This document shows, piece by piece, positions 1 to 64,000 of a stretch of DNA of 64,000 nucleotides (the stretch's first letter is position 1; every line of letters starts with the position of its first letter). Below the pieces are notes generated by a model, which saw only the letters and a program-made list of their open reading frames with translations, had not been told where the DNA came from and did no database searches. The DNA lies in the NCBI RefSeq assembly GCF_014930455.1, contig NZ_JAAIYO010000006.1, forward strand, positions 310,001 to 374,000. The letters are read 5' to 3'. The position numbers and the translations under genes are program-made. The DNA is from Corallococcus soli (GTDB lineage Bacteria > Myxococcota > Myxococcia > Myxococcales > Myxococcaceae).

Positions 1-1112
1 GCGCCCCAGCCCACCAGGTCCCCGAAGGGGTAGCCCTGGACGAACAGGCTGAAGTGGTCTCCCGCCGCGATGTAACCGCCGGCGGCGGTATTCGGGACGG
101 CGCCCGCGGGGCTGGGGAGGAACTGCTCCAGCAGCGGCGGCTCGCTGACGATGAAGTCCCGCCCGCCCTGCCCCGAACCGTTCAGGCCCCAGCTCACCGC
201 ATGCCGGGGAACCTCATTGTCATAGAGGACGGAGTGGAACTCACCCGCCGCGATGGCCGCCGTCACCCAGGTGCGGATCAACGTCGGCGTCAGGACCGGG
301 GCGGAGCTCGCGCCCGTTCCGACCTGGGCGAAGTCGTTGCGTCCCCAGCCCCACACCCGACCCGTGCGCCCCAACGCCAGGACGTGGTGTCCACCCGCCG
401 CGACCGAGACGATCTTCGTGACCTCCGCGGGGTCGGTCAGGTCCGCCGGGGCCTGCGGAAGATACGGATCCCCCGGCGCCAGCGCGGGAATCACCACCTG
501 GACCGGCGTGGGGTGGGCATTGGAATCAGGCCCCGCCAGCGGCTGCCCCAGCTCTCCGTCCGTGTTCTGACCCCAGGCCCACACGGAGCCATTCGCATCC
601 ACCGCGAGCGACAGGTCCGCGCGCGCGGAGATCGCGATGATGTTGCTCAGCACGGGAACCTGCGTCGGCACCAGGACCTGCGTGTTCGGGTTCGGTCCGC
701 CCGCCTGTCCCCGGTTGTTGCGACCCCATGCCCAGACATGGCCCGTCTCGTCGAGCGCCAGGGAGTGCCCGCTTCCCGCCGCCACGGCGGTCATCCGCCT
801 GGGCAGCGTGATGGGCAGCGGCGTCGCCTGGGGCGTCGCGCCCATGACACCCCGCCCCAACTGCCCATCCGTGTTCTGCCCCCAGCTCCAGACCACGCCA
901 TCGCTTCGGACAGCCAGCGAGTGGTACGCACCCGCGGCCACCCCCTGGACCTCCAGGCCCGCCACCACCCGGTCCTGCTGGACCTTCATCGCAAGCGGGG
1001 CCTCTGGCTCCGCTTCCAGCAGGGACTCACCACAACCCGAGCCCAGGGCAAGCAATGCCGTCACGCACCACCCGAGCGGTGCGCGGCCCCACTTCACAGT
1101 CTGTCTTCTCAA
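1..1112 (-). CDS. RCC1-repeat lipoprotein, C-terminally truncated by the window edge
   Basis: Secreted lipoprotein predicted to fold as an RCC1-type beta propeller, probably at the cell surface or in the periplasm; no catalytic role can be read. The reverse-strand reading is open from a TTG at 1112 to base 1. The N-terminus has a short basic stretch, a hydrophobic run and a lipobox-like LGSGCGE. It is followed by repeated units such as AAGAYHSLAVRSDG, VWSWGQNTDGQLG, VWAWGRNNRGQ and VWGWGRNDFAQVG, which are diagnostic of RCC1 blades. The TTG start is preferred because AGGAG lies 8 nt upstream; a GTG at 1097 would still retain the signal peptide. The C-terminal blades lie outside the window. 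Myxobacteria carry many paralogues of this type. Confidence 0.85.
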   Translation of the reverse strand, partial: MRRQTVKWGRAPLGWCVTALLALGSGCGESLLEAEPEAPLAMKVQQDRVVAGLEVQGVAAGAYHSLAVRSDGVVWSWGQNTDGQLGRGVMGATPQATPLPITLPRRMTAVAAGSGHSLALDETGHVWAWGRNNRGQAGGPNPNTQVLVPTQVPVLSNIIAISARADLSLAVDANGSVWAWGQNTDGELGQPLAGPDSNAHPTPVQVVIPALAPGDPYLPQAPADLTDPAEVTKIVSVAAGGHHVLALGRTGRVWGWGRNDFAQVGTGASSAPVLTPTLIRTWVTAAIAAGEFHSVLYDNEVPRHAVSWGLNGSGQGGRDFIVSEPPLLEQFLPSPAGAVPNTAAGGYIAAGDHFSLFVQGYPFGDLVGWG

Positions 1113-1592
1113 TGGAAAGGCTCCTGATACACCCCGGCCTTCCCCCTGTACCGGGGCGTCATGTCTGGAGAGAGATTCTTTCCGGCGCAGGGACGCGAAG
1201 GCGGCTCGACCCCCTTGCCGCACGGCGCGCTCCCGCCATGGCGGGCCTTGCACTGGAAAGAATGGAGGGACTTCCTGCCCATGTGGTCCCGGTCTTCAGG
1301 GCAAGAAGATTGTCTTCAATCTCCAATGAATTCCAATCAAATGCAATACCCCGACATGGCCTTTCAAAGGGTGTCACGGGAGGCCCCGGGAGGTCGGACA
1401 TGACAGCGGGGAATAGTGAAAGCACAAAAGTGATACAGGCTTTCCTGAGTACACTGAGTGTTCTCGTTACAAAGCCCTCCGTCCGGAGGAGCCAGCCCGT
1501 GGCGGGCCGGATGGCGCCAGGGCGAGCTGGCGTCGGGCCCTGCTCCGCGCCAGCGGTGGGCTCACCGTACGGGTGTCCGCAGGAGGAGCCCC
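1113..1592. other. 480-nt intergenic region, lower G+C than its surroundings
   Basis: No convincing coding frame was seen; open frames here lack the G/C-rich third positions of the neighbouring genes. The stretch 1300-1470 is visibly more A/T rich than the rest of the window and should hold the promoters of the leftward RCC1 gene and the rightward VOC gene. Two small perfect hairpins are visible: CCTCCG/CGGAGG at 1476-1489 and GCCCG/CGGGC at about 1497-1509. No clear -35/-10 pair could be chosen. Confidence 0.4.
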
Positions 1593-2078
1593 ATGACCGA
1601 AGCACCCAAGATCGTCACGACGCTGTGGTTCAACTTCAACGCCGAGGAGGCGGTGGGCTTCTACACGTCACTCTTCAAGGACTCCAAGGTCCTGGCCGTC
1701 ACGCGCTACACGGAGGCGGGGCCGGGCCCGGTGGGGGCCGTGCTGACGTGTGAGTTCCAGCTCGCGGGTCAGCGCTTCATCGCCCTCAACGGGGGACCGG
1801 AGTTCCCGTTCACGGAGGCCATCTCCCTGACCGTGAACTGCGAGACGCAGGGGGAGGTTGATGACCTGTGGAACAAGCTCACGGCGAACGGGGGCAGGCC
1901 GGTGCAGTGCGGCTGGCTCCAGGACCGGTTCGGGCTGTCCTGGCAGATCGTCCCGACGGTGCTCCCGGAGCTGCTGAAGACCCTGCCACCGGAGAAGGCG
2001 AGCCGGGTCACCCAGGCGATGCTGAAGATGGTCAAGCTGGACATCGCCGCGCTGAAGCGGGCGGCGGAAGGCGGGTAG
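1593..2078 (+). CDS. VOC superfamily / PhnB-like protein
   Basis: Small cytoplasmic protein of 161 aa in the 3-demethylubiquinone-9 3-methyltransferase-like (PhnB-type) branch of the vicinal oxygen chelate superfamily. The whole chain matches the family pattern: LWFNFNAEEAVGFYTSLF near the N-terminus, FIALNGGPEFPFTEAIS in the middle, then QCGWLQDRFGLSWQIVPT and a C-terminal VTQAMLKMVKLDIAALK. Members are small dimeric proteins whose substrates are mostly unknown, so no reaction is assigned. The ATG is preceded by AGGAGGAG at the right distance, which fixes the start well downstream of other possible in-frame starts. It stands alone, with no operon partner. Confidence 0.9.
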   Translation: MTEAPKIVTTLWFNFNAEEAVGFYTSLFKDSKVLAVTRYTEAGPGPVGAVLTCEFQLAGQRFIALNGGPEFPFTEAISLTVNCETQGEVDDLWNKLTANGGRPVQCGWLQDRFGLSWQIVPTVLPELLKTLPPEKASRVTQAMLKMVKLDIAALKRAAEGG

Positions 2079-2352
2079 CCCCCGTCGTCGTCGGCTCCAC
2101 GCCCCACCGGGTCGGGGGCGAATCCCGGAGGTTCACGCACACCGCGTGGCCAGCACCGCGCCACACCCACACGCCCTGACGCACCCGGCCAGGGCGCGCG
2201 CGTCCGGATGACGCACGGACGACATCCGCGTGGGGGCGGGCGGTTGACTTGGACGTCGCTGCGGTGGTGAACGGAAGCGGCCCCGGGCAGTCGCGGGCCC
2301 GGCGGGCTTGCAGCGTTCGTGAACCTCGCTTGCCGCGTCTGGAGCCACATCC

Positions 2353-4800
2353 ATGATGACCCCTCCTCGTCGTCACCACCGGAGCCCCTGGCTCTCGCGG
2401 TGGCAGCCCCTCCTCGCCGCCGGCCTCGCCTCGGCGATGGTCTCCTGCGCCGCCTCCGACACCCCTGACCAGTTGCCTCCCCCTGAAGCGCCCGCCATCG
2501 CGGACATGGCCCAGTTGGAGCAGGGGCTGCTCTCCTGGAACCTGGGCGCGAAGTACGACGCCACGCAGGCCAACATCGACTTCCGCGTGTTCTCCTCGCG
2601 CGCCACGCGCATCGAGGTGTGGATCTACAAGACGCCGCTGGGCGCGCAGGAGGTCCTGAAGTACGTGATGGTGAAGGACGCCGCGACGAACGTCTGGTCC
2701 AAGTCCGTCTCCGTCGCCACGCTCAAGAACGCCACCAACAACATCACCGGGCCCGTCTACTACGGCTATCGCGCCTGGGGCCCCAACTGGCCCTACAACA
2801 CGTCCTGGTCGAAGACGAACACGTCCGCGGGCTTCATCGCCGACGTGGATGCGCAGGGCAACCGCTTCAACCCGAACAAGCTGCTGTGGGACCCGTACGC
2901 GCTGGAGCTGAGCCACGACCCGGTCAACGCCACCGCCACCGCGCAGGACGCCACGGTGTTCGCCTCCGGCCCCACGCACCGCTACAAGGACAGCGGCTCG
3001 CGCGCTCCCAAGGGCATCGTGCTGCCGCCGGACAGCACCTCCACCGGCACCAAGCCCACGCGCGCCTTCAAGGACGACATCGTCTACGAGGTGCACGTGC
3101 GCGGCCTGACCAAGCAGGACACCAGCTCCGGGCTGGATGCCAACTGCCTGGGCACCTACAAGACGGCGGGCCAGAAGGCCGCGGCGCTCGCGGCGCTGGG
3201 CGTCACGGCGGTGGAGTTCCTGCCGCTGCATGAGACGGACAACGACAACAACGACTACGTGCCCGCCGGCCAGTCGCCCAGCACCGCGGGCGACAACTAC
3301 TGGGGTTACATGAACCTCAGCTACTTCGCGCCGGACCGCCGCTACGCGTGCGACAAGAGCGCGGGCGGCCCCACGCGTGAGTTCAAGGCCATGGTGAAGG
3401 CCTTCCACGACGTGGGCATCAAGGTGCTGGTGGACGTGGTCTACAACCACACCGGCGAGGGCGGCGCGTGGGTGAACGGCGATTCCAGCACGTTCAACGT
3501 CATGACCTACCGCGGCCTGGACAACCCCACGTACTACAGCCTCACGGCGGACAGGCAGTTCAGCTGGGACAACACCGGCGTGGGCGGCAACTTCAACACG
3601 TTCAACCCCACGGCCCAGAACCTCATCCTCCATTCGCTGTCGTACTGGAAGGACACGCTGGGCGTGGACGGCTTCCGCTTCGACCTGGCGTCGGTGCTGG
3701 GCAACACCGTGGAGCACGGCGGCTTCAACTACGACCGCGACAACCCGAACACGGCGCTCAACAAGATTGTCACCGTGCTGGACCCGCGTCCGGACGGGGG
3801 CGGCGCGGGCACGGACTTCATCGCCGAGCCCTGGGCCATTGGCGGCAATTCCTACCAGGTGGGCAACTTCCCGGCGAAGTGGCGGGAGTGGAACGGCATC
3901 TTCCGCGACACCTTCCGCAAGGACCAGAACCAGATGGGCGTGGACGCGGTGACGCCGGGGCAGTTGGCCACGCGCTTCACGGGCTCGTCGGACCTGTATG
4001 GGGATGACGGCCGCAAGCCGTTCCACTCGGTGAACTTCGTGGTGGCCCACGACGGGCTGTCCCTGAAGGACCTGTATTCGTGCAACAGCAAGAACAACAA
4101 CCAGCCGTGGCCCTACGGCCCGTCCGACGGCGGCGAGGACAACAACCACAGCTGGAACCACGATGGCAACGCGCTGCTCCAGCGGCAGGCCGCGCGCAAC
4201 GGCATGGCGTTCATGATGTTGAGTGCGGGCGTGCCCATGTTCACGGGCGGCGACGAGTTCCTGCGCACGCAGTACTGCAACAACAACGTCTACAACCTGG
4301 ACTCGAACAAGAACTGGTTGGACTACGCGTGGAGCGCGGAGCAGTCCAACTTCCGCCTGTTCACCAAGAACCTCATCGCGTTCCGCAAGGCGCACCCGGC
4401 GCTGCGCCCGGCCAACTTCTACAGCGGGTCGGACACCAACGGGAACGTGATGGAGCAGCACCGCTGGTTCAAGCCGGACGGCACCGTGCCCAACGCGACG
4501 TACTTCAACGACGCGGGCAACCACGCGCTGGCCTACCGCATCGACGCCACGGAGTTCTCCGGTGAGTCGGTGGGCGCCATCTACGTCGCCTACAACGGCT
4601 GGTCCGGCAACGTGAACTTCACCCTGCCGTGGCCGGGCACGGGCCGGAAGTGGTACCGCGTGACGGACACCTGCTCGTGGATCGAGAGCCGGGGCGCCAA
4701 CCAGGTGCTGCTCAACCCGGGCACCGCGGACGACGTGGGCGGCGAGAACGCGACCTATGGCCTGTGCGGCCGGGGCACGCTGGTGCTGGTGGCGAAGTAA
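2353..4800 (+). CDS. Secreted isoamylase-type glycogen debranching enzyme (GH13), lipoprotein
   Basis: Predicted to hydrolyse alpha-1,6 branch points of glycogen or amylopectin outside the cytoplasm. The 815-aa protein begins with a signal peptide ending in a lipobox-like MVSCAAS, so it is probably lipid-anchored. An N-terminal CBM48-like domain is followed by a GH13 barrel. Conserved elements visible are VYEVHVRGLT, VDVVYNHT, the nucleophile in GFRFDLAS (Asp444), the acid/base in AEPWAIG (Glu492) and the transition-state stabiliser in VAHDGLS (Asp567). HETDNDNND resembles the calcium site of Pseudomonas isoamylase, and the length matches that secreted enzyme rather than cytoplasmic GlgX. It is monocistronic, with a strong hairpin after the stop. 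An upstream hairpin-rich gap of 274 nt should contain the promoter. Confidence 0.92.
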   Translation: MMTPPRRHHRSPWLSRWQPLLAAGLASAMVSCAASDTPDQLPPPEAPAIADMAQLEQGLLSWNLGAKYDATQANIDFRVFSSRATRIEVWIYKTPLGAQEVLKYVMVKDAATNVWSKSVSVATLKNATNNITGPVYYGYRAWGPNWPYNTSWSKTNTSAGFIADVDAQGNRFNPNKLLWDPYALELSHDPVNATATAQDATVFASGPTHRYKDSGSRAPKGIVLPPDSTSTGTKPTRAFKDDIVYEVHVRGLTKQDTSSGLDANCLGTYKTAGQKAAALAALGVTAVEFLPLHETDNDNNDYVPAGQSPSTAGDNYWGYMNLSYFAPDRRYACDKSAGGPTREFKAMVKAFHDVGIKVLVDVVYNHTGEGGAWVNGDSSTFNVMTYRGLDNPTYYSLTADRQFSWDNTGVGGNFNTFNPTAQNLILHSLSYWKDTLGVDGFRFDLASVLGNTVEHGGFNYDRDNPNTALNKIVTVLDPRPDGGGAGTDFIAEPWAIGGNSYQVGNFPAKWREWNGIFRDTFRKDQNQMGVDAVTPGQLATRFTGSSDLYGDDGRKPFHSVNFVVAHDGLSLKDLYSCNSKNNNQPWPYGPSDGGEDNNHSWNHDGNALLQRQAARNGMAFMMLSAGVPMFTGGDEFLRTQYCNNNVYNLDSNKNWLDYAWSAEQSNFRLFTKNLIAFRKAHPALRPANFYSGSDTNGNVMEQHRWFKPDGTVPNATYFNDAGNHALAYRIDATEFSGESVGAIYVAYNGWSGNVNFTLPWPGTGRKWYRVTDTCSWIESRGANQVLLNPGTADDVGGENATYGLCGRGTLVLVAK

Positions 4801-4807
4801 CTTGAAG

Positions 4808-4851
4808 CCGTGAGGACCCGGTGCCCCTGTCGCGGGCCCGGGTCCTCGCGG
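4808..4851 (+). terminator. Intrinsic terminator-like hairpin after the isoamylase gene
   Basis: CCGTGAGGACCCGG (4808-4821) pairs with CCGGGTCCTCGCGG (4838-4851), giving a 14-bp stem with one G-U pair, beginning 8 nt after the isoamylase stop. No long T run follows, which is common in very GC-rich genomes. Confidence 0.7.
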
Positions 4852-5032
4852 TGCGGTTCCAGGCGGTGTCGGGACGGTCACCATTTCGTGGGGCAAGTCC
4901 AGCGACACAGCGCTCACGCGAGCACCGTGAGGCTCCACGCGGTGGCTTCAGACGGGCTGCGACGTCGCCGGGCGCCCGGTATAAGGCGTCCGCGCATCCG
5001 GCATCCCCGCCAGGAAGGACCGTGCTTTCCCC

Positions 5033-5698
5033 GTGACCGTGGAAGAGGACAAGGTGGCCGCGCTGCTGCGGCGGCTCAAGGCAGAGGACTCGTTCGAACG
5101 GGAGACGTTCGGGGAGCTGGACCTCCAGGGCCTGGACCTGAGCGGCAAGGAGTTCTACCGCTGCACCTTCCAGGACTGCCAGTTCCAGGAGGGGCGGTGG
5201 AAGGACAGCCTCCTGGAGGCGTGTGTCTTTCAGGGCTGCAACCTCACGCGCGCGAACTTCAATGCCATCCGGCTGCGGGACGTGCGCTTCGAGGGCTCGA
5301 AGCTGATGGGCATTGATTGGACGGGCGTGTCCGCGAACCCCGAGGTGATGTTCGAGGAGTGCGGCCTGCCCTACAGCTCGTTCGTGGGGCTGAGCCTCCG
5401 CCAGACGTCCTTCGTGCGCTGCGTGGCCCGGGAGGCGAACTTCTTCGACACGGACCTCACGGACGCGGACTTCACCGGCGCGGACCTCACCGGCAGCAAC
5501 TTCCGGGGCTGCACGCTGACCCGGACCGACTTCACCGGCGCGACGGGCCTCCAGCTCGACCCCGCGCGCAACAAGCTGAAGGACACCCGCGTGCCCAACG
5601 AGACGGCCATGTCCCTGGCCCATGCGATGGGGATGCTCGTGGAGGGCTACCACGCGAAGCCAGCGGGACGTGGCGGGGGCGCGAAGAAGAAGCGCTGA
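5033..5698 (+). CDS. Pentapeptide-repeat protein
   Basis: A 221-aa protein whose centre (about residues 20-180) is built of pentapeptide repeats of the A(D/N)LXX kind, for example LDLQGLDLSG, CNLTRANFN and LTDADFTGADLTGSNF. It should fold into a right-handed quadrilateral beta helix. Some relatives, such as Qnr and MfpA, mimic DNA and protect gyrase, but most have no assigned role, and nothing here favours one. The C-terminus is a short basic tail ending GAKKKR. The GTG start follows AGGAAGGA at 5012-5019 with rather long spacing; a GTG 6 nt later is possible. The gene converges with modC, with one base between the two stops. Confidence 0.85.
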   Translation: MTVEEDKVAALLRRLKAEDSFERETFGELDLQGLDLSGKEFYRCTFQDCQFQEGRWKDSLLEACVFQGCNLTRANFNAIRLRDVRFEGSKLMGIDWTGVSANPEVMFEECGLPYSSFVGLSLRQTSFVRCVAREANFFDTDLTDADFTGADLTGSNFRGCTLTRTDFTGATGLQLDPARNKLKDTRVPNETAMSLAHAMGMLVEGYHAKPAGRGGGAKKKR

Positions 5699-5699
5699 C

Positions 5700-6767
5700 T
5701 CAGCCGGAGTCCTTCAGCCGGCGGCAGGCGGCGGACTTCACCGCGAGGTACACGCACAGGCCCGGCGCGATGGACAGCTCACGCACGGCGGAGTGCGTGA
5801 GGCGCACCACCCAGCGCACGCCCGCCACGTCCACCTGGGTCGCGCACCCACCCGCGCCCGCGTCCTCCACCTTCGCCACCGTGCCTTCCAGCACGTTGCG
5901 CGCGGAGACGCCGGTCAGCGGCCCGGTGGACAGGAGGATGTCTTCCGCCGGCACCGCGTAGGCCACCCGGAGGCCTGACAACGGCTCCGACACCTCCGGC
6001 ACCCAGAGCGCCAATGCGTCGTTGATGCGCAGCCGCGTGCCTCCGCCTTCGGGGTGCTCCAGCGTGCCCTCCAGGATGTTCTCCTCGGGCTCGCCGGTGA
6101 GCAGTCCGCGCGCGGCCGTGCCCAGCACCGCGTCCGCGGGCCCCACGGCTCGCACCGCGCCGCCGTCCAGGAGCAGGGCTTCGTGGGCCAGCGCCCGGGC
6201 CTCGCCCAGTTGGTGGGTCACGTACAGCAAGGGCACGCGGGCCTCGTCGCGCACGCGCAGCAGGTAGGGCAGCACGCGCTCCTTCAATGCGACGTCCAGC
6301 GCGGCCAGCGGCTCATCCAGCAGCAGCAGCGCGGGGTCCGTGGCGAGCGCGCGGGCCAGGGCGACCCGCTGCTTCTCCCCTCCCGACAGCGTGGTCGGGT
6401 AGCGATGCAGCAGCGGCTCCAGCTCCAGCAGGTGCACCGCTTCGTCCACGCGCGACGGGCGTCCGGCGCGCACGCCGAAGCGCACGTTCTGACCGGCGGT
6501 GAGGTGCGGGAAGAGCAGCGCGTCCTGCGGCACGTAGCCCATGCGCCGCGCCTCGGGTGGCACCTCCACGCGCGCCGCGCTGTCGAGCAGCACGCGTCCG
6601 CCCACCACCACGCGCCCGGTCGCTCCACGCCGCAGGCCCGCGAGCACCTCCAGCAGCGAGGTCTTCCCGGAGCCCGAGCGTCCCAGCACCGCCACGGACG
6701 CGGACGTGAACCGCGCGTCGACCGCCAGGTGGAAGCGCGCCAGCGGCAGGCGCAGCGACAGGTCCAT
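5700..6767 (-). CDS. modC: Molybdate ABC transporter ATP-binding protein ModC
   Basis: ATPase subunit that powers molybdate import through ModB. The start at 6767 gives 355 aa. The N-terminal half carries a Walker A GRSGSGKT, the signature LSGGEKQR and Walker B LLLLDEP followed by the H-loop YVTHQ. The C-terminal third (from about residue 230) resembles the Mop/TOBE molybdate-binding region, with SARNVLEGTVAKVED near the end. It is the last gene of modA-modB-modC, 106 nt after modB. That gap is longer than the modA-modB junction, so an upstream start cannot be excluded: the frame stays open to 6896, but the extension lacks family similarity. Confidence 0.9.
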   Translation of the reverse strand: MDLSLRLPLARFHLAVDARFTSASVAVLGRSGSGKTSLLEVLAGLRRGATGRVVVGGRVLLDSAARVEVPPEARRMGYVPQDALLFPHLTAGQNVRFGVRAGRPSRVDEAVHLLELEPLLHRYPTTLSGGEKQRVALARALATDPALLLLDEPLAALDVALKERVLPYLLRVRDEARVPLLYVTHQLGEARALAHEALLLDGGAVRAVGPADAVLGTAARGLLTGEPEENILEGTLEHPEGGGTRLRINDALALWVPEVSEPLSGLRVAYAVPAEDILLSTGPLTGVSARNVLEGTVAKVEDAGAGGCATQVDVAGVRWVVRLTHSAVRELSIAPGLCVYLAVKSAACRRLKDSG

Positions 6768-6873
6768 CACGGGCGCGGGCCTTCCGTGGGCTTCCACATC
6801 CCGGACACCCGAAGCCGCGTGCGCGGCGCTTCCCTGCCAGGCCCGGCCTCCGCGAGGGACTCCCGCGCGTCCC

Positions 6874-7551
6874 TCACGCGAGCCCCCGCGCGCCACGCCG
6901 CCGCGTCACGGCCTCCGTCACGTACATGACCCCGAACGCGAGCACCACCGCCACGCCCGCGAGCTTCAGCGCCTCCTCCTCCCGCCCCGTCTGCGTGCGC
7001 TGGAAGATGGCCAGCGCCAACGTCTGCGTGTGCCCCGGGATGTTGCCCGCGACCAGCACCGTCGCACCGAACTCGCCCAGCGCCCGCGAGAACGCGAGCA
7101 GCGCGCCCGTCAGCACGCCGCGCCATGCGAGCGGCAGCGTCACCCGGAAGAAGGCCCGCGTGCGCGTGTCTCCCAGCGTGCGCGCCACCGCCACCAGCCG
7201 TGGATCCACCTCCTCGAAGCCCGCGCGCGCCGAGCGCACCAGCAGCGGGAACGCCATCACCGCGCTCGCCAGCACCACCGCCTTCGGCGTGAACGCCACC
7301 TCCAGGCCCACCGCGTCCAGGAGCCGCCCCAGCGCCGAGTCCCGCGCCAGCAGTTGCAGCAGCACCAGGCCCACCGCCGTCGGAGGCAGCACCAGCGGCA
7401 GCGCCAGCACCGTCTCCACCACGCCCCGCCCCGGCCCCCTCCAGCGCGCCAGCGCGTACGCCGCCGCCACGCCCGGCACCAGGATGAGCGCCGTGGACGC
7501 CGCCGCCACCGCCAGCGTGAACAGGACCAGCCCGGTCAGCCCCTCCTCCAT
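6874..7551 (-). CDS. modB: Molybdate ABC transporter permease ModB
   Basis: Inner-membrane permease of 225 aa that forms the molybdate channel. Several hydrophobic spans are visible, beginning with GLVLFTLAVAAASTALIL. The conserved cytoplasmic loop contacting the ATPase is recognisable around LGEFGATVLVAGN and GDTRTRAFFRVTLPLA. The ATG at 7551 shares one base with the modA stop (TGATG), so translation is coupled. The C-terminus ends with a basic RRRGARGLA. Its place between modA and modC and the family loop make the assignment firm. Confidence 0.92.
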   Translation of the reverse strand: MEEGLTGLVLFTLAVAAASTALILVPGVAAAYALARWRGPGRGVVETVLALPLVLPPTAVGLVLLQLLARDSALGRLLDAVGLEVAFTPKAVVLASAVMAFPLLVRSARAGFEEVDPRLVAVARTLGDTRTRAFFRVTLPLAWRGVLTGALLAFSRALGEFGATVLVAGNIPGHTQTLALAIFQRTQTGREEEALKLAGVAVVLAFGVMYVTEAVTRRRGARGLA

Positions 7552-8318
7552 CACGGTGAGGGCTGTCCCTTCCTGGGGCTCACGTCCAGGAAGCCCCGCT
7601 GGCGGAACTCCGCCCGCGCGCCCTCCGTCTGGAGGAAGCGCACGAACGCGAGCCCTCCCTCCGGCGCCTTGCCCCGCGTCAGCGCCACCGCCGGGTACAC
7701 GATGCGCGGCGCCTCGCCCTCCGGCACCGTGAACGCCACGCGCACCTTCTTCGACTGCGACGCGTCCGTCGCGTACACCACGCCCGCGTCCACCCGCCCC
7801 GCCGCCACCGCCGCCAGCGCGGCCCGCACGTCCGCCGTCGGCACGACGGTGGGCGCCACGTCCTTCCACACGCCCGCCTGCGTCAGCCACGCCTTCGCGT
7901 ACACCCCCGCAGGCACCGCCGCCGGCTCCGCCAGCACCACCCGTCGCAGCCCCTTCAACCCCGCCGCCCCCTTCACCTCCAGCGTGGATGCCACCGGCAC
8001 GATGACCACCAGGCGGTTGGACACCAGGTCCACCCTCGACCCCGGCCGCGCCAGCCCCGCGCGCTCCACCGGCTCCAGCTTCGCCTCGTCCGCGGAGAGG
8101 AACGCATCCGCTGGGGCACCCGCCACCACCTGACGTGACAGGTCACTGGAGGCACCGAAGGCGAACCGCACGCGGTGCCCGGTCTCCCTCTGGAACGCAG
8201 GGGCGAGCGCCTGGAGCGCCTCCGTGGTGCTCGACGCCGCGAACACCAGCACCGGGTCCTCCGCCCGCGCCGCTCCCGCCCACACCGCCACCAGGAGCCC
8301 CAGCCACGAAAGCCGCAT
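7551..8318 (-). CDS. modA: Molybdate ABC transporter substrate-binding protein ModA
   Basis: Periplasmic binding protein that captures molybdate (or tungstate) and delivers it to ModB. The 255-aa protein has a signal peptide (MRLSWLGLLVAVWAGAARA) followed by the family opening VLVFAASSTTEALQALAPAF. FGASSDLSRQ and GAPADAFLSAD are typical of the oxyanion pocket, and VDAGVVYATDA is typical of the second lobe. The ATG at 8318 follows GGAGGTGCGTGTG. It is the first gene of the mod operon and is divergent from a MarR-type regulator with about 165 nt between them, which probably carries both promoters. No ModE is present in the window. Confidence 0.93.
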   Translation of the reverse strand: MRLSWLGLLVAVWAGAARAEDPVLVFAASSTTEALQALAPAFQRETGHRVRFAFGASSDLSRQVVAGAPADAFLSADEAKLEPVERAGLARPGSRVDLVSNRLVVIVPVASTLEVKGAAGLKGLRRVVLAEPAAVPAGVYAKAWLTQAGVWKDVAPTVVPTADVRAALAAVAAGRVDAGVVYATDASQSKKVRVAFTVPEGEAPRIVYPAVALTRGKAPEGGLAFVRFLQTEGARAEFRQRGFLDVSPRKGQPSP

Positions 8319-8418
8319 CACACGCACCTCCAGGAGCCTTCCCGGCGACAACACCCATCACACCCATGATGCCCACGCCCGAGACTACAGGTTGACCCGC
8401 AAGCACCGCGCCGCTAAT

Positions 8419-8443
8419 GAATACTCCGTGTCCCGGAATATCC
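8419..8443. promoter_or_regulatory. Candidate repeated element between modA and the MarR gene
   Basis: GAATACTCC at 8419-8427 and GAATATCC at 8436-8443 form an imperfect direct repeat in the modA/marR intergenic region, upstream of the preferred MarR start. It is A/T rich against a GC-rich background. It could be an operator, but the symmetry is poor and no experiment-like evidence is visible. Confidence 0.25.
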
Positions 8444-8484
8444 ATAAAGAGGAGGATGAATCGCTCGCGGGAGACGTCGACCGC

Positions 8485-8925
8485 ATGCAGGAGCTGATGT
8501 TCTCGCTGGGGCGCCGCCGTTCGCTGCGCGACCCCATCGCCAGCACCTGCGAGCAGCTCCAGTTCACGCCGCCGCAGGTGCACGCGCTCCTGTGGCTGGG
8601 CCTGGACGGGTCGCTCACCATGGGTGAGCTTGCCCGGCGGCTGGGCGTCACGGAGAAGACCGTCACCGGCGTGGTGGACCGCCTGGAGCGCGAGGGCCAC
8701 CTGCAGCGCGAGCGCGGTGAAGCCGACCGGCGCGTCGTGCGCTGCCGCCTCACCGACAAGGGCCGGCAGACCTTCACCAAGCTCGACCGCTCCATGCACC
8801 GCTCCATGGGCGTGGTGATGGGCATGCTCGACCCCGAAGACCGTCAAGCCCTCTTCCGCGTGATGGAGAAGGTGCTGCTCAAGCTGGACCAGCCCGCGCC
8901 GGACGCCCCCACGCCGGGCACCTGA
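8485..8925 (+). CDS. MarR-family transcriptional regulator
   Basis: DNA-binding regulator of 146 aa with a winged helix. The family core is clear: LTMGELARRLGVTEKTVTGVVDRLEREG is the recognition region (about residues 48-76), and the wing is ERGEADRRVVRCRLTDKGR. The ATG at 8485 fits the normal MarR length and follows GGGAGA about 11 nt upstream. An in-frame GTG at 8428 would add 19 residues. A strong AAGAGGAGG at 8447-8455 points at an out-of-frame ATG, so the start is not certain. Divergent orientation to modABC suggests it may control molybdate uptake or itself; MarR proteins usually sense small ligands, and the ligand here is unknown. Confidence 0.88.
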   Translation: MQELMFSLGRRRSLRDPIASTCEQLQFTPPQVHALLWLGLDGSLTMGELARRLGVTEKTVTGVVDRLEREGHLQRERGEADRRVVRCRLTDKGRQTFTKLDRSMHRSMGVVMGMLDPEDRQALFRVMEKVLLKLDQPAPDAPTPGT

Positions 8926-8938
8926 GCGAGCCCGTCCT

Positions 8939-9616
8939 TCAGGCGCGCGGCCCGCCCGGCGCCCGCGCCAGCAGCAGCCCGGGGCTCAGAAGCAGCGCGA
9001 ACGCCTCGCGCACCGTCCAGTAGCACCGGTCCCACGCCCCCATCCGCCCGGCGATGGGCGCCGGGCTCGTGGCCACGTCCCACCCCTGGCGCCGGAAGCA
9101 CTGCCGCGCGCGCAGCAGGTGGTACGGGTCGGAGACCACGAGCACCCGGCGCGCGCCCCGCTCCCGCAGCACGCGCCCGCTGAAGCGCGCGTTGTCGTCG
9201 GTGGAGCGGCTCTCCTCCTCCAGCACGCACGCCGACGCGGGCACGCCCGCCGCGACCGCCAGCGCCAGCATCACGCGCGCCTCGGACGGCGAATGCAGGC
9301 CCACGCCACCGGACAGGAGCAGCCAGGGCGCCTCGCCCCGGTGATACAGCGCCGCCGCCTGCTCCACGCGCGCCACCAGCGCACCGGACGGCACGCCGCC
9401 CGGCAGCACCCGCGCGCCCAGCACCACGAGCGCATCCGCGGCGCCGGAGTGTTCGCGCCGGCCGAAGCGGTCCACCCACCACGCCAGGCCGAAGACGCCG
9501 CCCGTCAGCACGCCCGCCACCACGAGCACGCCCCGGCGCAGGTGGCCGGGTCTGGGAAGGAGGGCAAGGGACCGCACTCCAGGGAACCTAGTCCCTGTTC
9601 CCCCTTCCCGCCCCAT
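8939..9616 (-). CDS. YdcF-like (DUF218) membrane-anchored protein
   Basis: Inner-membrane protein with a DUF218/YdcF-type alpha/beta domain. Relatives include SanA/ElyC-type envelope proteins, but biochemical roles are poorly known. After an N-terminal membrane span (about residues 25-45) come the family blocks ADALVVLGARV, LLLSGGVG, SEARVM, EEESRSTDDNARFS and VLVVSDPYHLLRA. The ATG at 9616 gives 225 aa; a GTG at 9577 preceded by a purine-rich run is an alternative. The frame continues open upstream, but that part overlaps the divergent promoter region and has no signal-like features. It converges with the MarR gene and diverges from the next gene. Confidence 0.85.
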   Translation of the reverse strand: MGREGGTGTRFPGVRSLALLPRPGHLRRGVLVVAGVLTGGVFGLAWWVDRFGRREHSGAADALVVLGARVLPGGVPSGALVARVEQAAALYHRGEAPWLLLSGGVGLHSPSEARVMLALAVAAGVPASACVLEEESRSTDDNARFSGRVLRERGARRVLVVSDPYHLLRARQCFRRQGWDVATSPAPIAGRMGAWDRCYWTVREAFALLLSPGLLLARAPGGPRA

Positions 9617-9807
9617 GCCCCACCTTGTCATCACGGGCGACACGGCGACGGCGCCTTCCTGCCCTGGTGGGTCCGGGCCAGGGGAGGACCCGGTGAATCG
9701 TCGCCAGGGGTATCGCCGGGGGGCGGGCGCGGGGACAGAATGCGGAATGACCCGGCCGGGGTCCGCGGCGAACCCGGAGCGGCCGGGGGGCATGTGGAGG
9801 CATACGG

Positions 9808-10365
9808 ATGGATGTCAAAGGCGTCGCGTTCCTGGCTCGGCAGACCCTGGCGGTGCAGTCCTTTGGCGAGGCGGCGTGGAAGGGGTTCCTCGCGGAGCAG
9901 GCGAAGCGGGACCCCCTCTTCGGGCAGCCCATCATGCCGGTGACGCGCATCCCGGCGGACGCGTTCCTGCGCCTCAACGAGGCGTTCACCCAGCGCTTCT
10001 ACGCGGGCGACACCAAGGCGTACTGGCAATACGGCGTGAAGTCCGCCGAGTACGCCTTGGGGCAGGGCCAGCTCAGGACGATGTTCGGCAAGGACGACTT
10101 CCGCCGCTTCGCCCTGTTCACGCCCGGCATCTGGAAGGGCTACTTCACCGAGGGCGAGCTGACGGCGCAGCTCCAGCAGAACGTCGTCGAGCTGCGCATC
10201 ACCGGTGTGCCCCGGCCGCACGTCTACTTCGAGCTGGCCGTGATGGGCTTCGCCGCGGGCGGGCTCTCGTACCTGGGTGGTGGAAGGGAGATCCACCACG
10301 AGGTCCTCAAGGGCTTCAGCAAGGGGGACCTGGAGGTCCTCTACCGCTTCACCCTGCCGGGGTGA
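9808..10365 (+). CDS. Conserved myxobacterial-type protein of about 185 aa, function unknown
   Basis: Soluble protein with no signal peptide or membrane span. The sequence (MDVKGVAFLARQTLAVQ..., AFLRLNEAFTQRFYAGD, YFELAVMGFAAGGL) has the look of a compact alpha/beta domain and resembles the ~185-aa single-domain proteins (TIGR02265/DUF2378-like) that are abundant in Myxococcales, but I cannot confirm that family by eye. The ATG follows GTGGAGGCATACGG, a good ribosome-binding site. Third positions are strongly G/C, so it is a real gene. It converges with the EEP lipoprotein gene 12 nt downstream. Confidence 0.75.
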   Translation: MDVKGVAFLARQTLAVQSFGEAAWKGFLAEQAKRDPLFGQPIMPVTRIPADAFLRLNEAFTQRFYAGDTKAYWQYGVKSAEYALGQGQLRTMFGKDDFRRFALFTPGIWKGYFTEGELTAQLQQNVVELRITGVPRPHVYFELAVMGFAAGGLSYLGGGREIHHEVLKGFSKGDLEVLYRFTLPG

Positions 10366-10377
10366 GCGCGGGCCCTT

Positions 10378-11295
10378 TCAAGGCGCGGAGGCCGCGGCGG
10401 TGGTCGTCGCCGCGCCCGACGGGGCCGGGGTCTCCAGCGCGACGGCGGGCGTGACCGAGGGCGCGAGCCGCAGGTCCGCCACCACCGGGTAGTGGTCGGA
10501 CGCGCCCACGCGCAGCACGCGGCTGGACACCGGGGTGAACGCGCCGCACGCCATCACGTAGTCGATGCGCAGCGACGGCAGGAACAGCGGCATGGGGTAG
10601 GTACCGGTGCCGCCCGCGTGCGTGACCTTCGCCACGTCCTGGAGCTGGCGGCGCAGCAGGCGCACCGGCCGCGAATCCGGGTCGTCGTTCAGGTCCCCCA
10701 GCAGCAGCCGGGGCCGGGAGTCCTTCGCCAGCAGGTTCGCGATGAAGACGCTCTGGCGGGTGCGCGCGGCGCCGTTGAAGGGCCGGCGGATGAGGTGCGT
10801 GGCGTAGACGCTCACCGCGCGGCCGTCCACGTCCACCACCGCGTGCGCCAGCGTGCGCGGCTCCGCGCCCCGGGGCGTGGGCAGCGGGTACTGCGCCAGC
10901 GACTCCAGCGGGTAGCGCGACAGGAGCGCGATGCCGTAGCTGCCGCCGTACAGCTTCGTGGTGCCGAAGTGCGCGCGGTACTTCAGGCCGGTGAGCGCCG
11001 ACAGCCGCTCCACCTGGTCCTCCCCGCCCGCGCGGGTGGAGCCCACGTCCACCTCCTGCAACGCGACGACGTCCGGCGCTTCGGCGCGGATGACGTCCGC
11101 CACCCGCGCCAGGCCCCGCAGGCCGGACTGGATGTTGAAGGTCATCACCCGCAGGGCGCCCGCGTCACGCGCGGGCTTCGGGGCCGCGGCGACGGGCGTG
11201 ACGCCCGAGGAGAGGGTGGGACGCACCGCGGGACCGGTGGCACAGGCCAGCGGTCCCGCGACGAGCAACAGGGTCAGGAGGAGGCTCGGTCGCAT
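10378..11295 (-). CDS. Endonuclease/exonuclease/phosphatase-family lipoprotein
   Basis: Extracytoplasmic metal-dependent phosphoesterase of the EEP fold (DNase I-like). The 305-aa protein starts with a signal peptide and lipobox-like GPLACATG. Family motifs are in order: LRVMTFNIQSG, VVALQEVD (metal-binding Glu), YATHLIRRP, LLLGDLNDDPDSRP (catalytic Asp/Asn), LRIDYVMA and the C-terminal ASDHYPVVADL (catalytic His). The substrate cannot be told from sequence and could be a nucleic acid or a phospho-lipid head group. The tail is Ala/Thr/Pro rich. The ATG at 11295 begins the signal peptide; an upstream in-frame ATG would bury it. Confidence 0.88.
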   Translation of the reverse strand: MRPSLLLTLLLVAGPLACATGPAVRPTLSSGVTPVAAAPKPARDAGALRVMTFNIQSGLRGLARVADVIRAEAPDVVALQEVDVGSTRAGGEDQVERLSALTGLKYRAHFGTTKLYGGSYGIALLSRYPLESLAQYPLPTPRGAEPRTLAHAVVDVDGRAVSVYATHLIRRPFNGAARTRQSVFIANLLAKDSRPRLLLGDLNDDPDSRPVRLLRRQLQDVAKVTHAGGTGTYPMPLFLPSLRIDYVMACGAFTPVSSRVLRVGASDHYPVVADLRLAPSVTPAVALETPAPSGAATTTAAASAP

Positions 11296-11388
11296 CAAGG
11301 GGCGCGATGGTAGGTCGCCTGCCCGTGCGCTGTCGTCCCACCCCACCGGGCCCGGCCGGAGAGCGGCCGGGCGTCCAGGGCACGCGCC

Positions 11389-12021
11389 TCAGCTCGCGCG
11401 GCGACGGCGCGCGGCCAGCACCGCGAGCACCGCGCCCAGCAGCGGCGCGCCGGCGGTGGCGGAGCAGCCCCCGCCCTCGTCCTCGTCGGGCTTGACGGGG
11501 TCCACGGGGTCGGCGCCGCCCGTGATGACCACGTCCAGCGTGGCGTTGGCGTGCGCGTCACCCGTCGCCTTGTTGTCGCCGTCCACGGAGTTGCCCGCCG
11601 CGTACACCTTGAGCGTGCCGTTGACGATGGGCGCCACCAGCGAGAAGTCGAAGCGCGCGGTGTCGCCGGTGAAGGTCTTGGGGAACGAGTGCGTCAGTTC
11701 GCCGCCGGGCACCGTCTTCGAACCCGAGCCCGCGTTCAGCGACGCGCCGTCCAGGCCGCCCGTCGCCACGTTCATGCCCGCCTTCACGCCGGGGCCGCCG
11801 GTGATGATCAGCGAGTAGTTGCCCGTCTGTCCCGCGGAGAGCGCCGTGGGCCCCTCCAGCGTCACCGTGGGGGTGCTGGCGCCGCCACCGTGGCAGCCGG
11901 ACGAAGCGCACGACATGCCCTGCTTGCCGCTGCGCTCGGCCCTGCCGGTGGAATTGGCGAACGCCGAGCCCGCGACGAGGCACACCGCGACCGCGCCAAC
12001 AGACGAAAGAAAGGACCGCAT
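11389..12021 (-). CDS. MYXO-CTERM-anchored secreted protein with choice-of-anchor-V-like domain
   Basis: Exported protein of 210 aa carried to the cell surface. It has a signal peptide (MRSFLSSVGAVAVCLVAGSAFA), a Cys/His cluster CASSGCHGGG soon after the mature start, a beta-rich middle (PTVTLEGPTALSAGQTGNYSL, GGELTHSFPKTF) and an acidic linker PVKPDEDE. It closes with a classic tripartite MYXO-CTERM tail: GGGCSATAG, a hydrophobic segment and ARRRR. The Cys-His cluster plus Reeler-like beta domain resembles the choice-of-anchor V group. Whether CxxxxCH binds haem is doubtful, because it is not CxxCH. The MYXO-CTERM tail is normally processed at its Cys and marks proteins for the outer surface. 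Confidence 0.88.
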   Translation of the reverse strand: MRSFLSSVGAVAVCLVAGSAFANSTGRAERSGKQGMSCASSGCHGGGASTPTVTLEGPTALSAGQTGNYSLIITGGPGVKAGMNVATGGLDGASLNAGSGSKTVPGGELTHSFPKTFTGDTARFDFSLVAPIVNGTLKVYAAGNSVDGDNKATGDAHANATLDVVITGGADPVDPVKPDEDEGGGCSATAGAPLLGAVLAVLAARRRRAS

Positions 12022-12141
12022 GGGACAACCCTCCTGAGGGGGGAAATCAGGGAAGACGAGGAGGCGCCCTTCTAGCGCAGTGCGGCGAGGAGTGCAGCAG
12101 GCGACAATTGCATCCCCCGCCGGGGCTGGGTGTATTGGGAC

Positions 12142-12837
12142 CTACAGCCAGGCGAAGGCGTCGTGCAGGGCCTTCTGGCCGCCGTGCTCCAGCACCTCGC
12201 CGTGGCACACCACCACGCGCTCCACGTCCCACTTCAGCGCGCGCTGGAGGGCGGCCCGCGCGGCCTGCCTGTCCTTGGTCAGCACGCGGATGAGGAGCGG
12301 GGCCGCGAAGCGCTTCCAGACGCGTTCGACCCGCGCGTACAGGCGCAGCTTCCAGGAGTCCGCGTGCTGGTAGTGGAACACCAGGTCGGTGACGAGCAGC
12401 GTGCGGCTGGGGCGGTGGAAGAAGAGGAACTCCCCCAGTTTGGGCATGCCGCGCACGTGCACCTGATCCACCACGGAGGCCCAGCCCGCGTCCGGCGTGT
12501 CCCCCAGCTCATGGTCGATGCGCAGCGCGGGCTGCTTCGCGCGCAGGCCCGGCGGGGCCACCACGCTGGCGCCCGGAAAGGCGGCGGACCAGTCCGGCAG
12601 GTGCACGTGGTGGTACAGGTTGGGGGCGACGAGGAAGCGCACCGGCCCCAGGGCCTCCAGCGCGGCGCGCCGCTCCGGGGTGAAGGCGACGGGCGAGTGC
12701 ACCCACAGTCCGCCGTCCGGCAGGCGGAGGACCGTCATCCGTCCCCCCACGCCGATGCCCAGGAAGTTGAACGGCGCATCGAGCACGTGGACGTCGTCGG
12801 CGAGCTTCCGGAGGCCTGCGTCAGGGGGCGTGGTCAT
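12142..12837 (-). CDS. DUF4336 family protein (metallo-beta-lactamase-like fold)
   Basis: Soluble 231-aa protein matching the DUF4336 pattern. The N-terminus contains DDVHVLDAPFNFLGIGVGGRMTVLRLPDGGLWVHSPV, followed by VRFLVAPNLYHHVHLPDW and later GEFLFFHRPSRTLLVTDLVFH and VERVVVCHGEVLEHGG. The layout is that of the metallo-beta-lactamase fold, with His residues in YHHVH and CHGEV where metal ligands would sit; the full HxHxDH motif is absent, so catalysis is uncertain. The ATG at 12837 is chosen because the open frame further upstream is antisense to proS and has no homology-like content. Confidence 0.8.
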   Translation of the reverse strand: MTTPPDAGLRKLADDVHVLDAPFNFLGIGVGGRMTVLRLPDGGLWVHSPVAFTPERRAALEALGPVRFLVAPNLYHHVHLPDWSAAFPGASVVAPPGLRAKQPALRIDHELGDTPDAGWASVVDQVHVRGMPKLGEFLFFHRPSRTLLVTDLVFHYQHADSWKLRLYARVERVWKRFAAPLLIRVLTKDRQAARAALQRALKWDVERVVVCHGEVLEHGGQKALHDAFAWL

Positions 12838-12963
12838 GGCGGGTCTGGCTTCCAGCAAGGGGGGGCGTCGCGGGACGAATCCAAGCACGGTCCGGCGTTG
12901 ATTTCCGGAACATCCCAGCGTAGGCAACCCCGTCTCTCCATCTCCTAGCAAGGTTCCCAGCAC

Positions 12964-14397
12964 ATGGCCGACAAGCTCACGCCCCGCGAGAAGGGCTTTT
13001 CCGAGTGGTACGTCGATCTGGTCCAGAAGGCGAAGCTCGCTGACTACTCGGACGTGAAGGGCTGCATGGTCATCCGTCCCAACGGCTATGCGCTGTGGGA
13101 GAACATCCAGCGGACGCTGGACGCGAAGTTCAAGGCGGTGGGCGTGAAGAACGCCTACTTCCCGCTCCTCATCCCGGAGAGCTACCTCAAGAAGGAAGCG
13201 GAGCACGTCGAGGGCTTCAACCCCCAGCTCGCCGTCGTCACGCACGCGGGCGGCCAGAAGCTGGAGGAGCCCTACGTCATCCGGCCCACGTCGGAGACCA
13301 TCATCAACCGCAGCTTCGCGAAGTGGGTGCAGAGCTACCGCGACCTGCCGCTGCTCATCAACCAGTGGGCCAACGTGATGCGCTGGGAGATGCGCACGCG
13401 CCTGTTCCTGCGCACCACGGAGTTCCTCTGGCAGGAGGGCCACACCTGCCATGAGACGGAGGACGACGCGGAGAAGATGACCCTCCAGATGCTGGAGGCC
13501 TACCGCGAGTTCGCCGAGGACTACATGGCGATGCCCGTGTTGACGGGGCGCAAGACGGAGTCGGAGCGGTTCGCCGGCGCGCTGCGCACGTACAGCATCG
13601 AAGCGATGATGCAGGACAAGAAGGCGCTCCAGGCGGGCACCAGCCACAACCTGGGCCAGAACTTCGCCAAGGCCTTCGAGACCAAGTTCCAGGGCCGCGA
13701 CGGCCGTGAGCACTTCGTGTGGCAGACGTCCTGGGGCGTGTCCACGCGCCTCATCGGCGGGCTCATCCTCACGCACTCGGATGACTCCGGCCTCATCGTG
13801 CCGCCGAAGCTCGCGGCCACGCACGTGGTCATCATCCCCATCGCCGGCAAGGCGACGGACGCGGAGAAGACGCAGGTGCTGGAGAAGGCGCACGCGCTGG
13901 GCGCGGACCTGCGCAAGGCGGGGCTGGGCGTGGTGGTGGACGACGACGACAGCAAGGGCCCGGGCTTCAAGTACAACGAGCACGAGCTCATCGGCACGTG
14001 CGTGCGCATCGAGCTGGGGCCCAAGGACCTGGCGAAGAACTCCTGCGTGATGGTGCGCCGCGACCTGAAGCAGAAGGAGTTCGTGCCGCTGGACGAGGCC
14101 GTGGCCAAGGCCCAGGCGATGCTGGACCAGATGCAGAAGGACCTGTTCCAGAAGGCGAAGTCCTTCCGCGACGCCAACACCCACGAGGTGAACTCCCTGG
14201 AGGAGCTGAAGGCGCGCGCGGACGACGGCTTCCTGCTGGCGCACTGGAACGGCGACGCCAAGGTGGAGGCGCGCATCAAGGAGGAGACGGGCCTCACCAC
14301 CCGGTGCCGGCCCTTCGACCTCAAGCAGGAGCCGGGCAAGTGCGTAATGACGGGTGAGCCGTCCCCGGGCCGCATCGTGTTCGCCAAGGCGTACTGA
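12964..14397 (+). CDS. proS: Prolyl-tRNA synthetase (archaeal/eukaryotic-type, short form)
   Basis: Charges tRNA-Pro with proline in the cytoplasm. The 477-aa length and lack of an editing insertion fit the eukaryote/archaea-like ProS3 form. Class II motifs are visible: motif 1 around [18 protein letters not shown], motif 2 [13 protein letters not shown] and motif 3 [16 protein letters not shown]. The anticodon-binding domain follows ([18 protein letters not shown]), and the C-terminal zinc-type domain ends at residue 477 with Tyr. The ATG at 12964 is preceded by AAGGTT. It is monocistronic, flanked upstream by a divergent gene and downstream by a hairpin. Confidence 0.96.
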
Positions 14398-14419
14398 CGT
14401 CAGTCCGGTGTGACTTCAC

Positions 14420-14447
14420 GGGGGCTGGGGGCTTTGCTCCCGGCCCC
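14420..14447. terminator. Bidirectional terminator-like hairpin between proS and the cyclase gene
   Basis: GGGGCTGGGGG pairs with CTCCCGGCCCC across a TTTG-type loop, an 11-bp stem with two G-U pairs, followed on the + strand by TGCGTCGTTT. It lies 23 nt after the proS stop and 10 nt from the end of the convergent cyclase gene, so it can serve both. Confidence 0.6.
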
Positions 14448-14456
14448 TGCGTCGTT

Positions 14457-15698
14457 TCAGCTCGCGGCGAGCAGGGGGCGTTTCTTCGGCAGGAAGGTGG
14501 CCACCGGCTCCAGCTTGCCCTGCACGGGCAGCGGGGCGGCGGCCTCGAAGTCGAAGGCCTCCGCGCAGCGCTCGCGCGTGGCGTTGGAGACGAGCACCGG
14601 GGCGCCCACCTTCTTCGTGAGCCCCTCGATGCGGCTGGCCAGGTTCACCGCGTCGCCGATGACGGTGTATTCGCGGCGCTGCTCGCTGCCCACGGCGCCC
14701 ACCACCACGCGGCCGGTGTGCACGCCCACGCCGATGTGGAGGATGCCTTCGCCCCGCGCGGCGCGCTCCTGGTTGAGCGTCTCCAGCGCCTCCAGCATGG
14801 CCAGCGCGCACGACACGGCGGCGGCCGGGTGCCCGGGCTGCTCCAGGGGCGCGCCGAAGTACGCGAGGATGCCGTCGCCCAGGAACTTGTCCAGCGTGCC
14901 GCCGTGGCGGAACACCACCTCCACCATGCGGGACAGGTATTCGTTGAGCAGCGCCACCACCTGGGGGCTGTCCATCCGGTCCGACAGCGTGGTGAAGCCC
15001 CGGATGTCGGAGAACAGCAGCGTCACCTCGCGGTGCTCACCGGCCTCGCCGTCGGTGCCCTTCTCGGAGATGCGCCGGGCGACCTCCGGGGAGAAGAAGC
15101 GGCCCAGCCGTTCGCGCTGCATCTCCTCGCGCACCACGTCCGTCACCAGCCCCAGCACCGTGCGGCTGACGAAGAAGGCCACCGCGGACGCGAGCGCCAT
15201 CACCAGCACCATGCCGGGCAGGAACTGGGAGGCCTCCAGGCCCGCGGCCAGCGCCAGCAGCGCCGCCCCCACCGTGCCCAGCACCGTGGCCGCCACGACG
15301 ACGAGCCGCGACAGCGTCACCATGGACACGACGACCACCAGCACCATGTAGGCCCCCATGGTCAGCAGCGCGGTGGGCACGCCGTTGGTGGAGCCCTGGA
15401 TGGCCTGGCTCTGCAGGAAGTAGATGAGCGGCATGTCGATGAGCGCCACGCCCAGCACGGGCCGCTTCAGCAGCTCTGGCGTCCGCCGGGCCACGGCCCA
15501 CAGCACCACCGCCAGCGCGATGTAGCACCCCAGCACGGGGCGGGACACGCGCCAGTCGTCCAGGATGGCCAGCAGCAGCCACGCGCTCGTCCCGCCCGCG
15601 CGCATCACGTTGAACCACGCGCCCACGTCCGCGCGCCATTCATCCAGGCGGCTCTTCAGGGTGGCTTCGACGCGGGCGCGGTAGAGCAGTGACAGCAT
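14457..15698 (-). CDS. Membrane-bound class III adenylate cyclase
   Basis: Predicted to make cAMP from ATP at the inner membrane. The N-terminal half of the 413-aa protein has about six hydrophobic spans (residues about 35-190) without a recognised sensor fold. The C-terminal half is a class III catalytic domain: [16 protein letters not shown] (first metal Asp), [16 protein letters not shown] (second metal Asp; the Lys is the adenine-selecting residue), [16 protein letters not shown] and [16 protein letters not shown] (Asp partner of the Lys, plus transition-state Asn and Arg). All key residues are present, so an active homodimeric adenylate cyclase is likely. It is divergent from the following hydrolase gene. 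Confidence 0.92.
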
Positions 15699-15763
15699 GT
15701 TTCACGGACGCTACTCCACGCGTGGGACGCCCTCCAGGGACCGCCTGCGTTAGGGTCCGGGGC

Positions 15764-16288
15764 ATGGCGAGCATCGGGCACGTGGCGGTGGGTATGGCGT
15801 TGGGGCGCTTCGAGACCGGGGCGGCCCCCTGGCGCCGGCGGGTGGCGGTGATGGGGTTCCTGTCGCTGCTTGCCCTCCTGCCGGACGCGGACGTGGTGGC
15901 GTTCGCGCTGCGCATCCCCTACGCGGCGACGTGGGGGCACCGGGGCGCGTCGCACTCGTTCGTCTTCGCGGCGCTGGTGGCGCTCCTGGTGGCGGGGCTG
16001 GCCCGGTGGAAGGGCGAGTCGGGCATGCGCTGGGGGTTCCTGGCGCTCGCGGCGGTGGGCAGCCACGGCATCCTGGACGCGCTCACCGACGGCGGCCTGG
16101 GCGCGGCGCTCTTCTGGCCCGTCTCCAACGCCCGCGTCTTCGCGCCGGTGCGGCCGCTGCCGGTGGCGCCCATCGGCGCGGGCATGCTGTCCGCGCGGGG
16201 GCTGTACGTGAGCCTCGTGGAGCTGCTCTTCTTCCTGCCCGCCTGGGCCTATGCCCTGTGGCCGGCCCGCCGGGCCCGCTCGCCCTGA
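15764..16288 (+). CDS. YdjM-like membrane-bound metal-dependent hydrolase
   Basis: A 174-aa inner-membrane protein of the LexA-regulated YdjM/DUF457-type family. The N-terminus MASIGHVAVGMALGRF and the motif LLPDADVVAF followed by WGHRGASHSFVFA give the Asp/His set expected for metal binding. SHGILDALTDGG is the second conserved block. At least four hydrophobic segments are present. The physiological substrate is unknown for the family. The ATG at 15764 is chosen because the preceding residues are outside the family pattern; the upstream 65 nt are shared with the divergent cyclase. Confidence 0.83.
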   Translation: MASIGHVAVGMALGRFETGAAPWRRRVAVMGFLSLLALLPDADVVAFALRIPYAATWGHRGASHSFVFAALVALLVAGLARWKGESGMRWGFLALAAVGSHGILDALTDGGLGAALFWPVSNARVFAPVRPLPVAPIGAGMLSARGLYVSLVELLFFLPAWAYALWPARRARSP

Positions 16289-16387
16289 GCGGCGAAGCCG
16301 CCCCGCTGGGACCTGGGCCTGGATGCCGGCCCGATGCTCCGAGCCGGGAGTGCGCGGAGGATTGAGTTGGGAAGGAGCACCGCCGCG

Positions 16388-16942
16388 ATGCGCCTGTTCA
16401 CCGCCGTGACCCTGGGAGACACCCTCACCGCCGAGGCGGAGCGGGGCATCGAGCGCCTGCGCGCCCTCGCGCCGGAGGCCAGGTGGGTGCGGCCGGAGGG
16501 CGTGCACCTGACGCTGCTGTTCCTGGGGGACGTGGACCCCTCCCGCCTGTCCCTGCTCCAGCAGGCGCTGGACCCGGTGGGCAAGCGCCATGCGCCGTTC
16601 GTCTTGTCCGTCGCGGGCGGTGGGACGTTCGGCGCGCCGGCCCACCCGCGCGTGCTCTGGGCCGACGTGCGCGGGGACATCGCCGAGCTCAAGGCGCTCC
16701 AGGCGGACGTGGCCCGGGCGCTGGAGCCGCTGGGCTTCACCTCCGAGCACCCGGAGTACACCGCGCACCTGACGCTGGCCCGGGCGAAGAGGCCGCGCGG
16801 GGACCCGGCGCTGGGCGCGTGCGCGCGGGCGCTCGCGGAGGCGTCCTGGGGCGAGGGCCGCGTGGACCGGTTGGTGTTGTTCGAAAGCGCGGGCGGCCAC
16901 TACGCGTCCCGGTGGGAGGTCCCGCTGGGACGCGGGGCCTGA
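16388..16942 (+). CDS. thpR: RNA 2',3'-cyclic phosphodiesterase
   Basis: Member of the 2H phosphoesterase superfamily that opens 2',3'-cyclic phosphates on RNA. The 184-aa chain begins MRLFTAVTLGDTLT, and both catalytic HxTx motifs are present: HLTLLFLG near residue 41 and HLTLARAKR near residue 125. The C-terminus LFESAGGHYASRWEVPLG is also typical. The start at 16388 is preceded by GGAAGGAGC, a good though somewhat distant ribosome-binding site. Its downstream neighbour runs in the opposite direction, ending 15 nt away. Confidence 0.93.
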   Translation: MRLFTAVTLGDTLTAEAERGIERLRALAPEARWVRPEGVHLTLLFLGDVDPSRLSLLQQALDPVGKRHAPFVLSVAGGGTFGAPAHPRVLWADVRGDIAELKALQADVARALEPLGFTSEHPEYTAHLTLARAKRPRGDPALGACARALAEASWGEGRVDRLVLFESAGGHYASRWEVPLGRGA

Positions 16943-16957
16943 GGCCGCGCCATTCGC

Positions 16958-19159
16958 CTAGCAGGCGCGCAATGACTGAGGATCCGCCACGGGCACCGCG
17001 GCGGGCAGCGTGACGGTGAGCAGCGTGCCCCGGCCCTCGCGGCTCTCCGCGCGCAGCGTGCCGCCCAGGTCGGTGACGATGGTGTGGCTCACCGACAGGC
17101 CCAGGCCGGTGCTGCTGGGGCGCGCGGTGGCGAACGGCTCGAAGATGCGCGCGAGCAGGTCCGGGGACAGGCCCTTGCCGGAGTCCTGCACCTCCACCAC
17201 CACCGCGCCGTCCTCGCTGGTGTAGGCCGCGACGCGCAGCACGTTGCGCTCCGCCTCCTGTGGATCCATGGCCTGCACCGCGTTGAGCAGCAGGTTCAGG
17301 AACAACTGGGTGAGGCGCGCCTCGTCCGCGTCCACCGTGGGCAGGTCGTGGAAGTCGCGCTCCAGCCGCGCGCGGTGCTGAAGCTCTCCGCGCAGGAGCT
17401 TCAGCGCGTTCTCCAGCACCGGCTGCACGGCCACGCGGGCGCGGTGCTCCGGCGGCTTGCGCGACAGCGTGCGCAGGTCCTGCACGATGTGCTTGAGCCG
17501 GGTGGCGCCCTCCACCGTCTCCCCCAGCGCATCCTGGATGTCGTCCAGGTCGGAGCGCGGGACGGGCTGGCCGGTGAGCAGCGGCTGCTTCAGCCGCTCC
17601 AGCTCCTCGCGGATGAAGGAGAGGTTCGCCAGCACGAAGGCCAGCGGGTTGTTCATCTCATGGCCCACCGCCGCCGCGAGCGACCCCAGCGCGGACAGCC
17701 GGTCCGCCTGGAACAGCTTCGCCTCCAGCTGCTTGCGCAGCGTCACGTCGCGCACGAACACGCGCAGGCCCGGCGGGTCCCAGAGCTGCGCGACGGTGAG
17801 CTCCCAGTAGCGACCGTCCAGGTGCACCGTGGGCGCGGGCTCGCCCGGGGGCGCGCCGCGCCAGGCCCAGGTGAGCGCCGCGTGCACCAGCGGGTGCGTG
17901 GGCCCGCGCTCCACCAGGTCCTGGAAGGCCACGTGGGTCGCGGGGTTCGCGTACCGCAGCGCCCCGTCCATGCCCAGCTCCAGCAGGGGCTCCGGGTGCA
18001 GCAGCGGGAACGACGCCAGCCGGTACAGCGGATCCTCCAGCACGCGCAGCCCGGTGACGTCGCGCGCCAGCAGGCCCAGGCGCACGCCGGTGTCTCCAGG
18101 GTCGGGCACGCAGGGCGTTATCTCCGCCGCGTAGACGCGCTCCTCGCCGTCCACCGTGAGCCGGTACTCCAGCCGTCCGTCGGAGCCGCCCCGGAGGACG
18201 GCGCGGACCAGGGACATGAGGGGCTCGCTCGCCTCCGCGCCCAGGACCTCCTCCAGCCGGCGCCCCTCGTTGCCCCGCACGTCGCGGCCGAAGACGCGGC
18301 CGGACGGAGCCCACAGGCGCAGGCAGCGCCCCTCGGCATCCAGCTCGCCCGTGACGTACTCGGCGCCCTGCGAGGGGCGCGGGCTGGACACGGGCGCATC
18401 AGGGCCCGGAGAGCGGATGAAGCCCTCCACCCGGAAGGGGCCCATGAGCATCTCCAGGCCCGCGCCGTCGGTGTTCATCCGGGTGAGGACGGAGAGCAGC
18501 TGCTCCGAGTCCGCCTCCGACAGGCGCTTCGTGAGGATGAGCCCGTCGGCGAGCGTGGAGGTGGTGAAGAGGAAGGGCGTGAGCTGCGGCGCGTCCGCGC
18601 CCAGGTACGACGTCAGCGTGGCGCGCATGGCCAGCGCGTCGGTGTGGTTGGAGAAGATGGCGGCCACGTCCGACTCGCCCCGCAGCACCGCGTCCAATGC
18701 CTTGCGGTAGGTGCCCAGGAAGCGCTGCTCGGAGAAGAGCGTGTCGGGGCGCAACCCAAGCGACTCCAGGTGGCGCACCGGCAGCAGGTGGCCTCCGGTG
18801 GAGCGCGGCGCCACCCAGGCCACGCGCTTGCCCTGGAGCGTCTCCAGCGTCAGCGGCGCGTCCGAACGACAGACCAGCGCGGAGTGGTAGTGCCAACTAC
18901 CTGAACGCACCGCGCGAAGCACCGCCCGGGCCTGCGGCTCAAAGGCATTGCACTGCTCGGCGGTCGCCCACGCCATGTCCACGCGGCCGGCGGCGAGCTC
19001 CGCCTCCAGCGCCTCGTAGGTGGGCGACATGGACATCACCACCGGCCGGCCCAGCCGCTCCGACAGGGCACGCGCGAACAACTCCACGCGGACGTGTTCC
19101 CTTATCTCTCCCAGGGATGGGTAGAGCAGGCAACGGATGGGGGCGCTCAACGCGGTCAC
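16958..19159 (-). CDS. Histidine kinase with N-terminal PhnD-like ligand-binding domain and PAS domains
   Basis: Two-component sensor kinase of 733 aa. Residues about 8-255 form a periplasmic-binding-protein-like domain of the PhnD/phosphonate type (CLLYPSLGE, YEALEAELAAGRVDMAWATAEQCNAF, LQGKRVAWVAPRSTGGHLLP). Two PAS-like regions follow (about 270-380 and 385-480), then the phosphoacceptor LSALGSLAAAVGHEMNNP and an HATPase_c domain with LLLNAVQAM, DSGKGL and STGLGLSVSH. No signal peptide or membrane span is visible, so the solute-binding domain appears cytoplasmic. The GTG at 19159 is chosen because GGAGG lies 7-8 nt upstream; the frame is open slightly further. No receiver domain or response regulator is adjacent. 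Confidence 0.9.
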   Translation of the reverse strand: MTALSAPIRCLLYPSLGEIREHVRVELFARALSERLGRPVVMSMSPTYEALEAELAAGRVDMAWATAEQCNAFEPQARAVLRAVRSGSWHYHSALVCRSDAPLTLETLQGKRVAWVAPRSTGGHLLPVRHLESLGLRPDTLFSEQRFLGTYRKALDAVLRGESDVAAIFSNHTDALAMRATLTSYLGADAPQLTPFLFTTSTLADGLILTKRLSEADSEQLLSVLTRMNTDGAGLEMLMGPFRVEGFIRSPGPDAPVSSPRPSQGAEYVTGELDAEGRCLRLWAPSGRVFGRDVRGNEGRRLEEVLGAEASEPLMSLVRAVLRGGSDGRLEYRLTVDGEERVYAAEITPCVPDPGDTGVRLGLLARDVTGLRVLEDPLYRLASFPLLHPEPLLELGMDGALRYANPATHVAFQDLVERGPTHPLVHAALTWAWRGAPPGEPAPTVHLDGRYWELTVAQLWDPPGLRVFVRDVTLRKQLEAKLFQADRLSALGSLAAAVGHEMNNPLAFVLANLSFIREELERLKQPLLTGQPVPRSDLDDIQDALGETVEGATRLKHIVQDLRTLSRKPPEHRARVAVQPVLENALKLLRGELQHRARLERDFHDLPTVDADEARLTQLFLNLLLNAVQAMDPQEAERNVLRVAAYTSEDGAVVVEVQDSGKGLSPDLLARIFEPFATARPSSTGLGLSVSHTIVTDLGGTLRAESREGRGTLLTVTLPAAVPVADPQSLRAC

Positions 19160-19428
19160 GGCAGAATCCTCCGGTTTCCCCCCTCTGCCGACCACCCCTG
19201 TTCCGGGCCCCGGCTCAAGACTTCCGCCACCTTGCCTGAATCCTTACGCCATTGCACATAATTCCTGAATCACTGAAATAAATAGCTTCCCCAGCTTTAC
19301 CACACCTTGACCCAGGGTCGTGAGGGACCAGGGGTTCCAGAGGGTGCCCATGAAAGTCAGACACCGCTGGCACCATGCCTGCAAAGCAGGCGTCCAGGCG
19401 AAGGCAACCGCCTGAAAGGACAGGGCGA

Positions 19429-20103
19429 ATGGCATTGAGCGAGAGGAGCGCGTGGGCGGGCGTCCTCGGGATGATGGTGCTGGTGTGGTGGGAGACCCGC
19501 GCCGTGGCCGCGACGCCACGGGCCCCTGAGGGGGCGCGGGTGGAGGCGAAGGTGCGGACGGGGGACGTGGTGTTCCAGACCTCGGGATCACGCCAGTCCA
19601 AGGCCATCCAGGAGGCCACCCACAGCCCATTGTCACACGTAGGGCTGGTGGAGGTGACTCCACAGGGCGTCTTCGTGGTGGAGGCGGTGCAGCCGGTGAA
19701 GCGCACGCCCTTCGCGCGGTGGAAGGCGCGCGGGGTGAAGGGACGGCTGCTGGTGTTGCGGCCCACGGGGGTGGAGGCCGAGGCGAAGGCGCGCGCGGTG
19801 GCGGAGGCGAAGCGGCACCTGGGCAAGCCCTACGACGCGCTCTTCGGCTGGGGGGATGAGGCGATGTACTGCTCGGAGCTGGTGCGCAAGGCCTACGCGG
19901 CGGGTGCGGGGGTGACGTACGGGAAGATGGAGAGGCTGGGGACGCTGGATGTAGCGGGACTGAAGCGGGAGATGGCCGAACGCTACCGGGGCCCCATCCC
20001 CCTGGACCTGGAGCTGGTGACCCCCGCGAGCCTGGCGGCCGATGCGCGGCTGGAGCTGGTGCATTCGGACTACCCGGAAGGGACGAAACCTCACACGGAG
20101 TGA
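19429..20103 (+). CDS. YiiX/YebB-like permuted NlpC/P60 cysteine hydrolase, secreted
   Basis: Exported 224-aa protein with a hydrophobic N-terminal segment (GVLGMMVLVWWETRAVAA). The mature part fits the circularly permuted papain-like family: RTGDVVFQTSGSRQSKAIQEAT, the His in SPLSHVGLVEV, HLGKPYDALFGWGDEAMYCSELVRKAY with the catalytic Cys, and PIPLDLELVTPASL. Members act as amidases or thioesterases on unknown envelope substrates. The ATG at 19429 is chosen because AAAGGA lies about 9 nt upstream and the signal sequence begins here. The lipoprotein gene downstream starts 24 nt after the stop, so the two may be co-transcribed. Confidence 0.87.
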   Translation: MALSERSAWAGVLGMMVLVWWETRAVAATPRAPEGARVEAKVRTGDVVFQTSGSRQSKAIQEATHSPLSHVGLVEVTPQGVFVVEAVQPVKRTPFARWKARGVKGRLLVLRPTGVEAEAKARAVAEAKRHLGKPYDALFGWGDEAMYCSELVRKAYAAGAGVTYGKMERLGTLDVAGLKREMAERYRGPIPLDLELVTPASLAADARLELVHSDYPEGTKPHTE

Positions 20104-20126
20104 ACAGGACCGCTAGGGTTCGCCCC

Positions 20127-22253
20127 ATGCGCCACCTGCTTCTGCTGCTGTCCCTGTTCGCACTCGCGGGCTGTCAGGCCCCCCAGGACGGGGTGAAGGT
20201 CACGGTCACCGCCACGGGCTTCGTGCCGGGCTGTCTGCGGGTGACGGCCCGGGACGAGGCCAGCGGGGAGACGCGGTCCACGATGCTCGGCGGCAAGGGC
20301 ACGCCCTCCGTGGGCGGCAGCGTGCTGGTGGGGGTGGTCCTCCCGGAGAGCTGGGGCACCCGGCTCACCCTCACGGCGGAGGCCCACGAGGCGCCCTTCG
20401 TGGCGGACCAGGGCTGCACGGGGAAGGTCATCACGTCCAAGGAAGGCGCGGTCTCCATCGTTCGAGGCGAAGCAGCGAAGGGGAGGCCCCCGGAGCTCAC
20501 GCTGGCCCTCACCGCCACCGACCAGGATGGGGACGGCTACGTCCATGAGGCGTCGGGGGGGACGGATTGCAATGACACGCCGGGCATCGGCGATGCCATC
20601 CATCCGGGCGCCCTGGAGAGGTGCAACGGCCGGGATGACGACTGCAACGGCGATGATGACCAGACGTTCTTCGGGCTCGGGGTCGCCTGCGCCGAGGATG
20701 GGGGTTGCAGCGGGAGGCTCGAGTGCGACCTCGACAACCTCAAGACCACCTGCAAGGCCCCCGCACCGACGCTCGCGTGGGTGGACAAGGACGGGGACCA
20801 GGTCGGACGGGCCAACGTGGAGCCCAGCCGCTTCTGCGCCCCGCTCACCGTTCCCGACGCGGGCTATGTGCCTTTCACCGCGCGGCACGACGACTGCGAC
20901 GACACGAACCCGGACGTCCATCCCTCCGCCCCGGAAGCCTGCAATGGGCGGGACGACAACTGCGACGGTTCCCAGGACAACATCGCGTTTGAAGCATGCA
21001 CGACGCTGACCTCCCAGTGCTCTGGCGCACAGCAGTGCAAGGGAACCTCCGGAGAGAAGGAGTGCGTCGCGACGGGTCCCGTTCCCACCTGGTATCCCGA
21101 CCAGGACCTGGATGGGCGAGGGCTCGCGAGCGCGGCCACGCCTTCGTGCACCCTCCAGGCGGACGCGGGCTACGCGCTCCTTGACGGAGACTGTGATGAC
21201 GGCAATCCGTTCATCCATTCCGCGGCCACCGAGCTTTGCGATGAGCAGGACAACGACTGCGATGGAGAGAAGGATGAAGCCCAGGTCTGTGGAGCCACGA
21301 GTTCCAGTTGGGCGGTCAGGGAGGTGGGACCGAGCAACGCGCGAACCTGGCACGGAATCTCCCTGTACCAGGACGGAGGTGTCTGGCTCGCGGGCACCGA
21401 CAGCGGCCGGGGGGTGAAGCCGCCGGACAAGGTGGACTTCACGTTGCGTCCGGGGCTCTGCGCGGGCACCAATCCCGCGCTCTTCGCGGTCTGGGCCAAC
21501 CCCACGACGGGCAAGGCCTTCCTGGGCGGGACGGAGGAGAAACTGTCGATCCAGGAGGCGACCAGCCTCGACTGCGAGCCCCAGCTCTCCATCAACTCGG
21601 GCAGTCCCCAGGCGGTCATTCGCGGGCTGATGGGCTTCGTGGACAGCGAGGATCCGGGCGAGGCCCAGATCTTCGGCGTCACCACGAGTGGGAATGGAAA
21701 CGCTGGGGCGACCTTCCTGTGGAACGGTCATGCCGCCACGGTGCCCGTGCAGACGCCCGACACGACCCTCCGGGGCATCCATGGCCTCTCACCGGCCCTG
21801 ATGTTCGCCGTGGGCTCCTACAGGAGTCCCAGTGCCTCCGCCCAGGGACGCATCCTCCGCTACCAGCCAGGCGAGCTCCCGTCCTGGGGACAGCATGTCG
21901 ATCCTCCGGACGCGAAGGCACTCAATGCCGTCTGGGTCGTCAATCCGAGGCTCGCCTACGCGGTCGGTTACCTGGGCACCTTCATGAAATGGGATGGAGC
22001 GACCTGGAGCAAGCAGACGGGGCCCTCGGACAGTGAGCAACTCACGGGCGTCGTGGCCTTTGGCAGCAATGCCATCTACGTCTCGTCGGAGTCAGGCAAG
22101 CTCTATCGCTATTACGACGGCGCCTGGCACACGTACGACCTGGGTGCCCCCCTGCACACCCTCAATGGCAACCGTCCCGACAACATCTGGGCGGCGGGCG
22201 CCCAGGGCAAGGTCTTCCATTATCCGGCCTGGTCCTTTCCCACGCCTCCGTAG
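20127..22253 (+). CDS. MopE-like lipoprotein with three metal-binding-motif repeats and a propeller-like C-terminus
   Basis: Surface or periplasmic lipoprotein of 708 aa (signal peptide ending ALAGCQAP). Three copies of the putative metal-binding motif of MopE type occur in residues about 130-390: DQDGDGYVHEA with ERCNGRDDDCNGDDD, DKDGDQVG with EACNGRDDNCDGSQD, and DQDLDGRG with ELCDEQDNDCDGEKDE. Each combines an Asp-rich calcium-like loop with Cys-flanked acidic residues. The C-terminal half contains repeated WxxNPTTGKAF, GIHGLSPALMFAVGSY, AVWVVNPRLAYAVGYLG and DNIWAAGAQGKV units, indicating a beta propeller. MopE binds copper in Methylococcus, but most myxobacterial relatives have no known ligand. 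Co-oriented with the YiiX-like gene. Confidence 0.88.
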   Translation: MRHLLLLLSLFALAGCQAPQDGVKVTVTATGFVPGCLRVTARDEASGETRSTMLGGKGTPSVGGSVLVGVVLPESWGTRLTLTAEAHEAPFVADQGCTGKVITSKEGAVSIVRGEAAKGRPPELTLALTATDQDGDGYVHEASGGTDCNDTPGIGDAIHPGALERCNGRDDDCNGDDDQTFFGLGVACAEDGGCSGRLECDLDNLKTTCKAPAPTLAWVDKDGDQVGRANVEPSRFCAPLTVPDAGYVPFTARHDDCDDTNPDVHPSAPEACNGRDDNCDGSQDNIAFEACTTLTSQCSGAQQCKGTSGEKECVATGPVPTWYPDQDLDGRGLASAATPSCTLQADAGYALLDGDCDDGNPFIHSAATELCDEQDNDCDGEKDEAQVCGATSSSWAVREVGPSNARTWHGISLYQDGGVWLAGTDSGRGVKPPDKVDFTLRPGLCAGTNPALFAVWANPTTGKAFLGGTEEKLSIQEATSLDCEPQLSINSGSPQAVIRGLMGFVDSEDPGEAQIFGVTTSGNGNAGATFLWNGHAATVPVQTPDTTLRGIHGLSPALMFAVGSYRSPSASAQGRILRYQPGELPSWGQHVDPPDAKALNAVWVVNPRLAYAVGYLGTFMKWDGATWSKQTGPSDSEQLTGVVAFGSNAIYVSSESGKLYRYYDGAWHTYDLGAPLHTLNGNRPDNIWAAGAQGKVFHYPAWSFPTPP

Positions 22254-22262
22254 GCGCGGAGC

Positions 22263-22289
22263 CACGGTGGGGCGCCGCGCCCCACCGTG
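22263..22289. terminator. Bidirectional terminator, perfect 12-bp hairpin
   Basis: CACGGTGGGGCG (22263-22274) and CGCCCCACCGTG (22278-22289) are perfect inverted repeats with a 3-nt loop. They sit between the convergent stops at 22253 and 22301. GAGCCACGG and CCGTGGCTC around them could give an alternative outer pairing. Confidence 0.8.
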
Positions 22290-22300
22290 TCCCCCGTGGC

Positions 22301-24718
22301 TCAGCGCCTCACGCGCAGGACCTGGAACCCCTTCCCGCCCGCGCCGAAGCCCTCCAGGTTCTCCACCCGCACCACCAGGTCGCCGGAGGGCAGCACGCCT
22401 CGCACCTCCACGCGGGCCAGGGCGGTGCTCGCGCTTCGCGTGTAGCGCCGCGCCTCCCTCCACGTCGTGCCATCCGCGCTGGTGAAGAGCCGCGCGTACA
22501 CGTCCGAGTCGGGCTGCACGTCTCCCACGTTCGCCCGTCCCGTCCCCAGCACCCAGCCGCCTCCTGGCAAGGGCTCCAGCGAGTACGCCGGCCCTGGCAG
22601 CGTCAGCAGCGCGTCCACCCGCGCGCTGGCGTACACCCGCAGCAGCTTCGGATGCTCCGGCGCATACAGCGTGGACTGCCCGAGCAGCAGCTCGCCCCCG
22701 GACAGCACCTTCCCCGTCATCGCATTGGCCGCGTAGCCCGCCATCACCGTCGACCAGGTGCGCCCCCCATCCGACGAGCGCATCACCGCCGACTGCGCCG
22801 CGCTGCTGCCGAACGTGGCCCACAGCACGCTTCGCACCGGATCCGCGAACAGCGCCAGGCCATGGCGCGACGTCTGGAACGTGAAGCGCACCGCCCACGT
22901 CGCCCCGCCGTCCGTGCTCGCCCACAGCCTCAGGGGCGTGCTCCCGGACGTCACCGTCTGGTATTCGAGGAAGAACACCGTGCTGCCCAGCTCCGCGAAG
23001 CTCGCCGGGGAGGCCGCGCGGTAGGTGCCCAGCGCCACGACGTCCGCCCACGTCTGGCCTCCGTCCGTGGAGCGCTCCAGGTGGTAGCTGCCGCCGCGGC
23101 TCATCTGGGCCAGCAGCGTTCCGTCCTTCAGCGCCGCCATCACCCAGAACGACGCCCCGCCCGCCCCCTGCCCTCGCGCGCTGAACGTGCGCCCGCCGTC
23201 CGTGCTCGCCCACAACCGGGAGCGGACCCCGTCCAGCGCCAGCGCGAACACCGTGCCCGCGCCGTCCACCGCCAGCACCTCGTGCGTCGTGTTCGTGAAC
23301 ACCGGCTCCAGCGTCACCGGCCCCACGCCACCATCCGTCCCCGCGTCCACGCCGCCATCTGGCGCGCCTCCGCCATCCGTCCCCGCATCCACGCCGCCGT
23401 CCGGCGTGCCCGCGCCGCCGTCCGGCATGCCCCCGCCGTCCGGAGTCCCAGCGCCGCCATCCGGAGTCCCCGCGCCGCCATCCGACGAGCCCCCGCCCCC
23501 CGGAGTCCCCCCGTCCTGACCGGAGCCGCCCCCTTCCGGCTGGCGAGGCATCGCCACGCGCATCACCTTCGCGCTGGAGCTTGCGTCGGGCGCGTCCCCG
23601 TAGAAGCACGGCACCTCCGTGACGCTGTCCGGCAGCACGTCCAAGGCGTTCAGGTAGCCCTTGAAGCTCGTGCGGGAGTCCAGGGTCACCGGGTCGCTGA
23701 ACGTCCCGTCGCGCAGCACCCGGACCCGGATTTCATAGTCCGCGGCGGACTGCATGTGATTGTAGAAGACATACAGCGCGTCCCCCACGCGGGTGACCGC
23801 GGGCTGCAGCGCCCAGTCCGGCGTGTTCTCCACCAGCGTGCGCGGTCCGAAGGACGTCCCGTCGAAGCGGCGGTAATACAGACGCTCCGTCTCGTCCTTG
23901 TAGACCAGGTGGATGCCGCCCCGCCCGTCCTCCACCGCGCTCAGCGCCGCGCCATGGTAGATGCCGTCGGAGAACGCCTCCCGCACCGGGCCCCAGGTGT
24001 CCAGCGGGTCGGCCGCGTCGCGCACCCGCAGGCGCGTGGGTTCGAAGCCGTCGTGCATGGCGTAGAAGAAGACGAGCTTCTCCCCCACGCTCAGCATCCG
24101 TCCCCCGCCGCGCTTGCGCACCCGTCCCAGGTCCGGCTGCCGCTGGAAGCTCGCGCCCCCGTCGGTGGACACCGCCACCACCGCCGTGGAGCCTCCGTCC
24201 GACTCCCGACGGAAGGCCTGCACCCAGAGCCTTCCGCGCGAGTCCCGGGCCAGCAGCGCCCGCGAGTACGCCGTCGTGTCGTCCGCGTTGAACACCCGCA
24301 CCGCCGGCTCCGGCGTCCAGGTGTGCGCGCCCTCCTGGTAGCGCCACCACTGGAACCAGACGTCGTGCCGCGACGAGGCCGACAGCGAGGGGGCCTCGAA
24401 CGCGTACACGAGCGCCACGTCCCGCCCCACGGCCACCAGCTCCGCCCGGTCATGGTGCGTGGCATCCGGCTGCACGGCGGCGAGCTTCTGGAAGCCCTGG
24501 AACCCGTCCTCGGAGCGGAGCAGGTTCAGGCCCTCTCCGCCCGCCCCCTGCTGCTGGACGGCCAGGAGCCACGTGGGCGCGCGCCCGTTGCCCGTTTCAA
24601 TCCGCACCGCATGCCGATGCGCCGGAAGGGTCAGGGCATTGCCCCCACCCGCCGGTACCAAGGGCACCCCTCCCGCCGCCACCACCGTGGTCAGCAGGAC
24701 CCCCACCCAAGCCATCAT
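22301..24718 (-). CDS. BNR/sialidase-like beta-propeller exported protein with Gly/Asp/Thr-Pro linker
   Basis: Exported 805-aa protein (signal peptide starting MMAWVGVLLTTVVAAGG). It consists of two propeller-like halves joined by a low-complexity linker. Asp-box/BNR signatures recur: STDGGASFQRQ, STDGGRTFSARG, STDGGQTWADV, STDGGATWAVRF and SSDGGRTWSTV. Such blades occur in sialidases and in many non-enzymatic surface proteins; no sialidase Arg triad could be identified, so activity is not claimed. The linker is rich in PDGG and AGTDGG. GGGGGAGAAATCGCG precedes the double ATG. The gene converges on the MopE-like gene across a strong terminator. Confidence 0.85.
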   Translation of the reverse strand: MMAWVGVLLTTVVAAGGVPLVPAGGGNALTLPAHRHAVRIETGNGRAPTWLLAVQQQGAGGEGLNLLRSEDGFQGFQKLAAVQPDATHHDRAELVAVGRDVALVYAFEAPSLSASSRHDVWFQWWRYQEGAHTWTPEPAVRVFNADDTTAYSRALLARDSRGRLWVQAFRRESDGGSTAVVAVSTDGGASFQRQPDLGRVRKRGGGRMLSVGEKLVFFYAMHDGFEPTRLRVRDAADPLDTWGPVREAFSDGIYHGAALSAVEDGRGGIHLVYKDETERLYYRRFDGTSFGPRTLVENTPDWALQPAVTRVGDALYVFYNHMQSAADYEIRVRVLRDGTFSDPVTLDSRTSFKGYLNALDVLPDSVTEVPCFYGDAPDASSSAKVMRVAMPRQPEGGGSGQDGGTPGGGGSSDGGAGTPDGGAGTPDGGGMPDGGAGTPDGGVDAGTDGGGAPDGGVDAGTDGGVGPVTLEPVFTNTTHEVLAVDGAGTVFALALDGVRSRLWASTDGGRTFSARGQGAGGASFWVMAALKDGTLLAQMSRGGSYHLERSTDGGQTWADVVALGTYRAASPASFAELGSTVFFLEYQTVTSGSTPLRLWASTDGGATWAVRFTFQTSRHGLALFADPVRSVLWATFGSSAAQSAVMRSSDGGRTWSTVMAGYAANAMTGKVLSGGELLLGQSTLYAPEHPKLLRVYASARVDALLTLPGPAYSLEPLPGGGWVLGTGRANVGDVQPDSDVYARLFTSADGTTWREARRYTRSASTALARVEVRGVLPSGDLVVRVENLEGFGAGGKGFQVLRVRR
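23325..23540 (-). repeat. Low-complexity PDGG/AGTDGG repeat encoding the interdomain linker
   Basis: Within the BNR protein gene, short near-repeats of GCGGGGACGCCGGACGGCGG type encode a Gly/Asp/Thr/Pro linker of roughly 70 residues with units such as GAGTPDGG and VDAGTDGG. DNA-level repetition here may vary in copy number between strains. Confidence 0.8.
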
Positions 24719-24888
24719 CGCGATTTCTCCCCCGTCCACATCCACCCCCAAGGTAGGGATGGGAGGCAGGGGAGCAATCCAGCGGAGGCTGTGGGTGCAG
24801 GGTCCACCCCTCCCGAAGGGGAGTGGTAGACATCCCTCCACCGCGTGACGCTTCCGGGTTCACGGAAGCGTGCACGCGGGTGCCGCGA

Positions 24889-25647
24889 CTACTTCGCCTT
24901 GCGGCGGCGCGCGCCCGTGCCCGCGTCCGGCGTGGCCGTGCCCGCGTCCGCGCCCATGTCGAGCGTGCCCGCGTCCATCATGCCCGCGTCCGGCGTGGCC
25001 GTGGCCACCGGCGGCGGCGGGTTGACGAGCTTCAGCGAGGTGAGGAACGCGTCCGCGGCCGGCGCGCCGGTGTTCGGGTTGAAGAGCACCAGGAGCGTGT
25101 ACATCCGCGAGCCCACCAGGATGTTGCGCGCCTTGAGCTCGCCCACCGTCGGGGAGCTGACGGTGTAGGACTTGCCCGGGTAGCCACCCTCCAGGGTGAA
25201 GTCCTGCTCGTCCTTCAGCGTGCCCTGGACCTCCTTGGCCAGACCGTCCCGACCCTCGTTCAGCAGGGCCTCGGGGGGACGGCTCGCCACGAGCTTCTCC
25301 GGGTAGTCCGCGATGCTGACGGAGTAGAGGACCTCCATGGCGCGCGCGGAGTACGCGGCGGTGTTCACGGTGCCGGAGCCCAGCGGGACCTGCTTGCGGG
25401 CCACCTGCGGCTCCGCGGGCATGCCGATGCTGAAGCCTTCCGGCGCATCGTAGGTCTTGAACTCCGGGCCCGTGGCGGCGGGGGCACCCTCGTTGGGCAC
25501 GTCCTCGATGGTGGAGACAGCCGACCGGCCATCACCGCCACCCGCGGTGCCGGAGCTGTCGTCGGTCTTCTGCTGGCTGGCGCAGGCGCCGGCGATGAGG
25601 GCGAGGGTGGTGAGTGACGCAAGAAGGAGGCGGGACGACGGACGCAT
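24889..25647 (-). CDS. Lipoprotein of unknown function with Asp/Ala/Gly-rich, basic C-terminus
   Basis: A 252-aa lipoprotein: signal peptide with lipobox-like LIAGACASQQ, then an acidic/Ser-rich spacer. A folded region follows (about residues 65-210) containing FKTYDAPEGFSIGMPAEPQV, LYSVSIADYPEKLVASRPPEALLNEGRDGL and SRMYTLLVLFNPNTGAPAADAFLTSLKLV. This pattern resembles small DUF1795/PsbP-like lipoproteins, though I cannot confirm the family. The tail repeats DAG units and ends RRRKAK. The start at 25647 is chosen to begin at the signal peptide. It is followed by the liv operon in the same direction after a 180-nt gap seen from its upstream side. Confidence 0.75.
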   Translation of the reverse strand: MRPSSRLLLASLTTLALIAGACASQQKTDDSSGTAGGGDGRSAVSTIEDVPNEGAPAATGPEFKTYDAPEGFSIGMPAEPQVARKQVPLGSGTVNTAAYSARAMEVLYSVSIADYPEKLVASRPPEALLNEGRDGLAKEVQGTLKDEQDFTLEGGYPGKSYTVSSPTVGELKARNILVGSRMYTLLVLFNPNTGAPAADAFLTSLKLVNPPPPVATATPDAGMMDAGTLDMGADAGTATPDAGTGARRRKAK

Positions 25648-25827
25648 GGGCACGCTTCCTGATGTGAAAGAAGAGGGAAAGAACGACATATCCAGTCGGA
25701 CGCTAGACGATGTGCTCCGCTGCTGACTACCCGAGTTTCAATGCGTCGCGAGCAACTGGCCGCGGCGCGGGTCCACAAGCGTCCGGGGGAGGACAGCGCA
25801 CCTGGACCGGGAGCCCCGCCCAGGCAC

Positions 25828-26580
25828 CTATTCGCCCAGGTACGCGCGCCGCACCTCGGCGCTCTCCAGGAGCGCCTTGCCCGCGCCGGCCATCACCACC
25901 TCGCCCGTCTCCAGCACGTAGCCGTAGTGCGCGGCGTTGAGGGCCAGGTGCGCATTCTGCTCCACCAGCAGCACGCTGACGCCGGTGGCGTTCACGTCGC
26001 GCAGCGTGCGGAAGATGGTCTCCGTCACCTGCGGCGCCAGGCCCAGGGACGGCTCGTCCAGCAGCAGCAGCTGGGGCTTGCTCAAGAGGGCCCGGGCGAT
26101 GGCCAGCATCTGCTGCTCGCCGCCGGACAGCGTGCCCGCCAGCTGGCGGCGGCGCTCCTTGAGCACCGGGAAGAGCGTGAAGCCCTGCTCCATGTCCTGG
26201 GCCACCTGGGCGGTGTCCTTGCGCAGGTACGCGCCCAGCTCCAGGTTCTCCTGCACGGTGAGGTTGGGGAAGATGCCCCGGCCCTCCGGCGCGTGCGCCA
26301 TGCCGCGCGGCACCAGCTGGTGGGCCTTGAGGGACGTGGTGTCCTTGCCCTCCAGCGTGATGCGGCCCGCCGCGGCCTTGAGCATGCCGCTCACCGCGCG
26401 CAGGGTGCTCGTCTTGCCCGCGCCGTTGGCGCCGATGAGGGCCACCATCTCGCCCTTGCCCACCCGCAGGGACACGCCCCGGAGCGCCTGGATGGCGCCG
26501 TAGCGGACCTGGAGCCCCTCCACCGTGAGCAGCGGCGCGAACTCGCGGCGCTCGCCCAGGACCTTCATCGGCTCGCTCAC
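25828..26580 (-). CDS. livF: Branched-chain amino acid ABC transporter ATPase LivF
   Basis: One of two ATPases that drive uptake of branched-chain amino acids through LivH-LivM. The 250-aa protein has Walker A GANGAGKTS, signature TLSGGEQQM, Walker B LLLLDEPSLGL and the LivF-specific LVEQNAHLAL. A GTG start at 26580 overlaps the livG stop (GTGA), and an in-frame ATG follows four codons later. Last gene of the livJ-H-M-G-F operon. Confidence 0.95.
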   Translation of the reverse strand: MSEPMKVLGERREFAPLLTVEGLQVRYGAIQALRGVSLRVGKGEMVALIGANGAGKTSTLRAVSGMLKAAAGRITLEGKDTTSLKAHQLVPRGMAHAPEGRGIFPNLTVQENLELGAYLRKDTAQVAQDMEQGFTLFPVLKERRRQLAGTLSGGEQQMLAIARALLSKPQLLLLDEPSLGLAPQVTETIFRTLRDVNATGVSVLLVEQNAHLALNAAHYGYVLETGEVVMAGAGKALLESAEVRRAYLGE

Positions 26581-27446
26581 GCCGCGCCTCCGTGGGATTC
26601 CAGGTAGCTGTCACCCAGGTACGCTTCAATGACCTTGCGGTCGCTGCGCACCGCCGCCGGGGCGCCGCGCGCGATGGTCTCGCCGTGGTCCAGCACGGTG
26701 ATGGTCTCGCAGATGCCCATCACCAGCTTCATGTCGTGCTCGATGACCAGCACCCCCAGCGAGAACTCGTCGCGCAGCCGGCGGATGAGCACCATCAGGT
26801 CCGCCTTCTCCCGCGTGTTCATGCCGGCCGCGGGCTCGTCCAGGAGCAGCACCTTGGGCCGCGTCCCCAGCGCGCGGGCGATCTCCAGCCGGCGCTGCTC
26901 GCCATAGGGCAGGTTCTTCGCCTCCTCGTCGCGGCGGTGCGACAGGCCCATGACCTCCAGCAGGTGCTCCGCCTGGCGCGTCAGCTCCCGCTCCTCCCGC
27001 TGGAAGCCGGGGGTGAGCAGCAGCGCGCGCCACCAGTCCCGGTAGTTGCGCAGCGCCGTGCCCACCTTGGCGGCCTGGCCCAGCCTCACCGGGTGCAGGG
27101 CCCCCTGCGCGCGGCAGGCCACCTTCACGTTGTCCAGCGCGGTGAGCGCGCGGAACAGGCGGATGTTCTGGAACGTGCGCGCGAGGCCCAGGTGGTTGAT
27201 TTGATGCGGCACCCAGCCGTTCACCTTCTGCCCGGCCACGCGCACCTCGCCCTCCGTGGGCTGGTACACGCCGGTGAGCACGTTGAAGGCGGTGGACTTG
27301 CCCGCGCCGTTGGGCCCGATGAGGCCCAGCAGGTCCCCCTGGCGCACGGTGAGGTTGAAGTCCGTGAGGGCCTTGAGCCCCCCGAAGCGGATGCTCACGC
27401 CCGAGGCCTGGAGCATCGCGTCCTGTGAAGTGGCGGCGACGCTCAT
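26577..27446 (-). CDS. livG: Branched-chain amino acid ABC transporter ATPase LivG
   Basis: Second ATPase of the liv system, 289 aa. Walker A is GPNGAGKST. The family segments GLARTFQNIRLF, NLPYGEQRRLEIARAL, LLLDEPAAGMN and VIEHDMKLVM are all present, and the N-terminal FGGLKALTDFNLTV is typical. The ATG at 27446 overlaps the livM stop (ATGA), so the frame, although open far upstream, begins here. The region between Walker A and the signature is slightly longer than the commonest form, as in the LivG subfamily. Confidence 0.95.
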   Translation of the reverse strand: MSVAATSQDAMLQASGVSIRFGGLKALTDFNLTVRQGDLLGLIGPNGAGKSTAFNVLTGVYQPTEGEVRVAGQKVNGWVPHQINHLGLARTFQNIRLFRALTALDNVKVACRAQGALHPVRLGQAAKVGTALRNYRDWWRALLLTPGFQREERELTRQAEHLLEVMGLSHRRDEEAKNLPYGEQRRLEIARALGTRPKVLLLDEPAAGMNTREKADLMVLIRRLRDEFSLGVLVIEHDMKLVMGICETITVLDHGETIARGAPAAVRSDRKVIEAYLGDSYLESHGGAA

Positions 27447-28513
27447 GTCAGCCCCTTCTTCTTGCGGGGAAGCCAGCGCGGCAGCACGTCCCAGAGTTCC
27501 TTCGTGCCGAACAGGCCCTGGGGCCGGGCCAGCATCAGCACCACCAGCAGGACGCCGTACACGGGCATGCGGATCTGATCCACCTTCTGCGCCAGGCTGC
27601 CCTCCGCGCCCAGCGCGCCGAACAGCGAGCGCAGGCCCTCCGGCAGCAGCGTGAGGAAGATGGCCGCGACGATGGCGCCCGTGGTGGAGCCCAGGCCGCC
27701 CAGCACCACCATGACGACGATCTCCATCGACTTCACGAAGGTGAACGAGCCCGGGTTGATGATGGGCACGAAGTGGGCGAACAGGCCGCCCGCGATGCCG
27801 GCGAAGAACGACGAGATGACGAACGCGCGGACCTTGTAGCCGGTGGTGTCCACGCCCATCGCTTCGGCGGCGACCTCGTCCTCGCGGATGGCCCACAGGC
27901 TGCGGCCGTGACTGGAGCCCGCGATTCTCCGGGCCACCAGCACCACCGCGAAGACCCAGAAGTACACCATGGCCACGCTGGAGTACTGCGGGATGCCCGA
28001 CAGCCCCAGCGCGCGGCCGAACGCCTCCGTGTTCTGCACGAAGACGCGGATGATTTCGCCGAAGCCCAGCGTGACGATGGCCAGGTAGTCCCCGCGCAGG
28101 CGCAGGGACGGCAGCCCCACCAGGAAGCCGCAGAGCGCCGCGCAGGCGCCGCCCGCGAGCAGCGCCACGACGAAGAGCACCTGGTCGCTGGCGGCCACCG
28201 GCAGGAAGGAGAGCGCCACCTCCTTGAACGACAGCGACGTGACGCCCGCGATGTACGCGCCCACCGCCATGAAGCCCGCGTGGCCAATGGAGAACTGGCC
28301 CGTCATGCCGTTCACGATGTTGAGGCTCACCGCGAGGATGATGTTCACCCCCACGACGGACAGCAGATACGTGGCGAAGGGGGAAGCGCCCAGCGTCCAC
28401 TCGGCCAGCGCCAGCACCGGCAGGGCGAGGAGCACGGGCAGGATGCCGCGCAGCGCCGGGGGAATGGGGCCCGCCATGTCGTCGGGCAGGGTCGTCGCGC
28501 CAGGGGTCGCCAT
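27443..28513 (-). CDS. livM: Branched-chain amino acid ABC transporter permease LivM
   Basis: Inner-membrane permease of 356 aa. About ten hydrophobic spans are visible. Family blocks include NIVNGMTGQFSIGHAGFMAVGAYIAG, LRLRGDYLAIVTLGFGEIIRV and GGLGSTTGAIVAAIFLTLLPE. It overlaps livH by one base (TGATG) and livG by four bases, so the operon is tightly coupled. The C-terminus is basic (PRKKKGLT). Confidence 0.95.
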   Translation of the reverse strand: MATPGATTLPDDMAGPIPPALRGILPVLLALPVLALAEWTLGASPFATYLLSVVGVNIILAVSLNIVNGMTGQFSIGHAGFMAVGAYIAGVTSLSFKEVALSFLPVAASDQVLFVVALLAGGACAALCGFLVGLPSLRLRGDYLAIVTLGFGEIIRVFVQNTEAFGRALGLSGIPQYSSVAMVYFWVFAVVLVARRIAGSSHGRSLWAIREDEVAAEAMGVDTTGYKVRAFVISSFFAGIAGGLFAHFVPIINPGSFTFVKSMEIVVMVVLGGLGSTTGAIVAAIFLTLLPEGLRSLFGALGAEGSLAQKVDQIRMPVYGVLLVVLMLARPQGLFGTKELWDVLPRWLPRKKKGLT

Positions 28514-29433
28514 CAGACCTTCTCCGCCGCGACCCGGCCGAAGAGGCCGCCCGGCTTCACCAGCAACACCAGGATGAGGAAGCCGAAGGCCACCGCGTCA
28601 CGCCAGGTGCTGGCCGCGTAGCCCACGACGAACTCCTCCACCAGCCCCAGCAGCAGCGCGCCCACCACCGCGCCCGGCACGTTGCCGATGCCGCCGATGA
28701 CCGCCGCCACGAAGGCCTTGAGGCCCACGTACAGGCCCATGAGCGGGCTCACGGACGTGTCCTTGATGGCGTAGAGCAGGCCCGCGCCCGCCGCCAGCCC
28801 GCTGGAGAGCATGAACGTCAGCGCGATGATGCGGTCGGTGGGGATGCCCATCAGCGCCGCGGTGCGGTGGTCCCAGGACACCGCGCGCATCGCCATGCCG
28901 AAGCGCGTCCGGTACACGAGGAACTGGAGCGCGCCCATCAGCGTCACCGCGATGAGGAAGCTGATGACCTGCCAGTTCCACACCACCACGTCGCGGTCGC
29001 CCACGATGAACCACTCCGTGGGGACGATGACCTCCGGGAAGGCCCGGGGGGAAGCGCCCGGCAGGAAGCCGATGTCCAACTGGAAGCCGTACGACAGCGC
29101 GAACGAGATGCCGATGGCGGTGATGAGCGCGGTGAGGCGCGGCTTCTCGCGCAGCGGCCGGTAGGCGAAGCGTTCAATCAGGAAGCCGAGCAGCGCGCAG
29201 CCGCCCATGGCCACCGCGAAGATGACGACCACGCCCCAGAGGGAGCGCTGCGCCTCGCGCCCGAGGGCGAAGGCGGTCGCGTAGCCCATGTAGACGCCGA
29301 CCATCATCACGTCGCCGTGGGCGAAGTTGATGAGCTTGAGGACGCCGTACACCATCGTGTAGCCCAGTGCGACCAGGGCGTAGATGGTGCCGGAGGCCAG
29401 TCCGTTGATGAGGTGCTGGAGAAGCTGCGACAT
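28513..29433 (-). CDS. livH: Branched-chain amino acid ABC transporter permease LivH
   Basis: Partner permease of LivM, 306 aa with about eight membrane spans. The opening LLQHLINGLASGTIYALVALGYTMVYGVLKLINFAHGDVMMVG is the family hallmark, and GGIGNVPGAVVGALLLGLVEEF is the conserved C-terminal loop. The ATG at 29433 is chosen because the open frame further upstream is antisense-like and lies inside livJ. It starts 17 nt after the livJ stop. Confidence 0.95.
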   Translation of the reverse strand: MSQLLQHLINGLASGTIYALVALGYTMVYGVLKLINFAHGDVMMVGVYMGYATAFALGREAQRSLWGVVVIFAVAMGGCALLGFLIERFAYRPLREKPRLTALITAIGISFALSYGFQLDIGFLPGASPRAFPEVIVPTEWFIVGDRDVVVWNWQVISFLIAVTLMGALQFLVYRTRFGMAMRAVSWDHRTAALMGIPTDRIIALTFMLSSGLAAGAGLLYAIKDTSVSPLMGLYVGLKAFVAAVIGGIGNVPGAVVGALLLGLVEEFVVGYAASTWRDAVAFGFLILVLLVKPGGLFGRVAAEKV

Positions 29434-29450
29434 GCCGGGGGGGACCTGAC

Positions 29451-30656
29451 CTACGGAGCGATGGTGGTGACGTAGGTGGACTTGCCGTCCGCGACCTTCA
29501 GCACCACGGCGGACTTCACCGCGTTGCGCTTCGCGTCCAGCGTGATGGCGCCCGCGACACCCGGGAAGTTCTTTGTCTGCGCGATGGCGTCGCGCAGCGC
29601 CGGGCCGCTGGTGTCCGGGGCGCGCTTGAGCGCGTCGATGGCGACCCACGCGGCGTCGTACGCCAGCGCCGCGAGCGCGTCCGGCACCGCGCCGTTGTAG
29701 TCCGCCTTGTAGTCCGCGATGAACTTCTTCACGCGCTCGTCCGGGTTGTCCGGCGAGTAGTGGTTGGAGAAGTAGCTGCCGTCGATGGCGCTGCCGCCCA
29801 GCTCGAAGAGCTTCTCGGAGTCCCAGCCGTCGCCGCCCATCAGCGGCACCTTCAGGCCCAGCTCCCGCGCCTGCCGGGCGATGACGCCCACCTCGCTGTA
29901 GTAGCCCGGCACGTAGATGCCCTCCGGCTGCGTCTTCTTGATGGCGGTCAGCTGCGCGCGGTAGTCCGTGTCGCCCTGGCTGTAGCTCTCCGTGACGGTG
30001 ATCTTCCCGCCCAGCTCCGCGAACTTCTGGCGGAACACCTCCGTGAGACCGATGGAGTAGGCGCTCTTGTTGTCCTGGAGCACCGCGACCTTGTTCAGCT
30101 TGAGGTGCTCGCGCGCGAACTTGGCCATCACGAAGCCCTGGAACGGGTCGATGAAGCAGACGCGAAAGATGTAGTCGCCCTTCTCCGTCACGGTGGGGTT
30201 GGTGGACGAGGGCGTGATCATCGGCACGCCCGCCGCCTGCGCCTTCTCCGCCATGGCGAGCGAGCTGGACGACGCCACCTCGCCCAGGATGAGGACCACC
30301 TTGTCCTGGGTAATCAGTCGGGTGACGGCCTGCGCCGCCTCCTCGGGCTTGCTCTGGTCGTCATAGACGCGCACCACCAGCTTCTTGCCCTTCACGCCGC
30401 CCGCCGCGTTGGCCTCCTTGAGCGCCAGCGCGATGCCGTTGCGGCTGGAGATGCCGAAGGTGGCCTGTCCGCCCGTCAGCGCGCCCACTTCGCCCAGGAC
30501 GATGACGTCGTTCCCCGCCGGGGTGCCGCCGCCCTGCGCCACGGCCGGGACCTGCGCCGAGGGCTGGCCGCCCTCTCCCGTGGGCTGCGTCTTCTTCTCG
30601 CAGGCGACCGCCAGGACGGCGAGCGCGGCGAGGAGCATCGGGGCAAGTCGTCGCAT
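29451..30656 (-). CDS. Branched-chain amino acid ABC transporter substrate-binding lipoprotein
   Basis: Type I periplasmic binding protein (LivJ/LivK class) of 401 aa that captures the amino acid substrate. The signal peptide ends in a lipobox (LAVACEKK), so it is lipid-anchored rather than free. Family features are VIVLGEVGALTGGQATFGISSRNGIALALKEANAAGG, ITPSSTNPTVTEKG, YIFRVCFIDPFQG and AALAYDAAWVAIDALKRA. GGAGGGAACTCCCAC precedes the ATG at 30656. It is the first gene of the liv operon; its promoter should lie in 30657-30808. Specificity (Leu/Ile/Val or another amide or aliphatic compound) cannot be decided from sequence. Confidence 0.93.
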   Translation of the reverse strand: MRRLAPMLLAALAVLAVACEKKTQPTGEGGQPSAQVPAVAQGGGTPAGNDVIVLGEVGALTGGQATFGISSRNGIALALKEANAAGGVKGKKLVVRVYDDQSKPEEAAQAVTRLITQDKVVLILGEVASSSSLAMAEKAQAAGVPMITPSSTNPTVTEKGDYIFRVCFIDPFQGFVMAKFAREHLKLNKVAVLQDNKSAYSIGLTEVFRQKFAELGGKITVTESYSQGDTDYRAQLTAIKKTQPEGIYVPGYYSEVGVIARQARELGLKVPLMGGDGWDSEKLFELGGSAIDGSYFSNHYSPDNPDERVKKFIADYKADYNGAVPDALAALAYDAAWVAIDALKRAPDTSGPALRDAIAQTKNFPGVAGAITLDAKRNAVKSAVVLKVADGKSTYVTTIAP

Positions 30657-30808
30657 GTGGGAGTTCCCTCCGGGGGGAGATGACGGCAAAGCCCCGGTTT
30701 TCTAGGGGAGCCCTCCCCATGGGTCAAGCGCACAGCTTGCAACCGGACTCTCGCGAACACCCTGGAACAGCGCTGTCGTGCGCCCCGCCCCCCTCGGGCG
30801 CCCCGGGC

Positions 30809-31258
30809 TCACTCCCCCGCGGACGACGACGGCTCGCCCCAGGAGCGCTCCCGGCCGGACGGCCCCCGCCGCGGCAGGGGCCAGAGCTTCGGGGTCCCCT
30901 CCGCTGGCTCCCCCGCGACCCCCAGCGCGCGCGCCAGGTCGTCCGCGCAGGGGCGCCACGCCACGTCGTCCAGGGGCCGTGCAGGCGGCGGGGTGGAGCG
31001 GGCCGGCGCTCCCAAGGCGTCGTCGAGCGGCCCGGGCGCCTCGCGCAAGGTCCCCCTGGAGGCAGGGGACAGGGCGCGGCGGCGCAGGAGCCCGCCGGCC
31101 ACCACCACCCCCACGAGCCCCGCCATCCACCCGAGTCCCCGGCCCGCGGCCCGGGCCCGGACTCCGTGACCGCTCGCGGCACGGGCGCGGGCGGGCACAC
31201 CGCTCCACGGCATGCCGCTCCACCGCTTCAACCCACGGCCCAGGCTCGTGCTGCGCAT
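30809..31258 (-). CDS. Small hypothetical protein with one membrane segment
   Basis: A 149-aa protein of no recognised family. A basic N-terminus (about residues 1-45, rich in Arg/Gly/Trp) is followed by a hydrophobic span WMAGLVGVVVAGGLL and then a Pro/Ala-rich C-terminal region with WRPCADDLARALGVAGEPAEG and an acidic end. Third codon positions are almost all G or C in this frame and not in the others, which is the main evidence that it is a gene. The ATG at 31258 follows GGGAGCC; an ATG at 31288 is an alternative. It is oriented towards the liv operon. Confidence 0.6.
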   Translation of the reverse strand: MRSTSLGRGLKRWSGMPWSGVPARARAASGHGVRARAAGRGLGWMAGLVGVVVAGGLLRRRALSPASRGTLREAPGPLDDALGAPARSTPPPARPLDDVAWRPCADDLARALGVAGEPAEGTPKLWPLPRRGPSGRERSWGEPSSSAGE

Positions 31259-31610
31259 GGAAGGCTCCCGGAACGCGGGCCAGGACACCTGACCCGCGTC
31301 AACACAGTGGGGCGCGTCTGGCAGCGCGGCCAGCGGGGGGACGGGTCGCTTCGACCTGCATGGCCGCTGTGCGGACGGGGGCCAGCAGGGGGCTTGCGGA
31401 ACGCGACCATGGCGGGCTGGGTGACGAGCCCCCGGATCATCCCGGGGCAGGGGTTTTCTTGTCGGTCATTGACACCACCTTCCTGCTGATGACCCCCGGC
31501 GGGCACCTTGAGCGTCCCCTCCCCCCAGGAGCCCCAACCCAGTGCGACGGACGACCTCCGGCGCTCCGCCCGGCCACACGACCCGATGTGAAGGCACAAG
31601 GAGCCAGTCC
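31259..31610. other. 352-nt intergenic region
   Basis: Divergent-promoter space between the small membrane protein and the PRC-barrel gene. Open frames are present on the minus strand (for example 31228-31599) but lack the local third-position bias. A TTGACA occurs at 31469-31474 without a convincing -10 element. CAAGGAG just before 31611 is the ribosome-binding site of the next gene. Confidence 0.4.
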
Positions 31611-32468
31611 ATGATCAAGCGCAACGACATCAAGGAAGGCATGACCGTCCGCAGCAGCGACGGGGAGAAGCTGGGCAAGGTGTTCGCCATCAGCGACGCC
31701 GAGTTCCACATCGAGAAGGGCATGTTCTTCCCGAAGGACTACCTGGTCCGCTACGCGGAGGTGAGCGACATCCGCAACGGGGAGATCTACCTCAACCACG
31801 GCCGCGAGGCCCTGAGCAGCCTGTCCGACGCGGGCAGCATCGCGGGCCGCGGGGGTGGCGCGGGCGTGGGTCCTGGCGCCCTGGGCGCGACGGGGGCGGC
31901 GGCCACCGGCACGGCGAGCGGCATCGGCGCGGGCCTGAAGACGGGCACCCAGAAGATTGGCGACGTGCCCAGGACGGGCGTCCAGGAGCGGGACCTGCGC
32001 GCCAACCTGAAGGAGGAGCGCATCGGGAATGAAGACGTCACGCTGCGCACCCACCACGAGGAGCTGGAGGCCGTGAAGCGCCAGCACCGCGCGGGCGAGG
32101 CCCAGGTGCGCAAGGTCGTCGTGGAGGAGATGCGGACCGTGACGGTCCCCCTGCGCCACGAGGAGGTGGAGGTGGTGCGCCGGGCGGCGAACCCGAACAC
32201 GCCCGACACGGCCAGCTTCCAGGAGGAGACCATCCGCATCCCGCTGAGCGCGGAGGACGCGGAGCTCCAGAAGCGGGTCTACGCGGATGAGGACATCGAC
32301 ATCCGCAAGCGCTCCATGGAGGAGACCCGCAGCATGGAGGGCCGCGTCCGCCACGAGGAGGTGGAGGGCGTGACGGTGGTGCGCACCGCCGACGAGGACC
32401 TGGACGACGAGAAGCGCCGCGCCGGCTACAAGGCGTCGCCCGATGTGGACCCCATCAAGCGTCGCTAG
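31611..32468 (+). CDS. PRC-barrel and DUF2382 (YsnF/AvaK-like) stress-type protein
   Basis: Cytoplasmic 285-aa protein. The N-terminus (about residues 1-75) is a PRC-barrel: MIKRNDIKEGMTVRSSDGEKLGKVFAI, FFPKDYLVRYAEVSDI. A Gly/Ala-rich linker leads to a DUF2382 domain from about residue 130, marked by ERDLRANLKEERIG, TVPLRHEEVEVVRRAANP, IRIPLSAEDAEL and a short repeat RVRHEEVEGVTVVRT. Proteins of this type are often induced by general stress and have no known enzymatic activity. The ATG at 31611 follows AAGGAGCCAGTCC. It is monocistronic and converges on the kinase gene 75 nt downstream. Confidence 0.9.
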   Translation: MIKRNDIKEGMTVRSSDGEKLGKVFAISDAEFHIEKGMFFPKDYLVRYAEVSDIRNGEIYLNHGREALSSLSDAGSIAGRGGGAGVGPGALGATGAAATGTASGIGAGLKTGTQKIGDVPRTGVQERDLRANLKEERIGNEDVTLRTHHEELEAVKRQHRAGEAQVRKVVVEEMRTVTVPLRHEEVEVVRRAANPNTPDTASFQEETIRIPLSAEDAELQKRVYADEDIDIRKRSMEETRSMEGRVRHEEVEGVTVVRTADEDLDDEKRRAGYKASPDVDPIKRR

Positions 32469-32543
32469 CGCGCGCCGTGGGAAGTCCCGCCGGGCCGTGT
32501 GTCGCCCCCGCATGCCGCCTTCCCGGGGCCCGCGGGGGGCGGC

Positions 32544-34046
32544 TCAACGGCCGCGTCCTGGCGGGCGTGGAGGGGGACGGGCGACCGGCGTCGCGCGCGT
32601 CGGGGCCTCACGGGCCGGGCTGACGGAGGTCTCCATCCGCTGCGCGTCGCGCAGCCGCTCCGGGAAGAGCCGGGCCGTGAGGGCCGCCAGCACCGTGTCG
32701 CGCGCGGGCGGGCACGCGGCCACCAGCCGGTCCGCCATGGCGTGGGCGGAGTCGAAGCGGGACTCGGGCGCCTTGGACAGCGCCACCGACAGGACGTTCC
32801 ACAGGTGCACCGGCACCTCCGGGGGCCTGAGGAGCTTGTCCTGGCAGATGGCCTTCATGGTGGCCAGCTCGTCGTCGCGGTCGAAGGCGCGCCGGCCGGT
32901 GAGGGCCTGGTAGAGGATGAGGCCCATGGCGAACAGGTCGCTTCGCGCGTCCAGCCGCTGGCCCAGCGCCTGCTCCGGGGACATGTAGAGCGGCTTGCCC
33001 TTCACGATGCCCGGCAGCGTCACCGTGCGCTGCGCGCGCACCTTCGCCACGCCGAAGTCCAGCACCTTCACCTGTCCGTCGAAGCCGACCATCAGGTTGT
33101 GCGGTGACAGGTCGCGGTGCACCAGCTCCAGCGACGCGCCGTCCTCGCCCTTGAGTCCATGCGCGGCATGCAGCCCCAGCAGGGCCTGCGACACCACGGC
33201 GGACGCCACCGCCGGCTCCAGCGGCCCCTTGAGCGCGCGCAGCAGCCGGTCCAGGTCGATGCCGTTCACCAGCTCCATGGCGATGTAGTAGGCGCCCTGC
33301 GCCTCGCCGAAGTCGTAGACGTGCACGAGGTTGGGGTGCGACAGCCGCAGGCCGATGCGCGCCTCGTCCAGGAACTGCTGCACCATCTCCGGCTGCGCCG
33401 TGAGGTGCGGCAGGATGCGCTTGAGCGCCACCAGCCGGCCCAGGCCCTCCGGCCCCCGCGTGCGGGCCACCAGCACCTGCGCCATGCCGCCCGTGCCCAG
33501 CGGCTTCACGACCTCATAGCGGCCAATGCGCCCGCGCTGCACCGGCGTGCCTTCCCGGTCCAGCTCGTCCAGCCGCTCCAGCGGCCCCCGGCCGTCCGTC
33601 AGCGCCAGGAAGGACAGCACCGCGGAGTCCAGCTGTTCGCCAATGGCCTCCACCAGCCCCATCACCCGGCCGCCGCCGTCCGCGAAGTTGCCCTCCACCA
33701 CCAGCCCCAGCCCGCCCAGGTTCAACCGCCCCAGGGTGAGCTGCTGGCAGAAGAGCGTGCGGCCATCGGGGAGCTGCTTGGGCCCGCTCCAGTGCGCCGC
33801 CGCGAAGACGTCCGCGCCCAGCTCCCCCAACACCCGCGTGAGCACCGGCCCGCGCGTGCCCCGGAGCGACACGAAGCCCGCGCGGGCGTGCACCATCCGC
33901 GCGCACTGCGTGAGGAACACGTCCAGCCCGGTGTCCAGGTCCAGGCCGCGCTCCAGGCAGTCCTCGATGATGTCGTCGGCCATCCGATGCACGGCCGTCA
34001 GGCCGCGCAGGAAGGCGAGCTCTTCTTCCGGGGAATGGAACTCCAC
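32544..34046 (-). CDS. Hanks-type Ser/Thr protein kinase with N-terminal GAF-like domain
   Basis: Cytoplasmic kinase of 500 aa. Residues about 15-150 look like a GAF-type sensor (DDIIEDCLERGLDLDTGLDVFLTQCARMVHARAGFVSLRGTRG, LGGLGLVVEGNFADGG). The kinase domain begins near residue 177 with YEVVKPLGTGGMAQV. The ATP-binding Lys is in VALKRIL, the catalytic loop is VHRDLSPHN, the metal-binding motif is LDFGVAK and the activation segment ends PLYMSPEQA. HRDLSPHN, with Ser-Pro after HRDL, is a common myxobacterial variant. The tail is Pro/Arg-rich, with no membrane span. It starts 54 nt after the small membrane protein gene at 34101 in the same direction. Confidence 0.92.
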   Translation of the reverse strand: MEFHSPEEELAFLRGLTAVHRMADDIIEDCLERGLDLDTGLDVFLTQCARMVHARAGFVSLRGTRGPVLTRVLGELGADVFAAAHWSGPKQLPDGRTLFCQQLTLGRLNLGGLGLVVEGNFADGGGRVMGLVEAIGEQLDSAVLSFLALTDGRGPLERLDELDREGTPVQRGRIGRYEVVKPLGTGGMAQVLVARTRGPEGLGRLVALKRILPHLTAQPEMVQQFLDEARIGLRLSHPNLVHVYDFGEAQGAYYIAMELVNGIDLDRLLRALKGPLEPAVASAVVSQALLGLHAAHGLKGEDGASLELVHRDLSPHNLMVGFDGQVKVLDFGVAKVRAQRTVTLPGIVKGKPLYMSPEQALGQRLDARSDLFAMGLILYQALTGRRAFDRDDELATMKAICQDKLLRPPEVPVHLWNVLSVALSKAPESRFDSAHAMADRLVAACPPARDTVLAALTARLFPERLRDAQRMETSVSPAREAPTRATPVARPPPRPPGRGR

Positions 34047-34100
34047 GCACCCATCAATACCCGAAAAGCCGGCGCAGAGAAGCGCCCGGGAGGTGGGGCG

Positions 34101-34403
34101 TCAGACGCGCTCGCGGCCCAGGCGCGCCACGGGGGCCAGCCGCTCCAGCGGTTCGGGGCTCCCCAGGGTCGGCGTGACAGGGCGCTCCAGCATGCCGTGC
34201 AGGTCCAGCATGTACTCCAGGTGGGCCACGCGGGCGCGCAGCGCCTCCAGCTCCGGGCCCCGGGCGCCGCCGGCCTGGGCTTCCCGCACGCGCAGCCAGG
34301 TGTCCACCAGCGGCTTGAGGGCGAAGCGCAGCGTCAGTCCCAGGAAGGGAATGCCGATGAGCACCGTCAACATGATGGCCACGACGGCTTCTTGAATCGA
34401 CAT
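34101..34403 (-). CDS. Small membrane protein with coiled-coil-like segment
   Basis: A 100-aa protein: an N-terminal hydrophobic span (AVVAIMLTVLIGIPFLGLTL), then FALKPLVDTWLRVREAQAG and a heptad-like helix PELEALRARVAHLEYMLDLHGML, ending with a basic RLGRERV. It resembles the small PspB/phage-shock-like or DUF-type envelope proteins only in general layout, so no family is assigned. The ATG at 34403 has a G-rich region upstream. It lies between the grpE-dnaK terminator and the GAF-kinase gene, possibly co-transcribed with the latter. Confidence 0.72.
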   Translation of the reverse strand: MSIQEAVVAIMLTVLIGIPFLGLTLRFALKPLVDTWLRVREAQAGGARGPELEALRARVAHLEYMLDLHGMLERPVTPTLGSPEPLERLAPVARLGRERV

Positions 34404-34454
34404 GCGGGGGCTCCGGGGTGGAACGGGAGGCGGGCTCCCCCGGTACGGACGAGG

Positions 34455-34479
34455 GCGCCGGGCGATTGCGGCCCGGCGC
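34455..34479 (-). terminator. Terminator-like hairpin downstream of dnaK
   Basis: GCGCCGGGC (34455-34463) and GCCCGGCGC (34471-34479) form a perfect 9-bp stem with a 7-nt loop, located 22 nt beyond the dnaK stop and before the start of the next gene. No T tract follows on the minus strand. Confidence 0.6.
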
Positions 34480-34500
34480 GCCTTTCGTCCCCGGCGCGGC

Positions 34501-36330
34501 TCAGCCGGACTTGGCCTGGTCGCTGTAGATGGCGTCGGCGATGCGGTAGGCGCTGCCCTCCAGACGCTGGAAGGCTTCGCGCAGGGCGCCGACGTCGGAG
34601 GTGTTGAGGATGGAGCGCAGGCGCTCCAGGTCCGCCTTGATCTCCTCGCGGTCCTTCTCCGACAGGAGGCTGGCGTACTCCTCCAGGCTCTTCTCCGTGG
34701 TGTAGATGAGCCCGTCCGCGTTGTTGCGCAGCTCCGCCAGCTCCTTCTTCTTCTTGTCGTCCGCGGAGTGCGACTGGGCGTCGGAGATCATCGTCTGGAT
34801 CTCCGCCTCCGACAGGCCGGAGTTGCCCACCACGCGCACCTGCTGCTGCTTGCCGGTGCCCAGGTCGCGGGCGCTCACGTGCACGATGCCGTTCGCGTCG
34901 ATGTCGAAGGACACTTCAATCTGCGGCACGCCGCGGGGCGCCGGGGGGATGCCCACCAGCTCGAAGCGCGCGAGCGTCTTGTTGTCGGCCGCCATCTCGC
35001 GCTCGCCCTGGAGGACGTGCACGGACACGAGCGGCTGGTTGTCCACCGCGGTGGAGAACACCTGGCCCTTCTTGCAGGGGATGGTGGTGTTCTTGTCGAT
35101 GATCTTCGTGAACACGCCGCCCGCGGTCTCCACGCCCAGCGACAGCGGCGTGACGTCCAGCAGGAGGACGTCCTTCACCTCGCCCTTGAGCACGCCGCCC
35201 TGGATGGCGGCGCCCACGGCGACGACCTCGTCCGGGTTGATGCCCTTGTGGGGCTCCTTGCCGAAGAACTCCTTCACCTTCTGCTGCACGCGCGGCATGC
35301 GCGTCATGCCGCCCACCAGGAGCACCTGGTTGATGGCCTGGGCGGTGACGCCCGCGTCCTTGAGCGCGATGCGGCACGGCTCGATGGAGCGGTCGATGAG
35401 GTCCGCGACCAGGGCCTCGAAGGTGGACCGGTCGATGGTCTCCGTGAGGTGCTTGGGGCCGGACGCGTCCGCGGTGATGAACGGGAGGTTCACCTCCGTC
35501 TCCGGGGCGCTGGACAGCTCGTGCTTGGCGCGCTCGGCCGCTTCCTTCAGGCGCTGGAGCGCCATGCGGTCCTTGCGCAGGTCCAGGCCGTTGTTGCCCT
35601 CCGCGAAGCGCTTGGCCAGGTAGTCGATGAGGCGCTGGTCGAAGTCCTCGCCGCCCAGGAACGTGTCGCCGTTGGTGCTCTTGACCTCGAAGACGCCGGA
35701 GGTGAGCTCCAGGATGGAGATATCGAAGGTGCCGCCGCCCAGGTCGTAGACGGCGATGCGCTCCGTGGGGCTTTCCTTCACCTTGTCCAGGCCGTACGCG
35801 AGCGCCGCGGCGGTGGGCTCGTTGATGATGCGCAGCACGCTCAGGCCGGCGATGCGGCCCGCGTCCTTGGTGGCCTGGCGCTGGCTGTCGTTGAAGTAGG
35901 CGGGGACGGTGATGACGGCCTCGGTGACGGGCTCGCCCAGGTAGTCCTCCGCCGTCTGCTTCATCTTCATCAGCACGATGGCGCTGACTTCCGGCGGGCT
36001 GTAGCCCTTGCCGCGGATCTCCACCCACGCGTCGCCGTTGGGGCTGGCGGCCACCTTGAAGGAGCTGACGCCAATGGCCTTGCGCGCCTCGGGCGAGTCG
36101 TACTTGCGGCCGATGAGGCGCTTGGCCGCGAAGACCGTGTTCTCCGGGTTGGTGATGGCCTGCCGCTTGGCGATCTGCCCCACCAGGCGCTCACCGGAGT
36201 CGGTGAAGCCCACCATGGAGGGGGTGGTGCGGCTGCCTTCGCTGTTGGGGATGACCACCGGCTCGCCGCCTTCCATGACGGCGACGCAGGAGTTGGTGGT
36301 GCCCAGGTCGATACCAATCACCTTCGCCAT
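34501..36330 (-). CDS. dnaK: Molecular chaperone DnaK (Hsp70)
   Basis: ATP-driven chaperone for nascent and stress-damaged proteins. The 609-aa protein has the nucleotide-binding domain with [71 protein letters not shown] and [11 protein letters not shown]. The substrate-binding domain follows, with [23 protein letters not shown]. The C-terminal lid is present, but the chain ends SDQAKSG without the usual long acidic EEVD-like tail, as in shorter bacterial DnaKs. The ATG at 36330 lies 2 nt after the grpE stop, so the two are co-translated. No dnaJ lies in the window. Myxobacteria often carry several DnaK paralogues, so this may not be the only housekeeping copy. Confidence 0.95.
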
Positions 36331-36332
36331 GA

Positions 36333-37193
36333 CTACTGACTCCCCCCGGAGGAACTCTCGGAATCCGCGGGCGCCCCCGGCGCCTCGCTGCTGCTCGACT
36401 GAGACTCGGTGCTGGCGGGCGCATCCCCGGCGCTGGCGGCGGGCGCGGGCGGCGGGGCGGCCTCTGGCGCGCGCGCGACGACGACCATCGCGGGGCGCAC
36501 CAGCCGGTCATTGAGGTGGAAGCCGCGCGTCACCTCATAGACGACGTGGCCGGCGGCGACCTCCGTGGTCTCCACCTGCTGGATGGCTTCGTGCACGCGC
36601 GGGTCGAAGGGCAGCCCCTTCGCGCTGAAGCCCTTCACGCCGTGGCGGCCGAGCGCGTCCTCGAAGGACTTGCGCGTCATGGCCACGCCCTTCTGGAAGC
36701 TGTCGAAGTCGGTGGACTTGCTGGCGGCGTCGAGCGCGCGGTCCATGTTGTCCACGACGGGGAGCAGGTCCTTGAGGAGCTTCTCCGCGCCGAACTTCTG
36801 GACGTCCTCCTTCTCCTTCTGGGCGCGCTTCCTGTAGTTCTCCAGGTCCGCGGCGGCGCGCAGGGCGCGCTCCTGGAAGTCCTTGGCGCGCTCGTGCGCT
36901 TCCTTCAAGCGCTCCAGCGTCTCGCGGGCCTTGGCCTGGCTGAAGTCCAGCTGCGCGCGCAGCGACTCCACCTCCTGGCGGAGCGCGGCCGCGTCCTCGG
37001 TGGGGGGGGTGACCTCGGGGGTGGGTGCGGCCGCCTCGGCGTCTGAGGCGGCGATCTCCACCTCCACCTCCGTCTCCGAAACCGCGGTGTCCGCTTCTTC
37101 GTCCATCCGACGCTCGACGCTACGAACCGCGTCGTCGATCACGTCCTGCCCGATGTCCGTCTGGATGCTGCCCTTGTCATTGGTGCCCGACAC
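36333..37193 (-). CDS. grpE: Nucleotide exchange factor GrpE
   Basis: Cofactor that releases ADP from DnaK. The core is clear: [82 protein letters not shown] would be the long helix and hinge (shown here only as an ordered block; key residues ENYRKR and [11 protein letters not shown]), followed by the beta domain [14 protein letters not shown] and [26 protein letters not shown]. Both ends are extended: an acidic N-terminus and a Ser/Ala/Pro-rich C-terminus after about residue 230. The start is uncertain. GTG at 37193 (286 aa) is preferred for continuity of the acidic N-terminus; an ATG at 37106 is the alternative. First gene of grpE-dnaK. Confidence 0.88.
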
Positions 37194-37296
37194 GGCGCGC
37201 ACTATCTCACGCGCCGGGGAGCGATCCAACAGGACCCGAGGGGGGGCCACGCCGTGCCCTGCATGCGGGCAGGCGCTCTTCACGTGCAACGGAACT

Positions 37297-37791
37297 TCAC
37301 GCTCCGGGCGCGGGTTTCTTGCGGCCCAACGTTTTCTTGGAAGCTGATTTCTTCGCGGTCCTGGCGCCCTTGGGGGCCGGAGCCGGGGCGGCGGCCTTCT
37401 TGCGGCCAATGGACTTGGGGGCCTTCGCCTTGGCCTTGTCGGCGCTCTTCGCCCGGGTGGGGGCGGCGGCCGGCTCGGCGGCGGGCTCCGGAGCGGCGGA
37501 GGCGGGCGGAGGGGTCCCCGCGCCACCGGCGCCGGGCTTGAAGGCCTCCTCCACGGTGGTCTCGACGCGGCGCACGGCGGTCTCAATCTTCTCCGTGGCG
37601 GTCTTGGTGGTAGCGGCGGCCCAGGTGCGCAGCTGCTCCAAGCCTTCCTTCACCTTGGCCTGCTTCTCCGGGTCCTTCACTTCCTTGAGGAGACGCTCGG
37701 CCTCACCCCGGAGGTCGTCCGTGGTGCGCTTGAGGTCCTCGCCGGTGCGCTTGAGGAAGTCCATCAACTGCCTGTCCCACTTCTCGGCCAT
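37297..37791 (-). CDS. Helical protein with Lys/Ala/Pro-rich histone H1-like C-terminus
   Basis: A 164-aa cytoplasmic protein. Residues 1-85 are predicted long amphipathic helices ([65 protein letters not shown]), similar in look to phasins or other helical-bundle proteins. Residues about 90-164 are low-complexity Ala/Pro/Lys with [10 protein letters not shown] and a near-copy [10 protein letters not shown], which resembles eukaryotic H1 tails. The basic tail suggests binding to DNA, RNA or another polyanion; that is inference. GGAGGAGACGGGTC precedes the ATG, fixing the start. It is upstream of grpE in the same direction, with a 103-nt gap. Confidence 0.78.
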
Positions 37792-38038
37792 GACCCGTCT
37801 CCTCCGCTCTGGCTGCCTGAATCCATCCCACCGCACGCCCGACAGGAGCGCAAAGCCCTCCGCCCTGTCCAGACATAGACGGCGGGATGCGCCATCGATT
37901 GCATTGTGGTGGTGCGTCAGGCGCCCTCCCCCGCCGCAAGCGGGCGACCGCACGACAGTCCACTGCCAGACACGTTAAGGTGGTCCCCCTCTGCCGGAAA
38001 GCCGCATTCGTACGGGCCCGGTGCTGGAGCCTTCCATC

Positions 38039-40396
38039 ATGTCGCGGTCCATCCGGGCGGTCTGGTCGCTCGTCGTGCTCACCACCGTCGTGTCGCTGTC
38101 CGCCTGTGGTTCGGAGGACCCGGGGACGCAGGGGCCGGTGTTGCCGGCGGTCACGCTGCGCGCGGCGACGGTGGGCGCGCCCTTCGAGCACGTGCTGACC
38201 GCCTCCGGGGGCAAGGCGCCCCTCACCTATTCGGTGGGCGCGCTGCCGCCGGGCTTCTCCTTCTATGGAGACACGGGCCGGCTGGTGGGGCCCGCCACCG
38301 AAGCGGGCGAATGGACGCTGACGGTGGGCGTGCGCGACGCGAAGGGCGCCCAGCAGACGCGGAGCTATTCGCTGAAGGCGTGGCCGGTGCCGGCCGTCGC
38401 GACCGTGTCGCCGCTGCCGGACGCGACGGCGGGCAGCGCCTATACGTTCACGTTCACGGCCACCGGGGGGGCGCCGCCCCTGACCTGGTCGCAGGCGGGC
38501 GGCGCGCTGCCCTCGGGGCTGACGCTGTCCGGCGACGGGGCGCTGACGGGCACACCGCAGGGGCCCGCGCTGTATGAGTTCACGCTGCGGGTGGAGGACG
38601 CCAACGGCGTCCGCGCCGAGTCCGTGCTGCGGCTGCCCCTGCGCACCCCGAACGGGGACCTGCCGGACGGCGGGCCGGTGACGGACGCGGGGACGGACGG
38701 TGGGACCCAGCCGGACGGCGGGACGACGGACGCTGGCCCGGTGGTGTCCGTGCCCCTGAAGGTGGGCAACTGGAACATCGAGTGGTTCGGGGACACGACG
38801 CCCGGCAATGGTCCGGACAACGAGCCCCTGCAGTTGGCCAACGCGACGGCGGTCATCGCGGACGCGGGGCCGGACGTGATGGGCGTGGCGGAGATCATCG
38901 ACGTGGCCCAGTTCAACGCGCTGAAGGCGGGGCTGCCCGGCTACGACGGCTTCCTCGCGAACGACTCCGTGCGGGTGGGCGGCGAGTACTACTACTACGG
39001 CGCCGCGCAGCAGAAGGTGGGCGTGCTGTTCAAGACGGACGCGGTGCAGGTGCTGGGGGCGAACGTGGTGCTGGCGTCCTGCTCCAGTGATTTCGCCGGG
39101 CGGCCGCCGCTGCGCGTGGACCTGCGGGTGACGCGGGGGGCCACGCAGGTGGACCTGACGGTGATGGTGCTGCACATGAAGGCGTTCGCGGACGCGGATG
39201 CGTATTCGCGGCGCCAGTCCGCGTCGGAGTGCCTCAAGAGCTACCTGGACACGAACCTGCCCACGCAGAAGGTGATGGTGCTGGGGGACTGGAACGACGA
39301 CGTGGACAGGTCCATCTACGCGTCCCAGACGTCGCCCTTCCAGAACCTGGTGGCCGACCCGGCGCGCTACAAGTTCCTCACCCAGCCGCTGTCGGAGGCG
39401 AACGTGAGCTCCACGGTGAGCAACAGCCAGTTCATCGACCATCAGCTGGTGACGAACGAGCTGGTGCCGTACCACGTCGCGAACTCCACGGTGGTGCTCA
39501 AGCCGGCCATCTCCAGCTACCGGAGCACCACGTCCGACCACTACCCCATCTTCAGCCGCTTCGACTTCGGCACGCTGGTGCAGGCGCGCAGCGTGAAGGT
39601 CACGGCGCCCAACGGCGGCGAGACGCTGTCGGCGGGCAGCACGTTCGCCATCACCTGGACGTCGAGCAACGTGTCGCAGGTGAACGTGCAGTATTCGTTG
39701 GACGGCACGGTGTGGCGCGACGTGGCGACGAACGTGGCGGCGGCGAGCGGGCGCTATACGTGGACGGTGCCGAGCGAGTCCTCCACCACGGCGCGGGTGC
39801 GGGTGGCGGACGCGACGCGCGCGGACGTGGCGGACCTGAGTGATGGGGCGTTCACGATGACGCGGCCAACGCAGCAGGTGTTCATCAACGAGTACCTGGC
39901 ACAGCCGGTCAACGGGCCGGCTGGAACGCCGGACTACGACCAGCAGTTCGTGGAGCTCTACAACGCGGGGGCGGGTTCGGTGGACCTGAGCGGCTGGGAG
40001 CTCCACGACGCGAAGTCGTTTTCGGGCGCGGATGCGGCGCGACACACGTTCGAGCAGGGCACGGTGCTGCCGGCGGGCAAGGGGTACGTGGTGTACTCGG
40101 GCTTCACGGCGCTGCCGCCAGGGGCGACGTACGCGACCGTGTCCAACGGGGGCCAGGGTCTGAGATTCGACCGGGGCATCAACCAGAATGGCGCGGGCGA
40201 CTCGGTGTACCTGGTGCGCGCGGACGGCACGGTGCAGGACAGCCATTCGTATGCGAGTCCGCCCATGGATGTGTTCCAGGGCTGGTCGTTCAACCGGAAG
40301 CCGGACAGGAGTGCCACGGGGTCCTGGGGCCTCTGCTACGACCTGGCGTCCTACATCGCGACCCCAGGACGCAGGGCGGACGGCAGCGCGTTCTGA
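38039..40396 (+). CDS. Extracellular nuclease-like lipoprotein: putative Ig repeats, EEP domain, lamin-tail domain
   Basis: Exported lipoprotein (lipobox-like VSLSACGSE) of 785 aa with a modular layout. Two putative-Ig (He_PIG) repeats occur at about residues 35-205 (ASGGKAPLTYSVGALPPGFS, ATGGAPPLTWSQAGGALPSGLTLSGDGALTGTP). After a PDGG-rich linker comes an EEP nuclease domain: KVGNWNIEWFG, DVMGVAEIID, VMVLHMKAF, VMVLGDWNDDVD, QFIDHQLV and TSDHYPIFSRF, so metal and catalytic residues are retained. An Ig-like region with GGETLSAGSTFAITWTSSNVS follows, and a lamin-tail domain ends the chain (VFINEYLAQP, QFVELYNAGAGSVDLSGWELHD). The arrangement resembles ExeM/NucH-type secreted DNases. The ATG at 38039 has GGAG 10 nt upstream. 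Confidence 0.9.
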   Translation: MSRSIRAVWSLVVLTTVVSLSACGSEDPGTQGPVLPAVTLRAATVGAPFEHVLTASGGKAPLTYSVGALPPGFSFYGDTGRLVGPATEAGEWTLTVGVRDAKGAQQTRSYSLKAWPVPAVATVSPLPDATAGSAYTFTFTATGGAPPLTWSQAGGALPSGLTLSGDGALTGTPQGPALYEFTLRVEDANGVRAESVLRLPLRTPNGDLPDGGPVTDAGTDGGTQPDGGTTDAGPVVSVPLKVGNWNIEWFGDTTPGNGPDNEPLQLANATAVIADAGPDVMGVAEIIDVAQFNALKAGLPGYDGFLANDSVRVGGEYYYYGAAQQKVGVLFKTDAVQVLGANVVLASCSSDFAGRPPLRVDLRVTRGATQVDLTVMVLHMKAFADADAYSRRQSASECLKSYLDTNLPTQKVMVLGDWNDDVDRSIYASQTSPFQNLVADPARYKFLTQPLSEANVSSTVSNSQFIDHQLVTNELVPYHVANSTVVLKPAISSYRSTTSDHYPIFSRFDFGTLVQARSVKVTAPNGGETLSAGSTFAITWTSSNVSQVNVQYSLDGTVWRDVATNVAAASGRYTWTVPSESSTTARVRVADATRADVADLSDGAFTMTRPTQQVFINEYLAQPVNGPAGTPDYDQQFVELYNAGAGSVDLSGWELHDAKSFSGADAARHTFEQGTVLPAGKGYVVYSGFTALPPGATYATVSNGGQGLRFDRGINQNGAGDSVYLVRADGTVQDSHSYASPPMDVFQGWSFNRKPDRSATGSWGLCYDLASYIATPGRRADGSAF

Positions 40397-40445
40397 CGGT
40401 TTCGCGAGGCACGACTTCCACCCGGGAAGCTGCTTGGGTGGACGC

Positions 40446-41090
40446 ATGACTTCGCGACCCCGTGCGTTGAGCGCGGATCCGGTGTGGAGGCGCTTCACGG
40501 CCGTGGCGCTGTGCGTGTGGCTGTCGGCCTGTGGGACGACCCGTGCGGCGGTGGCACCGGCTCCGGAGGAGCTTCCGCGTCTGGTGCTGCTGCTGCGGGA
40601 GGCCCCGGACGGGAGCTTCACGCAGGAGTGGCGTCCGGCACAGGCGTCCGAGCTTGCCCGCTACGTGCAGGCGGAGCAGGGCCGGCGCATCGTGCGGACC
40701 GCGCGCTCCGTGCGGGATTGCGATGCGGAGAACCGTGAGTGCATCCGGGAATGCATGAGCCGCCCGCTGTCTTCCGACTTCAGCCACGTCACGAGCAGGG
40801 GCGGGCTTGGAGGCAAGGAGAGGTATTGCCGGGGCCGATGCCAGCAGCCCTACCGGGACTGCGTCGAGCTTGAAAGGCTCCGTCCGCAGGAACTCTCTTC
40901 CACGGAAGCCGCTTCCGACTGGGCCCGGCGCAACCAGCGCTCCATCCTGGTGGGAAGCGTGGTCATGATCGCAGGAGTGGTGTTCGTCGTTGTCTCCGCG
41001 GGCGCGGGGCTCATCGTGCTCGCCCCTGCCTTGCTTCTCACGGAGTCATTCGTGTCCCCGGAGCAACAGCTCGTGGAGAGCGCGCCATGA
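40446..41090 (+). CDS. Array lipoprotein A1 (first of four tandem copies)
   Basis: Lipoprotein of 214 aa and no recognised family. Parts in order: signal peptide with lipobox VWLSACGTT; a conserved stretch APEELPRLVLLLREAPDG, EWRPAQASELARYVQAEQG, ARSVRDCDAE; a Cys-rich variable segment with two CX3C motifs (ECIREC, YCRGRC) and a later Cys; a Gly-rich hydrophobic stretch (about residues 165-195, VGSVVMIAGVVFVVVSAG); and a short variable tail. It appears anchored by lipid at one end and able to insert a hydrophobic segment at the other. The stop overlaps the B1 start (ATGA). The 5' end differs from the other three copies up to about codon 15. GGGTGGAC precedes the ATG but lies in the 3' arm of a possible hairpin (40418-40441). 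Confidence 0.8.
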   Translation: MTSRPRALSADPVWRRFTAVALCVWLSACGTTRAAVAPAPEELPRLVLLLREAPDGSFTQEWRPAQASELARYVQAEQGRRIVRTARSVRDCDAENRECIRECMSRPLSSDFSHVTSRGGLGGKERYCRGRCQQPYRDCVELERLRPQELSSTEAASDWARRNQRSILVGSVVMIAGVVFVVVSAGAGLIVLAPALLLTESFVSPEQQLVESAP

Positions 41091-41686
41091 TGGACTACTT
41101 CGACAAGCTGCAAGTGCTGGGCGTGCACGGAGAAGAAAGCCAGTCCGCCAAGGAGAAGGAGGCGTTCCATTTCGCCATGGATGCCATCCACTTCATCATG
41201 GCCACGGGGCAGGCACACGACTTCGAGGACTACATCCAGAGCATGAAGGCCCATGCTCCCCCTCTTGCCATTGCGCGGTTCGCTACACGGGCGGAGGCCG
41301 AGGAATGGTTGAAGGCCCAGAAGCGCCCTCCTGACTCCGCCTGCATCCTCATCGGGGATCAATACTTCACCGTGCTTCACAGCAGCGCCAAGGGATGGAG
41401 CCACCTGGGCCCCCTGGACAGCCTGGAGTACTACCTCGCGGACATGGCCAACGACGGGCCCAAGCCCTCGGGGCTGTCCTTCGAGTCCAAGGCGAAAGCG
41501 GAGGCCTGGCTCCACCAGCAGCCCACGCCCCCGCAGCAGGTCGTCGTCATGATTGCTGGCGCTCCGTTCCTAGCCGCCTACCACCACCGCATCGACTACC
41601 GCGTCCTCTATCCCCTGCCCCCGCCCACGCCTCCTGCATCGGATGTTCTTGAGGCGCCTCGCGACGATGGTCCTGATGCGGGCTGA
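41087..41686 (+). CDS. Array protein B1
   Basis: Soluble protein of 199 aa, no signal peptide or membrane span, no recognised family. It has a helical N-terminus (FDKLQVLG, EKEAFHFAMDAIHFIMATGQ, DFEDYIQSMK) followed by two related units: PLAIARFATRAEAEEWLKAQKRPPDSACILIGDQYFTVLH-type and PSGLSFESKAKAEAWLHQQPTPPQQVVVMIAGAPF-type segments (key shared residues F, AEAxWL, PP, I(A/G)xxF, H). The C-terminal 80 residues, from LADMANDGPKP on, are almost identical in all copies and end in a Pro-rich PLPPPTPPAS. The start overlaps A1 by 4 nt. The end overlaps A2 by 11 nt. Confidence 0.8.
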   Translation: MMDYFDKLQVLGVHGEESQSAKEKEAFHFAMDAIHFIMATGQAHDFEDYIQSMKAHAPPLAIARFATRAEAEEWLKAQKRPPDSACILIGDQYFTVLHSSAKGWSHLGPLDSLEYYLADMANDGPKPSGLSFESKAKAEAWLHQQPTPPQQVVVMIAGAPFLAAYHHRIDYRVLYPLPPPTPPASDVLEAPRDDGPDAG

Positions 41687-41943
41687 CGCCGTGTGGAGGC
41701 GCCTCACGGCTGTGGCGCTGTGCGTGTGGCTGGCGGCCTGTGGGACGACCCGTGCGGCGGTGGCACCGGCTCCGGAGGAGCTTCCGCGTCTGGTGCTGCT
41801 GCTGCGGGAGGCCCCGGACGGGAGCTTCACGCAGGAGTGGCGTCCGGCACAGGCGTCCGAGCTTGCCCGCTACGTGCAGGCGGAGCAGGGCCGGCGCATC
41901 GTGCGGACCGCTCGCTCCGTGCGGGATTGCGATGCGGAGAACG
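41423..41943 (+). repeat. Conserved junction block 1 (B1 end to A2 front)
   Basis: About 520 nt running from the LADMANDGPKP codons of B1 through the stop into the CDAEN codons of A2. It is nearly identical to the blocks at 42641 and 43859. Identity drops on both sides, so the block borders the variable cores. Confidence 0.9.
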
Positions 41944-42299
41944 TGGAATGCGTCCGGCGGTGCATGAGCACCCCACTGCCTCGTGGGTATGGCCATGTCA
42001 CCAAGCCGCGTGGAAAAGGGGGGAAGGATGAGCACTGCGTCAAACAGTGCGATCCGGCCTACCTGGACTGCATTGAGTTGGAGAGGCTTCGTCCCCAAGA
42101 GATGTCCTCCACAGGGGAGGTGTCGGACTGGGCGAGTCGTCACCGCAAGTCACTCCTGGTGGGGAGCGTGGTCGTCATCGCGAGTGTCGTTTTCGTTGTC
42201 GTGTCCGCAGGGGCTGGGCTGATCGTCCTGGCGCCGACGCTGTTGCTGACGACGTATCCAGGAGAGTTCACACATCCCGTGGCGGAGATCCTTCCATGA
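41676..42299 (+). CDS. Array lipoprotein A2
   Basis: Second lipoprotein copy, 207 aa. The lipobox (VWLAACGTT) and the first ~100 residues are nearly identical to A1; the region after CDAEN diverges (CVRRCMSTPLPRGYGHV, HCVKQCDPAYLDC), then the hydrophobic Gly-rich stretch and tail TTYPGEFTHPVAEILP. All CX3C cysteines are kept. The start chosen, ATG 41676, overlaps the B1 stop by 11 nt and is conserved in A3 and A4; ATGs at 41643 and 41667 are in frame alternatives. No strong ribosome-binding site is visible, so reinitiation after B1 is likely. Its middle resembles A4, while its tail resembles A3. Confidence 0.8.
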   Translation: MRADAVWRRLTAVALCVWLAACGTTRAAVAPAPEELPRLVLLLREAPDGSFTQEWRPAQASELARYVQAEQGRRIVRTARSVRDCDAENVECVRRCMSTPLPRGYGHVTKPRGKGGKDEHCVKQCDPAYLDCIELERLRPQEMSSTGEVSDWASRHRKSLLVGSVVVIASVVFVVVSAGAGLIVLAPTLLLTTYPGEFTHPVAEILP

Positions 42300-42904
42300 C
42301 GACGAAGCTCTTCGACCAGATTGAGGTGCTCGGGCAGATCGCGCTCGACGATGCGCCCTCCACCCCGGGAAGCGAGAAAGCGCTCCGCCTCGCGGCGGAT
42401 GCCATCCGATTCATCGAGACCTCCGGACAGGCCGACGACTTCGAGGACTACGTCCAGGGCCTCGACGCCAATGCGCCCCCCCTTGCCATTGCCCGGTTCG
42501 ACACGCGGGACGAGGCAGAGGCGTGGTTGAAGGCCCAGAAGCGTCCTCCTGACTCCGCCCGCATCCTCATTGGAGATCGCTACTTCATCGTGCGTCACAG
42601 CCGCGCCAAGGGATGGAGCCATCTGGGCCCCCTGGACAGCCTGGAGTACTACCTCGCGGACATGGTCAACGACGGGCCCAAGCCCTCGGGTCTGTCTTTC
42701 GATTCCAAGGCCGAAGCGGAGACGTGGCTCCACCAGCAGCCCACGCCCCCGCAGCAGGTCGTCGTCCTGATTGCCGGCGCCCTGTTCCTGGCCGCCTACC
42801 ACCACCGCATCGACTACCGCGTCCTCTATCCCCTGCCCCCGCCCACGCCTCCTGCATCGGATGTTCTTGAGGCGCCTCGCGACGATGGTTCTGATGCGAG
42901 CTGA
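42296..42904 (+). CDS. Array protein B2
   Basis: Second soluble copy, 202 aa, starting in a 4-nt overlap with A2. The N-terminus (LFDQIEVLGQIALD, PSTPGSEKALRLAADAI) is of the type shared with B3, not B1. The middle (EAWLKAQKRPPDSARILIGDRYF, AKGWSHLGPLDSLEYYL) is of the type shared with B1. From LADMVNDGPKPSG the C-terminus is the common one, with two substitutions (V for A, L for P in AGALF). Such chimeric pattern is direct evidence of exchange among copies. Function unknown. Confidence 0.8.
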   Translation: MTTKLFDQIEVLGQIALDDAPSTPGSEKALRLAADAIRFIETSGQADDFEDYVQGLDANAPPLAIARFDTRDEAEAWLKAQKRPPDSARILIGDRYFIVRHSRAKGWSHLGPLDSLEYYLADMVNDGPKPSGLSFDSKAEAETWLHQQPTPPQQVVVLIAGALFLAAYHHRIDYRVLYPLPPPTPPASDVLEAPRDDGSDAS

Positions 42905-43161
42905 CGCTCTAGGAATGCGCCTCACGGCCATGGCGCTGTGCGTGTGGCTGGCGGCCTGTGGGACGACCCGTGCGGCGGTGGCACCGGCTCCGGAGGAGCT
43001 TCCGCGTCTGGTGCTGCTGCTGCGGGAGTCCCCGGACGGGAGCTTCACCCAGGAGTGGCGTCCGGCGCTGGCGTCCGAGCTTGCCCGCTACGTGCAGGCG
43101 GAGCAGGGCCGGCGCATCGTGCGGACCGCTCGCTCCGTGCGCGATTGCGACGCGGAGCACC
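42641..43161 (+). repeat. Conserved junction block 2 (B2 end to A3 front)
   Basis: Second copy of the junction block, same length as the first. Includes a local change around the A start (CGCTCTAGGAATGCGC instead of CGCCGTGTGGAGGCGC) that introduces an extra in-frame ATG also seen in block 3. Confidence 0.9.
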
Positions 43162-43517
43162 TGGAGTCCATGCGGGAATGCTTGAGCCGCCCGCTTCCTG
43201 CTGGGTACGGGCATTTCCGCAACCCGCGCGGAAAGGGAGGGAAGGAGTCGTACTGCAACGGCAAGTGCCTTCAGCCCCTCTTGGACTGCGCAGAGTTGGA
43301 GAAGCTCCGTCCCCAAGAGCTGTCCTCCGTGACGGAGGCTTCAGGCTGGGCAAGCCGTCATCGCGAGTCACTTCTCATCGGGAGCGTGGTCGTCATCGCG
43401 GGTGTTGTCTTCGTCATCGTGTCCGCGGGGGCAGGTCTCGTCGTCCTGGCCCCTGCCCTGCTCCTGGCAAGCTTCGACGGTGACTCCGCGCTGCCCCTGG
43501 CAGAGGCTCTTCCATGA
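42894..43517 (+). CDS. Array lipoprotein A3, with one motif cysteine replaced
   Basis: Third lipoprotein copy, 207 aa. It has the same signal peptide and lipobox as A2, and the conserved front half. In the variable part the first CX3C motif reads ESMREC: the first cysteine, present in A1, A2 and A4, is serine here, while the second motif (YCNGKC) and the later Cys are intact. The hydrophobic stretch is LLIGSVVVIAGVVFVIVSAG. The tail ASFDGDSALPLAEALP resembles A2. The ATG at 42894 overlaps the B2 stop by 11 nt; an ATG at 42915 immediately before the hydrophobic core is also possible. Stop overlaps B3 start by 4 nt. Confidence 0.8.
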   Translation: MRADALGMRLTAMALCVWLAACGTTRAAVAPAPEELPRLVLLLRESPDGSFTQEWRPALASELARYVQAEQGRRIVRTARSVRDCDAEHLESMRECLSRPLPAGYGHFRNPRGKGGKESYCNGKCLQPLLDCAELEKLRPQELSSVTEASGWASRHRESLLIGSVVVIAGVVFVIVSAGAGLVVLAPALLLASFDGDSALPLAEALP

Positions 43518-44122
43518 CCCGACTCCTCGACCAGATTGAAGTGCTTGGGCAGATTCTGCTCGACAAGGTTCCCGCGACGCCTGGAAGCGAAGAGGCGATT
43601 CGCACAGCCGCGACCGCCATTCAATTCATCCAGGACACCGGGCAGAGCTACGACTTCGAGGACTATGTCCAGAGCATCGAAGCCCACGCGCCACCTCTTG
43701 CCATGGGTCGGTTCGCGACCCGGGAAGAGGCCGAGGCTGGGATGAATGCTTGGAGACGGCCTCCCGCAGTGGCCTTCGTGCTGATCGCGGATGTCTACCA
43801 CTCCGCCATGTACATCCCGTCGCTCGGGAAGGTCCGGCTGGTCCCACTTCCCGTCATCCTGGAGCACTACCTCGCGGACATGGCCAACGACGGGCCCAAG
43901 CCCTCGGGGCTGTCCTTCGATTCCAAGGCCGAAGCGGAGGCCTGGCTCCACCAGCAACCCACGCCCCCCCAGCAGGTCGTCGTCCTGATTGCCGGCGCCC
44001 CGTTCCTGGCCGCATACCACCACCGCATCGACTACCGCGTCCTCTATCCCCTGCCCCCGCCCACGCCTCCTGCATCGGATGTTCTTGAGACGCCTCGCAA
44101 CGATGGTCCTGATGCGGGCTGA
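43514..44122 (+). CDS. Array protein B3
   Basis: Third soluble copy, 202 aa. The N-terminus (LLDQIEVLGQILLD, PATPGSEEAIRTAATAI) pairs with B2, but the middle (AFVLIADVYHSAMYIPSLGKV, ILEHYLADMAND) pairs with B4. The first internal unit is degenerate relative to B1/B2 (AEAGMNAWRRPP in place of AEEWLKAQKRPP). The C-terminal block is the shared one. The start overlaps A3 by 4 nt and the end overlaps A4 by 11 nt. Function unknown. Confidence 0.8.
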   Translation: MTRLLDQIEVLGQILLDKVPATPGSEEAIRTAATAIQFIQDTGQSYDFEDYVQSIEAHAPPLAMGRFATREEAEAGMNAWRRPPAVAFVLIADVYHSAMYIPSLGKVRLVPLPVILEHYLADMANDGPKPSGLSFDSKAEAEAWLHQQPTPPQQVVVLIAGAPFLAAYHHRIDYRVLYPLPPPTPPASDVLETPRNDGPDAG

Positions 44123-44379
44123 CGCCGTTGGGATGCGCCTCACGGCCATGGCGCTGTGCGTGTGGCTGTCGGCCTGTGGGACGACCCGTGCGGCGATAGC
44201 ACCGACTCCGGAGGAGCTTCCCTGGCTCGTGCTGCTGCTGCGGGAGTCTCCGGACGGGAGCTTCACCCAGGAGTGGCGTCCGGCGCAGCCGTCCGAGCTT
44301 GCCCGCTACGTGCAGGTGGAGCAGGGACGGCGCATCGTGCGGACCGCGCGCTCCGTGCGCGATTGCGACGCGGAGAACA
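43859..44379 (+). repeat. Conserved junction block 3 (B3 end to A4 front)
   Basis: Third copy of the junction block. The half-copies at the array ends are the A1 front (about 40490-40735) and the B4 end (about 45065-45285). Confidence 0.9.
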
Positions 44380-44732
44380 TCGAATGCGTCCGGCGGTGCA
44401 TGAACACCCCACTGCCTCGTGGGTATGGCCATGTCAGGCTCCCTCGCGGGGCCGGAGGGAAGCATGCGTACTGCGAGAAACAATGCCAGCAGCCCTATCT
44501 GGACTGCACCGAACTTGAAGAGCGCCAATCGCAAAAAATCTCTTCCGTGGAGGCCGCTTCTGCCTGGGCCCAGAACAACCAGCGCGCCATCCTCGTGGGA
44601 GTCGTGGTCGTGATCGCGGGAGTCAGCTTCGTCGTGGTCTCGGCGGGCGCGGGAGTCATCGTGCTCGCGCCGGCCCTGCTGCTCGCGGAATCTGGCATGC
44701 CTCCGGAACACCTCGTGGAGAGCACACCATGA
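44112..44732 (+). CDS. Array lipoprotein A4
   Basis: Fourth lipoprotein copy, 206 aa. Lipobox VWLSACGTT as in A1, with several substitutions in the front half (ELPWLVLLLRESPDG, AQPSELARYVQVEQG). The middle CVRRCMNTPLPRGYGHV is A2-like, while the segment QQPYLDC, AASAWAQNNQRAILVG and the tail ending EHLVESTP are A1-like. Both CX3C motifs are intact (ECVRRC, YCEKQC). The ATG at 44112 overlaps the B3 stop by 11 nt. The stop overlaps the B4 start by 4 nt. Confidence 0.8.
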   Translation: MRADAVGMRLTAMALCVWLSACGTTRAAIAPTPEELPWLVLLLRESPDGSFTQEWRPAQPSELARYVQVEQGRRIVRTARSVRDCDAENIECVRRCMNTPLPRGYGHVRLPRGAGGKHAYCEKQCQQPYLDCTELEERQSQKISSVEAASAWAQNNQRAILVGVVVVIAGVSFVVVSAGAGVIVLAPALLLAESGMPPEHLVESTP

Positions 44733-45292
44733 TGCACTTCTTCGACAAGCTGGAGGTCCTTGGAAGGCATCTGGAAGCCAGCGCATCGGACAAGGAGAAG
44801 GAGGCCCTCCGCTTCGCCATGGACTCCCTCTACTTCATCATGAGCACCGGGCAGTCCCTCGACTTCGAGGCCTACATCCGGAGCGAAGAGGCCCTCGCGC
44901 CCCCCCTCGTCATCGCCCGATTCGAGACACGACAGGAAGCGGAGGCGGCCCTGAACGCACGCCGTCCGCCACTCGACCAGGCCTATGTGTTGGTGGCGGA
45001 TGACTATTATTCCGCCATGTACAACCCGAAGAACGGTCGGACCCATCTGGTTCAACGCGGTCTCCCGGAGCACTACCTCGCGGACATGGCGAACGATGGG
45101 CCCAAGCCTTCAGGGCTGTCCTTCGATTCCAAGGCGGAGGCAGAGGCCTGGCTCCGCCAGCAACCCACGCCCCCGCAGCAGGTCGTCGTCATGATTGCCG
45201 GCGCCCCGTTCCTGGCCGCCTACCACCACCGCATCGACTACCGCGTCCTCTATCCCCTGCCCCCTACCACGCCTCCTGCATCGGAGACGTGA
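44729..45292 (+). CDS. Array protein B4, end of the array
   Basis: Last soluble copy, 187 aa. The N-terminus (MMHFFDKLEVLG, DKEKEALRFAMDSLYFIMSTGQ) pairs with B1; the middle (AYVLVADDYYSAMYNPKNGR, EHYLADMAND) pairs with B3. The common C-terminal block is intact up to PLPPTTPPAS, where it ends with ET instead of the 14-residue extension seen in B1-B3, because no further A copy follows. It converges with the outer-membrane barrel gene 15 nt downstream, with no obvious terminator hairpin between. Confidence 0.8.
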   Translation: MMHFFDKLEVLGRHLEASASDKEKEALRFAMDSLYFIMSTGQSLDFEAYIRSEEALAPPLVIARFETRQEAEAALNARRPPLDQAYVLVADDYYSAMYNPKNGRTHLVQRGLPEHYLADMANDGPKPSGLSFDSKAEAEAWLRQQPTPPQQVVVMIAGAPFLAAYHHRIDYRVLYPLPPTTPPASET

Positions 45293-45307
45293 GGGACCGG
45301 GACGTGA

Positions 45308-45961
45308 CTACAGACGGATCTGCAGGCGCACGCCGGGCTGGATCCAGACGTGGAGCGACTTCTGGTCGCTCGGGATGTCGATGCTGCGCTCCGGCTCCTC
45401 GAACACCTGGGCGGAGAGGTCCGAGTACTGCCCCAGCGACGCCGAGATGTACGGCCCCACCGCGATGGACCGGGTGAGCTGCAGGTCCACGCCGAAGTGC
45501 GCGTGCCCCAGGTCGAACCCCTTCAGGCCCAGCTTCGCGAGCGTCGGATCATTCCCCACCTTCAGGGACCCCATCTCGTAGCCCACGCCCACGCCCAGCC
45601 AGGGGCTCACGAACCCCTCCGGCGCGAAGTGGTAATCCAGGTCCACGCCAAACCGCAGCACCCGGCTCGAGCACTCGGTCGTGTCCGTGCACCCGTCAGG
45701 CTTCGCGATGCCGTACTGGAAGTAGCCGCCCAACGAGAGGTGCCGGTTGAAGAAGTAGGAGAGGTCCACCTGCGGCGCCACCGTGTTGCCAAACGTCTCC
45801 GACAACGACATGCCCTCCGCCGCGTCACCCACCGGGATGCCGTACGCGCCGCGCACGCCCAGCGCCAGCCCGGAGCCCGAGGACGCCTCCTGCGCCAGCG
45901 CGGGCGCCGCCAACAAGGAGAGGGACATCACCAGCGAGGGGATGAAGGGTCGAGCAGTCAT
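45308..45961 (-). CDS. Outer-membrane beta-barrel protein
   Basis: Exported 217-aa protein with a cleavable signal peptide (MTARPFIPSLVMSLSLLAAPALAQEA). The mature chain has alternating amphipathic strands typical of an eight-stranded OmpW/OmpA-like barrel: GLALGVRGAYGIPVGDA, APQVDLSYFFNRHLSLGGYFQYGIA, VLRFGVDLDYHFAPEGFVSPWLGVGVGYEMG and HAHFGVDLQLTRSIAVGPYISASLGQYSDL. It closes with a final strand VWIQPGVRLQIRL. An extracellular-loop-like CTDTTEC could form a disulphide. The ATG at 45961 is chosen because the open frame continues far upstream without signal features. It diverges from the lipoprotein gene at 46354. Confidence 0.85.
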   Translation of the reverse strand: MTARPFIPSLVMSLSLLAAPALAQEASSGSGLALGVRGAYGIPVGDAAEGMSLSETFGNTVAPQVDLSYFFNRHLSLGGYFQYGIAKPDGCTDTTECSSRVLRFGVDLDYHFAPEGFVSPWLGVGVGYEMGSLKVGNDPTLAKLGLKGFDLGHAHFGVDLQLTRSIAVGPYISASLGQYSDLSAQVFEEPERSIDIPSDQKSLHVWIQPGVRLQIRL

Positions 45962-46155
45962 GTCGTTCACCGGAGAAGAAGGCCGTCGTCCGACGGCGGA
46001 TGGGTGCGGCGGCGTCGCGCATTGCAAGGGCACGGCCACCGCGCACCCGGAGTCTCGCACCCGGGCGTGTTCCCATCGTCCATCCGCCTCTCCCCACGAG
46101 GAGGATTCCTCCCACGCGAGGGATGCGCCGCCCCGTCCCCCTCTTCCCTGGGTCA

Positions 46156-46169
46156 TGACAGGCATGTCA
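46156..46169. promoter_or_regulatory. Palindrome TGACA-N4-TGTCA, copy 1
   Basis: TGACAGGCATGTCA is a 5+5 inverted repeat in the 392-nt gap between the barrel gene and the divergent lipoprotein gene. A second copy follows 65 bp away. Likely operator-type site for a dimeric regulator; the regulator is unknown. The rest of this gap shows no coding frame. Confidence 0.5.
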
Positions 46170-46220
46170 GGACCGGACGGCTGGCGGGTGCGTCCCCCTG
46201 TCCCGCGCACGCCCGGAACC

Positions 46221-46234
46221 TGACAGGCGTGTCA
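46221..46234. promoter_or_regulatory. Palindrome TGACA-N4-TGTCA, copy 2
   Basis: TGACAGGCGTGTCA matches copy 1 in 13 of 14 bases. The 65-bp centre-to-centre spacing is about six helical turns. It lies 120 nt upstream of the lipoprotein start at 46354, with a further half site TGACAC at about 46272. Confidence 0.5.
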
Positions 46235-46353
46235 GTCCTTTCAGGGCATTTCCCCGGGCCCACGCCCGCCCTGACACGGCCTCCCCGGGCTGGCCCGCTT
46301 CGTGCGAGGGTCCCAGCGAATTCCAGGCCTTGAGGCCCCGAGGGAGGATTCAC

Positions 46354-46800
46354 ATGCGACGTGGATGGCTGGGCATGACGCTGCTGGTGCTGACGGCGTG
46401 TGGCGAGGACGCGAGCCTGGAGGTGGCGCTCGCGGAGGTGAATGGCTCCGGCGTCACCGGGACGCTGTTCGTCGCGGAGACCCCGGGCAAGTCGGGCCTG
46501 GGGGAGACGCGCTTCTCCTTCACCGCCATCGACAACACAGCCATCGCCGCGTCGGCGGCCCCACGGCCGACCGTGGGCTTCCTGCACGAGGGCCGGTGCG
46601 CGGCGCTCGGCATGTCCGAGCACACGGAGGGCTTCGAGCCGGACGGCTCCGCGCGGCAGACGTACTACGCCGTCGACGGGCACGACTCCCACGCGGATCA
46701 AATCGACGCGTACAAGGGTTCGCACGCCTTCGCCATCCACCTGCGCGTCACCGACTTCTCCGACGACAGCGGCGCGGTCCTGGCCTGCGGTGACCTCTGA
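46354..46800 (+). CDS. Small lipoprotein of unknown function
   Basis: A 148-aa lipoprotein with signal peptide and lipobox-like LVLTACGED. The mature part includes GVTGTLFVAETPGKSGLGETRFSFTA and RQTYYAVDGHDSHADQIDAYKGSHAFAIHLRV, a beta-rich pattern with several His/Asp residues; no family is recognised. GGGAGGATTCAC precedes the ATG, which fixes the start. The next gene starts 13 nt after the stop in the same direction, so they probably form a two-gene unit. Confidence 0.78.
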   Translation: MRRGWLGMTLLVLTACGEDASLEVALAEVNGSGVTGTLFVAETPGKSGLGETRFSFTAIDNTAIAASAAPRPTVGFLHEGRCAALGMSEHTEGFEPDGSARQTYYAVDGHDSHADQIDAYKGSHAFAIHLRVTDFSDDSGAVLACGDL

Positions 46801-46813
46801 GACACGGGCCGAC

Positions 46814-47500
46814 ATGGAACCCTTGAACGAGATCTCCGAGGTCGTCCGCTGGCTGAGCGCCGAACGCGCGAACCGGGGCCTGGCGCGCATCGAGCTGGCC
46901 GCCGCGTTGAAGTACCAGGGCGAAATCCACGACGACACGCTGATCCTCACCGCGCCGGATGGAGCGCTGAGCTTCGGCACCCTCCCCGAGCCACAGCGCG
47001 CCCAGGTCCAGGCCCTGCTGCGTCAGCACCACGCCGAGCAGCCCGCGCGAGGAAACGTCGAGCTGTCCGTGGTCTGCGACGCGACGCCCGTGCCTCGCAT
47101 CCAGTTGACGGACGAGCTGCAACGGCAGCGCGCCGAACAGACGCAGGCCCGCGCCGAGGCCTCCTTCGACACCCGACCCTACGGACGCGCGCTGGCGCAG
47201 CGCGTGGCCGAAATCCTGGATGCCGGCGGTGAGCTGTCCATCACCGTCGACCCTCGGGAGGGCGTGCTCCGGGCGCTGTGGAAGTCCGGGGATGGGACGT
47301 ATGCCCATGGCCTGCGGTACGCGCAGGGGGACTCGAAGCCGTCGGTGACGTTGGCTTCGCGGGAGGAGTTCATCCGCTGGCTCGCGGACCGCAGCGATGA
47401 GGTCTTCGCCAAGGAAGACCGTCCGGACAATCCGCTCGTCTGGGGCCACGGGACGTTCAACCGCGCGTACTTCGCCCGGAAGACGGGGCAGCGGGCGTAG
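46814..47500 (+). CDS. Hypothetical soluble protein
   Basis: A 228-aa protein without signal or membrane segments and with no recognised family. The N-terminal half has helix-strand blocks (EISEVVRWLSAERANRGLARIELAAALKYQGEI, DTLILTAPDGALSFGTLPE). Central QLTDELQRQRAEQTQARAEASFD looks helical, and the C-terminal part has SITVDPREGVLRALWKSGDG and SREEFIRWLADRSDEVFA. Third positions are strongly G/C in this frame. The ATG at 46814 follows a weak purine stretch; longer open frames upstream overlap the lipoprotein gene. Ends before a hairpin. Confidence 0.72.
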   Translation: MEPLNEISEVVRWLSAERANRGLARIELAAALKYQGEIHDDTLILTAPDGALSFGTLPEPQRAQVQALLRQHHAEQPARGNVELSVVCDATPVPRIQLTDELQRQRAEQTQARAEASFDTRPYGRALAQRVAEILDAGGELSITVDPREGVLRALWKSGDGTYAHGLRYAQGDSKPSVTLASREEFIRWLADRSDEVFAKEDRPDNPLVWGHGTFNRAYFARKTGQRA

Positions 47501-47517
47501 GTCCCGCGCCCCGACAG

Positions 47518-47544
47518 CCAGGGGCCCTGGAGGAGCGCCCCTGG
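47518..47544. terminator. Bidirectional terminator-like hairpin
   Basis: CCAGGGGC (47518-47525) pairs with GCCCCTGG (47537-47544), 8 bp, between the convergent stops at 47500 and 47553. Confidence 0.6.
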
Positions 47545-47552
47545 CGGGTCGC

Positions 47553-48347
47553 CTAGAAGCAGCGCGACCGGCCCGACACGCTGACCTGGCTCGAGTTGCC
47601 GCCCAGGTACCAGTAGCCGTTGCTCTGGAAGGTGCGGACGTACTCTCCGCTCCCCTCGAACTTGCCCTTCACGTACGTCAGGGCGCAGGAGCGGTTCGTC
47701 ACCGCGCCCAGCAGGGCCGCGGAGTTGCCCTGGTTCCAGGCGACTTCGTTCTCGTAGGAATCCACGTTGATGCAACGGGCACGGGCGCGCAGGCTGGTCT
47801 GGTTGGTGTTGCCGCTCAGGTACCAGGAGCCGCCTTCGACATAGGCGTGGACCCACTCGCCTCCGCCATTGAGCTTGCCGGCGAGCCCCGTCAGGAAGCA
47901 CACGCGGCCGGTCGCCGTCCCCATGTACGTGGGGTAGCTGGACGCCTGCGTCCATTCGTACTGGACCGAATAGCCATCCACCGCGGGGGCGCAGCGCGAC
48001 GCCCCGTGGATGCCCGACTGCGCGGAGGCGCCGCTGAGATACCAGGAGCCCCCGCTCGCGTAGATGTCCACCCGCTCACCGCCGCCCTCGAAGTCGCCGC
48101 CCACGCGGGTCAGGAAGCAGGCCTGGCCCGTCGTGGCACCCAGCGGCGTCGCGACCTTGCCCTGCGACCAGGTGTACTCGCCGGTCGCCGTCAACTCCTG
48201 CTCCTGGCCCGCCGTCGTCGCGGACGCGTCCTCCATGACGACCGCGGCGGTCGGCTCGGACAGCTCGGACGGAAGGTCCTCCGGGCCACAGCCCCACAGC
48301 ACGGCGGGCATCGAGAGGGCGAACAGGACGTGACGGAGCTTGGACAT
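47553..48347 (-). CDS. Secreted Cys-containing protein with three ~65-residue repeats
   Basis: A 264-aa lipoprotein (signal peptide and lipobox-like AVLWGCGPE). After an acidic/Ala spacer come three copies of one unit: W(S/T/N)QG..., LGxxTGxxCFLTxVxGxFEGGGExV, GGSWYLSG and a closing RC, at about residues 58-125, 128-195 and 197-264. Each unit has two Cys (CFLT and RC), likely one disulphide per repeat. The repeats look like shallow beta-domains such as those of lectin- or SH3-like secreted proteins, but I recognise no named family. It shares its 275-nt upstream region with the TPR kinase gene. Confidence 0.8.
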   Translation of the reverse strand: MSKLRHVLFALSMPAVLWGCGPEDLPSELSEPTAAVVMEDASATTAGQEQELTATGEYTWSQGKVATPLGATTGQACFLTRVGGDFEGGGERVDIYASGGSWYLSGASAQSGIHGASRCAPAVDGYSVQYEWTQASSYPTYMGTATGRVCFLTGLAGKLNGGGEWVHAYVEGGSWYLSGNTNQTSLRARARCINVDSYENEVAWNQGNSAALLGAVTNRSCALTYVKGKFEGSGEYVRTFQSNGYWYLGGNSSQVSVSGRSRCF

Positions 48348-48529
48348 GATTGGGTTTCCTGGTGTTGAGATGGGTTTGAAGCCTGGAAGCGCCCGGGGTC
48401 GGGACCACCGTGCATCTCTTCCGTGGCGTGGGAGTGCTTGAGCAAGGCGTGTGCCGGACCTGCCGGACGGGGCGCGGCGGCGCGTCTCCCTCGGGAGGGA
48501 GCCCCAGCCCCCGTGAAGCGCTCGCCTCC

Positions 48530-48581
48530 TGGCACACCGGAGGGCCGCGCATGGCACACCGGGGCCCGTGCCACCGTGCCA
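48530..48581. promoter_or_regulatory. TGGCAC/GTGCCA cluster upstream of the TPR kinase
   Basis: TGGCACACCGG occurs at 48530-48540 and again at 48552-48562, exactly 22 bp apart, followed by GTGCCA at 48568-48573 and 48576-48581. Two direct sites and two inverted sites in 52 bp suggest an operator or enhancer. It lies 42 nt upstream of the kinase start and in the divergent gap to the three-repeat protein. Spacing does not give a proper sigma54 -24/-12 pair. Confidence 0.5.
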
Positions 48582-48622
48582 CCTCCGGGGCGACAGGCGG
48601 GGGCGTTTGATAGCCTGTGCCC

Positions 48623-51600
48623 ATGGCGCCTCCCGGAAGCGACGAGCCCCTCCTCGCGCCGGTGGACCGGCCCACCCTGGCGGATGAGACACCGGCCCGC
48701 GCCGACGCTGGCGGCACGCGGGAGGCGGCCTCCGCCGTCGCGTGGGAGCGCTACGAGCTGCTGGGGCCGCTGGGCCGTGGCGGCATGGGCGAGGTCCACC
48801 GGGCGCGGGACCGGCGGCTGGGGCGCGTGGTCGCGCTCAAGTTCATCCAGGGCGCGGACCCCGAGCGGGCCATGCGCTTCCTCCAGGAGGCCCGGGCCCA
48901 GGCGCGCATCGACCATCCGAACGTCTGCAAGGTCTTCGAGGTCGGGGAGGTGGGCGCGAAGGCCTACATCGCCATGCAGCTCGTGGACGGCGAGCACCTG
49001 GACCGCGCCGCCCGGAGCATGTCCCTGCCCGAGAAGGTCCGCGTGATGAAGGAGGCCGCCGAGGCGGTGCACGAAGCCCACCGGCTGGGCGTCATCCACC
49101 GCGACCTCAAGCCCTCCAACATCCTGGTCACCCAGGCCCCGGACGGCCGCCCCACCCCCATCCTCGTGGACTTCGGGCTGGCGTACGAAGCCGGCCTGGG
49201 CCACGGCCTCACCGCCACGGGCGAGGTGATGGGCACGCCCGCGTACATGTCACCGGAGCAGGCCCGGGGCGACCTGCGCGCCATCGACCGGCGCAGCGAC
49301 GTCTACAGCCTGGGGGCCACGCTCCACGAGCTGCTCACGGGCTCCCCGCCCTTCACCGGCGCCACGCCGCTGGAGACGCTGACGCAGGTGCTCCACGAGG
49401 AGCCGGCGCCCCTGCGCGCGAAGGTGCCGCACCTGGACGGGGAGCTGGAGACGCTGTGCCTCAAGTGCCTGGCGAAGGAGCCCGGGCAGCGCTACGCCTC
49501 CGCGCGGGCGCTGGCGGAGGACCTGGGACGCTACCTGGAGGGGACGCCCATCCTCGGGCGGCGCCCCGGCCTGGCGTACCGGCTGAAGCGGGCCGCGCGC
49601 AGACACCGGGCGCTGGTGGCCGTCTCCAGCGTGTCGCTGCTGGGCATGCTGCTGCTCGCGGGCTTCGGGGCGCGGTCGTGGCTGTCGGAGCGGGACCTCC
49701 AGACGCGGACCGCCGCGCGCGTCCGGCTGGCGGAGCACCTGGGGCAGCAGGTGCAGGAGTTCGAGTGGTTCGTGCGCGCGTTCCAGGCCCTGCCCCTGCA
49801 CGACACCCGCCCTGAACAACGGCGCGTCCGCGAGCGGCTGGCGGCCCTGGCGGCCGAGCGGCATGACCTGGGCGCCCAGGGTGACGGGCTCGTCCAACTG
49901 GCGCTGGGGCGCGGCCTGCTGGCGATGCACGAGTTCGAGCAGGCCCACCGGGCCCTGACACGCGCGAAGGAGGCGGGCGTCGACACGCCGGTGCTGCACT
50001 ACGCGCTGGGACGGGTGCTGGGGGAGCGCTACCACCTGGCCCTGGAGGACGCGCGGCGCAGCGGCGGCGCGGCGTGGGTGGCGCAGCGGCAGGGAGAGCT
50101 TGAACAGGCGTGGCTGGGGCCCGCGCTGCAATCGCTGGAGCGCAGCCGGGGCCTGGCGCTGGAGTCCCCGCGCTACCTGGAGGGGCTCATCGCCTTCTAT
50201 CGCAGGGACTACGCCGCGGCGGAGCGGGCCGCGCTGGAGGCCGTGGCGCAGGCGCCCTGGCTGCCGGAGGCCCGGAGGCTCGCGGGGGACGTCGCGTACG
50301 CGCGGGCCATGGACCTGCTGGAGCGGGGCGACTACGCGCTGGCGCGGGCCGGACTGCTGGAGGCCGTCGACCGCTACGAGCGGGCGGTGGAGGTGGGCCG
50401 CAGCGACGCGAGGGGCTACGAGGCGCTCGCGGAGGCCTGGCTCCAGGTGTCGGAGCTGGACCGGCGCGAGGGGCGCTCCCGGAGCGCGTCGCTCGGACAG
50501 GCCGAGGCCGCCGCGGACCAGGCCCGGCTCGCGGATCCGGACCGGGCCTCCGGCCACACCCGCAAGGCCCAGGTGCTGATGAACCAGTACCGGCGCGTGA
50601 ACTTCCAAGGGGAGCCCGACGCCCGTGGCGCCCAGGCCCTGCTCGACGCGTGGCTGCTCGTCGCCCGGCGGGCCGTGGAGTTGGATCCTCGCGACGTGCT
50701 CGCTTACGACTCGCTGGGGTACGCCTTCTTCATGAAGGGGCTGCGACAGGCCCGTGCCCGGGAGGCCCCCGAGGCCTCGTGGGAAGAGGCGTCGACGTGG
50801 CTGTCCCGCGCCATTGAACTCCAGCCGCGCTACCCGTGGGCGCTCAACGACCTGGGGCTCGTCCACCGCTGGCGGGGCAACTACCAGCGCGAACATGGCC
50901 GGGACCCGATGCCGGACTACGCGCGGGCGGAGCGCTCCCTGCGCGAGGCGGTGCGGGCGGATCCGAAGTACCTGTTCGCCCACTCGAACCTCACCGAGCT
51001 GTACGCCGCGATGGCCTCCTACCGCGCGTCGCGGGGAGAGTCCCCGGAGGGGGAGCTTCAGCAGGCGCTGGCGTCCGGCGAGGCCGCGCTCGCCCTGGAC
51101 GGCCGGTTCCACTCCGCGCTGAACCACCTGGCGGAGGCGGAGCTGACGCGGGCCCGCTTCCTGTTCGAGACCGGCAGCCCCCCGGGCCCGTCACTCGCGC
51201 GGGTGCTCCAGTTCGTGGAGCGCTCGCTGCGGCTCAACGCCACGTCCGACCGCGCGCACCTGCACCGGGCCAACGCGCACCTGCTGGAGGCGCGACAGGC
51301 GATGCGGGAGGCGCTGGACCCGACGGAGGCGCTCGCGCGGGGACGCGGGGCGCTGGCGGAGGCCTACCGCCACGCTCCGGCCTGCGCGGACTGCCGCGTC
51401 CTGGGCGCGACGCTGGAGCTGACGGCGGCGGAGCACGCGAAGCACCAGGGACGGGCGAGCCTGCCGCACCTGCGCGAGGCCCTCGCCCAGGCGCGACAGG
51501 CGGTGGCGGCGTATCCCTACCCGGAGACGCACCTGGCCCTGGCGCGCGCGTGCTGGCGCCTGGCGCGCGAGGTGCCCCCCTCCTCCGTGGAGGCCCAGGT

Positions 51601-51841
51601 GCAGGAAGGCCTCGCGCAGGTGGAGCACGCGCTCCAGGGGGCTCCGGAGCTGGCGGAGGCCCAGGCGCTCCGGGGCGCCCTGCTGCTGGCCGGGACGCGG
51701 GCATCAAGCGCCCGGCCCGGAGCGTCGGAGGCTGTCCGGCAGGCGCGCGCCGCGCTCTCCCTCGCGGTCGAACGGGAGCCCCGGCTGGCGCGCGAGTACG
51801 CGGAGGAGCTGCGCGCCGCGCGGGACGCCTCAGAACTTTAG
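48623..51841 (+). CDS. Membrane Ser/Thr protein kinase with large C-terminal TPR region
   Basis: Hanks-type kinase of 1072 aa. The kinase domain covers about residues 48-320: YELLGPLGRGGMGEV, VALKFI (ATP Lys), VIHRDLKPSNIL (catalytic loop), LVDFGLAYE, GTPAYMSPEQA and RSDVYSLGATLHELLTG. A membrane span follows (ALVAVSSVSLLGMLLLAGF, about 330-350). The rest, over 650 residues, is helical and tetratricopeptide-like, with recurring A-L-A-Y-x-x-L-G units (YDSLGYAFFMKG, ALNDLGLVHRWRGNY). This part is probably an extracytoplasmic protein-binding sensor. ATG 48623 is preferred, with GTG 48617 two codons upstream. The 3' end overlaps the convergent ADYC-like gene by 12 nt. Confidence 0.92.
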   Translation: MAPPGSDEPLLAPVDRPTLADETPARADAGGTREAASAVAWERYELLGPLGRGGMGEVHRARDRRLGRVVALKFIQGADPERAMRFLQEARAQARIDHPNVCKVFEVGEVGAKAYIAMQLVDGEHLDRAARSMSLPEKVRVMKEAAEAVHEAHRLGVIHRDLKPSNILVTQAPDGRPTPILVDFGLAYEAGLGHGLTATGEVMGTPAYMSPEQARGDLRAIDRRSDVYSLGATLHELLTGSPPFTGATPLETLTQVLHEEPAPLRAKVPHLDGELETLCLKCLAKEPGQRYASARALAEDLGRYLEGTPILGRRPGLAYRLKRAARRHRALVAVSSVSLLGMLLLAGFGARSWLSERDLQTRTAARVRLAEHLGQQVQEFEWFVRAFQALPLHDTRPEQRRVRERLAALAAERHDLGAQGDGLVQLALGRGLLAMHEFEQAHRALTRAKEAGVDTPVLHYALGRVLGERYHLALEDARRSGGAAWVAQRQGELEQAWLGPALQSLERSRGLALESPRYLEGLIAFYRRDYAAAERAALEAVAQAPWLPEARRLAGDVAYARAMDLLERGDYALARAGLLEAVDRYERAVEVGRSDARGYEALAEAWLQVSELDRREGRSRSASLGQAEAAADQARLADPDRASGHTRKAQVLMNQYRRVNFQGEPDARGAQALLDAWLLVARRAVELDPRDVLAYDSLGYAFFMKGLRQARAREAPEASWEEASTWLSRAIELQPRYPWALNDLGLVHRWRGNYQREHGRDPMPDYARAERSLREAVRADPKYLFAHSNLTELYAAMASYRASRGESPEGELQQALASGEAALALDGRFHSALNHLAEAELTRARFLFETGSPPGPSLARVLQFVERSLRLNATSDRAHLHRANAHLLEARQAMREALDPTEALARGRGALAEAYRHAPACADCRVLGATLELTAAEHAKHQGRASLPHLREALAQARQAVAAYPYPETHLALARACWRLAREVPPSSVEAQVQEGLAQVEHALQGAPELAEAQALRGALLLAGTRASSARPGASEAVRQARAALSLAVEREPRLAREYAEELRAARDASEL

Positions 51842-52921
51842 GGGCTGGGGAACACCCGTCGCGAACGTCCCCCTCGGGCTCCATTTGGGCGTGCTGCCGC
51901 AGACAGGCAACTGGAGCCCCCTCGGCAGCGGGAGGTCGCGGCGGCGGTTCATCGGGTTGAGACACTCCGCGCCCCGGGGGCTCCAGAGCGCTTCAACGAA
52001 TTCGAGCTCGTCGAGCCGGTCGTTGGAGCGGGCTCCAAACCCGTGCGCGTCGCGCCGCAGGAATTCGGTGCCGCCCACCGTGTAGCTCTGGAGGTCACCG
52101 AGGCCGATGAAGTACGCGGCGCGCTTGGCCTGGAGACAGGCGCCGTAGACGGAGGCGCGGTCCCGGTCGTCCTGGAACGAGGTGGGGTCCCACGGCTGGT
52201 AGCCCCAGCGCAGACAGGCCCCGATGGCGCCCGTCTCACAGGCCAGGGTGATCGCGGTGTCCTGGCCCTGGACGGCGGCGGTCAGCCCATCCACCTGTCG
52301 CGCGGGGAGGAACAGGGACGCGACGTCCGCGGACTCCGGGGCATCGCATTGACGCCGCCAGGTCCGCGTGCCGACCTGGCGGTAGAGGACCCGGAACCGC
52401 TTTTCGCCCAGGTGCTGCCAGCTCATCTCATAGGCGCGGTTCGTGGCGTCCCCGTTCACCTCCACGGGCAGCGTGAAGGTGAAGCGCAGCGCTTCCAGGC
52501 CCGCACCGCGCACCTTGCGCTGCCCGTTGACCACGACGAAGAAGTCCGTGGGGGCCGCGTAGATGCTCTCCAGCGTCCCGACCGGCTCCCCCTCCAGGGA
52601 GGAGAGCCCCACCGGGATGTCGAGCACCGTGCGGGGCCGCTCCCGGGAGCGGACCTTCATGACGACCCCTTCGGGCGTGTTGACGAAGCCCTCCGGACAG
52701 AGGAGCGCCGACTTCTCGTGGACGAAACAGTAGTTGTGTCCTTCGGTGATGTAGATGCCCAGGCCATTCGGATCCGGGTCGCACTGGCCCGTGGGGCAGC
52801 CGCCGCTGACGGCTCCGTCGGGTTTCGCCTCGGCGGGGGGACGCGTCGAAGCGGGCAGGCGACAGCCCCCCGTCACCAGCACCAATGCCAGACATCCGAA
52901 CCATGCACGAAGGGGCTTCAC
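51830..52921 (-). CDS. ADYC-like lipoprotein
   Basis: A 363-aa lipoprotein (GTG start, signal peptide ending VTGGCRLP). Cys-rich N-terminal part (GGCPTGQCDPDPNGLGIYITEGHNYCF). The C-terminal half matches the myxobacterial ADYC domain layout: TLACETGAIGACLRWGYQPWD, a spacer, then YGACLQAKRAAYFIGLGDLQSYTVGGTEFL, where the usual R-A-D-Y-C-G is replaced by R-A-A-Y-F-I-G. It then ends with a WSPRGAECLNPMNRRR-type block. The family role is unknown. AGGAGA lies 6 nt before the GTG. It is divergent from the FHA activator gene and its stop overlaps the TPR kinase end. Confidence 0.8.
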   Translation of the reverse strand: MKPLRAWFGCLALVLVTGGCRLPASTRPPAEAKPDGAVSGGCPTGQCDPDPNGLGIYITEGHNYCFVHEKSALLCPEGFVNTPEGVVMKVRSRERPRTVLDIPVGLSSLEGEPVGTLESIYAAPTDFFVVVNGQRKVRGAGLEALRFTFTLPVEVNGDATNRAYEMSWQHLGEKRFRVLYRQVGTRTWRRQCDAPESADVASLFLPARQVDGLTAAVQGQDTAITLACETGAIGACLRWGYQPWDPTSFQDDRDRASVYGACLQAKRAAYFIGLGDLQSYTVGGTEFLRRDAHGFGARSNDRLDELEFVEALWSPRGAECLNPMNRRRDLPLPRGLQLPVCGSTPKWSPRGTFATGVPQPLKF

Positions 52922-53079
52922 CAGGGTGTCTCCTCGAAGGTGGATCCGCTGCCGGGGCACCGGACCCGGGAGGACATTGCGAGCCCCATGCCAGCACGCC
53001 CCCCGCGGGGGATGAAGGACGTGTACAGGCGTGCCCGTGGGGTGGACGCGCACCGGGAGCGGCACGGCCCGCGGCCCGG

Positions 53080-53111
53080 TGGCACGGCGCATGGCACCGT
53101 GCCGTGTGCCA
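53080..53111. promoter_or_regulatory. TGGCAC/GTGCC cluster upstream of the FHA activator
   Basis: TGGCAC at 53080-53085 and 53092-53097, then GTGCC at 53099 and GTGCCA at 53106-53111: a partly palindromic 32-bp block ending 27 nt before the FHA-activator ATG. The core CGCATGGCAC is shared with the cluster upstream of the TPR kinase (48547-48557). Possibly bound by the activator itself or a common regulator. Confidence 0.5.
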
Positions 53112-53137
53112 CCCGCGTCCGCGTATGATGGCGCGAC

Positions 53138-54505
53138 ATGGAACAGGCCCCCTCCACCCTGCAACCGAGCGGATCCGTCAGGGCGGGCTCCGGCTCCGAG
53201 GAGCCCCCGGTGCCGGGACTGCTGCGCCTGGCGTGCGCGGGTGCGGTGATGGCGGAGGCCCTGCCGCTGCGGGTCGAGCTGGCCCTGGGGCGCACGTCCC
53301 CGGAGCTGGGGGAGGCCCAGGACCCGAGGATGTCGCGCAGCCATGCCCGCGTGCACCATGACGGGCGCCGGTTCTGGGTGACGGACCTGGGCAGCCAGAA
53401 CGGCACCTGGGTGGACGGCGAGGCTTGCGTGGCGGGCACGCCCCGCGAGGCGCGGCGGGTCATCCGGATGGGGGATTCGCTCTTCGTTCCCAGCGCGGAC
53501 GTGGGGCCGCTCATGCGGTGTGGCGTGCGGGTGGTGGAGGGCTTCGTGCGGGGCCCCGCGTTCCAGCGGCTGCTGGAGCAGGTCGCGCGCACGGCCGGGC
53601 ATGGGTTCTCGCTGCACATCCACGGGGAGAGCGGCACCGGCAAGGAGGAGGTGGCCCGGACGTTCCACGCCCAGGGGCCAGGGGCCCGGGGGCCGTTCGT
53701 GGCGGTCAACTGCGCGGCCATTCCGCAGGGGCTCGCCGAGCGGCTGCTGTTCGGGGCCCGGCGGGGCGCCTTCTCCGGGGCTGACGACGCGGAGGGCTAC
53801 CTTCAGGCGGCCGACGGCGGGACGTTGTTCCTGGACGAGGTGGCCGAGCTGGACCTGGGAGTCCAGGCGAAGCTGCTGCGGGCGCTGGAGACGCGGGAGG
53901 TCCTGCCCCTGGGAGGGTCCCGGCCCCGGAAGGTGGACCTCCAGGTGTGCTCGGCGGGCAACCGGGACCTGCGCGCGATGGTGGCGAACGGGAAGCTGCG
54001 CGAGGACCTGTACTTCCGCCTGGGCAGGCCGGAGGTCACGCTGCCCCCGCTGCGGCAGCGCCCGGAGGAGATTCCCGCGCTGGTGGCGATGTCCGTGCGG
54101 GAGCTGTCGCCGGAGCTGTCGGCGCACGTCACGCTCCTGGAGGCCTGTCTGCTCAGGCCGTGGCCGGGCAACGTCCGTGAGCTGAGGGTGGAGGCGCGCG
54201 CGGCAGCGCAGGAGGCCCTGCTCCGCGGTGCGCTCCGCGTCGAGGTGAGCCACCTGGGCCCGAGCGCCGGGACCGCGTTCGGGCCGCCTTCCTCCGCGCC
54301 GCTGGAGCCCGCGCCGAAGACGTCCAGTCCCCCGCCGTCCAGGGTCAGTCCCCTGGAAGAGGGCGAGCGGGCCCGGGTGGTGGAGGCGCTGCGGCAGCAT
54401 GGAGGGAACGTCGCCGCCACGGCGCGCGCCCTGGGAATGCACCGGACGCAGTTGCGGCGCCTGCTGGAGCGCCATGGGCTCTCGCTGGAGGATGGGAGCT
54501 CCTGA
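53138..54505 (+). CDS. FHA-domain sigma54-dependent transcriptional activator
   Basis: Bacterial enhancer-binding protein of 455 aa. The sensory domain is FHA (about residues 45-110: LALGRTSPELG, DPRMSRSHARVHHDG, VTDLGSQNGTWVDGE), which binds phosphothreonine, so it is expected to respond to a Ser/Thr kinase rather than to a receiver phosphate. The AAA+ domain has Walker A GESGTGKE, the sigma54-contact loop GAFSGAD (GAFTGA variant with Ser), Walker B GGTLFLDEV and LYFRL. The C-terminus is a Fis-type helix-turn-helix (VVEALRQHGGNVAATARALGMHRTQLRRLLERHG). It is divergent from the ADYC-like gene. The TPR kinase 1.3 kb upstream is the natural candidate partner. Confidence 0.93.
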   Translation: MEQAPSTLQPSGSVRAGSGSEEPPVPGLLRLACAGAVMAEALPLRVELALGRTSPELGEAQDPRMSRSHARVHHDGRRFWVTDLGSQNGTWVDGEACVAGTPREARRVIRMGDSLFVPSADVGPLMRCGVRVVEGFVRGPAFQRLLEQVARTAGHGFSLHIHGESGTGKEEVARTFHAQGPGARGPFVAVNCAAIPQGLAERLLFGARRGAFSGADDAEGYLQAADGGTLFLDEVAELDLGVQAKLLRALETREVLPLGGSRPRKVDLQVCSAGNRDLRAMVANGKLREDLYFRLGRPEVTLPPLRQRPEEIPALVAMSVRELSPELSAHVTLLEACLLRPWPGNVRELRVEARAAAQEALLRGALRVEVSHLGPSAGTAFGPPSSAPLEPAPKTSSPPPSRVSPLEEGERARVVEALRQHGGNVAATARALGMHRTQLRRLLERHGLSLEDGSS

Positions 54506-54588
54506 GCCGAACCAACGACTTCCATTCCCTGGCATGCCCATGGGTGTCATCCCTATCTGATAGGTTTGAAGGATGGAGGTGACCCGTG

Positions 54589-55518
54589 ATGTCGCTGTCC
54601 TCTTCGGTCATTCCCGTGGTGCTGGTGGCCCTGGTCGGTTCGGTGGCGGTGGCACAGACGCGGACTCCACCCGCCCGCGAGCGCAGGGCACGGCAGCTCA
54701 CGCTGCGCGCGGAGGAGCCTCCGGTGCTGCACCCGCTGCGCGTCGCCGCCCGGGAGGTGACCACCGTCACGTTCGACGCGCCCATCGTCGCGGACTCCGT
54801 GGACCGTGCCGCGCTCGCGCCGTTCTTCTCGCGCGTCGGGGTCTACGCGGACGCGCTCGTGCTCAAGCCCTCCGTGGACCTGCCCCCGGGACAAGGGCCC
54901 GTCATCACCGTGCGCTTCGTGGGTGAGGGGGCTCCTGCCCGGGTGGGGTTCGTGCTCACGACCGTGGACGCGGAGGTGGATTCGCAGGTGGAGATCTTCC
55001 GGCAGGGGCACACCGCGCAGGAGCTGGGGAAGGAGCTGGCGGACCTGCGGGCCCGGTGCGCCGTCACGGAGGCCGGCATCGCGACGCTGCGTGCGCAGTG
55101 CGCGCTGAGCGGGCTGGGTGGCGCGGTGCTGTCAGGGGCGGTGAGCACGGATGGCGTTACCGTGGAACATCTCTCCGCCCCCACCGTGAGCCCGGGCCTG
55201 AAAGCCGAAGGCCCGCATGTGTTCTACCGCTCCGGGGACACGCTCGCGCTGGCGACCATCCTGTTCAACTTCGACGATGCCCGCCCCTGGGTTCCGGGCA
55301 TCGCTCGCGTGACACCCCGCGCCCCGGAGGGAGGCGTGTTGCCAGCCCGCGAGCATCCCCTCCTCCTGCGTGAGAAGCGGCTGGAGCCCGGCACCCGTGC
55401 GCCGGTGGTGGTGGAGTGGTTCGTCCCTCCCGGGATGCCTGCTGGAACGCGCTTCACCCTGGAGCTGCTGGACACGACGGGCGAGCGCGGCGCTCGCTGG
55501 GAACAGGTGACACCATGA
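54589..55518 (+). CDS. DUF2381-family exported protein
   Basis: A 309-aa exported protein with a signal peptide (VIPVVLVALVGSVAVAQ). It fits the myxobacterial DUF2381 pattern: VTTVTFDAPIVADSVDRAALA, FFSRVGVYADALVLKPSVDLP, GPVITVRFVGEGAPARVGFVL, then a helical ELGKELADLRARCAVTEAGI and a beta-rich C-terminus with VEHLSAPTVSPGL and LREKRLEPGTRAPVVVEW. No activity is known. Genes of this family often lie next to Ser/Thr kinases, and here a kinase gene starts 33 nt downstream. GGAGGT precedes the start; GTG 54586 and ATG 54589 are both possible. Confidence 0.87.
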   Translation: MSLSSSVIPVVLVALVGSVAVAQTRTPPARERRARQLTLRAEEPPVLHPLRVAAREVTTVTFDAPIVADSVDRAALAPFFSRVGVYADALVLKPSVDLPPGQGPVITVRFVGEGAPARVGFVLTTVDAEVDSQVEIFRQGHTAQELGKELADLRARCAVTEAGIATLRAQCALSGLGGAVLSGAVSTDGVTVEHLSAPTVSPGLKAEGPHVFYRSGDTLALATILFNFDDARPWVPGIARVTPRAPEGGVLPAREHPLLLREKRLEPGTRAPVVVEWFVPPGMPAGTRFTLELLDTTGERGARWEQVTP

Positions 55519-55551
55519 GCCGTCACGACAGGCTTTCGGCGGAGGCGGCCC

Positions 55552-57495
55552 ATGCGCGGTGAGCCCTCTTCCGGAGAAGCGCAACGGCGGCCCATGGATG
55601 TGGCCCCCCTGCTCGTGCTGTCCGTGGATGCGCTTCCTCCAGGCACCCGGGTCGGTGGCTGGGAGGTCCTGCGCCGTCTGGCGGCGGGAGGCTATGGCAC
55701 CGTCTACGCCGTGCGCAGGGAAGGCAGACCGCGCGCCCGGGAACATGCCCTGAAGCTGGCCCGCCACTTCGACAGTCCCTGGTTCTCACGCGAGGCGGAG
55801 ATCCTGTCCCGCTTGCGGCATGCGGGCGTGCCCCGCCTGATGACATCCGGTGCATGGCGGCCCGGCGCCGGGAGCTACCCCTTCCTGGTGATGGAACACG
55901 TCGAGGGTGAGTCGCTCTATGCGTGGTCCAGCGCTCGCAATCCCACGGCGCGCGAAGTGGGCGCCTTGCTCGCGCAAGCAGCGGGCGTGCTGGCCTTCGC
56001 GCACCAACGTGGCGTCCTTCACCGCGACTTCAAGGGCGACAACGTCCGCATCCAGCCTGGAGGGCGGCTCAAGCTCCTGGACTGGGGCGCGGGTTGGCAT
56101 CCGGAGGCAATGCCTCTCACGGGCACGGGACAACTCCCCCCTGGCACGGCGCACTACTACAGCCCCCAGTTGCACTTCTGGCGGGCCTCCGCGCACCCTT
56201 CCCATGCGCCCCTCTATTCCGTGGCGGACGAGCTGTATGCGGTGGGCGTGGCCTTCCACCGATTGCTGACGGAGACCTATCCAACGTCAGCCCTGGGCGC
56301 GGAAGGCTTCCGGTTGGAAGAGGGCCGCGCGGCTCCTTCTGTCTCGTTGATCAATCCGCGCGTGCCCCGGGCGCTCGCTTCGCTCATCCACCGGTTGCTG
56401 GCCTTCGAGCCCGACGCACGGCCTCCAAACGCTTCGGCCCTGGCTTCCGAGATCCGGAGCCTATTGGCCCAGGCGGATGCGGACTGGGATGTGCCGCTGT
56501 TCGACTGGGCTCCTCCTCGTTCGCCCCAGTCGCGCACGACGCAGGAGGAGCCCGGCGCGGTGGGCCCGGTGGCTCCTGGCCAGGAGGTGGCGCTCCAGCA
56601 TGCGCGACTCCAGCGCAGGGACCGACTCCAAGGGATGCGGGAAGCCCGGGACCTGCGCCGACGCGTCCCCGCGCGGGTGGCCCAGGTGGAGGCACGCGCC
56701 ATCCTCGCCGCGAATCAGGTGCGGCGCCGAGAGGCGTGGCGCGCGGCATGGCGACGGGGGGCGATGGGAGTCCTCTTCCTGCTGGCCCTGGTGTCGCTGG
56801 CCTGGGGCCTGGGTGCCTTCCGGAAGCAGGGGCCGCCCCCTGTCTCCGTCAACGTCCAGGGCACGTCGGGCACACGGCCTGCATCAACCCCGATGGCGCG
56901 GTCGCCAACGCCCGACCAAGCTGCCGCGCCCGGGGCGGCCCCTTCTTCCCTCGCGCCGCGCCCGCCGGAGAAGAACGCCATGACCGTCCCCTTGAAGCAG
57001 GACCGCGCATCCCGCGCACGCTCACTCGCCCGAGGCTGCACGCTGGCCGTCGGCGCGGCCTCCACCCTGGCGGCCTGCGCTGGCACCCCCGTGCGCCCCG
57101 AACCCCAGCGCTGTCCCCAGGCCGCCCTGGACGCGATGAAGGAATTGAGGATGCACAGGGATGCCAAGGCGGGAATCACGCTCGACGTCCGCTACCCCTG
57201 GCGGGCGGATGCCGAGGAGCTCACCGTGAAGGACGGCGACATCGTCAGCGTCCAGAAGAGTCGACTGGGGCGTCTCCCTGAGGGCACCCTGCTCTATGGA
57301 CGGCTGTGGACGGGCGGGGAGAAGGTCGTCGGCCACTACACCCGGGCGGAGACACCCGATGGCCACACCTATCCGGTCTGCATCGTCCTGGGGAACCGGG
57401 AGGATGGGGGCTGGTGGAAGAGCCCCCGCTCCAAGCCCGGCGCCACCGTCGTGAACCGCTCCATCGGCGTCACCGTCGTGGAGGCCTTCCCCTGA
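55552..57495 (+). CDS. Atypical Ser/Thr protein kinase with lipoprotein-like C-terminal module
   Basis: A 647-aa kinase. The domain (about residues 37-310) has WEVLRRLAAGGYGTVYAV, EHALKLARH (ATP Lys) and VLHRDFKGDN, where the catalytic Asp and Asn are kept. The metal motif DFG is changed to DWG (KLLDWGAGWHP), and the activation segment has PPGTAHYYSPQ. Region about 340-400 is helical and basic, followed by a membrane span GVLFLLALVSLAWGLGAF. The tail (477-647) starts with its own signal-like segment and lipobox LAACAGTP and contains RCPQAALDAMKEL and ITLDVRYPWRADAEEL. The ATG at 55552 has GGAGGCGGCCC upstream. Co-directional with the DUF2381 gene. Confidence 0.87.
   Translation: MRGEPSSGEAQRRPMDVAPLLVLSVDALPPGTRVGGWEVLRRLAAGGYGTVYAVRREGRPRAREHALKLARHFDSPWFSREAEILSRLRHAGVPRLMTSGAWRPGAGSYPFLVMEHVEGESLYAWSSARNPTAREVGALLAQAAGVLAFAHQRGVLHRDFKGDNVRIQPGGRLKLLDWGAGWHPEAMPLTGTGQLPPGTAHYYSPQLHFWRASAHPSHAPLYSVADELYAVGVAFHRLLTETYPTSALGAEGFRLEEGRAAPSVSLINPRVPRALASLIHRLLAFEPDARPPNASALASEIRSLLAQADADWDVPLFDWAPPRSPQSRTTQEEPGAVGPVAPGQEVALQHARLQRRDRLQGMREARDLRRRVPARVAQVEARAILAANQVRRREAWRAAWRRGAMGVLFLLALVSLAWGLGAFRKQGPPPVSVNVQGTSGTRPASTPMARSPTPDQAAAPGAAPSSLAPRPPEKNAMTVPLKQDRASRARSLARGCTLAVGAASTLAACAGTPVRPEPQRCPQAALDAMKELRMHRDAKAGITLDVRYPWRADAEELTVKDGDIVSVQKSRLGRLPEGTLLYGRLWTGGEKVVGHYTRAETPDGHTYPVCIVLGNREDGGWWKSPRSKPGATVVNRSIGVTVVEAFP
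56980..57495 (+). other. Possible internal start: lipoprotein module within the kinase gene
   Basis: In frame with the kinase, an ATG at 56980 is preceded by GGAGAAG (56967-56973) at 6-7 nt. It would give a 171-aa lipoprotein beginning MTVPLKQDRASRARSLARG with a lipobox TLAACAG. The module may be a fused former gene or an alternative product. Confidence 0.45.
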
Positions 57496-57555
57496 CGCCC
57501 CGCTCCCAGGTCCTTGGTGCTCGTCACCCACCCCACGGCATGAAATCCTCCGCGT

Positions 57556-58701
57556 GTGATTGAACTTGAGACCCTCGCCGCGTTCGAGCGACACCTCCAC
57601 GCGGGACTCCCGCTCTCCCACGTCGTCATCCAGGGGCTGGACCTGCGGCGCTACACCCGCGAGCTGTCCACCCTGGAGCTGGTGGGCACCGTCTTCCTGG
57701 GCTGTGAGCTGGAGAAGGAGGCCCTGAGCGCGGCGCTCGCGCACGGGGCGCTGGTGTTCCCGCCGCTCTCGGGGCTCCCGTACCAGCCCTACCGGGGGAG
57801 CCTCTATTCGCCGGAGGAGCTGTACGCGGGCTTCGACCCCTCGCGGCCGGAGACCTACGCCGACACGCCGGACGCCCGCGTCTACGCGCACTGGGCCGCG
57901 CATGGCCGGGGCAACGCCCCCACGCTGCTGGAGACGCTGTCGCAGCGGCTGCACGACCACGCCGTCACGGACGCCATGGAGGACCTGCTCCTGGCGGAGG
58001 GAGGCAAGCGCAAGGTGGTGGCCATCATGGGCGGCCACTCCATGAAGCGCGGGCAGCCCGACTACCGCTCGGTGGCGATGCTGGCCCGGGAGCTGTCCCG
58101 CCAGGGCTTCTTCATGGTCAGCGGCGGCGGCCCCGGCGCCATGGAGGCCACGCACGTGGGCGCGTGGTTCGCGCGGCGCACCGAGGCGGAGCTGGACGCG
58201 GGGCTCGCCCTGCTGGCCCAGGCCCCCAGCTACACGGACCGCGAGTGGCTCTCCCGCGCCTTCGACGTGCGCCGCGCCTTCCCCCTGCGCGACGAGGACC
58301 GGCCCTGGTGCGACAGCCTGGGCATCCCCACCTGGCACTACGGGCACGAGCCCCCCAACCCCTTCGCCACCCACATCGCCAAGTACTTCGCCAACAGCGT
58401 GCGCGAGGACGGCCTGCTCACCATCGCCCGGGGCGGCATCGTCTACGCCCCCGGCAGCGCGGGCACCATCCAGGAGATCTTCCAGGACGCCTGCCAGAAC
58501 CACTACAACTCCGTGGGCGTCATCAGCCCGATGATCTTCCTGGGCACCGAGTTCTGGACGCGGACCCGGCCCGTGTACCCGCTGCTGGCCCAGCTGGCCC
58601 AGGGCCAGGAGTACGCGCGCTACCTGATGCTCACCGACTCCCAGGAGGAGGTCGTCCAGGCCCTGGTGGCATACGACCGCGCCCGGGTCCTCCCCGGGTG
58701 A
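57556..58701 (+). CDS. LOG-family (lysine decarboxylase-like fold) nucleotide-binding protein
   Basis: Cytoplasmic 381-aa protein with a Rossmann-type LOG fold. The conserved nucleotide-binding loop is VSGGGPGAMEA, followed by IARGGIVYAPGSAGTIQEIFQD, a variant of the PGGxGTxxE motif (PGSAGTIQE). The N-terminal ~140 residues are an extension absent from short cytokinin-activating LOG proteins, as in larger PpnN-like nucleosidases. By family it may hydrolyse nucleoside monophosphates to base and ribose 5-phosphate; substrate preference is not visible. The GTG start is the first in-frame start after the upstream gene; a GTG two bases earlier is out of frame. Confidence 0.85.
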   Translation: MIELETLAAFERHLHAGLPLSHVVIQGLDLRRYTRELSTLELVGTVFLGCELEKEALSAALAHGALVFPPLSGLPYQPYRGSLYSPEELYAGFDPSRPETYADTPDARVYAHWAAHGRGNAPTLLETLSQRLHDHAVTDAMEDLLLAEGGKRKVVAIMGGHSMKRGQPDYRSVAMLARELSRQGFFMVSGGGPGAMEATHVGAWFARRTEAELDAGLALLAQAPSYTDREWLSRAFDVRRAFPLRDEDRPWCDSLGIPTWHYGHEPPNPFATHIAKYFANSVREDGLLTIARGGIVYAPGSAGTIQEIFQDACQNHYNSVGVISPMIFLGTEFWTRTRPVYPLLAQLAQGQEYARYLMLTDSQEEVVQALVAYDRARVLPG

Positions 58702-58848
58702 CGCCAGGGGCGGAACGCGCCCGCCCGGGAAAAATGCGCCCCGGACGACCCGGGTCCCGGGGTCCTTGCGTATCTCCTTTTCAGAGGGGCCAGGAGTGGC
58801 CGGGCGCGGGGCCCGGCCGGGGCCCGCGCACCACCCCGGAGCGTCCGC

Positions 58849-59544
58849 GTGTTGCCAGGAACCGAGCGGTCCGTCTTGGAGGCCTTCCGGCGGGGGGACA
58901 CCCCCGTCCTCACCCAGGTCTACCGCGCCTACTCACCGGAGGTGCTGCGCTACCTGTCGCGCCGCTTCTCCGTGCGCTCGGAGGCGGGCATGCGGTCGGT
59001 GGCGCTGACGCCGCTGGACCTGGACGCGGCCCACCAGGAGACCTTCGTGCGGGCCTTCCGGCCCCACATGCGCCAGGCCTACGACGGGGTGCGCCCCTAC
59101 CTGGGCTTCCTGCTCACGGTGGCCCGCTCCACCGCCATCGACCTGATGCGCGCCTCCGGCCGGGTCGCCCGGGAGGCCATCCCGCTGGATGACGCGCCGG
59201 AGCTGGTGCACGCCCCCGACGACAGCCGCAGCCCGGAGGAGGAGGCCCTGAGCTCCGAGGTCCGCACCCTGGTGCGCCGCTTCCTGGACGCCCTGCCCGA
59301 CGAAGGCCGCGCCCTGGCCCAGCTTCGTTTCATGGACGGCCTGTCCCAGGAGTCCGCCGCCGACCAGCTGAAGCTCACCCGCGGCGAGGTGCGGGTGCGC
59401 GAGCGCAGGTTGCGGGTGCAGTTCACCGAACACCTGAAGGACTCGGGCTGGTTGGACAGTGACGTCGCGCCGGGGCGCCTGGAGCTGGGCGCCCTGCTGG
59501 CCACGATGGCCCTGTGCGCCATCCCATTCGGGAGCCTCCCATGA
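58849..59544 (+). CDS. ECF-like RNA polymerase sigma factor
   Basis: A 231-aa sigma factor. Region 2 is at about residues 15-105: VYRAYSPEVLRYLSRRF, DLDAAHQETFVRAF, PYLGFLLTVARSTAIDLMRASGR. Region 4 is at about 150-205: LDALPDEGRALAQLRFMDGLSQESAADQL with the helix-turn-helix continuing TRGEVRVRERRLR. A hydrophobic C-terminal tail, LGALLATMALCAIPFG, is unusual and might touch the membrane or the anti-sigma factor. GTG 58849 follows GGAG with 7-nt spacing. The stop overlaps the anti-sigma start (ATGA). The 147 nt upstream contain no gene and should hold an autoregulated promoter. Confidence 0.88.
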   Translation: MLPGTERSVLEAFRRGDTPVLTQVYRAYSPEVLRYLSRRFSVRSEAGMRSVALTPLDLDAAHQETFVRAFRPHMRQAYDGVRPYLGFLLTVARSTAIDLMRASGRVAREAIPLDDAPELVHAPDDSRSPEEEALSSEVRTLVRRFLDALPDEGRALAQLRFMDGLSQESAADQLKLTRGEVRVRERRLRVQFTEHLKDSGWLDSDVAPGRLELGALLATMALCAIPFGSLP

Positions 59545-60341
59545 AGTGGTACGAACGCCATGTGGACGCGGGGCTGACGCGCTGGTCCCTGGGGGAGCTG
59601 TCCGCCCCCGAATCCTCGCGCCTGCTGCGCCACGCCCACGCCTGCGCCCGCTGCGGCAGCCGGTACAACAAGTGGGCCAGTGCCCACCGCGTCTTCGAGT
59701 CCGGCCAGCCGGCCACGCCCACCGCCGTGGAGCTGGAGACGCTCACGGTCGCGGGCCTGGAGGCCGCCCTGGGCGCCGCCGTCCCCGCCGATGCCGCCCA
59801 GGCCCGCTGGCCCACCCTGGCGGTGCTGGGCGCCACGCTCGCGGCCCTGTTCCTCGCGGTGGTGGTGACGCCCGCCTCCGTGGGCCCCACCGCCACCGAA
59901 CCCACCGAACCCGAGTGGAGCCCCCGGGGCGTCGTCCACGACCCCGCGCCGCCCACCACGCCCCTGGCGCAGCCCGTGCTGCGCATCTTCTGCGCCATCC
60001 CCGGGCAGCCGCTGCGTGAGCTGAGGGGCGGGACGGCGTGCGCGCCGGGCGCCACGCTGGCCTTCGCCGCGAGCGCCCGTCCTCCCTTCACCCACGTCGC
60101 GGTGCGGGTGGGCGCCGGCCCGAGGGGAGAAATCCATGGGCCCTTCCCCCTGAGCGGCAAGGCCGGCGAGGAGCGCCCCCTGGAGCTGACCGTCGCCCTG
60201 CCCGAGACGTCGTCCGACATGCCCGAGGTCACCGCCTCGTTCTCCGCCGACCCGGACGCCGCCCTGGCGGCCCTGCGTGGCGGGACGACGGTGGGGGTGG
60301 TGGTGCTCAGGCAGGAGGTCCGGGTAGAGGAAGGTCCATGA
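59541..60341 (+). CDS. Zinc-finger-type membrane anti-sigma factor
   Basis: Probable partner of the preceding sigma factor: 266 aa with an N-terminal H-x3-C-x2-C motif (HAHACARC, residues 31-38) in a helical context as in ZAS anti-sigma factors. A membrane span follows at about residues 95-115 (LAVLGATLAALFLAVVV) and then an extracytoplasmic domain of about 150 residues. This part includes LRIFCAIPGQPLREL, CAPGATLAFAASARPPFTHVAVRVG and LELTVALPETS, beta-rich with two Cys. The function follows from position and motif; no direct test. Overlaps by 4 nt both the sigma gene and the caspase gene. Confidence 0.83.
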   Translation: MKWYERHVDAGLTRWSLGELSAPESSRLLRHAHACARCGSRYNKWASAHRVFESGQPATPTAVELETLTVAGLEAALGAAVPADAAQARWPTLAVLGATLAALFLAVVVTPASVGPTATEPTEPEWSPRGVVHDPAPPTTPLAQPVLRIFCAIPGQPLRELRGGTACAPGATLAFAASARPPFTHVAVRVGAGPRGEIHGPFPLSGKAGEERPLELTVALPETSSDMPEVTASFSADPDAALAALRGGTTVGVVVLRQEVRVEEGP

Positions 60342-62062
60342 AGAAGCTGGAGATGCTCCTTGGGGCGGCCCTGCTGATGGCGGCTCCGGAGGCATTGGCG
60401 GACACGGTGCGGCGGGCGCTCGTCATCGCCCACAACGGCAGCGACGACCCGGCCCTGGCGCCCCTGCGCTACGCGGACGACGACGGCGTGCTGTGGGCGG
60501 AGACGCTCAAGCGCCTGGGCGTGGAGACCACGCTGCTGGTGGATCCGGACGAGGCCACGCGGCTGTCGGGCAGCCTGGTGCTGAAGTCCGCGCGGGCGCC
60601 CACGCGCGCGGCGGTGGACCAGGCGGTGAAGCGGCTCCAGGCGGCGTCGCTCGCGGACCGCGCCGCGGGGCGCCAGACGGACGTGCTCATCGTCTACGTG
60701 GGCCACGGCAATACGGACGACGCGGGCCGCTCCTACTTCACGCTCGCGGACGCGCGCCTGGACCGGACCAACCTCTATTCGGAGGTCGTGGATCCGCTGG
60801 GCGCGGACTACGTGCACGTCATCGCGGACGCGTGCCGCGCGTCGGGCGTGGTGGGCCGCCGGGGGGGCACGCCGGACGCGGCGGTGCTGGCGGAGCTGCG
60901 CGGGGTGCTGGCGCGGGAGCAGCTGGCGTCGCGGCCCCACGTGGGCGCCCTCTTCGCGGAGAGCGACGACGGGGAGACGCACGAGTGGTCGCGCATCCGC
61001 GCCGGCGTCTTCAGCCACGTCGCGCGCTCCGGGCTGCTGGGCGGCGCGGACATCAACGGCGACGGGCAGGTGGAGTACAGCGAGCTGGCCGCGTTCGTCG
61101 CCGCGTCGCTGCACGGGGTGAAGGGCATGCCCGCGCGGCTGTCGGTGAACGCCTTCGCGCCCACGGCCTCGCCCCGCCGTCCGCTGGTGGGCCCCGCGCC
61201 GGAGGGGCCCCAGGTCACCTTCCCCGCGGGCTTCGAGTACGCGCGCCTGTCCGTGGAGGACGCGGACGGCAAGCGGCTGGTGGACGTGCGGCGCTCGCCG
61301 CAGCAGTGGACGCAGATTCTGCTGCCGCCGCGCGACGTGTACTGGGTGCGCGCGCCGAACGCGGAGGCCCGCGTCACGCTGGCGGAGCTGGGCTCCGGGA
61401 CGCCGGAGCTGCGCCCCCGGGAATTGCAGGAGCGCGGGCCCGCGGAGGAGGCGCTCCGGCGCGGGCTGTTCGCCGTGCCGTTGGACCGGTCCTTCTATGA
61501 CGAGTACGTGGTCGCCGCGGGCCTGGTGCCGGTGGACTTCACGAACTTCCATCCGTCCGTCGCGGGGGGCCTGATGCCCCGGCTGGCCGCGCCGTCGTCC
61601 GGCCCGGGCTCGGCGTGGGAGCTGGGCCTGGGCGCGGGGCGCTCGCCGCTGGGGCTGGCGAGCTTCGCCACCGGGCCCAGCCTGTCGTGGCGCAACCCGA
61701 CCTCCGTGCACCTGCTGTACTACGGCGTGCGCGGGGCCTACGGCGTGACGCCGCTCGCGGCCCGGGACGGCATCCGCCTGCACCGCTTCACGCTGGAGGG
61801 ATTGGTGGGCCTGCAGAACCCCGCGCGCACGCCGCTGTTCGCGGAGGTGGGCGTGGGCTGGGGGCTGCTGGGCCTGACGGCGCCGGGCTTCCGCCAGGCG
61901 GATCCCACGATGCTCACCTCGCGCCTGGCCGCGGGCGTCACCGGGCGGCTCGCGGGCATGAGGTTGCGGCTGTCGGCCCAGGTGGGCCTGGACCGCGTCA
62001 CCGCCAACGGGCGGACGGGCGCGGATCCGCAGTACGGCCTGGAAGTCACCCTCCGGCGCTAG
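60338..62062 (+). CDS. Exported caspase-like (C14) protein with EF-hand loop and barrel-like C-terminus
   Basis: A 574-aa exported protein (signal peptide about residues 1-21). Residues 25-270 match the caspase/metacaspase p20 fold: RRALVIAHNGSDDPALAPLRYADDDG, the catalytic His in YVGHGNTD (His123) and the Cys in IADACRASG (Cys166). Within it, DINGDGQVEYSE (about 238-249) is a clean EF-hand-like calcium loop. A spacer is followed by a C-terminal region (about 405-574) of alternating strands ending in an aromatic/hydrophobic terminal strand, resembling an outer-membrane barrel (LGAGRSPLGLASFATGPSL, LHLLYYGVRGAYGV-like, YGLEVTLRR). The start overlaps the anti-sigma gene by 4 nt, so the three genes form one operon. 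Confidence 0.87.
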   Translation: MKKLEMLLGAALLMAAPEALADTVRRALVIAHNGSDDPALAPLRYADDDGVLWAETLKRLGVETTLLVDPDEATRLSGSLVLKSARAPTRAAVDQAVKRLQAASLADRAAGRQTDVLIVYVGHGNTDDAGRSYFTLADARLDRTNLYSEVVDPLGADYVHVIADACRASGVVGRRGGTPDAAVLAELRGVLAREQLASRPHVGALFAESDDGETHEWSRIRAGVFSHVARSGLLGGADINGDGQVEYSELAAFVAASLHGVKGMPARLSVNAFAPTASPRRPLVGPAPEGPQVTFPAGFEYARLSVEDADGKRLVDVRRSPQQWTQILLPPRDVYWVRAPNAEARVTLAELGSGTPELRPRELQERGPAEEALRRGLFAVPLDRSFYDEYVVAAGLVPVDFTNFHPSVAGGLMPRLAAPSSGPGSAWELGLGAGRSPLGLASFATGPSLSWRNPTSVHLLYYGVRGAYGVTPLAARDGIRLHRFTLEGLVGLQNPARTPLFAEVGVGWGLLGLTAPGFRQADPTMLTSRLAAGVTGRLAGMRLRLSAQVGLDRVTANGRTGADPQYGLEVTLRR

Positions 62063-62158
62063 CGGACGCGGGCCGTCGGGCCCGACCGTGTCCGTGTGTC
62101 GTGCGCCGGCCCGCGCACGCCGCGCCCACACCCGAGCCCCTGACGGTCGTCCCGTTCC

Positions 62159-62419
62159 ATGCCCCGTTCGTTCCTCCTGCACGTCGTGCTGTCGAGCACC
62201 GCCATGTCCGCGGTCCTGATGGCGGGCTGCGACCCGCTCTGCGTCACCGGCCTGTCCCCGCCGGACAAGGGCCATGCGTACACGGACGACGCGGGCGTCT
62301 GTGTCGTCGTCGTGGAGGCGCCCGACGGCCACGACGCGGGCCTCGCGGCCGACGGTGGAGAAGACGCGGGCCCTGAAGACGCGGGCACAAAGGACGCGGG
62401 GGTCACGGACCCACCGTAG
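62159..62419 (+). CDS. Small lipoprotein with Asp-Ala-Gly-rich tail
   Basis: An 86-aa lipoprotein with signal peptide and lipobox LMAGCDPLC. A short Cys-containing middle (CVTGLSPPDKGH, GVCVVVVEAP) is followed by a low-complexity tail with five DAG units. No function is known. The third codon positions are G/C rich and support coding. No strong ribosome-binding site is visible. Confidence 0.65.
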   Translation: MPRSFLLHVVLSSTAMSAVLMAGCDPLCVTGLSPPDKGHAYTDDAGVCVVVVEAPDGHDAGLAADGGEDAGPEDAGTKDAGVTDPP

Positions 62420-62501
62420 TCCCCGTGCGAGGAGGCGGTGGTTGCGGGGTGCGGAAGCCGGCGCCTACAGTCGCCGCCCCTCCCAAGAGACTCCACCGCC
62501 C

Positions 62502-64000
62502 ATGTCGTCGAACCCCAGCGCACCCGCCGCCGTCCCCGCCTCGTCCCGCCGCGCCCTCCTGGTGGCGCGCGCGCTGGCGGTGCTGGGGGGACTGGGCTGG
62601 TTCCTGTGGCTGGGAGGCGGGCCGGTGCTGCCGCCCACGAACATCGACTGGATGATGCGCGAGGACTGGGCCGCGCACATCTTCGGCTGGCTCTTCTTCC
62701 GCAACGCGGACTGGCAACTGCCGCTGGGCGCGGCGCCCAACCACTTCTTCCCCTACGGCACGTCGGTGGCGCTCACCGACGGAAACCCCTGGGCGGCCGT
62801 GCTGCTCAGGCCCTTCAGCGCGCTGCTGCCGGCGGACTTCCAGTACACCGGGCCGTGGCTGGGCCTGTGCTACGCGCTGATGGGGTACTTCGGCGCGAGG
62901 CTGGTGGAGACGGTGTCGCCGCGCGCGGTGCCCGTGGCGCTGGGCGGCGCGCTGCTGGCGCTGTCGCCGGTGATGGCGGCGCGCTTCGGCCACCCCACGC
63001 TGTGCGCGCACTGGCTGCTGGTGGCCCTGCTGTGGCTCAACCTGCGCGACCTGCCGGACGCGCGCACCGCGACGTGGAGCCTGGGCCTCGCGGCGCTCTT
63101 CAACGCCATCGCCTCCGGCACCCATCCGTACTGGGTGGCCATGCTGGTGCCGCTGACGCTGGCGCTGGGCGTGCGCATCGTCTGGAGCCGGAGGCTGGGC
63201 CTCCCGCGCGTCGCGGCCGCCGTCGCGGGCATCATCGGGTTGGACGTGCTGCTGTTCGCCGTCTTCGGCTACTTCGGCGGGCAGGGCCTGGGCGCGGAGG
63301 GCTTCGGGGACTTCTCCTCGGACCTGGCCACGCTGGTGAACCCGATGGGGTGGTCGCGCCTGCTGCCGGACCTGCCCGCGAACCCCCGGCAGGCCGAGGG
63401 CTTCGGCTACCTGGGCGCGGGCGCGCTGCTGCTCTGCGCGCTGGCGGTGGTGAGCGTCCTTCCGCGCCTGCGCGAAGCGCGCACGCTGGACTGGCGCCGG
63501 GTGCTGCCCGCGGTGGTCGTGGTGGTGCTGATGGCCGTGTATGCGCTGTCCTCGCGCGTGACGTGGCTGGGCCAGCCGGTGGCGGACCTGGGCCCGCTGT
63601 ACGCGCCGCTGACGAAGGCGACGAACGCGTTCCGCGCCTCCGGCCGCTTCATCTGGCCGTTGAGCTACCTGTTCGTGGTGGGCGCGGTGCTGCTGGTGGT
63701 GCGCCTGTGGCGCCAGGTCCCGGGCGTGGCCGTGGCCGCGCTGGCGGTGGCGCTGGCGGTGCAGGCGTACGACGTCCGCGAGGACAAGAGCGCGCTCTTC
63801 AAGCCCGTGCGCTTCCAGCGCCTGCAGTCCCCTGAGTGGGCCGCGCTCCAGGGCCCCTACCAGCACCTGGCCCTCTTCCCGCCGCATGCGCAGTGGGTGT
63901 GCCGCTACGACGAGCCGCTGGTGAACGCGCTGGCGTATCAGGCGTACCGGCTGAAGCTCACCTTCAACAGTGGCTACGCGTCACGCACGCCGCAGGCGCT
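62502..64000 (+). CDS. Multi-pass membrane glycosyltransferase-like protein (DUF6311-type), 3' end outside the window
   Basis: Inner-membrane protein of at least 499 aa, truncated by the window. The reading from ATG 62502 (MSSNPSAPAAVPASSRRALL) stays open to the end. About ten hydrophobic spans are visible, starting with ARALAVLGGLGWFLWLG. The external loop after it (PPTNIDWMMREDWAAHIFGWLFFRNADWQLP, then PYGTSVALTDGNPWAAVL) is the typical opening of DUF6311/GT-C-like membrane proteins, as are ARFGHPTLCAHWLL and TKATNAFRASGRFIWP. No donor or acceptor is inferred. GC-rich third positions are only in this frame. Confidence 0.83.
   Translation, partial: MSSNPSAPAAVPASSRRALLVARALAVLGGLGWFLWLGGGPVLPPTNIDWMMREDWAAHIFGWLFFRNADWQLPLGAAPNHFFPYGTSVALTDGNPWAAVLLRPFSALLPADFQYTGPWLGLCYALMGYFGARLVETVSPRAVPVALGGALLALSPVMAARFGHPTLCAHWLLVALLWLNLRDLPDARTATWSLGLAALFNAIASGTHPYWVAMLVPLTLALGVRIVWSRRLGLPRVAAAVAGIIGLDVLLFAVFGYFGGQGLGAEGFGDFSSDLATLVNPMGWSRLLPDLPANPRQAEGFGYLGAGALLLCALAVVSVLPRLREARTLDWRRVLPAVVVVVLMAVYALSSRVTWLGQPVADLGPLYAPLTKATNAFRASGRFIWPLSYLFVVGAVLLVVRLWRQVPGVAVAALAVALAVQAYDVREDKSALFKPVRFQRLQSPEWAALQGPYQHLALFPPHAQWVCRYDEPLVNALAYQAYRLKLTFNSGYASRTPQA

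Follow-up and report, generated by a model that had tools for sequence, protein, structure and literature searches.

The 64,000-nucleotide window of Corallococcus soli DNA analyzed here carries four tandem copies of a gene pair in which a lipoprotein gene (A) is followed by a gene encoding a soluble protein (B). We propose that this array encodes a polymorphic toxin–immunity system, with A as the toxin and B as the immunity protein, a reading to which we assign a probability of about 0.72 whatever the target of A may be. A itself is best read as a small, polymorphic lipoprotein toxin from a family without a name, resembling SitA6 in size, gene order and evolution but not homologous to it.

Organization of the array

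Open reading frame and repeat analysis places the (A–B)x4 array on the + strand at positions 40446–45292, with a period of 1.21 kb; successive A genes start 1209, 1218 and 1218 nucleotides apart, and successive B genes 1218, 1218 and 1206. The genes of the array and the two neighbors that delimit its site are as follows.

38021–40396, + strand: left neighbor, a large predicted lipoprotein, putatively exonuclease-like; conserved, left edge of the site
40446–41090, + strand: A1, lipoprotein, candidate toxin
41087–41686, + strand: B1, soluble, candidate immunity protein; ATGA overlap with A1
41676–42299, + strand: A2, lipoprotein, candidate toxin
42296–42904, + strand: B2, candidate immunity protein; AlphaFold2 pLDDT 82
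42894–43517, + strand: A3, lipoprotein, candidate toxin; Ser in place of the second Cys of the motif
43514–44122, + strand: B3, candidate immunity protein
44112–44732, + strand: A4, lipoprotein, candidate toxin
44729–45292, + strand: B4, candidate immunity protein with a shorter C-terminus
45308–46210, − strand: right neighbor, a putative outer-membrane beta-barrel; conserved, right edge of the site

Every A–B junction is an ATGA overlap, and an identical or near-identical junction was found again in many relatives. The B–A junctions overlap by 11 nucleotides (ATGCGGGCTGA), given the start MRADA for A2–A4; this start is backed by relatives, and use of the upstream ATG codons at 41643, 42861 and 44079 would mean an overlap of 44 nucleotides. 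The four-fold tandem arrangement described in the initial annotation is thus confirmed by the coordinates, the period and both kinds of overlap. The same annotation had allowed for an assembly artifact. The array is neither a chance arrangement nor an assembly duplication: the cassettes of the four copies differ by a mean of 0.35–0.66 synonymous changes per site, and related arrays were assembled independently in relatives. Third-position GC content is 0.77–0.82 in the array, compared with 0.94 and 0.89 in its two neighbors; the host genome comprises 9.44 Mb in 68 contigs.

Properties of proteins A and B

Protein A (207 aa) begins with a lipobox (LxAC) followed by a mirror-symmetric cysteine motif, C-X6-C-X3-C...C-X3-C-X6-C, of which the second Cys is replaced by Ser in A3. 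The lipobox Cys is invariant in 34/34 A proteins, a sequence signal from which acylation is predicted. The only other invariant residues among these 34 members are further Cys and, around the tail region, Trp, Gly, Phe, Leu and Pro; no invariant His or other candidate catalytic residue was found among them. The tail is hydrophobic and Gly-rich, with 19-residue windows peaking at a mean hydropathy of 2.8–2.9, and a weak AlphaFold2 model (pLDDT 59) predicts helices at both cysteine segments together with one long helix that is hydrophobic. The lipobox and the tail noted initially are therefore present, and the cysteine motif is larger than the twin CX3C first described. The A copies of the window also carry Ala at position +7 after the lipobox Cys, which in Myxococcus xanthus acts as an extracellular-matrix sorting signal and sends FibA to the matrix (PMC3222651); this Ala is missing from some relatives, so that A may or may not be sent to the matrix.

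Protein B lacks a signal, a membrane segment and any hydrophobic segment (peak hydropathy 1.0–1.4), in agreement with its initial description as soluble. The AlphaFold2 model of B (pLDDT 82) comprises a three-helix N-terminal domain and two beta-alpha-beta-beta-beta modules, and the duplicated core proposed from the sequence is therefore real. Dispersed paralogs in the same genome encode single-module B proteins of about 125–130 aa adjoining a shorter A.

Neither protein belongs to a recognized family, as had been stated at the outset: searches of Pfam, NCBIfam and PADLOC returned nothing beyond short-motif matches below threshold (MerB, Cauli_VI and Arm-DNA-bind_4). No nuclease or other domain was matched in A by profile and PDB sequence searches, and the PDB sequence search gave nothing convincing for A or B. 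Two matches were discarded, namely a similarity to Tim10 (E 0.36) that reflects the common CX3C pattern and, as the sole low E-value for B, a designed repeat protein matched over 19 residues. The fold search of B yielded no convincing match, the best (Z about 5) covering the helical part and SH2-like and epimerase pieces scoring Z < 5, while that of A was uninterpretable given the poor model.

Mosaic structure of the units

The units are mosaics, in which a variable cassette formed by the C-terminal half of A and the N-terminal half of B lies between near-identical flanks. Across the four units, A codons 31–90 are 91–95% identical (0.07–0.11 synonymous differences per site), the stretch from A codon 91 to B codon 120 is 44–69% identical (0.35–0.66), and B codons 121–180 are again 92–96% identical (0.11–0.28). 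The non-synonymous/synonymous ratio, derived from these values, is about 0.4–0.8 in the cassette and 0.13–0.2 in A 61–90 and B 121–180; A 31–60 holds too few changes for a ratio. The segments, with approximate cassette edges, are as follows.

40704–41434, + strand: variable cassette 1, C-terminal half of A and N-terminal half of B
41434–41913, + strand: homogenized scaffold, C-terminal module of B1 and N-terminal part of A2; like segments at 42653–43131 and 43871–44349
41913–42653, + strand: variable cassette 2, nearest cassette in C. llansteffanensis
43131–43871, + strand: variable cassette 3, nearest cassette in a Myxococcaceae MAG (G007)
44349–45077, + strand: variable cassette 4, A half nearest copy 1, B half nearest C. 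carmarthensis unit 1

Cassettes 2 and 3 are thus most closely related to cassettes of other species, while each unit's flanks are closest, or nearly so, to those of the other three units. Among 15 complete pairs that occupy this site in Corallococcus relatives, distances in the C-terminal part of A correlate with those in the N-terminal part of B (r=0.89, Mantel), and distances in the N-terminal part of A correlate with those in the C-terminal part of B (r=0.64). Over the same pairs, the N-terminal parts of A and B are not significantly correlated (r=0.16), nor are the C-terminal parts once the N-terminal part of B is taken into account (r=0.09). These distances indicate that the two cassette halves have one genealogy, which crosses species, and that the flanks have another, homogenized within the genome. 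Physical linkage of adjacent DNA accounts for some of the correlation between the cassette halves and, by itself, could give part of it; the informative point is that the mosaic edges lie inside both genes and hold the two cassette halves together.

Variation at the array site and across genomes

Turning to the array site in relatives (one genome per species and hence a between-species sample, mostly named Corallococcus), the site is occupied between the same two neighbors in 13 relatives of the same genus, with 0–2 copies of A. Single A–B units are present in six (G015, G009, G012, G007, G013 and G001) and two units in G004; G006 has two units, the first with a degraded A. A stand-alone B precedes an A–B unit in G002 and G005, the latter with its right neighbor about 5 kb away; G010 and G003 retain an intact B beside a broken or truncated A, which in G010 has a stop at the signal peptide; and G011 has B only. 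The site is empty in G008 and G014, where 71 nucleotides separate the neighbors and neither A nor B has left a trace. With copy numbers of 0, 1, 2 and 4 and two clean empty sites, the array varies in copy number among relatives; a fixed copy number and sequence in all of them is what the initial annotation had named as contrary to its reading. Wherever one partner has been lost or broken at this site in the relatives, it is always A and never B.

Profile searches across 86 genomes of the family, a comparison of the kind suggested at first, reveal a large paralogous family: A and B each occur in 36/86 genomes and 7/26 genera, and a single genome can hold as many as 26 matches to A and 38 to B. 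The 86 genomes together yield about 284 matches to A and 444 to B, although the thresholds (1e-6 and 1e-4) differ between the two counts and some B genes are split into several matches. With fragments merged, seven complete genomes contain 75 A loci and 105 B loci, of which 71 of each form A–B pairs, always with the same order and strand, leaving 34 solitary B and 4 solitary A loci. A is thus followed by B at 71 of 75 loci. The other four are broken or probably spurious: in two (L164 and L165) the gene is interrupted by transposase-like insertions that are nearly identical to each other, a third (L166) has no tail, and the last is a probably spurious match with E=0.01. No intact A without B was found in these seven genomes, and no A match was found upstream of the 20 stand-alone B loci that were fetched. 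Most Myxococcus-like genomes of the sample (g41) lack the family. An independent A–B tandem in another genus (L169) has the same mosaic, but here the tail is conserved and the cysteine region variable, a pattern that points to the cysteine hairpin as the part conferring specificity.

Comparison with known toxin–immunity systems

The same genome provides a benchmark: eight of its loci score above the cut-off of NCBIfam TIGR02269 (SitA6 family polymorphic toxin lipoprotein), and among them are two tandems of SitA6–SitI6 pairs, with SitI6 assigned by position and a double CxxC motif. In one tandem (C11), SitA6 is identical over residues 1–90 and 67–90% identical in its C-terminal part; SitI6 is 48–83% identical, with 97% identity over its last 60 residues. 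The other tandem (C1) behaves in the same way, with one more conserved stretch inside SitI6. A named toxin–immunity family of this genome therefore shows the architecture and evolution of the window's array, namely tandem pairs with a frozen–variable–variable–frozen mosaic. SitA6 is likewise a small Cys-rich lipoprotein (about 210–235 aa) with a soluble partner gene directly downstream. However, SitA6 has an AHH-type nuclease end (PMC8546572), whereas A ends in a hydrophobic tail and conserves no catalytic residue; profile comparison detected no homology between A and SitA6 (hhalign probability 2.5%); A also has no NCBIfam match.

Other SitA families (SitA1/2, 3, 4, 5 and 7, outer-membrane-exchange toxins of Myxococcus) share with A–B the lipoprotein and downstream partner gene, many alleles per genome and an occurrence so far only in myxobacteria. 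They are reported to begin with an escort domain of about 375 aa and to end in a nuclease, and the cytoplasm is where SitA toxins work as nucleases (PMC8546572). At 207 aa and with no nuclease match, A is set apart from these families by their descriptions, the sequence comparison covering SitA6 only; A is shorter than the escort domain, as are the SitA6 proteins of this genome. No SitB-like gene precedes A. Beyond myxobacteria, the EsaG and TipC immunity arrays of T7SS (PMC9484751) are also tandem paralogs diversified by recombination between conserved blocks, but they are arrays of immunity genes only, in Firmicutes, whereas here whole toxin–immunity units would be repeated. As in polymorphic toxin–immunity systems generally, the variable end of the candidate toxin co-varies with its partner and the putative delivery part is conserved, and B is kept without A (34 loci) but intact A is not kept without B (0). 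Stand-alone immunity genes elsewhere (e.g. PMC5361080, PMC10539506) look like these lone B loci.

Proposed function and alternative explanations

We infer toxicity of A, immunity by B, cognate A–B binding and a membrane target of A. As a secreted lipoprotein toxin, A could have its six cysteines staple a helical hairpin in the periplasm, ahead of a hydrophobic, Gly-rich C-terminal segment of roughly 35 residues. B, translated directly after A, would be its soluble, cytoplasmic cognate immunity protein, with the C-terminal half of A and the N-terminal half of B making up one cassette of matched halves. Recombination in the near-identical flanks (the C-terminal module of B and the N-terminal part of the next A) would gain, drop and exchange cassettes and so give each strain a specific set. 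A strain would thus produce several A proteins while shielded by its own B proteins, and a neighbor without the matching B would suffer damage, most simply after receiving A by outer-membrane transfer. We suggest the inner membrane as the likeliest site of damage because A combines a conserved hydrophobic tail with the lack of a conserved catalytic residue. By analogy only, delivery could occur by TraAB outer-membrane exchange (PMC5562445, PMC8546572); TraAB alleles are reported in Corallococcus, Archangium, Hyalangium and Myxococcus (PMC6372800), and of six places with PA14 in this genome none is clearly TraA. The complete scheme, a new and expansive class of myxobacterial kin-discrimination toxin, a lipoprotein with a cysteine-stapled helical hairpin and membrane-inserting tail, outer-membrane exchange, inner-membrane damage, soluble two-module immunity on the cytoplasmic side and a border-spanning cassette shuffled in tandem arrays, is a tentative proposal that we consider unlikely to be right in every part.

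Soluble cytoplasmic immunity against a membrane toxin would be unusual, and A may instead enter the cytoplasm or hit another target. A variant in which A acts in the cytoplasm as an unrecognized enzyme or inhibitor, its tail merely aiding inner-membrane crossing, also falls within the toxin–immunity reading, so the probabilities of the two overlap. We give this variant substantial weight, at about one chance in three, because a soluble B, with neither signal nor membrane segment, could act only on an A that is accessible, at least in part, from the cytoplasm, and here the membrane model is at its weakest; the cytoplasmic nuclease activity of SitA toxins favors it as well, but the lack of a conserved catalytic residue in 34 members and of any nuclease or other domain match does not. 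The inverse assignment, with B as toxin and A as guard, is rejected because B alone is common.

Readings that dispense with kin-directed toxicity fare less well. A could be a surface or matrix lipoprotein serving recognition or as a variable antigen, with B its dedicated chaperone or regulator; the +7 Ala of the window's copies fits this, and coupled expression and co-variation would suit a chaperone–client pair equally, but frequent loss of A with retention of B runs directly counter to the expectation for a client-specific chaperone, and the mosaic equals that of genuine SitA6–SitI6, which makes this reading improbable. Smaller still is the chance of an anti-phage or abortive-infection module, with a membrane effector A restrained by B and variation driven by a phage arms race. 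Patchy, hypervariable, multicopy pairs and a membrane-prone effector with a cytosolic partner would be in keeping with such a module, yet PADLOC matches are weak and to single members only, a lipoprotein signal is unexpected on an effector, the dispersed A–B pairs of this genome lie among apparently ordinary metabolic genes, and the widespread B without A would have no obvious role. A metabolic envelope module amplified for dosage, offered initially as an alternative, could account for tandem amplification and translational coupling; it is very improbable given copies that are diversified rather than identical, cassettes that cross species, empty sites and the one-sided loss of A. The other initial suggestion, an effector/antidote array parallel to SitBAI, is well supported by the mosaic evolution, the cross-species cassettes, the variable copy number, the empty site, the one-sided retention of B and the like mosaic of SitA6–SitI6. 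A shows no homology to SitA6, the sole SitA family included in the direct comparison.

The host is a predatory soil bacterium, and the family found here, which is large and unannotated, follows the evolutionary pattern of the kin-killing toxins known from myxobacteria. A further unannotated family of lipoprotein toxins, present at up to tens of loci in a genome, would widen the self-identity barcode of these social bacteria. The SitA toxins described so far are reported to be nucleases, and A, if membrane-active, would represent a new mode of killing. With its trans-species cassettes and homogenized flanks, and with an empty site and stand-alone candidate immunity genes in close relatives, the array also forms a natural series for tracing the gain, swap and loss of units.

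Related genes and tandem pairs beyond the array

Elsewhere in the genome that carries the array (G000), A and B occur as four dispersed single pairs (L005–L008), with a short A, a single-module B and flanking genes that look like ordinary metabolic ones, and an in-frame stop disrupts a lone B-like gene (L013), next to which no A was found.

G000:C9:93180, C4:141560, C1:1001985 and C16:39537, single A-B pairs L005–L008
G000:C5:202326-202886, minus, lone B-like gene L013

In other genera, the B proteins of loci L109 and L110 (~255 aa) comprise two full copies of N-domain plus module; B modules have thus been duplicated in more than one way. Two A genes of genome G075 (L164 and L165) are each split by an inserted gene, the two inserts being near-identical to each other and transposase-like.

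Within the window, the motif C-F-L-T...G-G-G-E...S-W-Y-L-S-G recurs roughly three times in one protein that is predicted to be secreted.

Window 47553-48692, minus, predicted secreted protein

Outside the window, both tandem SitA6-SitI6 pairs of G000 display the frozen/variable/variable/frozen mosaic, and these tandems merit study in their own right.

G000:C11:158000-164500, tandem SitA6-SitI6 pair L176
G000:C1:552000-559500, tandem SitA6-SitI6 pair L177
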